A stretch of 64,000 nt of DNA from Castor canadensis. Lineage: Eukaryota; Chordata; Mammalia; Rodentia; Castoridae. Below, piece after piece: positions 1 through 64,000 of this stretch (positions are counted from its first letter, which is position 1; each line of letters starts with the position of its first letter). The notes below the pieces were generated by a model that saw only the letters and a list, made by a program, of their open reading frames with translations, was not told the DNA's origin and searched no databases. The DNA lies in NCBI RefSeq assembly GCF_047511655.1, contig NC_133389.1, forward strand, positions 38,547,295 through 38,611,294, in the 5' to 3' direction. The position numbers and the translations under genes are program-made.

Positions 1-257
1 TGAAGAGGCTGCTATTTCTCCATCGTATATTTTTAGCTCCTTTGTCAAAGATAAGTTGCTCATAGTTGTGTGGCTTCATATCTGGATCCTCTATTCTGTT
101 CCACTGGTCTTAAAATTTTAATTTGAGTTGGTGACTGCCTCCCATAGCTCCTGTTAAGCTCCCTAAGGGGAGGAGTCATGATCCTCCTTTCCCAGCTGGC
201 TACCCAGCCCAGGTCTAGCAAGCCCTCAGTGCTTATTTGTAGTTGGTTGTATAGTTT

Positions 258-757
258 CTTAAGGCTGTATAACAAATTACTACAAACTTGGCTTAAAATA
301 ACACAAATTTATTCTGTTATTGTTCTGGAGACCAGAAGTTCACTATCAGTGTCACAGATGTCAAAATCAAAAAGTGTCAATGGGAAGGCTGGAGGCATAT
401 AGTTCAAGTTGTAGAGTGCTTGCCTACCATGTGCAAAGGACTGGGCTTAATCTCCAGCACTACAAAAATAAATCAGTTGATAGGCCTTCTGGTGGCTCTA
501 GGGGAGACCTTGGTTTGCATCCACATCATTCCATTCTCTACTGTTTATCACTCTGCCTTCTGTTTTGCATTTATCAAATCTCCCCCTGCCTGTCCCTTAT
601 AATTGGGTTTAGGGCATACCCAGACAATCCAGATGGTCTCCCCACATCAAGATCCTTAATTTAATTACATCTGCAAAGGCTTCTCCTATGGAAACATTTA
701 CAGATGCAGGGATTGGGTTCTGATATCTTTGGGTGGCCATTATTCAGAGTACTACAG
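258..757 (+). mobile_element. Old interspersed repeat, LTR-like, interrupted by ID
   Basis: It opens with a GGCTGTATAACAAATTAC-type start, has the ACTTGGCTTAAAATAACA stretch, and ends near CCATTATTCAGAGTAC. The same order of blocks occurs in the copy at 45264-45725. This is a widespread ancient mammalian repeat, probably LTR-derived; I am not sure of its family name. An ID element splits it at 381-472. Confidence 0.6.
381..472 (+). mobile_element. ID-type SINE, degenerate
   Basis: The sequence GTAGAGTGCTTGCCTACCAT and the tail CCAGCACTACAAAAATAAA follow the tRNA-Ala-derived ID pattern. It is diverged and sits inside the old repeat. Confidence 0.6.
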
Positions 758-1195
758 TGGTATTTGGTGACACACCATCTCAGAGCCATGTGGGTTTAGG
801 AACCACAGACAATGGAGGCCACCAAAAATCAGGAGCCTGAAAACCCAAGTCTCCTAATCCTGGCCCCTGCTCTTCCTGCATTGTGTTCAACAAAGAACTT
901 TTAGAAGAAAACAAAACTGGGTCTTCACCCTCCAAGGCCCTGTGCATCTTCCCCTCTATCCCCAAATCCCTTAGAGTAAGTTATTTTTTTAACAGAAAAA
1001 AAAAACTTAAGATTCCAAAGAAACCAAAATCCAGGCATCTTTAATGAAACAGTGTTTGCTTTTTCTTTACTAGCATCCATATGAAGACATGCACACTGTA
1101 TTTATGATAATGAGCAGAAAGATTAGCCACAGCATCTCACAAATATAAGGTACCATTCACTTTCATGCTTCTCAAAGGTCTGTTATAGAAATTTA

Positions 1196-1373
1196 ATGTC
1201 CTGATTGAAAATTATGTACTAATGTACAAAAATGGGAAAATGAGACTTGTTGAAACTATTCCAGGAATGGGGGGAAGGGTGATAAAGGTGAATGACATGG
1301 GGTGAGTTCAACTATGATATATTGTAGGCATTTTAGTAAATGTCACAATGCATCCCACAGTACAATTTTTTTA
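1196..1373 (+). repeat. Interspersed repeat of unknown family, copy 1
   Basis: The stretch with GTTGAAACTATTCCAGGAAT, a G-run, TCAACTATGATATATTGTA and TAGTAAATGTCACAATGCAT has a clear homologue in reverse at 60361-60545. It may be part of a rodent-lineage L1 3' region or another retroposon; I cannot name it. Confidence 0.55.
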
Positions 1374-1399
1374 AAAAATTTAAGAACTCACTAGTAGAA

Positions 1400-1558
1400 T
1401 AAAGCATGGTGGCACACATCTATAATCCGGGCTATTCAGGAGGCAGCAGTAGAAGGATCTCAGTTTGAGGTCAGAAAAATCAAAAGCAAAAGGACTGGCG
1501 TGGCTCAAGTGGTAGTGCTTGAGGCCCTGATTCAATCTCTAGCAACAGAAAAATACAT
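1400..1558 (+). mobile_element. Composite B1/ID SINE
   Basis: The B1-like head (GCATGGTGGCACACATCTAT, AGGAGGCAG) is followed by an ID-like half (GTGGCTCAAGTGGTAGTGCT) and an A-rich end. Confidence 0.7.
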
Positions 1559-4114
1559 GAATTGCTAATGGAGGCAGCCAGGATAATGGCAACTGGGAGT
1601 GAGGGAGTAAACAGAAAAAAACCTCCAGTTTCACTAAAAACTGCTAAACCATTAAGAAGTCTAAAGATGCAGACTGATTTTTCATTCAGGGTCTTCTGGG
1701 CCTTTTCATGGATCTGTTTCCTTAGTACAGTTAATCCAATGGGAACAGAAGGTTCTAGGGCTACACTGCAAGCAGGGTTCTCACTGATGGGGACTCTCAC
1801 ATGCACTTTGACTACCCCTTGACACTTGCCAACAACAGCCCCTTTGAGGTCACTTCACACAGCATGGCTGTTCTACCACTGAGTTGGTGGATATTTCCCT
1901 GGGTAAGTAAAAGAGGTGGCAACAGCAGGTCTCCTACACTCCTGTTTTCCTCCCATGTTACTGGACATGAAAAAAATGTTTAATGAGGGACTTGACCGTT
2001 CCTCCTGGTTTTCAGATTAGATCAGGTATCATTCACTAGGTTCAAGGAAGGCGTTACTCAAACATGTCCTAGTTGGTAAGTTCCTTGACAGTATGAAATT
2101 ATTAGTACCAAAGTGAAGTCACTCATGTCTAACCCTAATAAAATGGAGCCAGGAGGCCATGGAAGAGGGCATCCATATTTATGCACACACACATAGTAAG
2201 CCACAGGAAATTTTTTCCAAGCCTCACCTTGCTGAATGAGTTTTTCAAGGGTGACTAGCTACACAAAGACAACTAGCTGCTCACAAAAGAGTACATGCGT
2301 GTCTCAGGAAATAACGTCAACTCCTGCAGTAAGCCCCGTAACCAATATTCTTTTTTCAAAAGAACTTACATATATTTCTCTTTTGTCTTTAATCACTTCC
2401 CCTTGCCTCAGCCTCCTCGTATACCCAGTAGTGCACCTAGAGTTCACCATAGCATGCATATGGTGGATTATAATCCCTCTGCTATTTCTGAATAAACTAT
2501 ATTGGAGAGCCAATCTTTGTGTCATTTATTTCAGTTTGACAATAATGATTAGGGACCACTTCTATTTTGGGGACTTAATTTGGTTTTGCCAATTTCTCAA
2601 GAACACCATCTTTAGTCTCCAACTTTCTGGTGAGGGAGGGAGAAGGAGGGAAGGAGAAAAAATAACCTTGTGACTCAGTGGTTTCTTGTGTTCACATTAG
2701 AACCAAGGAGGGAGATGAGAAAATCATTTAAACATTCTAAACTCCAGACCAACTAAATCACATTCTCTGGTGGACTGAGATTAAAATAATTAACTCATCT
2801 GAGTTGAATCCACAGATTAGGGTAGAAATCTCCATCCTATTTTATTTCTGTGCTGCAGCAGAGTGTTCAAATGCCTTTCCCAATAAGACTCTAGCCATAA
2901 ACAAGGAAATTAGTTAACCTTGCTGCTTCTGAGAAATTTTTGACCCCTAAAATTAAATGAACATAGATTTGTTCAATCACTTCCTTCCAAATGGGACTTT
3001 TTGTTCTAAAACAATTCTCAGCCACCAGAAGGGCATCAAAGTATTTGTTCACTCAACAGTGAACATCACTATCTTACATGATAGAGACTCATCTCTTCCT
3101 TCGGTGCCAAGGCCACAAGCCAATGCCCTCAGAAACCACTAAACCATGTGTGAAAGATTACACACGTTATTTGGAACCATAAGGGAAATGAATATTAATA
3201 CCCCCATGTATCCTTTTCAATGTGGTAATTAAAGCAACTCAATGGTCAGTAATCTACAAACCTAACAGAGTTTCAGGCTCTCCTGGGGTTCTCACATTCA
3301 TCAAGTATCTTCTCTCATTGCTGCATAAAAGTGCTGTCTCCATCAGTGGTGACAGAGTGGAGGGGAGAAGGAGCCTATGGTATGAATCTATTTTTTATGG
3401 GTTTTTAGGGACTACTACTGCATGTTGTCCGTAAATCACATACCCTGGATGCAGAGGCACAGAGGTTTTGAAAGGCAAAAATGGAATAATCTACCATCCC
3501 AACACCTACTGCTATGGCTTACCTTTCCCTGATGTTGGAGTTAGAGGTTATTGAAGAGGAATCGGGACATCAGGCCAAAAGACTTCTGTGAACAGCTCAG
3601 TCACTTCATGGGCACTAGTTACTCAGCATCATTCTACAGTTGCTTAGAAGCTTGAATTCACAGTGCCTTCCCCTATAGACACTTCATCGCCTGTACTGAG
3701 TGCCAAGTACTAAATGTGCAATCTAGAGCCTCTCTTTAGACTAAGCTTGAAATCTGCACTTCATTTTGGTAATTTAGTAAATTGAGAAGATGACTTTTTA
3801 CATTAAAGGTGAAAAAGTAAGTTGCAGAATAGTTCAGATGCATGAAATGCCACCCTAATTGTGTTTTGGCATCACAACCTCATGAACATGGTGATACATA
3901 TTAGATACTTAGCTAAGATGTCCTGCAGCAAGGACATGTACCTACTTCAATCAGGAGTGCAAAAGTACAACATTGCTGGCATGACTATCAACAAAATATA
4001 ACCCAAAGGACTTGAAGGTCATTCCAAGCAAGGATGCTGCTTGAAACAGGCCTTGTTGATTTGGAAGGATTTGAGCCTGCATAGTTGCTTAAGTTCCATA
4101 GCTACAAGAATAAA

Positions 4115-4627
4115 AGTTTCTCATTATGATGTTAAACTCTATTTATTTAGTATTTGAAACATGGTGTACATTTATGAATTTGTATAAACATTTAGTACAT
4201 CTAAAATCCACAACTGGTAAACAATCTGTGCTTTCTTCTGTGTACAAAGTTGGAGTTTACATCTGGATATTTTGGTGTTGTGAATACCCAGTCTGTGAAT
4301 CTAATCAAATTGCCTCATTTTTAAAACAACTGTGACAGAAGTGATTTGTCCTTAAAAGGGCTGTTCCTTCTCAGAAAAAGTATCACACTCTGGAACTAAT
4401 AAACCAGGTATCAAGGAGACAAGGAAATGGCTGACATGATGAAGTATATGAAGGAGATTCCTGGAGATCCATGTTGATGTGTAGCAGGCAACACAAGCCA
4501 CATGGTGACACCTAGAAATGAGCATTCCATAGAGAACAGTGTCAAGTCTCCCCACCCCCAAGTGGAGGGAGTCTGTCCAGCCAGAGTTGGCACTCTGTTC
4601 AGTATACTTCTGAAGAGTCCCAGAGGG
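4115..4627 (-). other. FHOD3: FHOD3 3' untranslated region (end estimated)
   Basis: The roughly 510 bases after the TGA are AT-rich towards the end and show no recognisable repeat. The low-coordinate limit is set by the first minus-strand AATAAA (4142-4147) plus a usual cleavage distance of 10-30 bases. A T/GT-rich stretch follows on the transcript sense (positions about 4095-4115), as expected downstream of a cleavage site. Confidence 0.5.
4142..4147 (-). terminator. Polyadenylation signal AATAAA of FHOD3
   Basis: This is the first canonical AATAAA on the minus strand after the stop codon, about 480 bases from it, in the context AAATAAATAG. Alternative distal signals farther down cannot be excluded. 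Confidence 0.5.
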
Positions 4628-4710
4628 TCACAGTTGTAGCTCGGAGGTGCCGACCAGGCCCAGGGCTCTGGCTTCTTCTGGAGTTAGGCCACTCTTCAGG
4701 GTTCTTCGCA
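4628..4710 (-). CDS. FHOD3: FHOD3 last exon L, coding part with stop codon
   Basis: These 83 coding bases start after acceptor CTGCAG, complete the split Leu and give RRTLKSGLTPEEARALGLVG followed by TSELQL and a TGA stop at 4628-4630. This matches the FHOD3 C terminus. The RRTL threonine is the third of the clustered Rho-kinase-type sites, so the regulatory tail is split by the 11 kb intron. A longer open frame of 137 codons overlaps this exon in another frame and is not used. Confidence 0.95.
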
Positions 4711-5962
4711 CTGCAGCAGAACCGCAGGTCACAGCAAGAGACACAAAGAGAAGGTATTAGCAGAAGGCATATGGCAGAACAACATTGCCCCTCTCCCCAA
4801 GGCATTCCCAGGAAGCCTAGGGCACTCCACACCACCCTGCTCTTGCTGAAGTGCTCTAGCAGTCTGCCAGAGCAGAAAAAAAATCTTTGAGTGACAGCAG
4901 GCTGACCTGATGGTGCTGTCCTGGAGGGCAGAAAGGCTTGGAGGGGAAGACTGGCAAGGGGAGAAAGGAAGAGAGGGTTTTGGAGAAATGAATGCAAATT
5001 GCAGAAGAGCACAAGATATGTGGAGTATAACAGTGGGAGAAGTCATTACAGAATATACGAAAATCCAAGCTCCAATAACACAAATGAGGTAAAATAGTGC
5101 AGAGTAAGAGGTTCAGCAAGCTCCACCAATCCCACAATGGTGAAAGGCCATAGAGAACCCATGGCCTTGCAGAGCCAGGTGTTAGTAGAGCCCAAGGCAG
5201 TGGACACAAGTCAGAATGGGTCCATTAGTGTTCTTATCAAAGTTCCTTTAGGAACAATTAAAATGATCAGTGACTCCTCACGGAATGGATGCCAAGCAGC
5301 AAACTACCAAACTTCTGGGTGGATTTGGTAGAAGATATATATAAAACACACAAGGCCAATGACCATATCACCTTCATTGGGGGTCATCACTGGCAGTTGG
5401 AGGGATATTGTATTGGCAATATAGACTTTGTAGACATTGACAATATTGTTTTGTATTGATCAATTTTCTTTGTAAAAATAAAGGCTGGATAAGGCAGCTA
5501 CCCCTCCCTAGTCAAGCCTTCTCATTTGAAAGGTTGACTAATTAAATTTCCCTTAATTTACAAATTGCATTTAGCCTATTCTGTATTTCCTTGAAGGTCT
5601 TACAGAATTTGGGGTGTTTATTCTATCTGCAGAAGAGATACATCGTGGATCTACCTTCCACCCAAAATCTGAAATCAGCCCATTCCCAAGATGAAAAGGA
5701 CAGGCTTTTAACCAAAGTATGGAGAAAGTAAGGCTCATCCTTGGTGTCTTTCCATTTCTCTCACCAGACCCAACTCCCCTCATCACTTCCCCACGTTGTC
5801 TGCATGCATTACCCCAGAATCTATGTTTACCCATCAAGCTTTGGACAAAAGCTCAGTATGTAGCAGGATCTGAAAGACTCGGGCTCATGGCAGAGTACAC
5901 AGGCGCTAATCCCTATTAATAAATGACTTATCTCCTAGAAATCAGCACTGTGAACAGGGGAT

Positions 5963-6387
5963 ATTGTGGTTTGAAATGAAATGTCCCACACAGGCACATG
6001 TGTTAAAACCTAAGCCTCCAGTTGGTGGTGCTATTTTGGGAGGCTCTAGGAACTTTAAAAGATGGGGCCTAGTTGGAGGAAGTAGGTCACTGTGGGGTGG
6101 GGAGGGGGGTCCCTGGCTCTTTCTTGTCTGTGTCTGCTACCTGTTCATCATAAAGAAGCTCCTGCGCCACACACTCCAGCCACCATGAGGTTTTGCCAAG
6201 TACATGGGGCCAAGCAACCATAAGCTGAACCCCCTAAAACTGTGAGCCAACAAAGAACAAAAAAAAGAATAAAAATTTTGAAAAGAGAGAAAAAAAGTAA
6301 AACTTCAAGCCAAAATAAAACTTTTCTCCCCATAAGTTGTTTATGTCAGGTATTTGGTCATGACAATGCAAAAGTAATTAATACACG
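5963..6387 (+). mobile_element. Solo MaLR-type LTR (MT/MLT-like)
   Basis: It begins near TTGTGGTTTGAAATGAAATG, contains GATGGGGCCTAGTTGGAGGA and AACTGTGAGCCAACAAAG, and ends GTAATTAATACA. This block order is that of mammalian apparent LTR retrotransposons. No internal region is present, so it is a solo LTR, inserted antisense to FHOD3. Confidence 0.75.
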
Positions 6388-6512
6388 GGCCAACATCTAA
6401 TCCATCAATTGGTCAATCAATATATCATTTATAAAGAGCCTACTGTGTGTTCAACATTTAACTCAAAGAATCAAAACCCTCGTGGAATATTCACATTAAG
6501 TATGGATTTTTC

Positions 6513-6609
6513 GGGGCTGGGATGTAGCTCGGTAGTACAGCGCTTGCCTAGCATTCGCGAGGCCCTGGGTTTGATCCCAGCACCAAAAAAGAAAAGTTAA
6601 AAAAAAAAA
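6513..6609 (+). mobile_element. ID element with perfect target-site duplication
   Basis: This is a full ID SINE: GGGGCTGGGATGTAGCTC, A- and B-box-like parts of a tRNA-Ala gene, CCCAGCACCAAAAAAG and an A tail. The 15-mer AAGTATGGATTTTTC flanks it on both sides (6498-6512 and 6610-6624) without mismatch, showing L1-mediated insertion and little decay since. Confidence 0.92.
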
Positions 6610-7674
6610 AAGTATGGATTTTTCAAGAGACACAAAGATCTGAGATGAGTATCTAACTCAACCAGACAAAATGTTTGACTCCAGAGTCTTTGCTAGAGGC
6701 AGACTGCATTTAATTGAGTAATGGAATTTATTCTATGGGGCAGCCATAAAAACACTACTTTATAATAACCCTTTAAGTTCTTTAAACACTCCTTAAAGTA
6801 TTTGCTATAGAAAAATCATTTTTAATAGATAAAAATAAAAGATCTCTCATTCTCAACAATGAAGGTAACTAAGACCTCTTAACCAAGATACAACATCCTG
6901 CCTGCAGACATCCACACTGTTAGGAGGGTGTCTCAGGTTTCCTTGGCTGAGGGACTATGATGTTTGTGCATTTAGGTATATGTGCTTATGTGCATGACTA
7001 CAGAAGCACCCACAAACTGGTGGGCATTTTATTCATGAAGATGTTTAAAGATGCTTCCTTGTTTAAAATATTTGTTTACACATTTGCTCTAGTCCTGAAA
7101 CTGCTGTGTTTGGTTGATATAAATACTTGAATAAGGACTCCGGTTTCTTACAGTCTGTGCGATAGTCTCCTGATAGAGTCCATGTCTTGGGACAGCCTAT
7201 TTAGGACAGGCTCAGCTAACAGAACAGAGCTAAAGATTGTCCACCTTGGCCTTCCCACCTAACTGCACTGAGCTGTGCCGTCCCTGTGGGCCTGTTCACA
7301 ATTCTGAAGCTCCAGACGACTTGGAACCCTCTTTCCCTCCTTCAGCTTGGGCCCAAGGGTCCTCTACTATGGGAAAAGTCAGCAGTTTCCTTTGCTTACC
7401 TGATGTGTCCATGGAAAGTGAGAATTTAGAGACAAATGTGTAAATTTACAATACTCATAAATTGTCTTGGAAAGATATTAACCCCTTGATGTAATGAAAA
7501 AGACTTTGAGAATCTGACCTCTTCAATAAAGAGTCAAAATTAATTCAAGTAATTTCAAAATTACTTGAAAGAATGTAAGAAATGAAAGTATTTGACTTTA
7601 ATCAGTTTTGTACCCCAGTTCAAGTCATGAACCACGCCTGCCTCTTTGGGTGTCCGTACATCTGTCTGTCGCTC

Positions 7675-7745
7675 ATCAGTTCATTCATCATTCAGCAAAT
7701 GTTTCTGAGCATGTACCATGAGCCAAGCACTGCAGACAGAGGCTC
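7675..7745 (+). mobile_element. LINE-2 3' end-like fragment
   Basis: TTCATTCATCATTCAGCAAA followed by GAGCATGTACCATGAGCCAA and GCACTGCAGACA follows the usual L2 3' pattern. Confidence 0.55.
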
Positions 7746-8299
7746 TGGGTCAGGGAAGCAGAGGCCTGAGGAGGAGAAATGCTTAGAACATTGCAGATGT
7801 GGAACTGGCTCTCAGAGAGTTTTCAGAGTACAAAAAGGGGCTGGGGATAAGAGCATTTGCAAGTAGGGGCTGCACAAACCAAACTTCAGCAGAAACTGCT
7901 CTTCCATTGAATAGAGGGAGCTCTCAAGTGTTGAAGGGTTCATGAGAGAGTATGGGGCCCCTCTCTCCTGCATCCAGCCTGAATGCTCCCCTCCTCGAAG
8001 CTGCTTAACAGAGAGCAAGCAGACTGGAAATGTTTGTCCCTGTCTGCTCTGGGGCTCTTCATTAGACAGTATGGGTCACTCTGTTAGCAGATTCTCTGTG
8101 TCTCAGGTACTTACAACAGTGACATGGTGACCTCTCATGGGGCGGGGAGTAAGCTGACACATGGCACCTCCACTATCAATGTGGGGAAGCAGTGGAAAAA
8201 CAAGTTATTTTTCTCTTTTTCCCCAATTAGAAATGAAGCTATTTTTAACCCTATGAAGTACTCGCTTTGTTAAAGTGAGTTGAATCTGTAAACAATGGC

Positions 8300-8490
8300 A
8301 ATGGAAGCTGTCATTTACTGAGTATTTATGTGGATTGTTTGATCTTTATGGGAAGCTGATATGGGTACTATTATCTCTTGGCACAGAGAGATCAAGTCAT
8401 TGGCCCAAGAACACACAGTGAGTGGTGGAGAAGATTTTGAGTCAGGACATTTGGATCACAGCCCACACTGGGAACCCCTGTATCATGCCA
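8300..8490 (+). mobile_element. MIR SINE
   Basis: GGCACAGAGAGATCAAGTCA followed by TTGGCCCAAGAACACACAGT is the conserved core of MIR, with a diverged remainder. Confidence 0.65.
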
Positions 8491-8784
8491 AAGCCAGCAG
8501 GACCATTTCTGACAACCTTTCCTACCCTGGAGACATTGATGGATCTTTACTTCAACATGACAGAAGTTCATTTCTGTCCTTTCATGTTTCGATCATGGGC
8601 ACATTTTTCATATAATGTCATTTAGAAATAAGTTTGGAATGTTCTTTTAACCCCAGAGTTTAAAGATTGAGTGGTAATTCTGGGAGCAGTGAGTTGGATC
8701 ACAGAGACTAATACAGAACATCAAGATGCTTTAAATGTGTGTGTCTTATGAGGCGAAGATAACTGGCCTGCTGCTGCTACTCAA

Positions 8785-8786
<2 letters not shown>

Positions 8787-8832
<46 letters not shown>
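8787..8832 (+). repeat. (TG)23 microsatellite
   Basis: There are 46 bases of uninterrupted TG, directly abutting a SINE, and likely polymorphic in length. Confidence 0.97.
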
Positions 8833-8833
<1 letters not shown>

Positions 8834-9120
8834 TGGTGATACTAGTATTTGAACTTAGGGCCTTGTGCTTGCTAGGCAGGCACTCTACTACTTGAGCCAT
8901 GACCCCAGCCCTTTTTTGCTTTAGTTATTTTTCAGATATGGTCTTGTATTTTTGCCTGGGGCCAGCCTCAGATCACAGTTCTGAGTATGGCTCCCACATA
9001 GCTGGAATTATGTATGTGCTCCACCACACCTGGCTTGTTTGTTGAGCTGTGGTCTCACTAATTTTTTTGCCTAGGCTGTCCTTGAACTGTGATCCTTCCA
9101 ATCTCTGCCTCCCAAATAGC
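8833..9120 (-). mobile_element. Composite ID/B1 SINE
   Basis: Reversed ID half (TTGTGCTTGCTAGGCAGGCA, GAGCCATGACCCCAGCCC), then two reversed B1-like parts (GGCCAGCCTCAGATCACAGT; CTGTCCTTGAACTGTGATCC). Confidence 0.8.
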
Positions 9121-12100
9121 AAAACTGTCCCTTGATGTTCTTCTTGTTCGGTCTGCTGAGTGGAGTCAAAATAACAGGTCCGGCCATGCCTCTTGGACTT
9201 AAATATGGGGAACCATCTCAAGACAAATAGCTCTTAGTGACTTGATATAGACTTCCTAGGGTTTTTGTTTGTATTTTGGTCAACACCAACTATTTAACCA
9301 TCTGAGTTCTTTTTCTTGTCTTCATCCTCCATTTTTTTCCCACACAAAATTCTGTCCATCTAAAGCAGAGGCTTCCCACATTAATAGATACTAAGTGATC
9401 AGTAATTTTCAAAAGCATCCTAAACAGATCACAGGAGACAGAGATGCAACAGCTCTGAGAATCCTGGGTGGGATTGTGCAACAAAAAGCAGACATTCATG
9501 AAAAATTAGAAAATCTGAATAACTACAGTTTAGTTAGTAGCACCACACCAATGCTATTACTTAGTTTTGGTAAATTGTCCTATGGTCATGCAAGGTGTTA
9601 ACATTTGAGGAAGCTGTGTGAAAGCAACTATTTGCACTATTTTTGTACCTTTTTGTTTAATCTAAACCTCTCACAAAATAAAAGTTCCTAAACCTGGTGG
9701 ACTCAAACTCAACATCTTGAGCTCTTTCCAGCCTCACTGAATGAGAGTCTCAGGGAGAGAACCACATAGCATTTTACCTTCCTCATGCCATCAAGATGCC
9801 AGACAGGTTGGGGGCCTTGACTTAAATCACTGCCATCTCACTGAGACACAGAGAAAGATAGGTTCCTGAGAAAGGTGACAGCCTTTGTGGTGACAGGTTT
9901 GAAGTCTGAGTTCTACCTAACTCAAAATGAAGCTCCCTCATGCTGCCATTGCTTCAGAAACACTATGGCCTCAGGTACTTTCTATAGTCCCTGGTCTGGC
10001 TATGGATTAGCAGAGTCCCTACAATGGCCCTTCCCTCCTGTAACTGGTTCCATTAGCATCCAGTACTCCTTTAACTACTTTAACTATCACCTGATTCCTA
10101 GGCAGGAACTAAGCAGAAAGTAATCAATGAAATTGTAAAATCAGTTCCCTCCCACAGATCACGTTATGGGTGAAGGGGCAGAGTTAGGCCTGGAGAAGGG
10201 AAATAAGACAGAAGTTCTCAGAATTGTTGTGGGGAGAACCTACATAAACATGGAAAGTCTACATGTAAGAAGGAACGGGGGCTCAGGAGTCCATAGACTT
10301 GGTCTTCAGCAATTTTCAAGTCCTGGGCAGGACAAAGTTGCCTCCCCTCTTCCAGATTAAGTCCAACTCAACACTTCTCTGTCTGGGATGTCACACCATC
10401 ACTAGCCAAGAACTATGCTGGCAATATAGCCTTTGTGTGCACAAGTGAAAGCCTGTTACACCAGCATCCTGGGGCTCAAAAAGAAGTGCAAGTAGGTTTA
10501 GTCTACATACAGCCAGCCAGGATGAGGGACAGTGATGGATGGGAGGGATCACTCTGTGGATGGCAGTTCCTATACACCTGGAGACGACCTCAAATTCCTC
10601 CCAGTGTCACTTCCCTGGACCAGTTCCATACAGTGCCTTAGTTAGCCTCATCAGCATTTGGGAGGCTGCCACTACTGCCCTCACTGTGTCAAGACTGAGG
10701 CTCAGTGGGAACAAGTCTTTTGCGTGGGACCCTCTTTCCATTTCTGTTGTGTGTGTGCAGTGCTGAGCGTGGAAATGGATTCCATTTGAACTTGGCAGGA
10801 AAGACAATGAATTACTGTAACTCTCTAACAAAGAGAGATAGGAACCCTCTCTTCGACCCTCAGGAAAGCTCTTGGCAGTATGAAGGACAGATTCTCGGGT
10901 TACTCTTTTCATTGCCCCCTCTCCTTTTGAAACCTCCATTCTGGGTAGAATGGATGTCTGGGACATGGACAGACCAGCTAGCTCCTGATTTAGGAGGTGA
11001 TTTATATGAAAACAAAACACCCAGAGAGCTACTCAGTGCACAGGAACACTTCCAGTTCTCCCTAGATATATCTCTCTAACCTCAAGGCTTCCACCTGAGC
11101 CTGACTTCCTGGCCTCTGATCCAACCCTGCCTGCTAAAATGTAGTGACTCTCCACCAGGGCTCATGGAGGAGGCCTTTAGCGCTCTCTGGGATTGTTCCC
11201 CACATCTTCCTGTCCCAGTGGGTAGGTGCCCTCAGCTGTCTTTAGAGGAGGGGTCAGTCTATCTTTCATGAACTCTAGAAATCATTATGTATGGAGTAAA
11301 TATTAATGACAAAATTGTTGAGGAGATAAGAGTTTGATTGACAAACTCTTCTTTAGCCTCATCAGCACTAAAATTTTTATTTTGCTCCAAAAGCATTAAT
11401 AATAATGGTCTATTGTCTATTGTCATTATTAATTTGCCCTATTAAAAAACATAATTGGTTTAGAGAAAGGAAGGAAGAAGTATTTAAATGCAGGGACATT
11501 TTTCTTAATGAGATTAGTGCAAAAACCTCTGGGTATTTTCAAATTCCACTTCGGAAAAGTAAAGACAAATGCTGTGTACTGGTCAGGTCCAGGGTTGAAT
11601 CAAATTATTTTGTGAGACCTGCCTCCTGTTTTCTCTAAAGTAAATTCAATTGCTTTTTAAGGTTCAAAAATTATATGTCTCCAGGAAATTCTACTTATCA
11701 GATAGCATGGCTGCATGCCTCAATATTCCATAAAAGAAGATATTAATTACATCGGATGGATGTGAAATATGTCCCATGCCCTTCAAGAAGGATGTTGACA
11801 TTCACACACAGAGGTAGTTATGAGGAGGTAGTTATGGTGTGAGGAAATGAGAACCAGGATGCACAATCAGAGTTCTTTGTTCCTTTTCCAGCAATCTCTA
11901 GAATCTTCTACTGAGCAACTATTCTCATATAAGTTTCCAACCTGAGGTTCTTAACTAGTCAGTTGTAAGTAACATTAAAGTGATGACATCCTTAGAGAAA
12001 CATGACTCAGAAGTAAAAGGGGCACCAAGCCTCTCTCAACCATGACAAGACCTGGGCTCGCCTAGGAAAAGAGAAAAGGCAGAGTATGAGTCTCTCGTCT

Positions 12101-13894
12101 CTGCCTGTTCTTTGACTGGCTGAGCCCCTGGCAGCATCCAGGCAACCAGCTAGACAGACCTTCTTCTATGATGGGTCCAAGAGAGGAAAGAACAGGCAGA
12201 ATGGGGTGGGGCTGCTTCTTTTCCCCAGCTACCAGGACTTATCCTGCAGCATGAAACTGGGAAGGATCCACAAACACCACTGAGCTTCAGCATGTTCTAG
12301 ACAAGGCGCATATCCAAGAAATGTGAAGGGACATCAGCCCCAGGACAAAACACATGACAAAAAGAGAAACCAAAATAAGAAACCACTCAAGAGCTCTAAG
12401 AGCATGCTCACTTAGTCAGAGCCAGCAGCTGACCAGAGAGCCCTGGCTAGAATCTGGGGGGAGTACATTAGGTGAACTGCAGAGACCATGTCACAGGCTA
12501 GAGATCACCTACACATTCAAAACTGAGTACTCACTGGAAAAGCAGAACTGAGACATGGGAACCTGTAAATAGGTTAAGATGCCCATGGTATGTTCCAATG
12601 ACCGCAGATGGCAGGTGTTAGCAGGTCACTTGATGTGTGTAGGCCCAGTCACCAGCATCACACATGGACACAACGTGGAATTATCTCAGAGGACCCTTGA
12701 GTGGTTTGCAGGTCATAAATTTCCAGATTATGGGGTGGATTCTGTTTCATTCCTTGCACTAGTGGGACTGTAATTGTCTTTAGCCAAATGAGTTATGGCT
12801 CAAATATGCTGGTTATTCATATCCACTTGCCTCATTGCCACCATTAAACAACCAAATCAAACACAGCATTGTTTCATGGTGAACCCAAAACCACTGAACT
12901 TTACTTAGATTCTATAAACTGGTTTTTTTTTTCTTACTCCTTTAACCTCTTGTGAAAAGCTGGAGTTTATCATCCCTTTGAAACAGAAATCAAAATCTAA
13001 CATCCCCTGTTTTAAATTTCTGCTGAGAGTGCCATTACTAATAAATTAAACCCATTACAGATAAACACTTGCATGCACACAGTGCTGTATTTGTTATAGT
13101 AACTATGTCACAGGAAAAAATGTGTTTGACTAAATAAAAAAATATACGGCTGTTTTGCATAAGATTGGAATGGAAATGATACCACAGGAAATTATGTTAT
13201 GTCAACCATAAAAATAGACTCTCTCTGGCCAGACTGAAGAGGAAAATTAATTACGACTGTGTTACTGTTCCCAGTGATATTATGGGTCTAGGAATCTGGT
13301 TCTCTCTAGACCAGAGGGTGGGCTCAGTACAGACAGTAACTTGGAGGAATGGCTAGTCCAATGTCTCATGTAGTCTCCTGTCTCAGGTCTCTGGCCTGGC
13401 AGCTTTTCTCCACCCTCTCCCTACTTCTGCCTCCTGCAGGCTCTTCCCAGGTCCTCCCCCTGGTAGCCATTCTTCCACTGAGGCTGCTCCCTGCAAAGTT
13501 AACAAACAGGAGTTAACAGGTGCAAGGCTTTTGCCATTTGGTTTCCTGAAGTATCAAAAAGGGCAGTAAAGTAGTTACTGGAGATCATCTACTGAAGACA
13601 TCAAAAAGCCTTTTGCAAGTTTCATTTAAAAAGCTATGTAAGAAGATTTACCAGGAAAAAGAGCAGCAGAAAAATAGAAAATGACATGGATATGTCATAT
13701 ACTAAAGAAGAGATGTAAACTACAAGGGCTCAACCTTCTTAGCATACAGGAAATGTAAGAACCACAAAGAAATGCCATCCACACCCTCCACATAGGCAGA
13801 AGATGTGTTGCTCTGGGAGCCACAGAGACTCGCCATTTGGGATTCAGCCAGTGTGTCAGCCTTATCCTATTGGAGGACCCAACAGTACCACTCT

Positions 13895-14010
13895 GGTCTC
13901 ATCCTCCAGTGCCTCTTTACCTGATCCCCTAGGGATCTTGTTAAATGTGGATTCTGAATCAGTTGCCCTGGGATGGAGCCCATGAATCTGCATTTCTAAT
14001 AAGTTTCTAT
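13895..14010. mobile_element. Possible hAT-type DNA transposon fragment
   Basis: GGATTCTGAATCAGTTGCCC followed by ATGAATCTGCATTTCTAATA resembles a common non-autonomous hAT fossil. It is diverged and the family is unsure. Confidence 0.4.
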
Positions 14011-14213
14011 GAATGTCCCTATTTGTCTGAGGCCTAACTTTGAGGAGCAAGCCCGTAGTCAATTTCTCACATGGGTCGATCAGGAGATTGGTAAAGAATT
14101 CAAGGCAGCAGTGGGGAAAAGAACAAAATATCATCAAAAATAAATGTAAAAGTCTTCCTTGGGTAGGCTTCTTTAGGTATTAGAAGCCACAAATATAATC
14201 TTCTTAAAATATT

Positions 14214-14328
14214 TTTAGGGAGGTGTTGAGACAGGATCTAGCCCCAGGCTGGCCTTGAACTCACAATCCTACCACCTCAGCTTCCTGAGTGCTGGGATTA
14301 CAAGCATGTTCCACTATACCCAGCCACA
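14214..14328 (-). mobile_element. B1-type SINE
   Basis: Reversed B1: GAGACAGGATCTAGCCCCAG, GCTGGCCTTGAACTCACAAT, GTGCTGGGATTACAAGCATG. Confidence 0.85.
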
Positions 14329-15802
14329 ATGATAATCTTGAAGATATAAAAAGCCAGAGCACCTGAATGATAGTTTCCCATTTTCAAAATGCATGGATTA
14401 TAAGGCTAGGGAAGGCAAACAGTGGAGGGAGATTCTACCTCCTAATGCCACTAATTCCCCGAGGCCAGGGACCTCAGCTCATACCCCTGCCATTCTGAAG
14501 TGATAGGCCTCCATGAGCCAATATTTCTAAAATTTTAAATCTCTGAAGAATATTCTAAGGAGCATCCAAGTTTGAGAAATACAGCCATAGAACCTCAAGA
14601 TGAATACCAAAGGCTGGACCACAGGACCTCACTTAGAAGCGTGTCAGAAACAGGCTCTCAGCCCGCCCACTTAATGAGAATCACCACCTCCCCCAATGTT
14701 TTTCTTTTTCCTCCTTTCTGGGGAAAAACTCCCAATCAGGCATTAAAGCAGATCATATGAAAGGAGCAAGGTTCCTTAGCTGCAAGAATTTGTTTTAGCA
14801 TTCTTCACCCTGGAAACAAGTGTGGCAATGAGTCTAGAGGAACCACAAGGTCAAACTTGGCATCCACAGCCCAGATACTTCCTGTGTGAATCTCACGGTA
14901 GAACGAGCTGCACTTGACTCTGAACTCCCTGCCTGTCTGGACTCACTCTCTTTTCACTTTTGGGAGACAGAACAAGGGGAGGCAACCAGGTTCCTTTTTC
15001 CTTCTCCCATCCCTTATTCTAGAGGTAAAACCAATGGAAACATGACCTGTCTCTTGAATGACCAAGCGGCTGGCTGAAGCCTTGGGGCTCGCCTGAAACA
15101 CCCAAGGCCACAGCTAATGTAGGCAAAGGATCCACAGGGATCACATTTCTCCAGGAAGTGGATCCTGCAAGAATCAGACACAGCTCTACAGAGGGGCAGA
15201 AAGCAGAAAGCAGGCTCACATTGAAGGGACAAATCAGTCACTTTGATTTTGTTAGATTCTCTGCTCTGGTGGGCAAAGGAAAACAAATGATCATCTTGGG
15301 CTAACATTAAATATTTTAAGCTCCTAATGACTGTCAAATCAATCACTTGCTAGCCCTGGTTTTTACCTTCAACATGCTGGGAGGGAGCAGCCTCAAACCC
15401 AGCAGCCTCCAGCCCAGGCCCCTGATGCTGGGTGAAGGGCAGAAATACAACTTCTAGCAAAGCATCAAGGCATGTTTGCCAGAGGGCTTCCCTATACCTA
15501 CTTTTATACACCAAAGACCTTTAAGGGGGCTTTAGACTTTCCTGGAGACAAAGTGTGAATTGAAAGAGACCTGGCCACACAGCAAATACAGCAGGCAAGT
15601 GTGGCTCCAGCCCCTCTCCTCCAAGATAGCCAACATTGATGACAAACTTCAAACCTTTTGTGGAGGGGTGTAGGTGGCCATTCCAGTCAACAACTGAAAA
15701 TTCACGGGAGCTGCCCTGAATCTTGGTCCCTTCCAGGTCATACTAGATGGAAAGAAAATCTCTCCAGGGTTGTGTTCCTCACTCCTCCCCAAATACACTC
15801 AC

Positions 15803-15964
15803 GAGATTTGCGGTTGGCTCGGGATCGCTTCCTCTCCCGTGGCACCACTCGCTGACTGGGCACTTGGGTGGCTGACTTGACAATGCGGTCCATGATCTCA
15901 TCAGCTGCATCGTCTGTGACATTAGGTGAGTCATCGGTTCCCATAGTCCATGAACTAGTGGATC
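15803..15964 (-). CDS. FHOD3: FHOD3 exon K: DAD autoinhibitory segment
   Basis: This exon of 162 bases completes the split Gly, adds 53 codons and ends one base into a Leu codon at donor gtgagt. It encodes STSSWTMGTDDSPNVTDDAA, DEIMDRIVKSATQVPSQRV, then the basic VPRERKRSRANRKS. The acidic-then-hydrophobic DEIMDRIV core is the diaphanous autoregulatory domain, which in the resting protein binds the N-terminal DID. The basic stretch after it carries R/K-x-S sites (RSRANRKS) that Rho kinase is known to phosphorylate in FHOD proteins to release inhibition. Confidence 0.95.
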
Positions 15965-18900
15965 CTGAAAAGTTAAACCACCAGAGAGTACGTGTTACTC
16001 AGAGAGAAGGAAAACACAAAAGAAAATACATTGTTCCTCCAAGCAGCTGAGATCTATCAGCAATGGATTCTAGCAAAGGCCAGAGTGAGAGTTCAGAGTT
16101 AGTGACACATCCAGGATGCTAACCTGTCCCCACATTGCTCTGCACAACCCTGTACTGAAGCCTTTATTTCATACTACCCTGTACTACAGCTGTGTTCTTG
16201 TCACTCATCATTTCACTCCCCTCTGTGTCTTCTTCATCTGCCAAGACCTGTAATAACCAGAGAGCAGATGACCTGTGTAGTACCCTACTGTACCCAGTGA
16301 TACCCAGCACTGGACATCCAGTAATGTGTGGAGACTGAGGGTTACCTGTCAGCTCTGTATCTGTGGTTGGATGTACCTACCTAATGTCTCTTAAGTTAAC
16401 TAGGAACCAAAGGATTATGTGATACACAGTTTATCTTTGAATTACCTCACTTTTAAAAAATTGTAACAGGATTACCCTCTCCAACCAGCAATGGAGATGC
16501 TGACATTTTTTTTCCTTTTGAAATATTCACGTATTCCTTGGTGAGAAAAATATGTTCATAAATAACTACATTTTAAGACAGTCTGAGTCTGGCATCAGGG
16601 TATCTCCCTATAGACAAGCAAGAGGAAGACAACTCGAAAACATGGCTTCCCAAGCAATGTCAGTTGGAAATGAATGCTAATTTAATATATTCAGAGCCAG
16701 GCCTCTATGATGGATCAACTTCCTTGTGAAATTTCTTCTGTGATGGTGAATATGTTTCTACAGAAGGGATGATGCATGATGTGTTCAAATCTGTTTATTT
16801 CCTCTATCCACATTTCATTTTGTAGTAAATGTACAATTTCAAAAGTCTATAGGTTAGAATTCTCAAACTCATTGCCCAGGGAACACAGGTACCCCAACCT
16901 AAGGTCCAGTAAAAATCAAAGAAAAGCCTGCTTTGCCCAACTCAGAATGAGAAAAATGTTAAAACTTTATGCTAATATGTTAATAAACACTTATTTTTAA
17001 ACATTTTAGTCCTTCTCCCATACTAATTTTTTTTTAAGTTTTAGGCGCTTGCAACCCACCTGCTTGGTAGTGAACAAAGGAAAAATAAAATTTGATGGAA
17101 GTAGGTGGGAACAGTGGATAATTCATCGGACTGTGTTTTTCCAGAACATGTGTGTTTGTGGTTGAGTTTATACTGAAAATATGAAATATGCTATAATTTC
17201 TGCCAATAAAACTCACATAAAATACATAAATAATTCACACTTTGCAAGAGGAAAGCCAGGACCCCAGGTGTCCCATCACCTGCTCGCAGGGACCTGTGGC
17301 TACAGGGCAATGAAGTTTTCAGATGACAAGGTTTTCTGTTGTTGCTATAGTTCTTAAAACTTGTTTTGCTTAGCTTTTTTTCTTTTTAACTTGAAGCATA
17401 CCTACAGCACTGGCACATGCACCAACAATAAACCATAGTTTTTCTGCTTATTTCTAAGTGAACTTCTTATCAGAAGGCCATTTTTTTCAGCATTATAAAA
17501 CCTTTTTAAAAAATCAGCTCTTCCCCAAAACAAATTTCTGGAATTGCTGCTGAGTTTGCTGCCTTCTCAGGATGGCCTCGGTGTGGTAACCGAAGGCAGG
17601 AGACCTCATGCTGGCACAGCTTTCAGACTGGAACTGCAGAACTCTGTGACAATGGCCCTCCTCAGAGTAGAGCGATCAATAGCACACCTGTGTTTTGTCC
17701 AGCACCTTCCTGTTTTCCCTTTCACCCACCGATTGATAATGCTGTGTCTTATCTGGAAAAGTCGAACTGCCCTTCCAAAGGCACAACGGTCCATCAGTTC
17801 TGTTTGCTCATAATCCATTTTTGGAGCACTGGACCAGATGCCCTTCTGTTATTTCCCATCTACATGTCCCCAGGGATCTTTGAATGGTACCATCAGGACA
17901 GGCTTCAAAAGAATAACTTGCCATAGGTCCAGGATGGTCAGGCTCAGTTTTGTGATAACTTCATTCCCTCACGATCTCATCCCTGGTTCTGCTTTTTATC
18001 CTCTCACTGTCTGATCACCATGTATTGCCATTCTTCCTGGTCATGCACACACAGGTTCCTCTTCCTTGGACCTTTGTACCCACAAGCAGCCATCAGGAGA
18101 ATACTGCCTGTATCACTTACACACCTAAGGGGCCACGTAGCTCATCTTGGTCTCACCAGTCTTCACATTTATGTGTACTAAGATAAAGTACAGGGGATAG
18201 AATATTCTGAACCATAATAATACAACATCATTTGATTTTTGCTTCATTTTTCAAGCTATAGAAAGTATAGTCTGAAAGAAATCACTGTAGTATATTTTTC
18301 CTTTTAGAATCTAAAGGTAGCTGCAGGCTACAAGGAAAAGAATTACATCAAAATAGATATTAATATTGTTTTAACATGAGGAAAATATTTGCCTTCACTG
18401 TGAAAGATAATTTTCCATGGAAACAGACTGCTAGTTCGAAGCCTTTTCTTCTGGTAGTTTAAAGATGCCAGTCCTTGTCTCTTTTTGGTTTCCAGTTTCT
18501 GTGAGCTACCATCCATTCCTACTGTTGGTCCTTAGAAGTAATTAGCTCTACTGTTATAAAGAGTGTCTCTTTGTCTCTGGTTTTTACCAGTTTGCCTATG
18601 ATACAGCTCTCTTTGAATTCATTCTGCTTGGATTTGCTGAGTTTCTTAAGCACGTGGGTTAACACCTATCATGACCTCAGGAAATATGCAGCCATTATCT
18701 TTTTTGATAGTACTCCTTACCCATCTTCTCCTGCTGGTATTCCAATTACAGGTCCTACCATCTGACTGTGTTCTTATATTCTCCCCTTTTATACTTTGTT
18801 CCATTTTTTTCCTCAACATGTTTTACTTTGTTTCTACTAACCTTTCTTTGAATTCACTAATTTTATCTTTTGCTGGAACTAATCTGCTGTTAAACCTATC

Positions 18901-19008
18901 CACGAAGGTCCTTATTGCAGATTTTATTTTGTAGCTCTAGCATGTCATTTGATTCTTTTTATAAATTTGAATCCTCTGTTGAAATCTATCTTTATCCTAT
19001 ATGTTTTC

Positions 19009-19039
<31 letters not shown>

Positions 19040-19042
19040 TTT
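19009..19042 (+). repeat. (TTTA)n microsatellite
   Basis: About eight TTAT units lie at the reversed A-tail side of a SINE, probably grown from that tail. Confidence 0.9.
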
Positions 19043-19208
19043 TGCAGCACTGGGGACTGAATCCAGGGCCTCACTTAAGTCACACTCCCAGTCTGCTTGT
19101 TTATATTTTGTTTTTGAGGTAAGGTCTGGTTAACTTTCCCTAAATTGACCTTAAACTAGCCATCCTCCTGAGTAGCTGGGATTACAGGTGTGTACCACCA
19201 CAGCTAGT
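19043..19208 (-). mobile_element. Composite SINE
   Basis: Reversed ID half (GCAGCACTGGGGACTGAATC) and B1 half (GAGTAGCTGGGATTACAGGT). Confidence 0.75.
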
Positions 19209-19522
19209 TTGTTTTATATTTTAAATAACATTTCTAATAGTCTTTTCAACTCCTTGCCTGTAATTCCAACATCTTGATCAGTAAGGGGTCTGCTATGGTT
19301 GTCTACTTTTCCTCTTGATTGTCAGTCCTATTTTCCTTACTTCCCTTGGCTTATAGTTTTAACTGTAGGCTTGACTCTATGTATAAAAGAATGTAGAGAC
19401 TGAAGTCAGTGTTATTTTCCTCTAGAGTCTTCTCCCTTTCCTCTGTTAATAGATACGGTAAGACACAGAAATATTTGTGACCAGATGACAGCTTTAGTTA
19501 AGAAATCAATCTACTTAAGTTC

Positions 19523-19600
19523 CTTTTTTTTGACATCCTGAGGGTTGAACTGAGGACCTTGTGCTTGCATCTGTCACTTCAGCCATCCCTCCAGCCCTTC
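19523..19600 (-). mobile_element. ID-like SINE fragment
   Basis: T-run, GGGTTGAACTGAGGACCTTG and CAGCCATCCCTCCAGCCC show a reversed ID. Confidence 0.65.
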
Positions 19601-21194
19601 TTTAAAACTGTTGGGGTTGAGATCTGTGTGTATTTAATTGGCGTAGGGGAAGGTGTGTATTCTGCCTTGTCAGCATCTCCTCAGCACTTCAAGACTACAG
19701 GTTTCCTTCAGCCTTTCTGGCCCAGTGCCTCTGACTCCTTCCTCAATGCTGCACTTAGCAAATGTGTGGTGGAGAGAACTGACTGTACCTGGAGCCTCTC
19801 TGACTCTCGTCTCTTTTGCCAGCTCACTGGGCCGTCACAAGTTCTGCTGGTTTCTCTTTCCCATTAGAGTCACTCCACCTGTGGTAAGCACAGTGCTTTG
19901 CCTGTGCCCACATTGGAGAGATGCTGCTAGAAAACTACTCTCAGCACAGCCAGAACTCTACTTGTCCAATCCTCTTTCCTTTCGCTAATGTCTTTTGAAA
20001 GAAGGCTTTCTGATTTACTTTTTATTCTACGTGTTGCAGCAACCCTACAACATACTGCATGGAAGCAGAAATCTCCCTTCCAATGGGGGTGACTATGTCT
20101 GCTCACTAGTCAGTGAAGATGAACCCAGACTAAGTAAACCCAGTGCTAATTTTTCCCTCAGTCCCATCTCAATGAGCAGAGATGTCTAGTTTCTTTTAAA
20201 AGTGTACAACTTTGTCCCATTACTGAACTCCTCTTCCTAAGATGGCTTCCACTGTATCACCCTTTCATCCATCAAGGTACAGGGGCTCGAGGCTCCAGCC
20301 TGATGGCTGGTATCACCATGGTGCTAGTTCTAATGCTCTCCTTGACCTGGCCATGTCGAGCTTAGCACACAGAGGCTATAAGAGCTGCCAGGGACAGAGA
20401 GGCTCACACCTGGGATATCTTGGGCCTTTAAGGATCTCAGGGTACAAGTGATTCCCCTCACCGTATCCCACAATTCTGGAAAGCTATTTTATTTATTCTA
20501 TTCTCATAAAATCTTTATATTCTTGTTTTGATTCTTCTAGACAGACAGTCTCTACTGCTCAGCATTTAACGATAGCATTTTCTTCACCTTCTGACTCACC
20601 CCACTTTCTTCTCTTCTTTCATTTACACACATGTTCTTGGAACAGAGGCCTTTTATAGACAGCACTGGCCAGAAAGAGGTGCCTTTCCTTCTATGTAGTG
20701 AGCCAGACAATCAGATGCACCACATACAAGACACAGGGCTGTGGTTCTTCTCAAATGTGTCTGTCTGCTGTTGGTTACCAAAAGACTACATTTTCCATAG
20801 CCAACGCATCAGGTTAATTTTTTTCTTCTCCTAATTCCACATCTAAAACTACCTAGAAATCTACCTGGGCAAATTGAATTCCAGGTGCTGGTTAGTCTTA
20901 TACCAGGGCAGGGATGGATAGAGACAGCCAGTCTTCTGAGATATTCTTAGCTGAATATCAAAGTAAAAGTCCTATTAAAGATAACAACCAAGTCCAACAA
21001 AAAGGCAGAAAAGAGAGTTGGAGTCAATTACTATCCTCACAGGAAGTAAGGAAACAGTAATTTTGTTTAAAAGCCTGAAGTACAGTTCCTCAAAAATGCT
21101 AGGGTTCTAGACTGTAAACTTCTGTAAACTTAACTGTTTTAGGCTCTGCTGATCATAAAGTCTGTCATGATAGCTCAAATCTGGCATTGTAGTT

Positions 21195-21312
21195 CAAAGC
21201 AGCCACTGAAGACACAAAAATAAATAAATGTGACTGCATTCCAATAAAACTTTATTTATAAAAATAGGTGGCGGATTGAATTTGGTTTGCAGGCTGAAGT
21301 TTGCCAACCCAG
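21195..21312. mobile_element. hAT-like DNA transposon fragment
   Basis: CCAATAAAACTTTATTTATA followed by GAATTTGGTTTGCAGGCTGA and GTTTGCCAACCC matches a common old DNA-transposon end; the family name is uncertain. Confidence 0.5.
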
Positions 21313-21355
21313 CCGTAGTGTAGGAGGATTCACTCATGATAAGAACCCCTTTTGT

Positions 21356-21628
21356 GGGCTGGGTGTGGTGGTACGTGCCTATAATCCCAGTTTCTCAGGA
21401 GGTAGAGATAGGAAGATCATGGTCTGAGGCCAGCCCAAGCAAAAGTCAGACTCTATCTTAAAAACAGGCAAGATGGAGGCACAGGCCTATAATCCCAGCT
21501 ACTCAGGAATCAGAAATAGGAAGATCGAGGTCTGAGGCCACTAAAAACAAAAGGGCATGACTCACATAGTAGAGTGCTTGCCTAACAAGTATGGGGCCCA
21601 GAGTTCAATCCCCAGTACTGCAAAACAA
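21356..21628 (+). mobile_element. Composite SINE (B1-B1-ID)
   Basis: Two B1-like heads (CTGGGTGTGGTGGTACGTGC; CCTATAATCCCAGCTACTCA) and an ID half (GTAGAGTGCTTGCCTAACAA, CAATCCCCAGTACTGCAAAA). Confidence 0.8.
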
Positions 21629-21867
21629 ACACTCCTTTTATGTAAAGAAATGTATGCTTTGGGGAATGTTCTTTGGTTTGAGATGAAGTTCTTTGAAAGT
21701 GCTAGTGAAGGAAGGTGTTTGCCTAGGTTGGCACTGAAAGCCTAGAGGAAGCTGATGGCCCTTCTCATTCACTCACTGGGCACAGAAATCTGTACCCTGC
21801 AATGGCAATTCTGGACTCCCACGGGGTGGCTAAAGGGAGAAGATGAGCTCTGCCCGACAGGAGTTAC

Positions 21868-22042
21868 CTCGACTTGCTCTGCTGCGAGTGCGGACGCCCA
21901 GCACAGGGGTGGCATCCTCCACAGCAGGGGATGAGGTTTTCAGCACAGCCTTCATGTTCTCGTGTTCAGCTGCATCCTCAGCATAGCTCAGACCTTGCAG
22001 CTGGCTCGGTGGTGCTGGAGAACTGCCAGAGAATTTGCCAGA
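21868..22042 (-). CDS. FHOD3: FHOD3 exon J: linker between FH2 and DAD
   Basis: This exon of 175 bases starts in phase 0 (acceptor TGCAG after a T-rich tract) and ends one base into a Gly codon at donor gtaact. It encodes SGKFSGSSPAPPSQLQGLSY, AEDAAEHENMKAVLKTSSPA and VEDATPVLGVRTRSRASR. The segment is rich in Ser, Pro and Ala and is probably a flexible linker between the FH2 dimer and the DAD. It can join either the microexon or exon H directly. A few residues differ from the human protein as I recall it. Confidence 0.94.
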
Positions 22043-22479
22043 CTGCAAAACCAAAGGAAGGTTAGAAAGGGAAAGAGATTTCCCAAAAAGGCAACTCAAG
22101 TTTGGAAAACTTTCAGCTAAGGAAAACTTTCTCTTCTCTGTTTTGTTTTTGTTTGTATGCATTCTGTACATCCAGAGTTCTGGCAGTCACTAAGGTTGTC
22201 AACTACTGACAAAACATCTGTCTATAGGAAAGATCTACTGCCAGAAAGAAGCTGTTAGCCCCAGAAGGAACTCCACCCATCCAGCTACTGGTGAAGTTCT
22301 CTCTCAGAGGCTCAGACTCAATGGGTGCCAGCCAGGGGTGACTGACATCAATTCTAAGAAGAACTAAAAGTCAAACCTAGGCCCTGATATGAGAACTGGA
22401 ATATGCCTTCTTCACCAAACGTCCTAAGCTTTAATTTTATAGTTAACACTTGGGAAGGATTCTTCTAGATCTAGCCCAT

Positions 22480-22570
22480 CAGTTTATAGAAAAGGAAACT
22501 GAGGCACTGTGAGAATAAGTGGTTTGTCAGGGTCCCAAGTAGATTATGTGTCAAGGTGGAGAACAGAACA
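22480..22570 (+). mobile_element. MIR SINE fragment
   Basis: AGAAAAGGAAACTGAGGCAC followed by an AAGTGGTTTGTCAGGGTC stretch fits the MIR core. Confidence 0.6.
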
Positions 22571-23109
22571 CCACACAGAAATTCTAACTGAAACTGAATT
22601 CAACAAGACTCACTACTTTTGGCTTTGTCACAAACGTAGTTGTTTTAATAAGCACTACAAAGCCAGGATCATGCTTTCTAACTGTACCTGGACAAAAAGG
22701 CAGGGCATATATGTTTTAAAGAGATATGGCAGAACACTGTATGTACACAACACCAAACATCTTGGCAAAAGAACAAAATGTCAGATGAACATTTACAAAG
22801 AACAGCTCTATGAACTCCCAACTTTCTCTTTCCTTCCAATGTCTCATCCTTGGCAACAGAGCCTATGACACATCTGTGACTTGTGCTGCCTACATGGCTG
22901 TCTCCTCACTCTCCAGGGTCAATCAACCACAACTTGGTCTTTGGTTTTTACACCCATATCCAGTTCCAAGGGAGGAGGCCTTGGTCTCCCAGCTCCAAAC
23001 TTATCTGCACATATCAGAGACTGTCCATGGGCTGGTGACAGTGGCTCTGGCCTGACTACTGGCCACTGCCCTACTTCCTCTTAGTTTAAGGACTCTTTAT
23101 GTAGTTATT

Positions 23110-23226
23110 TTAGTTTGTTTTATTGAGACAGAGTCTTGCTATATAGTCCAGGCTGACCTGGAACATTCGATCTCCTGCCTCAGCCTCCTGAGTGCTGGGA
23201 TTACAGATGAGCACTACTATGACAGA
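23110..23226 (-). mobile_element. B1-type SINE
   Basis: Reversed B1: GAGACAGAGTCTTGCTATAT, AGTCCAGGCTGACCTGGAAC, TGAGTGCTGGGATTACAGAT. Confidence 0.88.
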
Positions 23227-23454
23227 GTAAATATAGGTATTCTAGAATCCAGTTCTTACAACTGAATTGCAAAAGGCTCAGAGAGGAGTCTGGAAGGGAA
23301 ACCAATTATCTACTTTTCCAACAGAAGGGAGAGATCTGCTGAGCTGGCCACTACTGATTAGCCCAGACTCAGCTTACTCTTCACTCCCTGCCACACACAG
23401 CAACAAGAACGCATCCAATGGTTAGCGATCACACAAAAACAACCAGAAAATGTC

Positions 23455-23460
23455 CATGCA
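23455..23460 (-). promoter_or_regulatory. TGCATG motif downstream of the microexon (candidate RBFOX site)
   Basis: On the minus strand the hexamer TGCATG lies about 115 bases after the microexon's donor. RBFOX proteins bind UGCAUG, and sites downstream of an alternative exon usually promote its inclusion in muscle, heart and brain. A given hexamer is expected by chance about once per 4 kb, so its position is suggestive only. Confidence 0.4.
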
Positions 23461-23574
23461 TAGTTTAAAGCACTGAATGGTGCTGACACTTCATGCTGGC
23501 TATGTTACGTTAGACTCTACAGCAGGCATGATAAGGTCAAATGTGGTGTTCTTCATATTTATCAATAGTCATAC

Positions 23575-23598
23575 CTCGACTTCATCCTCGTCATCAGT
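23575..23598 (-). CDS. FHOD3: FHOD3 microexon I: T(D/E)5XE motif (muscle-type)
   Basis: The sequence between an acceptor ending TGGTAG and a donor gtatga is 24 bases, phase 0 at both ends, and reads TDDEDEVE. This fits T-(D/E)5-X-E exactly. Muscle isoforms of FHOD3 are known to gain such a motif by alternative splicing just after FH2; phosphorylation of its Thr by casein kinase 2 directs the protein to myofibrils. The upstream intron end is rich in C and T (repeats of CTGTCC). The exon lies where the published insertion does, between MITD and SGKF. It is too short for gene finders. Whether it is used in this animal cannot be told from DNA alone. Confidence 0.85.
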
Positions 23599-26500
23599 CT
23601 ACCAGACAGGACAGGGCAGGACAGTATGGAAAAGACAGAATGATTCTTAGAAGGCACAGAAGTCAGCACAGATGAGATTATCTTGTCACAACACAATCCC
23701 AAAAGAGAAATTGGCCACCACAACCAGGGCACACCCTCTCGAATTGAGAGCTTTCACACCTCACTCTCCTATCCTTCTCCTGATACTTGCTCTGTGAGCT
23801 CCAGTTCCAGCCCTGACCAGTGGCAGGAGGGACTTGAAAGACTCCAGGGGCTGCCAATAGGATCAATAATCAGCTTACCTGGCTTCCTGACCACTACCGA
23901 CCCCCCTCCTTGACAGATAGCTGGGCATATCTTGCTGGGCCAACTACCATCTGCTGGCCATCAGGGCCATAGTAAGTGGACCAGCCTTCATTTACCTGGC
24001 TCTGCCCATCTGTTGTGCTGTTGTCTCCACTCATCTTGAGGGCAGACCCCCCTCCTTGCCCAGTCTACTGGACTTGAACTATAGTCCAAGGAAGCCAGAG
24101 GTAAAGGGTCTCACCCAGGAGTCCCACTGCTCTCCACTGTGTAGTCCTGGGATTCTCACAGCCCATTTGGATTACGATGACAGGAGAAAGGGCCAGAGCT
24201 GCTTGGAGTTTCCTTGTCTATTATCACTATTAGTTTAGAACCACTTTGGGACAGAAAGATGAGGAATGAGTTCCTAACTGAGCTTTGCCTGGATGAACTC
24301 TGGATTATGGGAAACTAAGCCTGGTGCTTGGCCAGGAGAAGCTGTCACACTTCAGAGCTGATACAGAGCTGGCTCAATAAAAGGCAGTTTTCAGAGTTTA
24401 CTCCAGGAGCCTCTCATCTCAGCTTAATTGCTACCACTTCACTCTCATTTAATCTAGCATCTATATTAAAAGTTACTACAAGGTCTCTAAAACCTCTGCT
24501 AGTTCCAATGTTCAGAGCTCCATGGTTCTAAACCTATTGTGTGGCTTTGACTTCAGTTGTGTATGTATCATTTTTCTAACCAGATTATGACATACTTAGG
24601 ATATGAGTTTGTCTTTCATTATACTCACATCTTCCTTGGTGTCCACTGCAATGTTGAGCACACAAGAGTCCTTACTAATTGAGAGTTGGGGAAATCTGAA
24701 GCTGTTTTGCTTTGATGACAATATCCTACTATTCCAGCAGATGGCAGTCGATCTACACAAATGTCACTTGGATCTCAAAAAAACGGACCAGGTTGAGAGT
24801 AGACCCTGATATCTGTACTGTCCAGATTGTAACGGGAATTTAAATATTTTTTAATCAAACTCTAGAAACACATACCTCTACTTATAACTGGGAAACCAAA
24901 TGTTCTCAGAGAAGGACAGAATTTAAAAATTAGCTCTGTTTAAAAAAACTCAAGAATTTGGCAAGAAATTTTGATGTGTTTTCATAACTATAAGCATGTT
25001 GGGCCTGTGTTTTTTGCCCTACAATGTGTCTCCTCTCCACAAAAGTAAGTTATCCCCTTAACAAATTTTAAAAATAACATTTTGGAATGAAATGTAGGCC
25101 GTAGTTTGCCCAAGTGGATTCAATTTGCTTCCTGCATCCTCCAGGAGGCTAAAGATCCTGTTGAAGCCAGATTTCAGAAGACAACAGACTCTCAGCAGAT
25201 GACACTGGCATTCGGAATCACCAGGGGCTGTAGAAAAGGCTCCTTCTGGAGAAGAGAGGCCTGGTGCTCTCTAAAAGTCCAGAAAATTCCAAGGGGGTGG
25301 ATGCAAAGAGGTCTATGGCTCTCCTTAGAATTGCCTTAAAAGTACAACAAAACCTAAGTCAATGCATCTGGATCTTCATGTGAAGTCAGCCCCCTCAGGA
25401 ATGTGAACTCTTAGCAGTAACCACATTTCCTCTGTTTTGTCTATAGCATGAACATATCTCTGGCCACAGAAGGCAGCCTCTCACCATGAGGTCTTCTTAA
25501 TGGATTTTCTTTCTCCCCAAGGAAACCTGCCTAACTTGAGTTCAACTGAGGCTAAAACCCCTGGGATGAGGCACTCCCTATGGCTTAATCCTTGACTCAT
25601 TCCACTCCTGCTATCACAGGGAGCCTATCTATTGCTCAAATTCAGGCATAGGTGGGAGAAGATCATTGGCACCAATCCAAACAATGAAAAAAATAAAGTC
25701 ACACTGAAGAGGGCTACAACAGATTCCAATATGATCTGTTAGTACCAAAGAAGATGGCTTTATTCTTCTTGAGTCTACTCAAGTGAGAATAATTGGTGAG
25801 GAAGAGAGAATTCCCAGAAAGTTTCTTCCTTTTGCCTGGAATTGAACTTTTACCTTAGTAGCAATGGATAAGGTCTATGAGAAGAAAATCTGGCTTCCTT
25901 GGTTCATAAAGCCACACCAGAAAGACAAACCCGCACTGGGTACTTTTGGCATCCTTTCACTCTCCACTTACTGAGTGTGTCCCGTCTGCACACCCACTGC
26001 GCTGAGGCCTGTGTAGGCTCAGGGGTGACATGGTAGAGATGAAGAATCCAGGATCAGGGAGACATCTAAGTGTCCAGGGGCACCTCAAGGTGTTATAGGG
26101 AAACTTCTGCTAGTTCTCTTCCCACCGCGACATTCTGTGACTCCAGGGACTATGAAAAGCCCATCAAATTATGTCTTGAAGCAATCACATCAGTCTCTCT
26201 ATTCATATGCCCCAATGGATAGTCCAGGTCACTGGCTGGTTATATAACATTGTTATTATATGATAATTAAAATCCTGAATCAATTCCTAATCAATACACT
26301 CGTCTTCCTATAAGTGGCATTTCCTTTGACATTTTTCTTCTCTTCAACTTTACCATGCACTTAAATGACATTAGCACCATTACACACCAACATGGGCAAT
26401 GTGTTCCTCCTCCAGTCACAAAATCTTAATTTTCTATGCCATAGGTCCTTGTTTCTTACATAGCAGATTCCCACAGAAATGGTAGAGGAACAGTTTGATA

Positions 26501-26643
26501 ACACTTTTAAAGGGGGGTTTTTCCCCACAATAGGAAGTAGGGGAGGGTGACAAAAAAGGCACAGCTCCCAAGACGTGAGGATTTGTGGTTGATCTTATTT
26601 CTCAAAACAAATGACAAAAAGAGAGTGATGTTGTGAAACTTAC
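23599..26643 (-). other. FHOD3: FHOD3 intron H-I (3.0 kb)
   Basis: Donor gtaagt, acceptor TGGTAG with a C/T-rich approach. I recognise no repeat in it; it is one of the most repeat-poor stretches of the window. Confidence 0.8.
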
Positions 26644-26836
26644 ATCGGTGATCATCTTCCCTCTGGTCTTATTCCTCTCTCTGTGGTTGGCCCGCTTCTG
26701 TTTCTGCTGCAAAACTCTTTCCCTGGTGGTACGATACTCTAGTGCAAATTCACTGATGATCCTGCAGAACTTGTTTATATTCACTTCCCGAATTGCATAA
26801 GGTGGGTGACCCATAAAGAGCAAGAAGGAGTGAAAT
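26644..26836 (-). CDS. FHOD3: FHOD3 exon H: end of FH2 and basic helix
   Basis: This exon of 193 bases supplies the last base of the split Arg, then 64 codons, ending in phase 0 at donor gtaagt (acceptor TGCAG). It encodes [40 protein letters not shown], and a strongly basic helix [20 protein letters not shown] followed by MITD. The first part closes the FH2 domain; the basic helix resembles the tail many formins carry after FH2. Because the exon ends in phase 0, the 24-base microexon that follows can be included or skipped without changing the frame. Confidence 0.95.
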
Positions 26837-27193
26837 CTGCAAGGAAGAAAGTGATGGCAATGACTTCATTTTAAAGTAACAAAAATTACTGGTCTAAAAT
26901 CTTTCCTAAGTAACCAATGAGCCAGATTCTCAGGGGAGGTCACTGTTTTTCATTCCTCAGACTTTGAGTTTCAAGAGTCTTCTCAAGAGAGAATACAAAC
27001 ACTTTTTCCTTGATGGAAATTATGTCTAGGTGGTAAAATTTTTCTTATCTGTAGTCTAATATTTTTCTAAATAGACATGTAAAACTTTCTTAAAATGATA
27101 AAGTAGTATTTTAAGGAAAATATTTGACAGTTTCTAGATTATATAAGAATTGAATAGGAATAAGGAAATATTGCTTAGAAATTCTTTTAATGA

Positions 27194-27522
27194 GGGCCAG
27201 GTGTGTGGAACATGTCTGTAATCCCAGCTACTCAGGAGATGATTGAAAGAATAGAGGTTCAATGTCAGCCCAAGCATAAAGTTGCAAGACCCTATATCAA
27301 AACAAGCCAAGTTGACGGTGCACACCTGTAATCCCAGTCACAGGGGAAGCATAGAAAGGAAGACTGCAGCTCAAGACAAGCCTGGGGCAAAACCATGAGT
27401 CCCTAACTGAAAAATAACTAAAGCAACCAAGGACTGGGGCATAGCTCCTGCCTAGTGTGGGGCCCTTCCATCTACTGGTGGAGTTCAAACTCCAGTACCA
27501 TAAAAAAAAAAAAAAGATGAAA
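27194..27522 (+). mobile_element. SINE trimer (B1-B1-ID) with target duplication
   Basis: Two B1-like heads and an ID half end in an A tail. AGAAATTCTTTTAATGA (27177-27193) and AGAAATCCCTTTAATGA (27523-27539) flank it, 15 of 17 bases alike, so the trimer moved as one unit. Confidence 0.85.
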
Positions 27523-28039
27523 AGAAATCCCTTTAATGAATACTTGGAACAGATATGAACATATGACAGATAACATTAATGGATGGTTTATAAATATATG
27601 CTTATAAAATTTTCTGAGTATTGTTAAACATATCTTATAATATTACATACAATATTAGTTTAATTAGGAAAGACCAAGTAAGCAGAAAAAATAAGTTTAT
27701 TTTATTTATAAATAAAATGTAAACTCAATTTGTAAATTAAGAGTTATTAGATCCTATGTGTTTTAAAATTTTGTAAAATAGTCAATTTCAGTTATCAGGA
27801 AATAAGAAAAAAGATAGTAGGAAACAGAGGGAAATATTTATATGAAACAAACAGCATTAAATAAATAATATCCCTATTTGTAGACAAAACCTTTTGGGTT
27901 TGACTAGTCTAGTTTATGCAGTTTGAATACGGGTGGTGTTTATTTTTTTAATGAAGGACATTTTCTTATTCTTTTTTGTGAAAAAGTATAAACTAAAGTA
28001 TACAACTTGTGTTTAAACTAAAAGGGAGGTAAAAAAGTG

Positions 28040-28765
28040 CTAGCAAAAACTAAGAAACTCTTAGAAGAAAACAGTCTAAATCTTCATGACTTTGTATTAG
28101 ACAATGCTCTTTTAGATAAGATACCAAAAGCATGAGCACCCAATGGGGGAAAAAAAAAACTAGATAAATTGAACCTCTCCAAAATTAAAACTAAATTTTT
28201 TGTTTCAAAAGGCATCACCAAGGGTGAAAAAGACAACATTTTGAATGGGATAAAATACTTGGAAATCCTGTGTAATAAGCCACTTGTATGTAGAATATAT
28301 AAAGGAATCTTACAACTAAATGTTGAAAAATAGATGGATGAAGGATTTGAATAGATCTTTCTCCTAAAAAGAGACACACATAGTCTAGAAGTACATAGAA
28401 AGATGCTCGCCATCAGTCAATAGGGAATGCAAATCAAACTCACAAGGAGAGACCTTCCACTCCATACTCCTGAGAGGGCTAGAATCAGAGACAGATGAGA
28501 GTTGGTGAAATGTGGAGAAACTGGAAACCTCTTCCAACACTGGCAGGAACAGAAGATGGTTCAGCTGCTACAGAGAACAGTCTGGTAGTTTCTCAGAAAG
28601 TTAAATGTAGACCTTCCAAAAGATCTAGCAAATTTAAGTTTGTGCACATATCCCAAAGAAATGAAAACAAGTGTACACACAAGACCTTCTACACAAATGT
28701 TCACAGCAGCATTCTTCACAATAGCCAGAATGGGTCCATCCCCAGATGAATGGATAAGCAAAAAG
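28040..28765 (+). mobile_element. LINE-1 3' fragment
   Basis: The sequence follows the end of L1 ORF2 (ATGGATGAAGGATTTGAATA, AGATGCTCGCCATCAGTCAA, TTCACAGCAGCATTCTTCAC, AGATGAATGGATAAGC). Stops and frameshifts break it. Confidence 0.75.
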
Positions 28766-29324
28766 GAAAGTCATGCAAGACCCTGCAGGACAGGCCCCAC
28801 TACCTCTCTGACATCATCTCATATGACTTAATCATACTGGATCCCTGGTTTTCCTTGAATAAGCTCACCATAAGACCTCAGGCCCCTCTGCAGTGTGTAG
28901 GAAATCCTGGATGGACACAGAGGTGGAAGAACTGACAGTCTGCAGGACTTGTGGTGGTGGGAGGGGTATGGAGGCCACTCACAGCCTGACAAGTGCCAGC
29001 AGCTTGCTCTCTATGCCACAGAGAGCGCATGGATGTGCTCTTTCATCCTATACGTCATCTCCCCAGGAAGGCCTGTCTTGAGCACCTCTTGCAAAACAGA
29101 ACCTTTTTGTCACTTTCCATCCCACTTGTACTCTAATTTGCTCTTCCTGGCTCTTATTGCCAACCAACATTATATATTGGATATGAAATATAGGTTATGA
29201 GATGAGGACAGGATAGACTATTGTTACTGTTCTACACATATTCCCTTCTGTCACTATTTAAGAACTTTATGAAGGAGGAATCAATGAAAAGACCATCAGT
29301 CCATAGCTGGGTTAATACTTTGTT

Positions 29325-29640
29325 TCATTTTTTATTTTTTGTAGCAATACTGGGTTTGAACTTAGTGCCTTGTACTTGCTAGGCAGGTAATGCCTTCAGT
29401 CCTTTTTTGTTTTAGTTATTTTTCGATGAAGTGTCATGTTTTGGAGCCCACCTCAGCACAAACCTCCTACTTACACCTCCTGCAAACCTGAAATTACAGA
29501 CATGGACCACCATGCCTAGCTTTTTTGCTGACGTGTAGTCTTGCTAACTTTTTGTACAGACTGGTCTTGAACTGCAATCCTCCCAATTTCTGCCTCATAA
29601 GTAGCTGGGATTACAGGCATGAGCCACCATGCCCAACCAC
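29325..29640 (-). mobile_element. Composite ID/B1 SINE
   Basis: Reversed ID (CTTGTACTTGCTAGGCAGGT) and two B1-like parts ending GCATGAGCCACCATGCCCAA. Confidence 0.8.
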
Positions 29641-31856
29641 TTCATTCTTATTACATGACCTTTCTGGGTTCTCTTTTATATGTAACACACTCAAGACCCC
29701 TTATCCTCCTAAAACATTGTTTTTGAATCCAAAGGGCATCTCAACGTAACATATAATTTGGAACTGTAATTCAAAAATATATTTTACAAATAATGAGAGT
29801 AACAAATCAGCAAGTAAAATTCACACCTGAAAAAAAAAGATTTAAATACACATTTGAAAAGAGACCCACTATACATTCCTTTAGAAGGTGTAACTTGGAG
29901 TAAAACATTTACGTTGACTGTAACTTTTAGAATACATGACACAAAGGTCATGCAGTCATGGAGGGGCTGACTCCTTATCAGTACCCCAAGGCAGAAGTCA
30001 AAACATCTTTGGTTTGTTCCATTACCTGCCTTTTTACTGAAGTGTACCACTGAGAAGGGGTATGGCACAGGGTGGGGGAGGGATGGATTTCAGAGAATGG
30101 TCTCTGCTTCCCAATACGTGAGGTCAAAGGCTAGCCCAGCAGGCTTTCTGGGGGATGTTGGCAGGAAGGGAAGGAAAAGGAAGCAAATCAGCTGGGCTCT
30201 CAGTCTTCCATCTCTATTTCAACAAGATATCCCTGCTCTGATCAGTTCCACATATGGGGCTCCTGCTAAAGACGTCATTTGAACCCAGGTTCTTTGCTTT
30301 AGATGTCTTGGACTGGCCACCGCTGCTACCCTGGTTAGCCATGCACCTTTTACTACCATAGTGAATTTCTGGCCCATCCTGGTCATCCCTGGTAGGATGG
30401 CAATAGTGAGTAGATAGGAATTTGGGTGAGGCAGGAGCAACCATTATCCAAGTGACCAGCTTAGATGGAACAATTAGAGCACATGTATATATCTTAAAGA
30501 ATAGCCTTATCACCCAAATGATTTTTTATCTGTCTGAGATAAAATGATTAATAAAACCAGGCACAACAGCTTTATAAAATTTTCATAAAATTGTTCTAGT
30601 TTCATGACATTCCAAATGGAAATTATTTATTTGCTTATTTTTTTTTTTAAGTTGGAAATTGCTTGTATCATACAAAGCATGAAGGGTCAAACCAGCTCAT
30701 ATTCCCTACATCCCCTCTTTACTCATGTTAAAAGCATAGTGTTCTTTAATTTCAGTAAGAAATTTGATAAAATCTCTTATAAAATTCTTCTTTCCAAAGG
30801 GCAATGGGAAGTTCAAGATGAAGTGTAGTTAGGGGGATTTAAAGTTAAACAACTAAATCCCACAAATCCGTATTAGTGGATAGTTGTCAATCTAGAGGGA
30901 AGATTTTTATACCTCATTTCTGTCCTGTTCAACATTTTAAAACCATACCCTCTGTTTTTTTTCAACAGTCTGTATCAAATGACCAAGGAAATATAATTAT
31001 CAAAGCAGCAAATGACACAAGCTGAAAGGAGGTGAATGTGAAGACAAGAGAATAAGATTTTTGAAAGTCCCAGGTAAGTTCAAGAAAGATGAAAGAAGGA
31101 AAGGAGAGGTGAGGAGAGAAGGATGGAGAGAGAGGGTCCTACACCAATATTCTGTGATGAAGCACAGAAGAAAGTGGTGGCTCAAAGCTGGAAACACCCT
31201 TGCCTGGGAAGTTAGAAGACCAGGGTTCTAGTCCCGGCTGTTACCACTTACTAGAGGACGAGCCCTGGACAGCCACAGAGCCATGCTAGATCCCAGCCAG
31301 CCTTTTTGTGGGTAAAGCAAGGCCTGGTCAATCACTGCTGTGTCTCCAGGGTCCTTTTGGATCCTGTGACTCTGAGGAAGGCTTGTCCATAGGACAGAAC
31401 CTTCGGTGGAGCCCAGCCCTCACTCAGGCATGTATGGTGAAGAGCAGCTGCTGGAGAATTCACCATTGCAAGGCCCTCAGAGGCCAGACTGCAGACCTGA
31501 AAAGGGAGAAACTTTTTTCACAAGCAGAGTTGCCTTGCAAGGGAGTAGGCTCTTTGTAGGTGAAACTGCTCAAGAGGAGGCATTCAATTTATTATAGATC
31601 TTACAAATGCAATTCCTGATTAGGTGGGACCTTTGGATCAAATTATCTGTGACATTTCTACCAACTTCAAGATCCAATGGCATTCTATTTTTGTGTAAGA
31701 AAAATTAAGTATCCATGAAATTGTTAAACGTGTCTCACAGTATACTTGCTATGCGCTGAGGATATCTGGTAACATTTTTATAAACTTAACCTTCAAATCC
31801 TGGCTTGCAAAATATTTCCAACAATACTGATCTCTCTCTAAGTTTGATATACTTAC

Positions 31857-32047
31857 CTGTTAATTATTCTTCTATGCACAATCTTCAAAATTATAATTCG
31901 TTCTGCACAGTCTTTTAGAAACTCTGACATCCGTTGCTTTAAAACTGGTTTCATTTCATGTTTTGCAATAGCCTTGAGGTGATCCCATGAAGCTTTGCAT
32001 CTTCTCTCCATCTGACATAAATTATCCTGAAGTTGATCAAAGTCAAC
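31857..32047 (-). CDS. FHOD3: FHOD3 exon G: FH2 domain, post region
   Basis: This exon of 191 bases starts in phase 0 after TTCAG with a good pyrimidine tract and ends inside an Arg codon at donor gtaagt. It encodes VDFDQLQDNLCQMERRCKAS, WDHLKAIAKHEMKPVLKQRM and SEFLKDCAERIIILKIVHRR, ending IINR. This is the helical C-terminal half of FH2, which includes the post region that receives the lasso of the partner subunit. The final Arg is AG from this exon and A from the next. Confidence 0.95.
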
Positions 32048-35000
32048 CTGAAAACAGAGAGGGAACACTGCAAATGTGCTGAAACCACTGGACACCAACC
32101 TGAACTGGGAGACCACAGTGCCTCCAGAAAGAAACAAAACATCATAACCAAATCTACATCTTGAAATACAAACATATTTATGGTCTGGAAATCATTCACA
32201 TGTGAATTTGTTATTATCTCCACATCGATCTTCAGTGATAAAACTGTTCTCCAAGTGAACCCAATACCCAAGTCACCTTTTCTTGCCCTATTTGGAAAGA
32301 AATGTTCTGAAAGTCTTTGAGAACTGTAAATTAAAACATGAAATGAAAGAACCTAGTACAAGATGAACTGAGTAGATGTCTCATAAAACTTTTCATAGCA
32401 CTATTGTTCTACTGGGATAATATTTTAGAAGTATAATATTGTAGAAGCAACCTAGTCATACATGAATGACTCTGTTATGCCAGGGCCAGCTCATGGGTGG
32501 TCAGCTTCTCTTCAGCATGATCTCCTGCATGATTTGGGTGGCAAATTATTTTGTTCATCTACCATCCACACATTCAACCAACACTCATGGAGGACCTAGT
32601 ACACACCAGTCCCCATATCAGGCATTAAATATACAAAGACAAATACAGAATGCAACCAAATTCATACCTTAAAGAGCCTCACCATCCTATAGAATGGGCT
32701 CACAAAACTCTGAAGAATATAATGCACCCACCAGACCTGTGTTAAGGGGCTGGGAATGAGATCTTGAAATGAAAATTATGCAAAGAACAGGTGACAGAGC
32801 ACCAGTGTTGTATTCAGGGAAGTGCAAATAGTTTGGATGACTGAAATGGCCTGAATGGGGTTTTCTAAAGTAATGCTTTAATAAAAATTCTAGACTAAAA
32901 ATTACATGAATCAAAGAGTTATTTAGTCATAAAAATATACTTGAGAGTCACATTTAATGGAGATGAGAACTGGGAAAGAAACTGAGAGTGACAGAACGAG
33001 AGAATTAGATTAGCAAGTGGGCAGGCTGGAGGGGGACTGAGATGGATAGGGAGTGAACAATAGTGGGACACGTAAGAGTGTGGCAAATAGAGGAGCAGAA
33101 GAGCAAGGAGGTGAGCTGCCACTGCTCAAATGCCAACGACCATGGTGACCAGGGTCTGGAGAAGAATGACCAGAAAAAAAAGGGACTTGCTGGAGTGAAT
33201 ATAAACTACTAGCTCCACCCTCAGGACAAGGGAAGGGATCAAGTTAATACAGGCAGAACTGTGAGATGATCTGTGACACTCAACAGGAACAGCACTTGGA
33301 GCACAGAGGATGCCCTATGGCCAGAAAGGAGAGGGCACAGACTGGATTTCTTGGGTCATGGAGCCAAAAAGGCTCTGGGACTGAAGGCTGAGAAGAGGCA
33401 GCAGATGACCTCATGGCCTCCTGTTGCCAGCGACACAAACCTGGGTCAACAATTATCTTCAGTAATTGCCAAAGTTAGTGCTCAGGGACTATCTGCAGTC
33501 CTAATCTATATGGTCAATCAAGCATAAGTTATGTCTCTATTAGGTAAATGACAACTAAGCATCCAGTAGACTTTTGGGAAAGGCCTGATACTGAGGGGAG
33601 CTGATGCCCTAGGGCAGCCTCTGGGGTCAGGTTCGGTCTGTGTTGGGACTCCTAGTCCAGGACCACTTTGGTTATAGCCAGCTCAGTTGGGGTAGCCCTA
33701 GGTAAAACTGAAGGACTGCACAAGAATGGAACTGATTTGTTCTGGGTGGCTCTAGAAAAGACCAAGATGAAGGGGATCCAGACAGTCAGACAGACTTTGT
33801 CTGTAATTCCTAATAAAACTGTCTTCTGATGAGATGCTCATGGGAATGTTGGGACAGCAGCTCGAGGACCCTCTGCTGGGACACTCAGAGGGGCTTTCTG
33901 CCTTGGTTAGAATACTGAATACTTGTAAAGACCACAGAGTGCCTGTCACAGAATAACAAGTGCTTGTTAAGTAGAGGACTCTGTTCTGAGAAGCCCTTTG
34001 GCAGCTTTGAGTTGGGGAAAGCTAGGCTAGGCCTCTTTTCACTTCAGGGCAGATATGCTATCAAGCCAACTGAGGGGTCTTGCTTGGTGCATCTGGTGGC
34101 TGCCAGCCTTTGACTCCTGAGGCAGGCAAAGGAGGCCCCCACAAGCCAGTCCTGTGGTAGAAGACAAAGAGAGTGAGAGCTCCTGCAAGGAGACCTTCAC
34201 TGCTGCCCACCCCATTCCTTGCCCACCTTGCCCTCTACTCCGTCTCCTCATCTCGCACTGAACTCTGATGTATCCCAGCACTATTAGCTTCTACTCCCCA
34301 CCCCATTTAGTTACCAGGAGATTCCTTCATGCTGGCTTGACTGCTGTGTCCTGTTGAAGGGTGCCTCCAACTCAGCAAGCTTCCTAAGCTTCTATGACCT
34401 TCATTTCTCCCAGTTCTCCCTCAGTGATTCTCCTACGCTGGAGGCAGCTAGGTGGTCCACATATCGCAACTCTCGTTTCTACTAAACCACATGCTCATGG
34501 AGACACTAGCTCTGCACTCACTTTAAGAGGTTGCAGCTGAAGGGCCAACGCTATATACTATTTACAACCCTATAAAAACGTTCCCTGTGTGTAAGATCAT
34601 TGGGATGGACAATCTGTAAGCAACGGGGCCAGGCCTGCCCTGTTTCCTGGCTCCATGCCTCACTGAAGGTCCTACGGACATCTCAGGAGGAGCCAGAGGG
34701 CGTCTTTTTGCCGTTTGCCTACCTAAGAGACAGACTGTGCAGTTGTAATGTTCTGGAGACTCCAGCCTGGTGAGTAACACTTTCAAGAGTGGATGAGGGA
34801 GTGAGGACTTGGATGGCAGGCTTGTCTTACGTACCTCAGTAGGAAAGAATCTGACCAAGAACCAGAGATAGGAAAAAGATCTTAAAAGTTCATTAGAAAC
34901 AGCATAAAACGAGTCATATTCACAAACTCCAGAGCAGGGAATGCAGGCAGCACTGAATGTCTTTCTTAATACAGCATGTGCGCCTCTGAGTGACACATAA

Positions 35001-35055
35001 AGATCCAACAGCAGACGCCGGGGCAACACTGGCTCCTCTGTGTCCATGGACGTAC
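32048..35055 (-). other. FHOD3: FHOD3 intron F-G (3.0 kb)
   Basis: Donor gtacgt, acceptor TTCAG. An L2-like fragment lies near 32570-32700; otherwise nothing recognisable is present. Confidence 0.85.
32570..32700 (+). mobile_element. LINE-2 3' end-like fragment
   Basis: ATTCAACCAACACTCATGGA, CACCAGTCCCCATATCAGGC and a following TACAAAGACAAATACAG stretch follow the L2 3' pattern. Confidence 0.5.
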
Positions 35056-35217
35056 CTTGGCTGACCTGGTGATGGCTCCGATCTCTGAGTACAGATCAGA
35101 GCTGTCTGGAAAGTTTTCCACCACCATGGTGCACACATGGTGGAGAAGAGACTGCTTGTGCACTGTGTCTTTGACTTCTGGAACCTTCTCGAGGTAGCTT
35201 AACTCAAACGCTTTGGC
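35056..35217 (-). CDS. FHOD3: FHOD3 exon F: FH2 domain
   Basis: This exon of 162 bases is 54 codons, phase 0 at both ends (acceptor AACAG, donor gtacgt). It encodes [38 protein letters not shown] and [16 protein letters not shown]. It continues the FH2 helical bundle directly after the GNFLNGTN motif, and the LxxL-rich helices and the LLHHVC segment are typical of formins. Longer open frames cross this exon in other frames, but only this frame continues the protein on both sides. Confidence 0.95.
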
Positions 35218-35937
35218 CTGTTTGATGACATTAAATAAAAGATGAGAAAAATGTTTTATGTAGGCTCTTAGAATTGCATAGAATCAATACCCTGCTATTT
35301 CAGCCCAGAATTTGGTTTCTCTGTGACTGAAGCTGTAGGGTCACACACTCCATCCTCCCATCACCGACTGCTTATGGAGCAGCCACACTGGAAAGGAAGT
35401 TGAGTCTCCAGCCCTTTCCCACCACAGTCCCAAGCCACACCCCGGAGCTCACCCCTCAATCAGAGTGTCAAGGGACTGAGTCTCTACGTCTGAGTACCGA
35501 CAGCTTCTTTCTCCCCTGACCCTGCTTCCTGTCTACTTTCTGACCAGAGCAAGCCCAAAAGGAAGAACGACAAAGTTACTTTAAAAAAATTCAGAATGTG
35601 CATTAACACAAATATTTGAGTGATAAGCTCAGGGGAAAAGAAAAACAGGGCAGAAGAAAATTTCTCAATGTCAATTTTGAGAGCAACAGTTTGTAAGGAA
35701 AAGTGTGCTTATTTTCCTAAGCTTCCTAACTTATAGCAAGGTTCACCTTCAAATAAATGGGCCCAAATAAATAAATGTCTGAAGGTCAAAATTCCTTCTG
35801 CTTTTCAGCAAGACAAACAACACAAAAGCTGTTGTACTGTGCTTTAGGGAGACCAGAGGTATAGCCTCCTGAGGTAAATGGCAGGCAGGGATTTAGTGAC
35901 AAGAGAGGCAAGAGGATAGGAGTTAGGGAAGACTTAC
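35218..35937 (-). other. FHOD3: FHOD3 intron E-F (720 bases)
   Basis: Donor gtaagt, acceptor AACAG. No repeat or other feature is seen. Confidence 0.9.
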
Positions 35938-36057
35938 ATTAGTTCCATTTAGAAAGTTTCCAATGGCTAGGAGGGTAGACAGGATATAGCCCAGGGTTTT
36001 ATTGTTTTCCAACTGGTCTATTCCTTCCTTCAGGTCCAAAAGTGGTTCTGCCACTTC
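35938..36057 (-). CDS. FHOD3: FHOD3 exon E: FH2 GNFLN motif
   Basis: This exon of 120 bases is 40 codons, phase 0 at both ends (donor gtaagt). It encodes [20 protein letters not shown], then [20 protein letters not shown]. The GNFLNG motif is one of the most conserved parts of every FH2 domain, in the helical region that contacts actin. The acceptor is GAAAG preceded by a run of eight T, less pyrimidine-rich near the junction than its neighbours, but the frame and the known protein sequence fix the start. The next intron downstream is only 720 bases, the shortest in the window. Confidence 0.94.
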
Positions 36058-36611
36058 CTTTCAGTTAAAAAAAATATATGAAAAAGAAGATACATGTTGG
36101 CTTTCTTTTTTCTTTTTCAGAATAAGGTAACAAGAAGCAGAGTTCTCCCCAGCACAGAGCAATCTCACCTGATGAGCATTTTCTCCCAGGTACAACAAAG
36201 TGCCAAAAGGCAACAAGGAGTCTAATCTACAAAATTCCATGGTGGAGATCAAGCAGAGCTCATCCTGGGGTGACAAAGGCTCTGTCTTCCCTGGTCTTCC
36301 TATTGTCTAAGCCTAAGCATGACCTGCAGGTCATTCCTCCCCTCACTCTGCTCCTGACCATGGCTGACTTTCAAGACAATCTTCTTTATAATGCCCCTTT
36401 AGCATCTAGACCACAGGCCTCCTCTTTGCCTTTCCTCCTTCTAGGCAGATGATTCTAGAAACTCTCCTCACTATCACTGGACCACCCTGTTCTCCTCCCC
36501 TCCTCTCTAGGCACTCCATGATGGCTACCCTTTTGCCAGGGTTACTCATTAGAAGGTCACAGTCCTTGTTATTACCATTCCCCTAGACCTTTCGCTTGCC
36601 CTGTAGTCTCA

Positions 36612-36637
36612 CTGTCTGTCTGTCTATCTCTCTCTCT
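36612..36637 (+). repeat. TCTG/TC simple repeat
   Basis: Short CTGTCTGT units run into TCTCTCTC. Confidence 0.8.
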
Positions 36638-36914
36638 TTGCTCCTCCCCACCCCACATCCCTACTGGGGCCATCCCCTTGCCTGTATCTCAAAGCCAGGA
36701 AGTTCAGCTTGAGTTTCTCCAGCATCCTTGCTTCTGCTAGGGTGGCCCTGCCAGTCCCCAACTAATATTGGGTCAGTTGCCTGCTTCCTCCAAGGTGTTG
36801 CCAGAGAGTCACCTAAGTGTACAGACTGGCTTTGCAACTGAGTTATACCAGTTGCCTTAGCAGTCCTAGGCATCTTCATCCCTGCTTGATTCTCTAGTAA
36901 ATTCAAATACAATA

Positions 36915-37249
36915 CAGGTTGAATACTGCTTATCGAAATTACTTGGGACCAGAAGGGTTTCTGATTTTGGATTTTGGGGAGTATTTTGTAACATCTGCAT
37001 ATAAATAATGAGATATCTTGGAGACAGGACCCAAGTCTAACCATGAAGTTCACTTACGGTTCATATAAGCCTCTTAAACACTGAATATAATTTTATACAA
37101 TGTTTTAAATATACTTGTGTTTTGATTGCAACATATGATATGAGATCAGGTGTGATATTTTCCATTTGTGGCATCAGGTTGGTCCTCAAAATGTTTTGGA
37201 TTTTGGAACATTTGGATTTCAGAGTTTTGGATTACAGATGCTCAACCTG
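36915..37249. mobile_element. MITE-like DNA transposon with inverted ends
   Basis: The left end CAGGTTGAATACTGCTTATC and the right end, reversed CAGGTTGAGCATCTGTAATC, form terminal inverted repeats; TTTTGGATTTTGG motifs occur inside both ends. TA precedes the left end, as expected for TA-target (Tigger/mariner-type) elements. No transposase is encoded. Confidence 0.7.
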
Positions 37250-38044
37250 TGTTTTCCCCCTGGAGTCCCTAAAACCCACTGACACCCAACTGGCCCTCAG
37301 TATATGATCTTGCTACCTCATTTGCCAGAAGACGGAGATATATGGCCGGTACGCTGGGGCTTCTGAATCTTTTGCTCTAGGAAATTACACTCATTTAAGC
37401 TCCCCTGCAGTATGCCATCCATTTTTCCAGTTCCTTCTCTACTGGCTCCTACTCAGCATACAAAAATACTCCCACTGCCAGTCCAGGAAGGATGCCTGGG
37501 TCTTACACTTCCTATTCAAGAGGAGTTTCTCAGTGCCTTCCCCATCGAGGTCTCTTTCCTTCCAGTCATCTCAGTACTTTCAATCTACCTCATCTTCACT
37601 TTTCTACTGAGGATGTTTTCCGGAAGGCACTTCAGTACCTGCCAAACTGTCATGGTCAATGGCAGCTTAGGTGATTCTCATCAGATGGAAGGATGACAGA
37701 AAATTCTCTATATTATGCTATTCTGTATATTCCAAATTTTATACAACAAAAATACAGAGGAAATTTTTTTTATTTTTAAAAAAATCATTTACCCGGTGCT
37801 CACAATCAAGGGTCTGAGGCTACTGCCAGGCAGGCACTTTGGCAGGCTGATTATGACTCAGCATAGACACAACTTACATCACTCAGTGTTAGTGATGATA
37901 CAACAATGTCACATCAACTCACCCTCCAAATCCTGTGTCAAGAATGATACTTCACTAGCTTAGTCGCCATTAATGTACAAAAAAAAATCAGCTTTCTCAG
38001 TACTGGGGCTACAGAATTGACTGCCTCACTTGCAAAGTTCTTAC

Positions 38045-38227
38045 CTTTTCTGTGGTTTCATAGTCCATTTTAAACGCCCAGAGGTGGAGCCGAGCCGAAA
38101 GTTCGCTGATGGAGGAGAGTATGAGGAGGAATTGCTCTGCACTGCCCAAGGGCACTTCAGGGTTGGCCAGTTGAGCTTCCTGGATTTTCTGCTTCTCCTC
38201 TTCGGTGGGAATCATGGTTAGAATTTT
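38045..38227 (-). CDS. FHOD3: FHOD3 exon D: FH2 domain core
   Basis: This exon of 183 bases is 61 codons, phase 0 at both ends (acceptor TCCAG, donor gtaaga). It encodes [19 protein letters not shown], then [16 protein letters not shown] and [20 protein letters not shown], ending YETTEK. This is the helical FH2 core in which the [10 protein letters not shown] motif is typical of the family. From memory human FHOD3 has Asp and Thr at two positions that are Glu and Ile here; both changes are mild. No frameshift or stop is seen. Confidence 0.95.
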
Positions 38228-38499
38228 CTGGAACGGTGGACCCAATTCTTTCTTAGTGATGGACCCAATTCTATCCTTCCATGTTTTCAAATTCCTATTA
38301 CAGTTTCCCAACTAGGTAGTAGAAATATTCTATTTTTAAATCACATACAGACATTATATTATCATAATTAAATATATGTTAAACAACTTGCCCCAAATTT
38401 TCTGAGCCTGACATGTGAAAGATATTTTAGGCAAAAAAGGGAGTGGAAGGTGAGAGAAAGATGAAAGAAGATTGAAGAACAACTCCCTGTTCCCTAAGA

Positions 38500-38577
38500 A
38501 TGGGGAATGGCGCAAGTGGTAGAGCGCCTGCCAAGTAAGCGTGAGGGTCTGGGTTTTGGTGGTTTCACTACCATCAA
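38500..38577 (+). mobile_element. ID-like SINE fragment
   Basis: GGCGCAAGTGGTAGAGCGCC followed by TGCCAAGTAAGCGTGAGGGT is ID-like without a clear A tail. Confidence 0.6.
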
Positions 38578-38949
38578 ACACATGACTGGAATATGTCAAG
38601 AATATCTGGTCTGTAGTACTTCTCATGGATTAATTTAAGAGCTTTACAAAAATTTTCCATTTACAAAGAACTCACATTGACTTTTGTTCATGCTGAAAAA
38701 CTTACATAGAAATGATAGTACTTTGAATAATATCAAACTCAAGTCTAAGGAAAAAAGTAATTATGGAGTTTATAAAGAGAAATATCTACCTGCTAGTGAG
38801 TACAGTGTATCTTTTTATTTTTATTTGTTTCTGGTAAAAATCAAATGTGAAAGGCAGAAAAAGCAAAAAGAATAAGAATGATTATGATTCTTACAGGTTC
38901 AAATTCCTTAGCAATTATATTTTTAAAAAAGATAAAAATTCTCCTTTTT

Positions 38950-40590
38950 AACCTTACCATTCTTACTTAACATGTTATGGTATTCCTAGCCACGCACAAA
39001 AAGTGGGGGGATAAAAATCATACAGACTAGAAAAGGTAGAATTGTTCCTATTTGCAGATGACATGATTGTTTATATAGAAAATTTATGAAGAATCTACAA
39101 AAAAATTTCTAAAACAAAAAATGAGTTCAATAATGTTGCATGATGTAAGATAAAAATCTACTTTATTTCTACATATTGATAATGAAATTATTATAGGTCA
39201 TAAATTAATATATAATATTTATGATCTGTACTTTGAAACTAGAAAATGCTGATGAATGCAATCAAAGAGGATGTAATAATAAATGGAGAGAGCTTCCATG
39301 TTCATGAACTGAAAAACTCAGAGTCAAGATGTTAATTTCCTCCCAGATTTATCTATAGACTTAATTCTAACACTAGCAAAATTTTTGGCAGATATACAAA
39401 AAGCTGATTCTAAAGGTTATAGAGATAAGGGCAAAATAGTTTCTGCTGGGTATTGAGGGGGGGAGCGGGAGGGGGCGGAGTGGGTGGTAAGGGAGGGGGT
39501 GGGGGCAGGGGGGAGAAATGAACCAAGCCTTGTATGCACATATGAATAATAAAAGAAAAATGAAAAAAAAAATAAAGGTTATAGAGTAAGGAAGAAGAAC
39601 TAGGATAATCACAATGAATTTGAAAAAAAATAAGCTTAGAGGAATCACACTATCTGATTTTAACTGTAAAGCTATAGTAATTAGGACAATGTGACATTAA
39701 CAAAAAGATAGACATGCTGATCAATGGTACAGAAAAGTCCAGAAACAGGCCGACAAATATGGCCCACTGATCATGACAAAAGTGCAGACTATTCAACAGA
39801 GAAAGGATTATATTTTCAATAATAGTGTTGAAACAACTGTATTCCAAATGCAAAATAAATAAATAAACCTCAATTTAAACCTTCTTTTTTATATATAAAG
39901 AAACTCAAAATGAATCACAGATCTAAAATGAAAATACAACACCATAAAATTTTAGAAGCAAATGTAAGTAAAAATCTGTGTTTCACATTAGGCAAAAAAA
40001 TTCTTAGACATGATACCAAAACAGAAGAGACTGATGAAGTAAACTACATCCAAATTAATTTGTTTTTCTCCATGAAAGACAATGGTAAGATAATGAAAGA
40101 CAAACTATAATAAACAGAAGTTACCCCATGACCCTGCCATTCTACTCCTGAACATTTACTCTAGAAAAATGAAAACTTAGGTTGCCAAAACTGGGTCAAG
40201 TTAAACACTCTTCAGTGAATGAATAGATAAATTATGGTACATTCCTAGAATGGAACAATTTTCAGCAATAACTGGATGGTTCTGTAGATACATAGAATAA
40301 CTTGGACAAATCTCAAAGGCATCATGCTGACTGAATGAAGGCAATCTCAAAAAAGTTGCACACTGTCAGAGAAGTCAAAACTGTAGTGATGGAGAGGCAA
40401 CTGTGGTTGCCAGGGACTACAGGATGCAACTACCAAACGGTAACACAGCAGTGTCACGGGGAAACGAGGCTGTTTTAAATCCTGATTGCAGTGATTATTA
40501 CAGGTGTTTATACATGCTTTAAAACTCATAGAACGGCATACCAAAAATGTCAATTTTATTCTACATTACACAAAAAATTATTTTTTAAAT
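38950..40590 (+). mobile_element. Old LINE-1, ORF2 part to 3' end, interrupted
   Basis: The frame around 39048-39085 gives FADDMIVYIEN, the reverse-transcriptase active-site region of L1 ORF2. The copy runs on through TTGGACAAATCTCAAAGGCA to about 40590. It is broken by stops and by a younger insertion at 39425-39572. It is an inactive fossil. Confidence 0.75.
39425..39572 (+). mobile_element. Young 5'-truncated LINE-1 tail nested in old L1
   Basis: A G-rich polypurine tract, then CCAAGCCTTGTATGCACATA, AATAATAAAA and an A tail look like an L1 3' UTR. The 14-mer TAAAGGTTATAGAG lies on both sides (39411-39424 and 39573-39586) without mismatch. Confidence 0.8.
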
Positions 40591-40712
40591 AGCAAAATAA
40601 GCTGGGCAATTGATACCAGCTAACAAATCTGTGTGTTTTTACAATGGTGCATCAGGATATATATTTTGGGTAGAAGCATCCGGAGTTTGAGGAGGCTCTT
40701 TTCTTAACTTTC

Positions 40713-40940
40713 CTTTTTTTTTTTTTTTCCTGGTGGGTCTGGGGTTTGAACTCAGGGCTTTGTGCTTATAAAGCAGGCACTGTACTGCTTGAGCCACACC
40801 TCCAGTACATTTTGCTTTGGTTATTTTTAGAGATGGGGTCTCTTGAACTAGTTGCCTGGCTATCCTTGAATCATGAACCTCCTGATCTCAGCCTCCCAAG
40901 TAGCTAGGATTACAGGCATGAGCCACTGGCACTTGGCTGA
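40713..40940 (-). mobile_element. Composite ID/B1 SINE
   Basis: T14 run, GGGGTTTGAACTCAGGGCTT, GAGCCACACCTCCAGTAC, then B1-like GTAGCTAGGATTACAGGCAT. Confidence 0.82.
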
Positions 40941-41260
40941 GGAGAGTATTAACAGGGAGGGATAGCTCTAGTTTATAGAAAGCCAGTGATGCACAATTGC
41001 ATTGAAGATGTATATTCTGAGTTGTAGTCAGACTGAGGTTGCAGAAAGTGATGCTTCAGACATGTCCTCCTTCAATCTGCTCTCCATTCTGGCTCCACAC
41101 TAAGGCTGGATGGGTAGAATTTGAGCATCAGAACAGATATCTAGCCAAAGTGCTTTTTGCTCACCCACTGCCTGGATAAAACCCCACTGTCCACATAGCT
41201 GGCATTAAAAAACAACCAGAACAATTCAAGCAGAAATTGCCTTAAAAACATTCATGGTTT

Positions 41261-41720
41261 GTTGGAATATCACTCAGCCATAAGGAAAAATGAAATTATG
41301 TCCTTTGCAGGAAAATGGATAGAACCGAAGCCACAATGCTAGGCGAGATAAGCCAAGCTCAAAAGAACAAATATCACATGTTCTCACTCACTTGTGGAAC
41401 ACAGACCTCAAACGATGATAGTACCACTAGAAATAATAATAATGATGGGAACACGAATGCCAACAGCTCTGGCAGGATCTGTGGGACTGAGGAGTGGAAA
41501 AGGAAAGGATACTCAGGGGTGATGAGGATGAAGTAAGCTACATATAAACATATGAAGACAGCATGATGAAGCCAAACACTGAAAAGAGAGGAGGCAGGAG
41601 GAGGGAATGGAAATATAATGGAGAGTTGAACTTGTTTAAAGTAACTGTACATGTATATAGAATTATCAAAATGAAATCACCTCGTATTATTCATGTATGC
41701 TAATTAAAAAATTAAATTAG
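41261..41720 (+). mobile_element. LINE-1 3' end with target duplication
   Basis: GGAATATCACTCAGCCATAA and CAGGAAAATGGATAGAACC mark the end of ORF2, followed by a purine-rich 3' UTR. AAAACATTCATGGTTT (41245-41260) and AAAACATCCATGATTT (41721-41736) flank it, 14 of 16 alike. Confidence 0.82.
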
Positions 41721-42412
41721 AAAACATCCATGATTTGAACTCAGCTAGTTATCAAAAGGAAAGCTTCACTAAAACTATATTTTAATTTCCTTATTCCTTA
41801 AATTGTTTTAGGCATGACAAGAATTCCAGAACAAAATCTTGCCAATACCTTTTATAATCTTCAGAAGACATTTTCTTGCAATGATTTTTGCTGCTTTGTT
41901 CCTCTGAGAAAGTAATCAAACATTTTTACTTTTTAGCTTCTCTGACTAATTTAAACCATTTGGTCACTGTTGAAGATTTATGAGGTTGCCTCCTGCCAGT
42001 TTACTTATTTTTTTTTTTACACATCACTGACAATAAAAAAAGCCACAAGACAGTGAGACAGCAGGTCAAAGCCACCTCCTGTGAGCTGGTGGCCCTTTGT
42101 TCCACAAGCAAATGATAATGGGATGCATACAAGATGGGATTTCTGACTGACTTTTCTATCACATCAATAGGTTTATTGATAATTTTATGATCACCATCTG
42201 GTTTTGCAGGAAAAGAAACATCAAAAAAGACCACAATGTGATAACCTCAGTGTTTGTAGTTTTCTCCCATTTATATCTGAAAGGCCTATTTCAGAGAAAA
42301 ATGCAAAATTATCCATTTTAATGGTTTCAAATACTATTGAGTTTGACCATTTCACTTACCTACCAATGACACCATAACCAGGAATCATTTTGCTTGGTGA
42401 TTTTGTTTTCAT

Positions 42413-42495
42413 TTGTATAGTACTGGGGTTTGAACTCAAGGCCTTGAGCTTGCTAGGCAAATCCTCTACCAATTGAACCACACCTCCAGCCCTTG
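42413..42495 (-). mobile_element. ID-like SINE
   Basis: Reversed ID: TACTGGGGTTTGAACTCAAG, TTGAGCTTGCTAGGCAAATC, CACACCTCCAGCCC. Confidence 0.75.
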
Positions 42496-43800
42496 CTTTG
42501 AACAGAACCCTGGCTACAACTTCAAATAAGAATCTACCATAAGGATTCTGGTGACAACAGCAGAAAGTTGGAGAACTCAGGGCTAAGCCTCATTTGCATA
42601 CAACTTGGTATATTCTCAGGAGAAAATGACATTCTACCTGTGTACTTACTTTCTTGTAGCAACTAAATAGAAACCTTAAAACACTTGGTAGTATCTTCTT
42701 TCATTCTAAGGATTCATTGTGGCTCAATAGGACAGAAATTATTATATTGAACTTGCAGATGAAACATAAAAACATATGCTGGAAGCTAGGTTTCAATAAC
42801 AAGGCAAAATTAGAGAACCACCTAGAGATTGGTCCTCATCTCCTAGCACCAGCTCCATAGTTGATGGGGATTCAACTAGAAATTAATGCATGGCTGAATC
42901 CAATTTTCAGAGTATTCTGGTTCCACAGTTCCACTGAGCCTTTCCACGGGCAGGCTTACCTGCGTGTGCTCGGTACCTGCTCAGACTCCTGAACACAGGC
43001 TTTGTGCAACACAAACTACTTAGAAAGATGCTCTAGTTTTTGGATGTATTTCTAAGGGAAACTTATGTTTCCAGGATGCTGTCAAGCATGACAGCCAAAT
43101 TGAGCCAAGCCAAATGTCATTTGAGACCATTTGATTATGCCACCCTTTGAGTAGACCACACTCTAAAAATAAAAAAAGGAAAAAGGAAAAAACTTTATAT
43201 TTCCATTTGTGATAATCTGAGGAAAATATCATTTAGCTCCTTAGAGATGGCCCTAAAATAATTTTCTAAACTTTAATACTCTTTTTCTTAATGAAGTGAA
43301 CTACTCCCTCAGGTTTGCATGAGGAACCCAGATGCATACCATTGGTTGCTAAGCAAAGCCACAGGATGTCATTTAATACAACCTAATTACATTTAGGGAC
43401 ACAGAGCTTTCAAATGGCCCTATTAAGCCATGGTGCCAGGCCACAGTGCATGTATCCAAGAAACAGACGGTTTGGCTGAAAGCCCTTTGGACATTAGCTG
43501 GAAATCTTATTAGCAAAGATCTGTAAGTTCACAACTGCCATCTCTTCTTAGTCTCAATTTAACTCTTTAATCACAAGACCACTAAACAAGGTCTGGGTGC
43601 TGGCCGGCACATGAATCTAGATCATCTATGTCACTAGGGTCCCTGAGATCAGTGTAGAGAAAACAGATGATCACAGGATGTCCTGGATTCCAAGTTTTCC
43701 AAAAGGGCCTTTTCTACTGGAATCTTCCCAACCATGTTCAAGAATTGCTGAGGGATATGCACAGTCCCTGGATTTCCACAAGCAGCCTCCTAATCCAGGA

Positions 43801-44017
43801 TTCTCAGTCCTGGAGCTTTCACCCCAGTGGGAAGTTTAACAATGTCTGGAGACATTCTGGAGGGTGGGCAGAGAGCTGAAGTGGGGGAGCGTAACCACTA
43901 ATATCTAGTGGGTAGAGGCCAGGGGTGCTGCTGAGCATCCCATAGTACACAGGGCCTCTGGACAACAAAGGTTTTCTAGCCCCAAACATCCATAGTATTG
44001 AGTTTGAGAAACTTTGC
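43801..44017 (+). mobile_element. MER5A-type hAT element
   Basis: AACAATGTCTGGAGACATTC, CTAGTGGGTAGAGGCCAGGG and GTGCTGCTGAGCATCCCATA occur in MER5A order, ending in TTTGAGAAACTTTGC. Non-autonomous and very old. Confidence 0.8.
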
Positions 44018-45263
44018 TTTAAAGGGAAACTGATAAAAATGTGCTCCAAGTGCTGTTGTGATGAAATACGTTGTGACACATGACACAACAAATCTTGTAA
44101 GAGCCTACCAGTGTTTTCTGTGGCTGACTTCTCACTTCCTATTGTTCCCTAGATCAGCTATTTCTGGGTGGATCACCATAGGTACCAGCACTGTGGGGTG
44201 CACTGTGTTGCTTCCTGCATGTTCCTCAGTCCCCCTTTGATTCTCTCTCATTCTGTGTGGCACATGGCCCAGGCCTAAGGGCTGCTCCTGGCCCAGCCAT
44301 CCCCAAGTCTCACAGTGTGGACCCAGGCTCTGGAGTTCATATCTGCTCAACCTCTCACAGGCTCGTGAGGTTAGCACAGACAATGCTGGAACTCATGTTC
44401 ATCATCAAGACAGGGAGTATAAAACTGGTATGTATCTCACAAGCTTTTGATGAGAATCTGAGTAAAGCACATAGCTGGTGCCTGGCCCACAATGTGAGAC
44501 CTGTGAAAGTCAGATCTACTGCTGTGTTTTATCCCAATACCCATCAGCATTACTGTTATTATCATCATTCCTTCCTGGATCAGAAGGGTGCTCAACTAGA
44601 AACTGGTTAGACAGGGAGAAAAAAAAATTTGGTTCATTCTAAAGTCCAAGTAATTTATTATACCTGAAACCTTCCCCCATCCAGGGAGAACTACATTTCG
44701 GGAAAGAACAAAAGCAAAACCCAAAGGACTCCCTCTCTCATGATGGATTTTAAAGTCCTCCTGACAGGGAGGGGAAGCATTTTTAAAAGAAGTTGTTGTC
44801 ATTTTTTCCTTCAATCCGGCTGGCTATATTTGAAGCCTCCCTCTGTAGGAATCTGTGCTTTTGCAATCTCTAAAGGACCATGGTAAGTAAACAGGACAGC
44901 TTGGAGCACCCCAGACCAAGGTCTTGTTTCTCCTCAATGAAAGACACTTTACCCAAGGTTCTTTCAGGATCAACCAGCAGCAGGCACTGCCCTTCTTCCT
45001 TGCTTCTATCCCACAGAGGGGATGCCTCACACAGAGCTCTGTCCTGCTCCTTCCAGTGCCGCTTTGTCTCTGTCTACTATCACCAACTCATTTCTTTATA
45101 CCAACTGCCCTGCTCCACCACATGCCCACCTGGACATGCTGCCTGCCTGACTCCAGGCTCAAGGCACTGCTTCCTTCCAGCCAGGAAGGAAATGCCTTTT
45201 TCTTCTGCTACCCCTTCCTGGAACAGGGTAGGCATGTTTCTCAGAGCAGAATTGCTTGGCCCT

Positions 45264-45725
45264 TTTCTAGGGCTGTCATAACAATGTACCACAAAGTAGG
45301 TGGCTTAAAACAGTATAAATCATTCTCTCATAGTTCTAGAAGCTACAAGTCCAAAATCAAGGACTTAGAGCCATGTTCTCTACAGAGGCTCTATGGGATA
45401 ATTGTTCCTTGCCTCTTTTTTTGGCTTCTGGTGCTTGCCCGTAATCTTTGGCATTCCTTGGCTTGTAAACACATTGCTCTAATTTCTGCCTATGTCGTCA
45501 CATGGCATTCTATTCTTTGTCTCCCTGTGTGTTCTCTGACTTCCAGTGGCAGTCTCCTCTGTGTTTGTGGGCAAACTTCTTCTAAGGATATCAGACATCA
45601 GATTTAGGGCCCATCCTATTCCAATGTTACCTTAACTTGATTATACCTAAAAGATCCTATTTCCCAGTACGGTCACATTCTAGGTGGGCATGAATTTGGG
45701 GGGGACACTATTCAACCCAGTACAA
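45264..45725 (+). mobile_element. Old interspersed repeat, LTR-like, fuller copy
   Basis: GGCTGTCATAACAATGTACC, AGGTGGCTTAAAACAGTATA, GGCATTCCTTGGCTTGTAAA, GATTTAGGGCCCATCCTATT and CTATTCAACCCAGTAC mark the same family as 258-757. The 227-codon open frame crossing it is accidental. Confidence 0.65.
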
Positions 45726-46772
45726 GTCTAGATGAGCAGTTTTCCTTGTGGAGGTTTTTCTTTACAAAGCAAAAAGGCACACGTGGCCTGATGGATTCCA
45801 AACCCTGTACACACTGTGTGCCCACTACTCCCTCCCACACCTAGGGCTGTGGGTGAATCTGGCACTGTGGCATAAGCTCTTCCTCATTTCTGACTTTTCT
45901 GGCAAAGGCTTGTTCTCCCTCTCTGGAGTCAGGCTTCACTGGCTTCCTGCATGCTCAGCTCTTTCAATAAGAGTGACCCCAATCATGGAAGGATTTAAGG
46001 AGTGCAGGGATCCTTTCCAATAGATGGCCAGTTTGAATGTCACCAAGCAGCTTCCCTAGTCTTATGCAGTGTGACCTCAGGCTACATCTCCTCTCTGCAG
46101 GAATCTGTGGTCTGGCCAGTAGCTCTGTTTATACTTCTTCCATTATTAGAATTAGAGATTCCACCTGCCACAAACTGGCACATACCCACAGTGAAGGGAG
46201 AGCATTGCCAGGTGTAAGAACAAGAACCTTGGCACAGCAAATAAGCCATGGTTCCAGCTGGGCTGCCTACCACACAGTCACAGCCATGTCACCCAACCTC
46301 TTTCTACTTTTGGTATCTAGATCAATAAGTGCTTCAGATTATCAAATGAGAGACATCTGTACATATCAACACATTCCAAGAGACAAAGTCCTTTCCACGG
46401 AGATAAGTACATATTGAAGCCCCATATTTGCAAGTGTTTCTGAAACATATCTGTTGTCAAATGATGTGAAAGACAATACCAGAAACCTCATAAGGAGGTT
46501 ACAATTGTCATTTTCCACTTTGAAGTAGTCAGAGGGTGGGCAGAGAGAGGTCCATAAATGAGTCAGATAATAAGGATTCTCCCAGGCAAAGTGAGGCTCA
46601 CCTCACTCAGAATAAACATAAGAATTAGTAACATTATTCAGAGTCTGGTTGAGGACAGAAAAATGGCAAGCCATCCTATGAAGGAAGTCATAAGGGTGTA
46701 ATGATGTGATGTAAATTTTATGTATGGGCTATATTATAGAACACAAAGAATGCTTGACAGAAGTTCTTTTAC

Positions 46773-46931
46773 CTCAATTCCTTCTTTGTTTAAGGCATAT
46801 TCATCAAAATTCAAAATAGCTATCTTAATTGTCCTTGGAGGGGGCAGCACCGTCAGACCAATATTGATGGCATTGCTCCTCTTGGAATCTAGAACGATGA
46901 TCTCCTGCCTTTTTCCATCTGCAGCAGTTTT
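46773..46931 (-). CDS. FHOD3: FHOD3 exon C: FH2 domain, actin-contact segment
   Basis: This exon of 159 bases is exactly 53 codons, phase 0 at both ends (acceptor TCCAG, donor gtaaaa). It encodes [19 protein letters not shown], then [20 protein letters not shown] and [14 protein letters not shown]. The NIGLTVL stretch is where other formins carry the conserved FH2 isoleucine needed to bind actin (placed by recall, not by alignment). The Ile is present, so the domain looks active. An in-frame read-through of the donor would add only a short tail before a stop. Flanking introns are 11.6 kb and 8.5 kb, so this is an isolated exon among repeats. Confidence 0.95.
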
Positions 46932-47784
46932 CTGGATGATAGAACAAGGAAAACCAAAGATTAGTGCATCATCTTGGGTCCTTTCTGTGCTCATTATTAA
47001 AAGCAAACTCACTCCTTATTTAGTGATGAAAACAAATGGCCCTGATTCAGCTTAGGGAAGAACTGGCTACTGCTCAGCACAGAGGAAAGAGATCAAGGAT
47101 TTGGTGCTGAGAAGCCGCCAAGCTTGGGTCAGCAATGGAACTTCACAAGTCAGACACATTACAAAATAAAATTGATTTTCCTTCTATCAGGAAAAATGTG
47201 ATATTTTGCAAGGAGAAAGAAAACCTGTTTTTTTCCATAAAAGCAGTGAAAACAAAACTAGAACCTTTCAGCGTTACTTTCCTGTGGGCTGCAAGGTGTC
47301 AGAATGTGCCTTGATTGGCCTACTACGTATGGTGTGTGCCTGGAGAATTGCGTACACATGCTAAGCAGACAGACTGAGGGGAAGAGTCCAGCATGGCTGG
47401 CCTCTGAGCATCTCAGATCCCTGGCTGCACTGTCTCAGGCCTTCCCTCACCATTCAAATTTCCTATGCCCTTTAGACCAGACTATCTCCATCTTTCCGCC
47501 ACGCTTAGCCATCTGTGTTGCTGCCCATTGGGGGTGGTGAAGTGGGGCTTCTTCTCTTCCAAGGAAGATAAACAAAAACTTCTGTACTGACGAAGAGGAG
47601 TGAGGAACAAGTAGGCACAGAGACCAAAGAGAACAGGGGACCAAGGGGTCCTAACATTCTCATAGTGTCTTTGTTTGCGTGGCTTCCTGGCTAGCGTGGG
47701 TAACCATCAGAGGTAGGCCCGAGGCCTCCCTCATCCTTGTGGTCTGCCTAGGGCTAGTATTTAGTCAAACTCAGTAAGTGTGCA

Positions 47785-48165
47785 TTACAAACTGAATGTT
47801 TCTATCTTCTCCAAATCATATGTTGCAGTCATAACTCCTAATTTTATGGTATTTGATGGTATTTGGAGGTATAGCCTTTGGAGTAATTAGATTTGGGTGA
47901 GGATCTCAAGAGTGGGGTACTTATGATAGGATTAGTGTCCTTACAAGAAAAAAACAGAGAACTAGCTCTCTCTCCTTCCACTATACAGCAAGAAACTGGC
48001 CTCTGAAAGCCTGGAAGACAGCCCTCACCAGGAGCCAAATTGGCCAGCACCTTGATCTTGGACTTTCCCAGTCTCAAGAACAAGAAGAAATAAATTTCTG
48101 TTGTTTAAGCTATCAAATTTATGGTGGCTTATTATGGAGGCCTTGGCAAACAAAGACTGAGACAA
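47785..48165 (+). mobile_element. MLT1-type MaLR LTR
   Basis: GGAGGTATAGCCTTTGGAGT, GGATTAGTGTCCTTACAAGA, CAGCACCTTGATCTTGGACT and AATAAATTTCTGTTGTTTAA are in MLT1 order. Antisense to FHOD3. Confidence 0.82.
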
Positions 48166-50520
48166 CACTTGTCACCTCACAGAGCTGTGACACAGTTGTA
48201 CCCCTCTACCCTTCAGCAGTCAGGATGTAGGTGGCAATGTGGGATGGGTGGGAAGAGACCTGGCTGAGCAAGCTCCTTGCTCTTTCTCAGTGGGACAGTG
48301 ATTATTGTGAATTGTCTAACAAGCCTAGAATGGCAAGATGAGTAAGGCACACTCAGCACAGTGATGGGTGTGCTCACCTGTGAGGGGTTCGACCTCGGGC
48401 AGCTGTAATAACTCACCTGGTGAAGTGGTCAGGTTTAGCAAGAATTGACCCTGGACCTGAACCCTAAAGAGCATCTGGGAAGCAGATAAGTAGATAAGAA
48501 GCACAGCTGCTTGTTCAGGTTGTTGGGAACTGCCAGGGATGGGGCTGCAGGTTTGATGGGACCTCTTCCCCATGGGCCAGTGGAGGGGCTCTGATTACAC
48601 CCTGCAGCTAAACACTCAGAGCAGTTAACTGCCAGGCACCGGGAAGTCTCACTGTCTCCGTGGAAGCACACAACCTGGCTGGGCCTAGGAGCAACTGAGC
48701 CATCTGGAGGCAGCACTAGAAACAGGAAGCCTTCAAATTGAAACAGACTAACGTCCTCCTGGGCCCTCCCAACTTAATTGGTAAAATTCTATTTTAGATC
48801 CCTAACTATGCATTTGGGAATAAACTCAAATTTCTTCATGCTGAAAACATCCCAGCTGTTTTGAGGCCTGGTGGCCAGGAGGGACAATTCCCGTGGGTGT
48901 GGTCATGGGCTTTGAACAGTGGCTTCCAGGGATATGTGGCATAGATGCCTCCTGGCTCTGTAGGGCCGGCTTTGTCTTCCACATATTTAATCAAATAAAT
49001 TCATCAGAAGCTGCTGAAAATTCTCCATTTAGCTTTTAAATCTAATTTAAAATAGTGCATGTTATGTGAAATTCTAAGAAGGGATGAGAAAGGTTTGACA
49101 AAATGCTCAATATAGGCTATAAAGAGAGATGGTACATCCTGTGATACCAATTTGGCTGGGGTACCTGCTTCTCCAGGCTCTGCAGGGCACCTGCTCAAAA
49201 TTCATTACCTCTTCTTGGATCACCACCAGAACCCCTGATTTTTTCTTAAGCTGGCAATGTGTCTGTTAAAAAAATTACCTTTCCGCTCCTTTTGCATTTT
49301 AAGCTGGCTCTGTGACTTAGTTCTGACTTTTAGAACAGTAAACCATGCCTTTGCCCTTCTGCTTCCTGCCTAGAATGTAGATGTGTGGCCTGGAGGCATA
49401 ACTGCAAACACTTTGGGAGAATATGGATGAAGGCAAGAAGACGGCACCAAGGATTCTCTGGGAATTGTTAGCCCTTAGGCTCTCGTCTATACAGTCTTGT
49501 CACTCTAAGAGTATGGAGAGAGGCCTGTGTAGGCCTGGCTAGCCCAGCTGGAGGTTTTGCAGAGATGAGAAAAAGATGGCCTCCAATAGGGAGAAACAGC
49601 CCCATGGCAAACAGCTGCCCATAAGCAGCTTGGGAAAGAAGCACCACTCATATTTTGGCCTCTTCCTTGGGAACCTGTGTCCACAAGTGGCAAACAACCT
49701 GTACAGGTCTGTGTGGCAGCTCTGCCTTGACAGGAATTCCACTCACACAGGTAACAGTGGACACACCCACAGGATATCCTGTAAGACAGAGAGGCAAACC
49801 ACTCCCAGAACCAGCTCTACTGAGCAGTACAATGGGGAGAGCTGTTCCCACAGCTGACCCTCCACATTTTTGGAGCACTCCCATCCACAGTGTGAAGGAG
49901 AGATAAGAATTAAATGAATATCTGAAATTCATTCATTTTAGCAGACAGGTATTTTAAACATCATTCTTTATAATTAAAATAAACCTCTACCTGATGCTTC
50001 TGAGCACTCACATGTCTTCCAGTCTGCTCTGCCCACGACGAGGGAGTGGCTCAGGTGGAATGTTCATCACAACTTTCCCTCCTACATAACCTACAGCCAC
50101 ATCTGCAAGAGCAAGCCAGAGCTCTCTGTGCTTGAGAGTACATGCCCATGTCAGAAGACGAGCATTTACCAGTTCTGATCCACTCTAATTGTCCTTCCAG
50201 ATCAAAGCCCGAGATCAGCAACAATGAACATCACTAGATCCCCTGACAGTAGAACTGCTGTCCTTTCTTTCACAGAGAGGGTCTGTGCCCATTCCTCCTT
50301 TACCATTCCTACTACCTCCACCCTGAACCTCACCCATGAGCACCACCCTTCCTCCCAGCCTCTCAGAGCAGCTCACCATCAGCCTCCTGATTCTAGTCTT
50401 TTCTCCCATCTTATACTTGCCAAATGTCTTTCTCAGACTCCTTTCTTTATTGATTGCATTTCTTTGATCAGAAAACCATGGGGACAGTTCATGGCTAATA
50501 ATTAGAAAATTAGGAAACTG

Positions 50521-50860
50521 GCCAGACACAGTGGCTCAAGACTGTAACCCTAATTAACTCAGGAGGCAGAGATCAGAAGAATCACAGTTCAAAGGAAGTG
50601 GGGGGCAGGGTTTCATGATCCCATCTCAACAATGGCAGGTGTGGTGGCACACACCTATCATTTCAACTACATGGAGAGGATCACAGTCCAGGCTGACCCG
50701 GAGGTCATGGGGGGGGGCAGATGAAGGGGAGGGTGGGGAGGGAGGGAAGCAAGACCCGATCTCAGAAATAATCAACACAAAAAGGACAGGTTTGGTGGCT
50801 CAAATGTAGCATCTCTGCCTAGCAAATGTGAAGCCTTGAGTTGAATCTCCAAGTACCACC
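50521..50860 (+). mobile_element. Composite SINE with purine tail
   Basis: GGCCAGACACAGTGGCTCAA and GGCAGGTGTGGTGGCACACA are two B1-like heads, followed by an ID-like half ending CCAAGTACCACC. The tail runs into the purine tract that follows. Confidence 0.75.
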
Positions 50861-51005
50861 AAGAAAAAGAAAGGAAAGAAGGAAAAAAGAAAGGAAAGAA
50901 GAGATGGAGGAAAGGGAGGGAGGGAGCAAGGGGGGGAGGGAGGGAGGGAGCGAGGGAAGAAGGAAAGAAGGAAGGAAGGAAGGAAGGAAGGAAGGAAGGA
51001 AGGAA
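50861..51005 (+). repeat. Homopurine tract with (GGAA)n
   Basis: About 145 bases are nearly all A or G: AAAG/GAAA units, GGGAGGGAGGGAG runs, then nine to ten GGAA units. It seems to have grown from the SINE's A tail. Confidence 0.93.
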
Positions 51006-54000
51006 CTGGCCAGTGATAGAGAGGGGAAATAAAGCAGGAGCCAGAGAAGGAAGAGTCTTTGATCCCTGTGCTGGGGAAGAGAAAGTTGTTTTGCATTTGA
51101 TAGGAGGCCAGAGACAAAACACATGGCCCCAAATGGTACTCAAACAAGGAAATAAAACCCAAACCTCTTGAAATACCAAAATGGGCAGGACCTACTGAAA
51201 AAAAATGATAACAATTTTCTTGAAAGTAATGAAAGAGGACTTGTATAAATGGAAAAGTTCATGTTCTCAGATAGGAAGTCTTGTAAGTCTACTATGTATC
51301 TTTCATCTAATATATATATTTAAAATAATTCTATCAAATTCCAATTAAGTTTGTTTTTTGGAATTAGAAAAAGTACATTCTTAACATAAAAGGCTATATG
51401 TATTTTAAAAGTCAACAATATTCATAGAAACTTGAGTTATATGTAATATCTACCCAATCAGCTATAAAAGCCTATTGTAAAACTGAAACTGTATGGGTCA
51501 GGTACTAGAATAGCTGCAATTATAGAACAGGATAGAATGGTAGCATAGAAAATATCTTATACAATGGTCCAGGTCATTACAACAAAGACACTAAGATTAG
51601 TAACCCAAAATCTAGCATGAAAGGGTAATTTCTAACATGGGAACCAAAAAAGGAAGTTTAAGTCAAATAAACCAATATGGTGAGTGAACCCCATGTCAGA
51701 GTGGATTGACTAACACTTCCCTTCTTAGGAAGAAAAAAGGCCAGAAGAAAGCAGGAAGAAAGGTTGGATGGGAATAGCCAAGGGTCACCGTGGCTGTCCA
51801 CCTCTGCTGACTGCAGTCTCAAGAAATTACTAGAAATGGCAGATGACCAAAAACCTGAGCAGAGGCAGACGAGTATGAGAAACAAGCTCAGTTCTCCAGC
51901 AGTCTCTTTCCAATTTATTGATTGCCTCTTTTTACTATCTCATTTCCTCAAACAGGCATTTCCTGGATGCCTTTCAGATACCTGATACTCAAATGGGAAT
52001 ACTTCCATGGGGACTAACAAAAAGAAATGCACACCTATGAAGAGCTGGAGCCCCCCTACACCACTGGTCAGCTCTGAGGCAACAGGAATCCAGGGTTTCT
52101 AACTCAATTCTTTGGTAGAAGGTCAGTCAGTCAATCCCCTGGCCTCTTTCAAGAACTACTGGAAGGAAGAGACAAAGGAAGGAGGTACCTGTGGGCCCAG
52201 GGCCCACACCAAGACTTCTAAACTGGAGGACAACTGGATGTGGAAACAGGAACCATCTCTGTGGCACATCAGCAAAAGTGTGGACATGAGGCAGTGTGAA
52301 GGAAATTACTATGGGGCTATGTCTGAATATGCTACTTTCCCAAATATGTTCAGAACTGTTCAGGGAGAAGAGATCTTGTTTCTTTAAGGAAGGAGGGGGG
52401 ACCTTGGGAAGAAGCCAGGCTTTGGTTTAGTTCCAGAAAGTCTAGGTAGGCTGAACTCTTATCACAGAGCTACCCCTCCCTGCCCCTTTCAAAGCTACAG
52501 CTACCAGCTACTGGGTAATCTCCAATGTGACCATAGTAGCCCTTTCCCACCAGAGGCAAGACAGTCTCTGGAGAAATGGTTTGGGCTTAGATGCCATGTA
52601 GGGTTTTTGTTTTTGACTTGGCCAAGAACCCTGTAGGAGGCAAAGGCAGGGGTGTGAACAGCCAAGATGGATGAGAGACAGAGGTTACCCTCTGTGTCCA
52701 GAGGAACAGAGAACTGTTAAGAAGGAGGAGCAGGAAGGTGGTCATTAAGGCATCTCAGCTCCTTTCTCTCAAGTTGCCCCAAAGGGGTGAGTGTCCAGTT
52801 TGCAGGAAGGCAGAGATGAGCTCCAAAGGCCAGAAGAATTATAGGACTTCATGAAGTATAGAGGAGGTAGCCAACCTAAGTAGTGATGCCTAACTGCCAA
52901 TGGCGAGGGAAAGGGCTATGACTGTTTCCTGCAGCACCAGATCTTCTGGTAATTGGCTATCTGGGTTAGGGATGTGCCCTCTAGAACTAGGAGCCCTAAA
53001 AGGTAGCCCTGCAAGTTCAGCCACTCCACAGGGTAATAAGAGTATTTTCTGGAACAGCCAGATTATTAGGCTCAGCTGGAAACAAGCAGTTCACCTAAGG
53101 GTTAACACAGCTCTGTTTGATGCATAGATGTATGACAAAATGCCGTACTGGGTAGAGATACAAAAATTAGGCTTTGGGACAGATCAGTTATTGCCTCTAA
53201 AAACAAATATTTTAGAATCTGCAAGTAAGGACTCAGTCTTGATTCTGACTGGCAATTGAGGGTGGGTGACAAGTGTGCAAGCATGATCTCAACCTTGTCA
53301 GAAAAGACCCTAAGTTTCCTTTTGAGTCATTCAATATGGAAAAGTGACGGCTGAGGCATCAGGCAGCAGTTACATAGTAATCATTAAGCTTAAAATTTCC
53401 TGAAATGCTGACACAATGGATCACCCCTTAGAAATTTTAAAGAGTACTCTTACTAGGAACAGAGGATGTAGTATTTAAAAAGTGAGCATCCAAACACATA
53501 GAACTTGTCACTCCAGAAGGTGCTGTGACTGAAAAGAGAACATACTCTAAGAATGTGATAAGTCTGGAGAACTCATAGTGTCCTGGAGAATGCCACTAAA
53601 GAAAGGTGACCAGCCTCTGTGCCCATTCTCAACATCCCTGTCAGAAACCCTAGGTCTGTGCCTGGCTCAGCAAGGCAGTTAAAGAAATGGTAAATCATTC
53701 CTCCTTACTCCCTGCTCACTGCCAAAAGAGTGACGCCACAGGGTATTTTCAAAACTGTCTGTTGAGAAAGTGACAGTTACAAGGATGCAGTGATACAGAT
53801 TTCACAAGGATGAGACAACTATGGAATTTTCCTAAAATCTTGCAACAAGGGAAATGGTGAGATACAGAGCAAAGCATTAAGGCAAAACAATAACAACAAC
53901 GAAAACCAACAAAACAAAACAAACCCAAATCTAAATAAAGGTCACAAAAAGATTAGGCATAGGCTTGCCTTATTGTTAAGCAAAAGAAAAAGTATTAATT

Positions 54001-54079
54001 TCTTCTTTGATAGCAATGGTTAAACAGTCAGACATTTTGTGCTGGTTTTGTTTCTCATAAGGAGACTTATGAGAGACAT

Positions 54080-54169
54080 TCTCCCATCCAAGTACTAACC
54101 AGGCCCGACCCTGCTTAGCTTCCGAGATCAGACGAGATCAGGCATGTTCAGGGTGGTGTGGCCGTAGAC
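54080..54169 (-). pseudogene. 5S rRNA-derived fragment (nucleotides 1-90)
   Basis: The reverse strand begins GTCTACGGCCACACCACCCT and continues through GAAGCTAAGCAGGGTCGGGC and GGTTAGTACTTGGATGGGAG, matching 5S rRNA from base 1 to about 90 with few changes. The last ~30 bases, needed for the closing stem, are missing, and the box C region is cut. ATGAGAGACATTCT and ATGTGAGACTTTCT flank it (12 of 14 alike). There is no A tail or terminator T run. It is a 3'-truncated retro-copy and not a working gene. Confidence 0.93.
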
Positions 54170-54371
54170 ATGTGAGACTTTCTTATTCACTGTGCTGGTG
54201 TGACAGGCATAAAAAGTTGTGTTTAGAATTTCCAGGTAGAATTCTGGGTTTCTGAGGTTGATGTTAAATAAAATAACATAGTCCCTTAGATCCTGAACTT
54301 GAAAATAGGGTAGGCAGGTTTGTGTCTCTTCTCAGGATAATAAATCAGGTCAGGGCATCACTGTGGAAGGT

Positions 54372-54382
54372 GGGGGGGGGGG
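54372..54382 (+). repeat. G11 homopolymer
   Basis: Eleven consecutive G; the exact length may suffer from sequencing error. Confidence 0.85.
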
Positions 54383-54995
54383 AATGCAATGCTTCTTTGG
54401 TGCCTCATTTGTCACTTAAATCAGTGATTTATGACCTTGGTTGTACTTTACAGTCCCTGAGGTATTTTAAAAATCAGCCAGGCTGAGGCTTATCCCCTAG
54501 CCAACTAAATCATCTCCAAATTTGCTTAAAAAGTATTGCTAATAGTCTATATGAACTTCAGGCAAATACATTGCTCCAAATCCATTCTGGAATTTTCCCC
54601 AGTGCCGGCCCCACCACCACCACCAGTGCTTCCTGATATACCTAAGGAACCCAACAGAGACAATGTAAAGTCCTTAATGGGGAAACTAAGATCCCTTCCT
54701 TCTGGTCTCCTACTTCCCTCCATGCTTGTCTTCTCCTGGTGGAAAGGTGCCTTTGGGAGTAGAAGGAGCTATACTTCTCTACATGGAAGGTCATTTACTG
54801 GCGTTCATCAGAATGGCACCAAGTGCAGACCCTCCAGGGCTTTCTGCCCAGACATCTTTGCCAGGGTTCACTTTAACCATCTTCCATGTGATTCACATCT
54901 CAGAGCAGCAGCAGAAATGTAACACGATGAAACTTAGCATAGGATTTCTTTCTCTACGAAATGCAATAATGTCATCTCAGTAAATACATATATTT

Positions 54996-55023
54996 CTATC
55001 TATCTATACACACACACACACAC
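54996..55023 (+). repeat. TCTA/CA simple repeat
   Basis: CTATCTATCTA runs into about seven CA units. Confidence 0.9.
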
Positions 55024-55559
55024 TCTTCCCACTGAGAGAGGAGTGGATCCTGTTTCAGAAACCATTTAGAAAGAACACAAGCACACACCCTTTTGTTCTT
55101 ATCATGTTCAGTAAGTAGTCACTCAGCCTTGGGTTTGGCTGGAATCTGAATCTGTTTGGAGGTGACTTGGATGACCGTGGCTATGCCCTATAACTCTGGT
55201 CTGGCGTTAGTTTTCCAATGGAAGCTGAAAGCAATTCCCTTCATTTTGTGCTGTCTTGTAAAGTCTGTTTCATTTTGTTGCTGTCTATTGTGTTTAATGA
55301 AAAACTTCTCATGAGCCAGAATTCGGAAGTGGTTGTTTACAGCTATGTTTTATGAAAATCACAATCAATGATTAGGAATGGAAGTAAAATTGGTTATATC
55401 TGCCTTGATCACATATACAAAATTGATTCACCTCTCCAACGTGATGTTTAAATCCTAATTTGCATTCTCATCTTTTATGACATCTTGCAGATTAGTTCCT
55501 GCTCACATTTTCTATTCAAAACACCAAAGGTATAGGCTCCTGGGTCTCACTTGTAGAAC

Positions 55560-55860
55560 ATTCTGGAATCAATTTGGTAAACTTCTCAGTATAATTGTCT
55601 TTCAATATCCATAGAGGGATGGCTACAGGACCCTCAAGGACACCATAATCCTCAGATGCTGACATCCCTTCCATAAAATGCCACATTTTCATATGACCTA
55701 TGCACATCTTCTCATGTACTTTAAATCGCCTACAGCCATAACAACCTGAATGCACCCGATCTCATCTCATATACTTTAACTATTTCTAGATCACTTACAT
55801 TATCTAATGAATGAAAATGTTATGTACCTAGCTGTCATACTTTTGCTTAGGCAATAATGA
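55560..55860 (+). mobile_element. DNA-transposon fossil holding a 5S fragment
   Basis: TCAATATCCATAGAGGGATG, CTACAGGACCCTCAAGGACA, CCTATGCACATCTTCTCATG and, after the insert, TTTCTAGATCACTTACATTA resemble a common mammalian DNA transposon. Its family name is uncertain. Confidence 0.6.
55728..55764 (+). pseudogene. 5S rRNA-derived fragment (5' ~40 nucleotides)
   Basis: GCCTACAGCCATAACAACCT followed by GAATGCACCCGATCTCA matches the first ~37 bases of 5S rRNA with several changes. TCTCATGTACTTTAA (55710-55724) and TCTCATATACTTTAA (55765-55779) flank the insert, 14 of 15 alike. No A tail is present. Confidence 0.8.
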
Positions 55861-57184
55861 CGAGGAAGTTTGTTCAAGTTCAGTAGCGATGCACTTTTTG
55901 GGGGGATATTTTCCATCTGCTGTTGGTACAATGGGCAGATGCAGAACCCACAGAGATGGATGATTATTATTTTCTCTTAGGTTCCCACTTTACAGAACTA
56001 GGCCAACATTTAGCTGTTAGCTAGGTATTACAGTATTTTAAGATGTAACTATTTACTTTGCGTAGGAATGGACCTTTGGGCTACTGAGATGGCAGAAGCC
56101 AAAATCTTATCACCAACCAAATCATCTATAGTGGCACCAAGAATAGGAGGGAGGCAGGTGAACCACTCATTTTAGGTGTTCAAGAAAAACTAATTATTTC
56201 CTATGTAAAAAAGGAAGTTAGATGTGCCTTTACTGACAAACTACGAATCTTTCCTCCCAACCCTAAGTCAAGAAGCAGCCTTTCCCTGGTAACCTCTAAG
56301 GGTGACGAGCAATTACAAGAAGCCAAGTGGCACAGGCAGGCAAACGAGCACAGGAGGGGTAAGGGGAAGACAGCACTCAATTGGGTCAGTGGGTCAAAGG
56401 GTGGAGGTAGTGAGGCAGGTCATAGGTACCTCCTGTTAACCAGAGACTGCTCTTACTCCCAGATGTTCTTCTTCTTCCCAAATGCCAGGCTGAATATAGG
56501 AACTAGCCTGGGGTATGTGGGTGGCCCAGCACCACGTGATACCAGTGCGGAAAAGTCAAGACATAGATTGTGTGGGTGGCTAGCGCAGCCTTCCTTGGTA
56601 TTATTTTCTGGAGAGGATAAGAGCTGAGCTGGCATTGAGCTGAAGGACAGGACTGACCAGGTATGGCTTTTCACATTAGATTTCAACAGTCTAGATTTAC
56701 AAATGAAGAAGCTTTCACTCTGGCTTGAGGGGATTCCTAAGGCTGAAAATGATTCAGATTCATGTCCTCACTGAAACTGACTCAAGCAGCTTTACACTTG
56801 TCCCAAAGATGATCAATGGATGGAACACCACATGGAGTTAGAAGTGACTCATAATAATAAATGTTTACAGGTATACTTTACAAAATGCTTTTTCAAAGGT
56901 AAAGTCAACAGGGCATTACAGTTGGGGAAGATGAGAGTCAAGGATAATACGGGAATGGCAGTACCATTGCTGAAGACAGGGAAAACAGTACTGAGAACCA
57001 GGAGGCACAGAGAACTATGACTGGTTAAGTCTGTCTATTTCTTTGATCTTCCACCTAAGGCAGAAGGACTGAGGAGGTTGGACTAGAGTCACTACCATAC
57101 AATTACTGATGTTCTTCTGAGATTGAGATCCAAAGATTTGCAAAGGAGAGGCAAAATAACAGAATGCCCATTTCACTTTTTCCA

Positions 57185-57395
57185 TGTTTTTTTTTTTTTT
57201 TGAAATGTGGTAGATATCTCTAACATAAAAAGTTGTTACTTTAACCATTTTTGGGTATACAATTGTAAGTGACATTAACCAGATTCAAAATGTTGTGCAA
57301 CTTCTACCATTGTCCATCATCATTTTCAGTATGCTGGACAGACACTCTGTACTTGTTAAATAAAAATCCAGTTGCCTCCTCCTCTCAGGCCTGGC
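57185..57395 (-). mobile_element. LINE-1-derived fragment, antisense
   Basis: AAAAAGTTGTTACTTTAACC, TTTTTGGGTATACAATTGTA, TGTTGTGCAACTTCTACCAT and ACACTCTGTACTTGTTAAAT follow a well-known L1-associated text. Confidence 0.5.
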
Positions 57396-57457
57396 CAAAA
57401 AAAAAAAAAAATTCTTTTTCATCATTCTCTAACTTCCTGAAAAGAGAAGATGGTCTT

Positions 57458-57792
57458 TTTTTTTCATTTTTGGCAGTTCTGGGATTTGAACTTAGGGCTT
57501 CCCGCTTGCTAAGCAGGTGTTTTTCCACTTGAGCCACTCCTCTGGTCCTTTTTGCTTTGGTTATTTTTGAGATAGCATCTTGCATTTATGCCTAAGCCAT
57601 CCTGGACCATGATCCTCCTATTTATGTTTCCTGGGTAGGCGGGATGACAGGCAAGCACCACGACACCCAGCTTTTATTGGTTGAGATGGAGTTTTGTGAA
57701 CTTTTTGCCCAGACTGGCCTTGAAACATGATCTTCCCAATCTCTACCTCCCAAGTAGCTAGGATTACAGGTGGGAGCCACCATGCCTGCTGG
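57458..57792 (-). mobile_element. Composite ID/B1 SINE with target duplication
   Basis: Reversed ID half, then two B1-like parts ending GTGGGAGCCACCATGCCTGC. AGAAGATGGTCTT (57445-57457) and AGATGATGATCTT (57793-57805) flank it, 11 of 13 alike. Confidence 0.85.
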
Positions 57793-58550
57793 AGATGATG
57801 ATCTTAAGCCTGTTCTAAAACTGGAATATACCCTGAATCACAAGCATTTAAAAAATTTCTTTAAAGAGAATTTTTGCTTACATGAAGATATGTAAAGGAG
57901 GCATTACGAACACACTGAACCATGAGAAAGCCAATCTGTTATCTGGTATCTTACAGTTTTTTATCAGTGTTCACTAGCCATGGGTTTCCGTTTATGATGC
58001 TCATTTTGTGTGTAGTGTAGTGTTTCCCATATATAAATATGGTACAGCATCTTTGTCAGTGATTCCATAGCCTATAGGTCTTCAAATATTTAGGAAAACC
58101 AAGAAATCTGGGTGCATGTGAAGTATTTACAGGATGCTAAATAAATGGCTATTGAGAAGCTTCTAAATAGTTGCAGCATGCTGGCTCACTTAGGAGATGA
58201 TTCAAAGAAATGTCACTTAACTTACTGCCTTTGCAAAAGCATCAACATCAAGTGGCTACAGCTGAAATTTGAAATACTAACATCAACCATAATCCAGCAA
58301 GCTCACTTTTCTCTAGTTAACACCGACATTGCTATAGGACTGTCCAGCCTTTTGTCTTCTGCTTAGGCTATCTCATTCTTAGAGAGGTTATTTTTGAATG
58401 TGGCACGGGAATACCATTCTAAAGGTGATGTTTATGCCAGTAGAGTTATTGCCAAGGCAACAAGAAGTAGGGAATTTTAGAGAACAAATCTCTTCAGCCT
58501 GCCCCCACCCTCCACTGCAAACCAAGAAGCATGGGAGAGCTCAGCCCTAC

Positions 58551-59437
58551 CTTTGTGACAGACATTTCTTTGGATTTAGATTCAAACAGGTGCTCCAGTC
58601 TGGAAGTGTCCACCTTAATGGGTTCCAGTTTTGACCACAGGAATTCTCTACAGCGGCGGTTGTTCTTACAAGGCCACTCAAAGGGCCGGACTTCATTCCA
58701 GAAAAGACGGATGGTCTTCTTTTTCTTAGTGAATGCGGGCTGACCCCTGGGTACCTGGGACCACCCTAAGCCCTGAGGAGCGTTGCACATCGGAGGAGGA
58801 GGAGCCAATAAATTACCGGGGACTGGAGGGGGAGGCACGCTGTCCAACAGGGGTGGAGGAGGTGGGGGCGGCAAACCCAGAAAGGTAGGTGGGGGTGGGG
58901 GAGGGGGCCCAGGGGCCTCCCTGTGACCCAAGTCCACGTCCAGGACATCAATGTCATCCTCCTCCCCCAGATCAGTGAAATCCATGTCTTGGATTCTGAG
59001 CTCCCTTGGATTAGCCATGAGCTGGTCCCAGATATAATCAGACTCAGTCTTCAGCTGTGTAGGTGTTTCTGAGACCTTGTCATCGGACCCCTCATCGGGA
59101 GAGATGGAACCTCTCCCCAGGTCCCCGCTGTTGAATTTCTCAGCAAATGCTTTCACGCTGCCCCGGTTGTCCAAACAGCCCACACCCACCCTCCTGACAC
59201 TCTCCTCTGGGGCTTGAGAGTTGGCCTGCAGCGTGGATATCCTGGTGGCAAGGCTGGCCACCGCCTCTGCCTCCTGCTCCATCCTCCCAGTCTCGTCCTC
59301 ACTCCTGCCCTTCTCCTCATCATCTGTGGACTTTCTGTTATGGGCATACAGCATGTCCAGCATGAACCGTTTGTTGGTGAGGATGTCGCCACACTGTCCA
59401 TTTAAGCCTGCATCTTGAATGCCTGTGGACCACAATC
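58551..59437 (-). CDS. FHOD3: FHOD3 exon B: linker end, FH1 and start of FH2
   Basis: This exon of 887 bases is the largest visible (acceptor TTCAG, donor gtaggg). It encodes the split Gly followed by 295 codons starting LWSTGIQDAG. Landmarks are GDILTNKRFMLDMLYAHNR, the GSVKAFAEKFNSGDLGRGS block, and the very acidic MDFTDLGEEDDIDVLDVD. The FH1 domain at 58791-58915 has runs of seven, seven, four and four prolines, the expected binding sites for profilin-actin. FH2 opens with KKKKTIRLFWNEVRP, whose Trp belongs to the lasso that holds the FH2 dimer together, followed by REFLWSKLEPIKVD. The open frame reads 18 codons past the donor, but the next exon restores the known FH2 sequence from VTK to KTAADG, so the splice is firm. 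Confidence 0.95.
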
Positions 59438-60309
59438 CTGAAAGTACATAGGAGAAAAAAAATGAGAAAGTAGCAAGTGGGTCTCAATTCCACCATAACG
59501 TCAATTATGCAATAAGAGGGCTGGACACATGGTAGGGACTTCAGAAGAGACACTAAAATCAATCAAGGCAGAAGGCAGTCATGGCTCATGACTGGCTCTA
59601 GGACCCAGGACTCTTCCACATGTGGCAGTGCTCCTGGCTCCTATCTAGGCTATAGGAAAATTTTTCTTGCCTTTTCTGCCTTCCCATGGCAGCTGGTCAC
59701 AACCTACCCCGCCACAGGTAGCTAAGGGGCACTGTCCTAACTAGTCAAGGAAAAATAGGAAGTGTTTCCCTAGCCCAGGGCAGGTGTTGAAGGGGCTATT
59801 AACTTTTGTCTCTGCCTGGATTCTCATTCTGCACCACATAATCCATGCCAACCGCTGTACTTTAAGTTCATGGTCACTCATCTTCAGGAGACTCAAAGCC
59901 TGGCAGTCTCCTCCATGCTTTCCCCTAGATGACATATTGCAGACTTCCCAGCCCATCTCGTTCTCAGGGGTCGCCTTGCTTCCTCATTCACCAGCTTAAC
60001 AGATGCAGTCAGAAGAGACCTTCTAGAGCCTCCATTGCACCGCCAAGCCTCCCACTTGCACCTGACACCCAGGACACAGCCTCCTTCCTGAGCCTACCCA
60101 GAAACTGTCCCCCTTAGCAGGACTCATCATTAGGAACCACTCCAGTGATTTGTGTCTTTTATCTCCTAATACTCCTCACACTAGATCCTGCTTTTTTGTG
60201 GTAGAAGCAAATTTTTAAGTCCTTCAATTAAAAAAAAAATGCCTCTCTTGACTCCCCTTACGTCTCCACCTATAATTCAACTTTTCTCCTTTCCGTTAAG
60301 GTAAAGCTA

Positions 60310-60545
60310 CTTTTTTTCTTAAGTTTTTTTTAATTTGTTTGTTGTTGTTATATTGTTGTTGTGCTTTGGGTATGTTGTAACATTTACAAAAGTTCTTACA
60401 CTGTATCATAGCTGAATTCTCCCCCTCCATCATTCTCCATTATCTGTCCTTCCCCCCATTCCTAGAATAGTTTCAACACTCATTTTTCCATTTTCATACA
60501 TGAGAACATAATATTCCCATTACATTTGTTCTCTAGTTTCACTCT
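60310..60545 (-). repeat. Interspersed repeat of unknown family, copy 2
   Basis: Reversed, it reads TGTTGAAACTATTCTAGGAA, a G-rich part, TCAGCTATGATACAGTGTAA and TTTTGTAAATGTTACAACAT, the same order as 1196-1373. Confidence 0.6.
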
Positions 60546-60599
60546 AGAACTCAGACGAATGGAGGTCTTGCTCCCACTACCCTTCAAAACTGTTGCTTT

Positions 60600-60880
60600 C
60601 TAGGAACAGTTCCTGGAAAGGTGACCAATGACTTTCATGTTGCATTAGACTCAGCCAATCACTGTCCTTCACAGGTATCCTTCCTGGATATGACATTTAC
60701 CTGGTTTGCTTCTTTCTTTTTGGTTATTGCTTCCTAGCTTCCTTTGCTGATTCCTCATCTTTAACCTTTAAATTTCCTTAGACCTCATATCTCCATTTAC
60801 CCACACTTTTGTAGTCACCGACTCATCTAGTCTCAAGGCTTTCAATATCATCCATAATCAGGTCTTCTGTCCCTAACCTT
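60600..60880 (+). mobile_element. Possible LINE-2 ORF2 remnant
   Basis: The order CTTTGCTGATTCCTCATC, CATATCTCCATTTACCC and CATCTAGTCTCAAGGCTTTC resembles the L2 reverse-transcriptase region. It is strongly decayed. Confidence 0.4.
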
Positions 60881-62029
60881 CACCAAAGTTGTTTCTCTGC
60901 CAGTGGTTTGCTTGCTCAGCAATGGCACAGTCTCCATTTTTGGAAAGTTGTCCTTATTTAGAAGAGTATTATATAATCTAATTTAGGAAAGTTTTGTTTC
61001 TGGTCTTATTTTTACTAATCCAGCTTGACCCAGATATGATGAATTCTTAATACTACACATAATAAACCAATTTTAAAGCTAAATTGATCAAGAGGACTTA
61101 CCCTACACACCGTACTATGACCATAATTCCATTAAATGTGAATAATACTGGCAGAATTTGGAAGACTAACTATGAATTTGAAAGAAATTATGTAAATATT
61201 AGCCCATACACTTTTAACCAGACACAAGATTTTCAGCACAATAATTTCTGATATAAATTAATAAAGTCTTTTGGTCCTTCCTTATTCATCAAATTTACTG
61301 ATAACATAGAGAATAAAATCTAATAGTATATTCTAACTTGGAAAAAGTATAATAGTAACTATTTTAGACTCAGCCATTGATTAACAGGTATGCTTAATTC
61401 ATTCATTCGATTTTCACTCAGTCTTCCATGCTTCAGAGTATTTTCAGTCTAGGAACTAAGATGCCATGCATGGATCATGGCACTAACTGGCAAGTCATTG
61501 TGGAGCCTTGGAACTTGCATGCGTGCTCCTTGTATGTGGCTTAATGAAGATGAGCCCGTAAGCCGTGACTCCCCTGCTGAGGAGTGTCCGTTCAGGAGGC
61601 AGCATTCTATTCGATGGCACACAAGTCATGAGTAGAAAAACCCATGTCATGGATCATGCAAATTATTTACAGCTTCTATAACCTTTGGTGGCATCTCCCT
61701 ATGCCCTGGTGAGGTTTTTGAGACCTAAACCTATACTCTAGCAATCCACTGGGTGCTGCTAATCATAAAGTCCCCCTCACACAGGTGATCCAAGTGACTG
61801 TCATTACACAAGGAAAAACTTTTACATTACACCCAAGAACAGAGTGTTCCTGAGAATAATGTAGGAAACTACTTAGATCCTGTATGTCACCGTTCAGTAA
61901 CATATCAAATTCACCCCCACACACCATGACCCACAATATTTTGGAAATACTCAATCCATTTTAAAAAGACCTATTCCTTTCTGAAAAGTTCAGTCATCAT
62001 GTTTGATATACTTCATTTAAAACAATCCT

Positions 62030-62114
62030 TTTTTCGTGGTACTGGGGGGTTGAACTCAGGGCTTCACCTTTGCTAGGCGGGCATACTTCCACTTGACCAT
62101 TCCACCAGCCCACA
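62030..62114 (-). mobile_element. ID-like SINE
   Basis: Reversed ID: GGTACTGGGGGGTTGAACTC, TTTGCTAGGCGGGCATACTT, CATTCCACCAGCCC. Confidence 0.78.
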
Positions 62115-62522
62115 ATCCCTATCTTAAAACAGAAAATAGAGACAAACTGGTCTCTAAACTTAAATCAGAACCTGGAAAAGGCTGTCATTACTATTAAAAC
62201 CAATTAAACAAACAGAGGGAGATGAGAAGTGTCCTTTTTATAACTCATCCCTCAGGAAAAGACCTCTTTATCTGGGCCCTTTATGCCATCTGTGGGAGTG
62301 AGAGGTGAAACACACAGCAGAGGGCTTGGGTTCACCTTCCTATCAGGTAGGAGGCTGCTGGTTGGCTGTGTGTGACATCTCTTGACAGTGAGTGACACGG
62401 CTGGGGAAGTGAGATGTCCCCACAGGTCACCTTTGGAGTAAGCCTATAGCCAGACTCAACAGCAAACCAGGTTCTCTGCCCCACGGTTTGTTGGAATGTA
62501 CTAAGAAAGGAGTTTTATTTAC

Positions 62523-62795
62523 CAGTCACCCTGTCCTTAGCGAGCTTGTCCTCTTTCTCCTCCCTCTCCAACGTGCTGCTGGAGGATGAGATGCTGGAGG
62601 CAGAGCAGTTGTCTCTCTCATTCACCTCCTCGTTCTGCCTCTCTTTTTCACTGAGGGAAGCTCTGTCTTCTGGTTCTGGCTCCAGTGTCCGATCCTCTTC
62701 CCTCTCTGCTCCTCCTGGGGCCAAGGCTAGGTCCTGGCTGGCTTCATCAGCAACCTGCTCGGCCTCTGGTTCAGGCTTAGGATCCCCAGAACTCA
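62523..62795 (-). CDS. FHOD3: FHOD3 exon A: acidic/serine-rich linker before FH1
   Basis: This exon of 273 bases starts after an acceptor ending CTAG and ends at donor gtaaat. Its first two bases finish a codon begun upstream and its last base begins a Gly codon completed in the next exon. It encodes SSGDPKPEPEAEQ, a Glu/Asp-rich stretch, then ASLSEKERQNEEVNERDNC and a serine run leading to TLEREEKEDKL. These match the FHOD3 linker between the DID/coiled-coil half and FH1. The segment is low complexity and probably disordered. The Glu-rich part seems shorter than in human as I remember it, which is normal variation in such tracts. The acceptor choice is less certain than the donor because the flanking bases could also read as coding. 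Confidence 0.88.
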
Positions 62796-64000
62796 CTAGT
62801 GGAAACAAGAGTAGAGATTACAGTGACAACAGGGAGTTCTTAGGGGTTCATAAGATGTGAGGATGGAGGTGACATTAATTGCTCTGTGTTGGGTGGAAGT
62901 CTAAAGATGGGCCCAAGATTCCTATTCCATGGTTACTCAGTCAAATACTAATGCATGTGCCTCTGTGAAGAGATTATGCAGATGACCTGAAAATCCCAAG
63001 TTAGTCAACTTTGAAATATGGAGATTAATTAGGTGGGTGTTTTACCATCAGAGATTTCCAGTTAGCTACAGAAAAGGCAGCATAAGCATCCCTCACATAC
63101 TGCTGGCTTTCAAGATGAAGGAGATCAAGTGATAGGAATGTGGGTAGCCTCTGGAAGCTGAACCGTGGCTTCCAGAGGAGAATGAACCCTGGCTGAGAGG
63201 CAAAAAGGAATGGAAACCTCACTTTTTCAAGTACAAGGAGCTGGGTTCTGCCCATACCCTGAGTGAGCCTGAAGGTGGACTCTTCCAGGACCTTCTGATC
63301 AGAGCCCAGCTGACTATAAGCCTGATTATAGCCTCATGACAACCAGGGCTCAACTCTAGCTCAAACACGCAGGACTTCTGACCTACAGAAACTGTGAGAT
63401 AATCAATGGGTGCTCTTTTCAATCACTACATTTGTGGTAACTTGTTATGCAGCAATAGAAAATAAATACATACTCCTTTTGCCTCTCTGAGGAAAAAGCA
63501 AAAAAATCTCAAGTGTGTCAAGTTGAAAAGCAGTAGTAGCCTAATGTTTTCTGAAATCAGTGGCTAAACCAGTGAGGCCTATTACCTTTTGCCTGGATTA
63601 TGTTTGCTTATGATGTGAAATTAGTCCATGGTTTCGGAACTTATTTAAGAGTCACTCGTGGGCACGGGACTATTTGTAAACCTATCAAACCTGGAGATTT
63701 GATGCTTACTGAGATAAAATGCTCAAGTTCTTATGTGCTGCTCCAGGGAGCAGACATGGCTTAGGCTGGTTTATGCATGTTTTTGCTGAGCAAAGCTCAC
63801 ACTTGAGAGTTTTGGATGGGTAGAAAAATGATTGAGAATACAAAAACCTCTGAGTCAACTGCCTCATGTATAGGCCAGAGAAGGATCAGTCGTTCTTGAG
63901 GGTTTCACCTCTATCTGGACAAGGCAACATGGCTGAAATCCTGGCAGACACTCCAGGAGTGTGTGCTGGCGCCCTACACATATGCTGCTCAAAGTGATAA
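62796..64000 (-). other. FHOD3: FHOD3 intron upstream of exon A (partial)
   Basis: About half is an old LTR (62880-63472). No further FHOD3 exon is recognisable to the window end; the preceding exon lies outside. Confidence 0.75.
62880..63472 (+). mobile_element. Old MaLR/MLT1-like LTR
   Basis: GGGCCCAAGATTCCTATTCC, TGTGAAGAGATTATGCAGAT, GGACTTCTGACCTACAGAAA, and the end TTGTTATGCAGCAATAGAAA with ATAAATACA are in the order of an old mammalian LTR. Plus orientation, antisense to FHOD3. Confidence 0.7.

Follow-up and report, generated by a model that had tools for sequence, protein, structure and literature searches.

Known systems

The closest described system is the mouse Fhod3 gene, which comprises 28 exons and whose exon 25 encodes an eight-residue T(D/E)5XE motif near the end of the FH2 domain (PMC3324543). 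The description of this exon in heart and skeletal muscle is credited there to Iskratsch et al. 2010. According to Table 1 of the same paper, exon 25 was present in 10/10 adult and 9/10 embryonic clones from heart and in 10/10 adult and 11/12 embryonic clones from skeletal muscle, with 0/10 clones from embryonic brain and 0/15 from embryonic kidney. Concerning function, a review describes CK2 phosphorylation of two threonines two residues apart, which blocks p62/SQSTM1 binding and degradation (PMC10192571), and CK2 phosphorylation is considered likely to prevent aggregates that are recruited to autophagosomes (PMC3324543). Since variants of FHOD3 cause hypertrophic cardiomyopathy (PMC12263155), a muscle-specific exon of this gene is also of medical interest. 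Here we analyze the corresponding locus of the beaver, Castor canadensis, in a window of 64,000 nucleotides, by which we mean the whole stretch of DNA under study.

Gene structure and anatomy of the microexon

The flanking exons were located by tblastn of an FHOD3 C-terminus against the window, and their borders were set at exact GT-AG dinucleotides. The resulting features, in the order in which the gene is read, are the following:

62523..62795, minus strand: FHOD3 exon before the FH1 exon (SSGDPKPEP...DRVTG; peptide found in P0001 and P0002)
58551..59437, minus strand: FHOD3 exon carrying the proline runs of FH1 and the beginning of FH2 (tblastn and splicing)
46773..46931, minus strand: FHOD3 FH2 exon (tblastn and splicing)
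38045..38227, minus strand: FHOD3 FH2 exon (tblastn and splicing)
35938..36057, minus strand: FHOD3 FH2 exon (tblastn and splicing)
35056..35217, minus strand: FHOD3 FH2 exon (tblastn and splicing)
31857..32047, minus strand: FHOD3 FH2 exon (tblastn and splicing)
26644..26836, minus strand: upstream FHOD3 exon, ending ...KTRGKMITD, donor gtaagt (tblastn and splicing)
23599..23600, minus strand: AG acceptor of the microexon, with a pyrimidine-rich tract (ctgtcttttccatactgtcctgccctgtcctgtctggtag) before it
23575..23598, minus strand: microexon in phase 0 encoding TDDEDEVE, orthologous to exon 25 of mouse Fhod3 (mouse exons numbered as in PMC3324543)
23573..23574, minus strand: microexon donor GT (GAG/gtatga)
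21868..22042, minus strand: downstream FHOD3 exon, starting SGKFSGSSPAPP (tblastn and splicing)
15803..15964, minus strand: FHOD3 tail exon (tblastn and splicing), which from the FHOD3 domain layout we take to be the DAD region
4628..4710, minus strand: last coding FHOD3 exon, ...GTSELQL then stop (tblastn and splicing)

The 11 exons that lie between 59437 and the stop codon at 4628 can be joined into an open product of 778 residues, in which the Pfam FH2 domain (PF02181) covers residues 234-601 with an E value of 2.1e-95. The insert encoded by the microexon corresponds to residues 632-639, hence 31 residues beyond the Pfam FH2 end and outside the core. A sequence search of solved structures returned 18 matches, all of them other formins (mDia1, INF2, DAAM1, FMNL3, Bni1, Cdc12) and none named FHOD, so that the insert is not placeable on a solved FHOD structure.

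The microexon itself is read as 24 bases at 23598-23575, on the minus strand and in phase 0, with the translation TDDEDEVE. The sense strand around it is ctgtcctgtctggtag/ACTGATGACGAGGATGAAGTCGAG/gtatga, with ctgtctggtag on the acceptor side. It is flanked by introns of 3045 bases upstream and 1532 bases downstream. The upstream exon ends ATG ATC ACC GAT/gtaagt and the 5' border of the downstream exon is ttttgcag/TCT GGC AAA, which yields MITD-TDDEDEVE-SGKF in frame. At the DNA level inclusion gives ATCACCGAT-ACTGATGACGAGGATGAAGTCGAG-TCTGGC and skipping gives ATCACCGAT-TCTGGC, and since both junctions of the microexon are in phase 0 the frame is kept in either case. The first-pass annotation had proposed a phase 0 exon of 24 bases between an acceptor and a donor, joined to MITD and SGKF and encoding the T(D/E)5XE motif of FHOD3. 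All of these points are borne out by the sequence and by the in-frame splicing of the neighbouring exons, to which the minus strand, unstated at that time, can be added; TDDEDEVE fits the motif and lies at the same junction as mouse exon 25.

Presence in the beaver gene models

The protein search employed an 868-residue query derived from the window, of which residues 560-868 were scored, and the best 120 of 3588 matches were considered; candidates spanned about 477-1519 residues, longer isoforms being outside its scope. The top two among these 120, both with 100% identity, are the Castor canadensis FHOD3 isoforms X9 (P0001) and X7 (P0002). Each contains 778/778 residues of the assembled product, insert included, and each carries KMITDTDDEDEVESGKF. 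Taken by itself, this protein match points to beaver, or to a very close relative such as Castor fiber, as the origin of the DNA. Together with the Pfam FH2 domain, this establishes the identity of the gene as FHOD3. The first-pass annotation had also suspected that the muscle isoform might be absent from the gene models of this species, exons this short being easily missed; this worry fails because X7 and X9 hold the full product with the insert, and a missing annotation is ruled out.

These models also bear on a more trivial reading of the locus, namely that the 24 bases are no exon but a chance open stretch flanked by splice-like dinucleotides. Short exons are indeed easily imagined within introns. 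However, T[DE]5.E occurs a single time across the six frames of the window, at the microexon, and first-order Markov simulations of the window (n=60, both strands) gave a mean of 0.0 matches. Moreover, the eight residues lie at the identical junction in the beaver models, and the motif is found in 120/120 of the mammalian proteins listed (best 120 of 3588). The chance reading is refuted.

Conservation across vertebrates

The pattern MIT.T[DE]5.E is present in all 120 proteins listed, which by name are placental mammals, and the eight-residue insert occurs in nine variants among them; it should be noted that these best 120 of 3588 were ranked by a query that carries the motif, so the list favours the insert and cannot give the rate of models that lack it. 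For shorter proteins, a 211-residue query was used, and the best 120 of 269 matches were considered. In this second list the motif, with either Thr or Ser as acceptor and also where the upstream part is not joined to it, appears in 6/120 (P0121, P0124, P0125, P0126, P0129 and P0131), which makes 126/240 over both lists. Two of the six are rodents, Neotoma (P0121) and Dipodomys (P0129), and a third is the rattlesnake Crotalus tigris (P0131), whose insert, from a partial gene model, reads TDEEDDIE. The remaining three are fish whose acceptor residue is Ser: the insert reads SEDDDDSE in Liparis tanakae (P0124), and SDDEEERE in both Ilyodon furcidens (P0125) and Austrofundulus limnaeus (P0126). 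The number of fish and snake examples is small, and they derive from partial gene models. In the kangaroo-rat (P0129) and rattlesnake (P0131) proteins an unrelated sequence replaces MITD before the insert, the upstream exon being apparently misjoined.

In other FHOD3-like proteins of the second list (P0122 of Characodon, P0123 of Acipenser, and P0133) MITD or MITE is joined directly to SGKF. Such direct joins, as in P0122 and P0123, are as expected from a skipped or unannotated exon. Many of the remaining proteins are genomic intron read-through, FHOD1 or arthropod sequences.

Because the insert is present in the rattlesnake and in three fish proteins, it probably predates the tetrapod-teleost split, as judged from these sequences. 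A broader proposal is that it constitutes an ancient phospho-switch of bony vertebrates operated by splicing, in which inclusion would make CK2 sites of both the threonine of the constitutive exon and the insert's own Thr or Ser, the acceptor having switched between Thr (mammals and snake) and Ser (teleosts) with the five acids and the last Glu kept. To this proposal we give even chances.

Muscle splicing and candidate regulators

Two regulators have been connected with the splicing of this gene, as loss of RBM24 and loss of QKI each change Fhod3 splicing in mouse heart, with the exon left unnamed in the relevant passages of both papers (PMC6538757, PMC10202634), and we therefore assign no regulator to the microexon. 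In human heart, FHOD3 exon 26, which may or may not be the 24-base microexon, shifts between embryonic and fetal stages (PMC12925949). We scanned 300 bases on each side of the beaver microexon for a list of splicing motifs, which yielded one positional candidate:

23455..23460, minus strand: TGCATG, a word of RBFOX type, in the downstream intron at 115 bases from the microexon; 1 seen against 0.07 expected per 300 bases

This signal is weak and may be a chance occurrence. Words of the GTGTG/GTGTT type number three upstream and three downstream, the expectation being 0.81 per 300 bases, which is also weak, and YGCY is found five times on each side against 3.24 expected. ACTAAY has no occurrence within 300 bases on either side. 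The intron downstream of the microexon also contains, at window positions 23120-23230, a stretch that resembles B1, a 7SL-derived SINE.

Predicted CK2 sites and the probable role of the insert

CK2 recognizes the consensus S/T-X-X-D/E. In the beaver product this consensus is found twice, as T-D-D-E within the insert and as T-D-T-D across the junction, both being predicted sites read from the sequence. The second depends on splicing: the MITD threonine is followed by an acid at +3 (T-D-T-D) with the microexon and by none (T-D-S-G) without it. The second CK2 threonine hence seems to lie in the constitutive MITD exon (26644-26655, the insert side being 23590-23598) and to become a site only upon inclusion. 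Human FHOD3 (P0029) has a single threonine in its insert; the pair of threonines two residues apart consists of T1474, in MITD, and T1476, in the insert, in the 1622-residue numbering. The review cited above places both CK2 sites inside the insert, as T1476 and T1478 (PMC10192571), and thus differs from our count by two in numbering and also in placement, since one site falls in MITD here.

We consider it very likely that the beaver microexon is the alternatively spliced striated-muscle exon of FHOD3, i.e. mouse exon 25, whose inclusion provides CK2 sites and whose phosphorylation keeps FHOD3 soluble instead of serving as a sarcomere address. The exon, its splice dinucleotides, its phase, its position in the gene and its presence in the models were determined here; CK2 phosphorylation, like the muscle-specific inclusion seen in mouse, is taken from the literature, from which a splice-controlled CK2 site affecting FHOD3 stability emerges as the likeliest role. 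Mechanistically, inclusion would place TDDEDEVE between MITD and SGKF, just past the FH2 core, and would give rise to CK2-type sites at two threonines, that of the insert and, through the acid at +3, that of MITD. The effect of phosphorylation may then be to maintain FHOD3 in solution and spare it the p62/autophagosome route, and not to direct it to the sarcomere.

The chief rival of this role is that the insert mainly tunes the actin activity of FH2, an acidic patch by the FH2 end lowering nucleation, with stability as a secondary effect. In keeping with it, the insert sits 31 residues beyond the Pfam FH2 end, and in bulk assays (eLife 2025) the slopes of actin assembly were 0.42 for the human form without the insert vs 0.32 for the form with it, FHOD3S-CT being about 30% more potent than FHOD3L-CT, from which it differs in that half only by the absence of the eight residues (PMC12263155). 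However, this 2025 difference is modest, and in mouse Kan-o 2012 reports that neither localisation nor actin assembly, be it in vivo or in vitro, requires the insert (PMC3324543). The insert may thus affect FH2 activity, but as its main role this appears rather unlikely, and stability is still preferred.

The first-pass annotation had instead read the motif as a CK2 site that targets FHOD3 to myofibrils. This is the part of its interpretation that is disputed: gene, exon, phase, flanking peptides and motif stood, and the absence from gene models did not. Aggregation of T(D/E)5XE-deficient FHOD3 in rat cardiomyocytes (Iskratsch 2010, as related in PMC3324543) would agree with a placing signal. 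However, FHOD3 without exon 25 showed normal sarcomere localisation in cardiomyocytes and in transgenic mice, exons 11 and 12 being the essential ones (PMC3324543), and the exon-25-less transgene has already largely refuted the myofibril-signal reading in mouse. We hold this reading to be improbable. Overall, we take stability as the main effect, actin activity as its chief rival and myofibril targeting as the weakest of the three.

Comparison with known systems

The paralog FHOD1 has MITETEKFSG at the equivalent junction of its FH2 tail, and inspection by eye of the FHOD1-like sequences among the second-search proteins (best 120 of 269; e.g. P0139 and P0144, so named there) showed no insert. 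The teleost FHOD3 inserts (P0124-P0126) share with beaver the length of eight residues, the acceptor-(D/E)5-X-E pattern and the region, and differ by Ser for Thr; in addition, P0125 and P0126 have four extra residues before the insert (VNAP or MNTP) and MIM or LIM for MIT. The insert of human FHOD3L (UniProt isoform 4 in PMC12263155) lies at the same junction as in beaver and reads TDEEEEVE in P0029, i.e. with two D/E exchanges inside the acidic run. Closest is mouse Fhod3 exon 25 (PMC3324543), with the same junction and the same eight-residue length: the mouse protein P0116 reads TDDEDEAE, with Ala (GCT) at the free X position vs Val (GTC) in beaver, which amounts to two base changes, and the published mouse primer S7 covers 18 exon bases, 16/18 of them identical to the beaver window. 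The GCT/GTC and Ala/Val differences exclude mouse as the origin of the window. What is added here is modest, namely that the annotation worry is removed, that the exon is recognized in snake and fish sequences, and that the second CK2 threonine is placed, by counting, in the constitutive exon. The feature itself is real, correctly read and ordinary, and is already known, being described in mouse and human and included in the beaver models.
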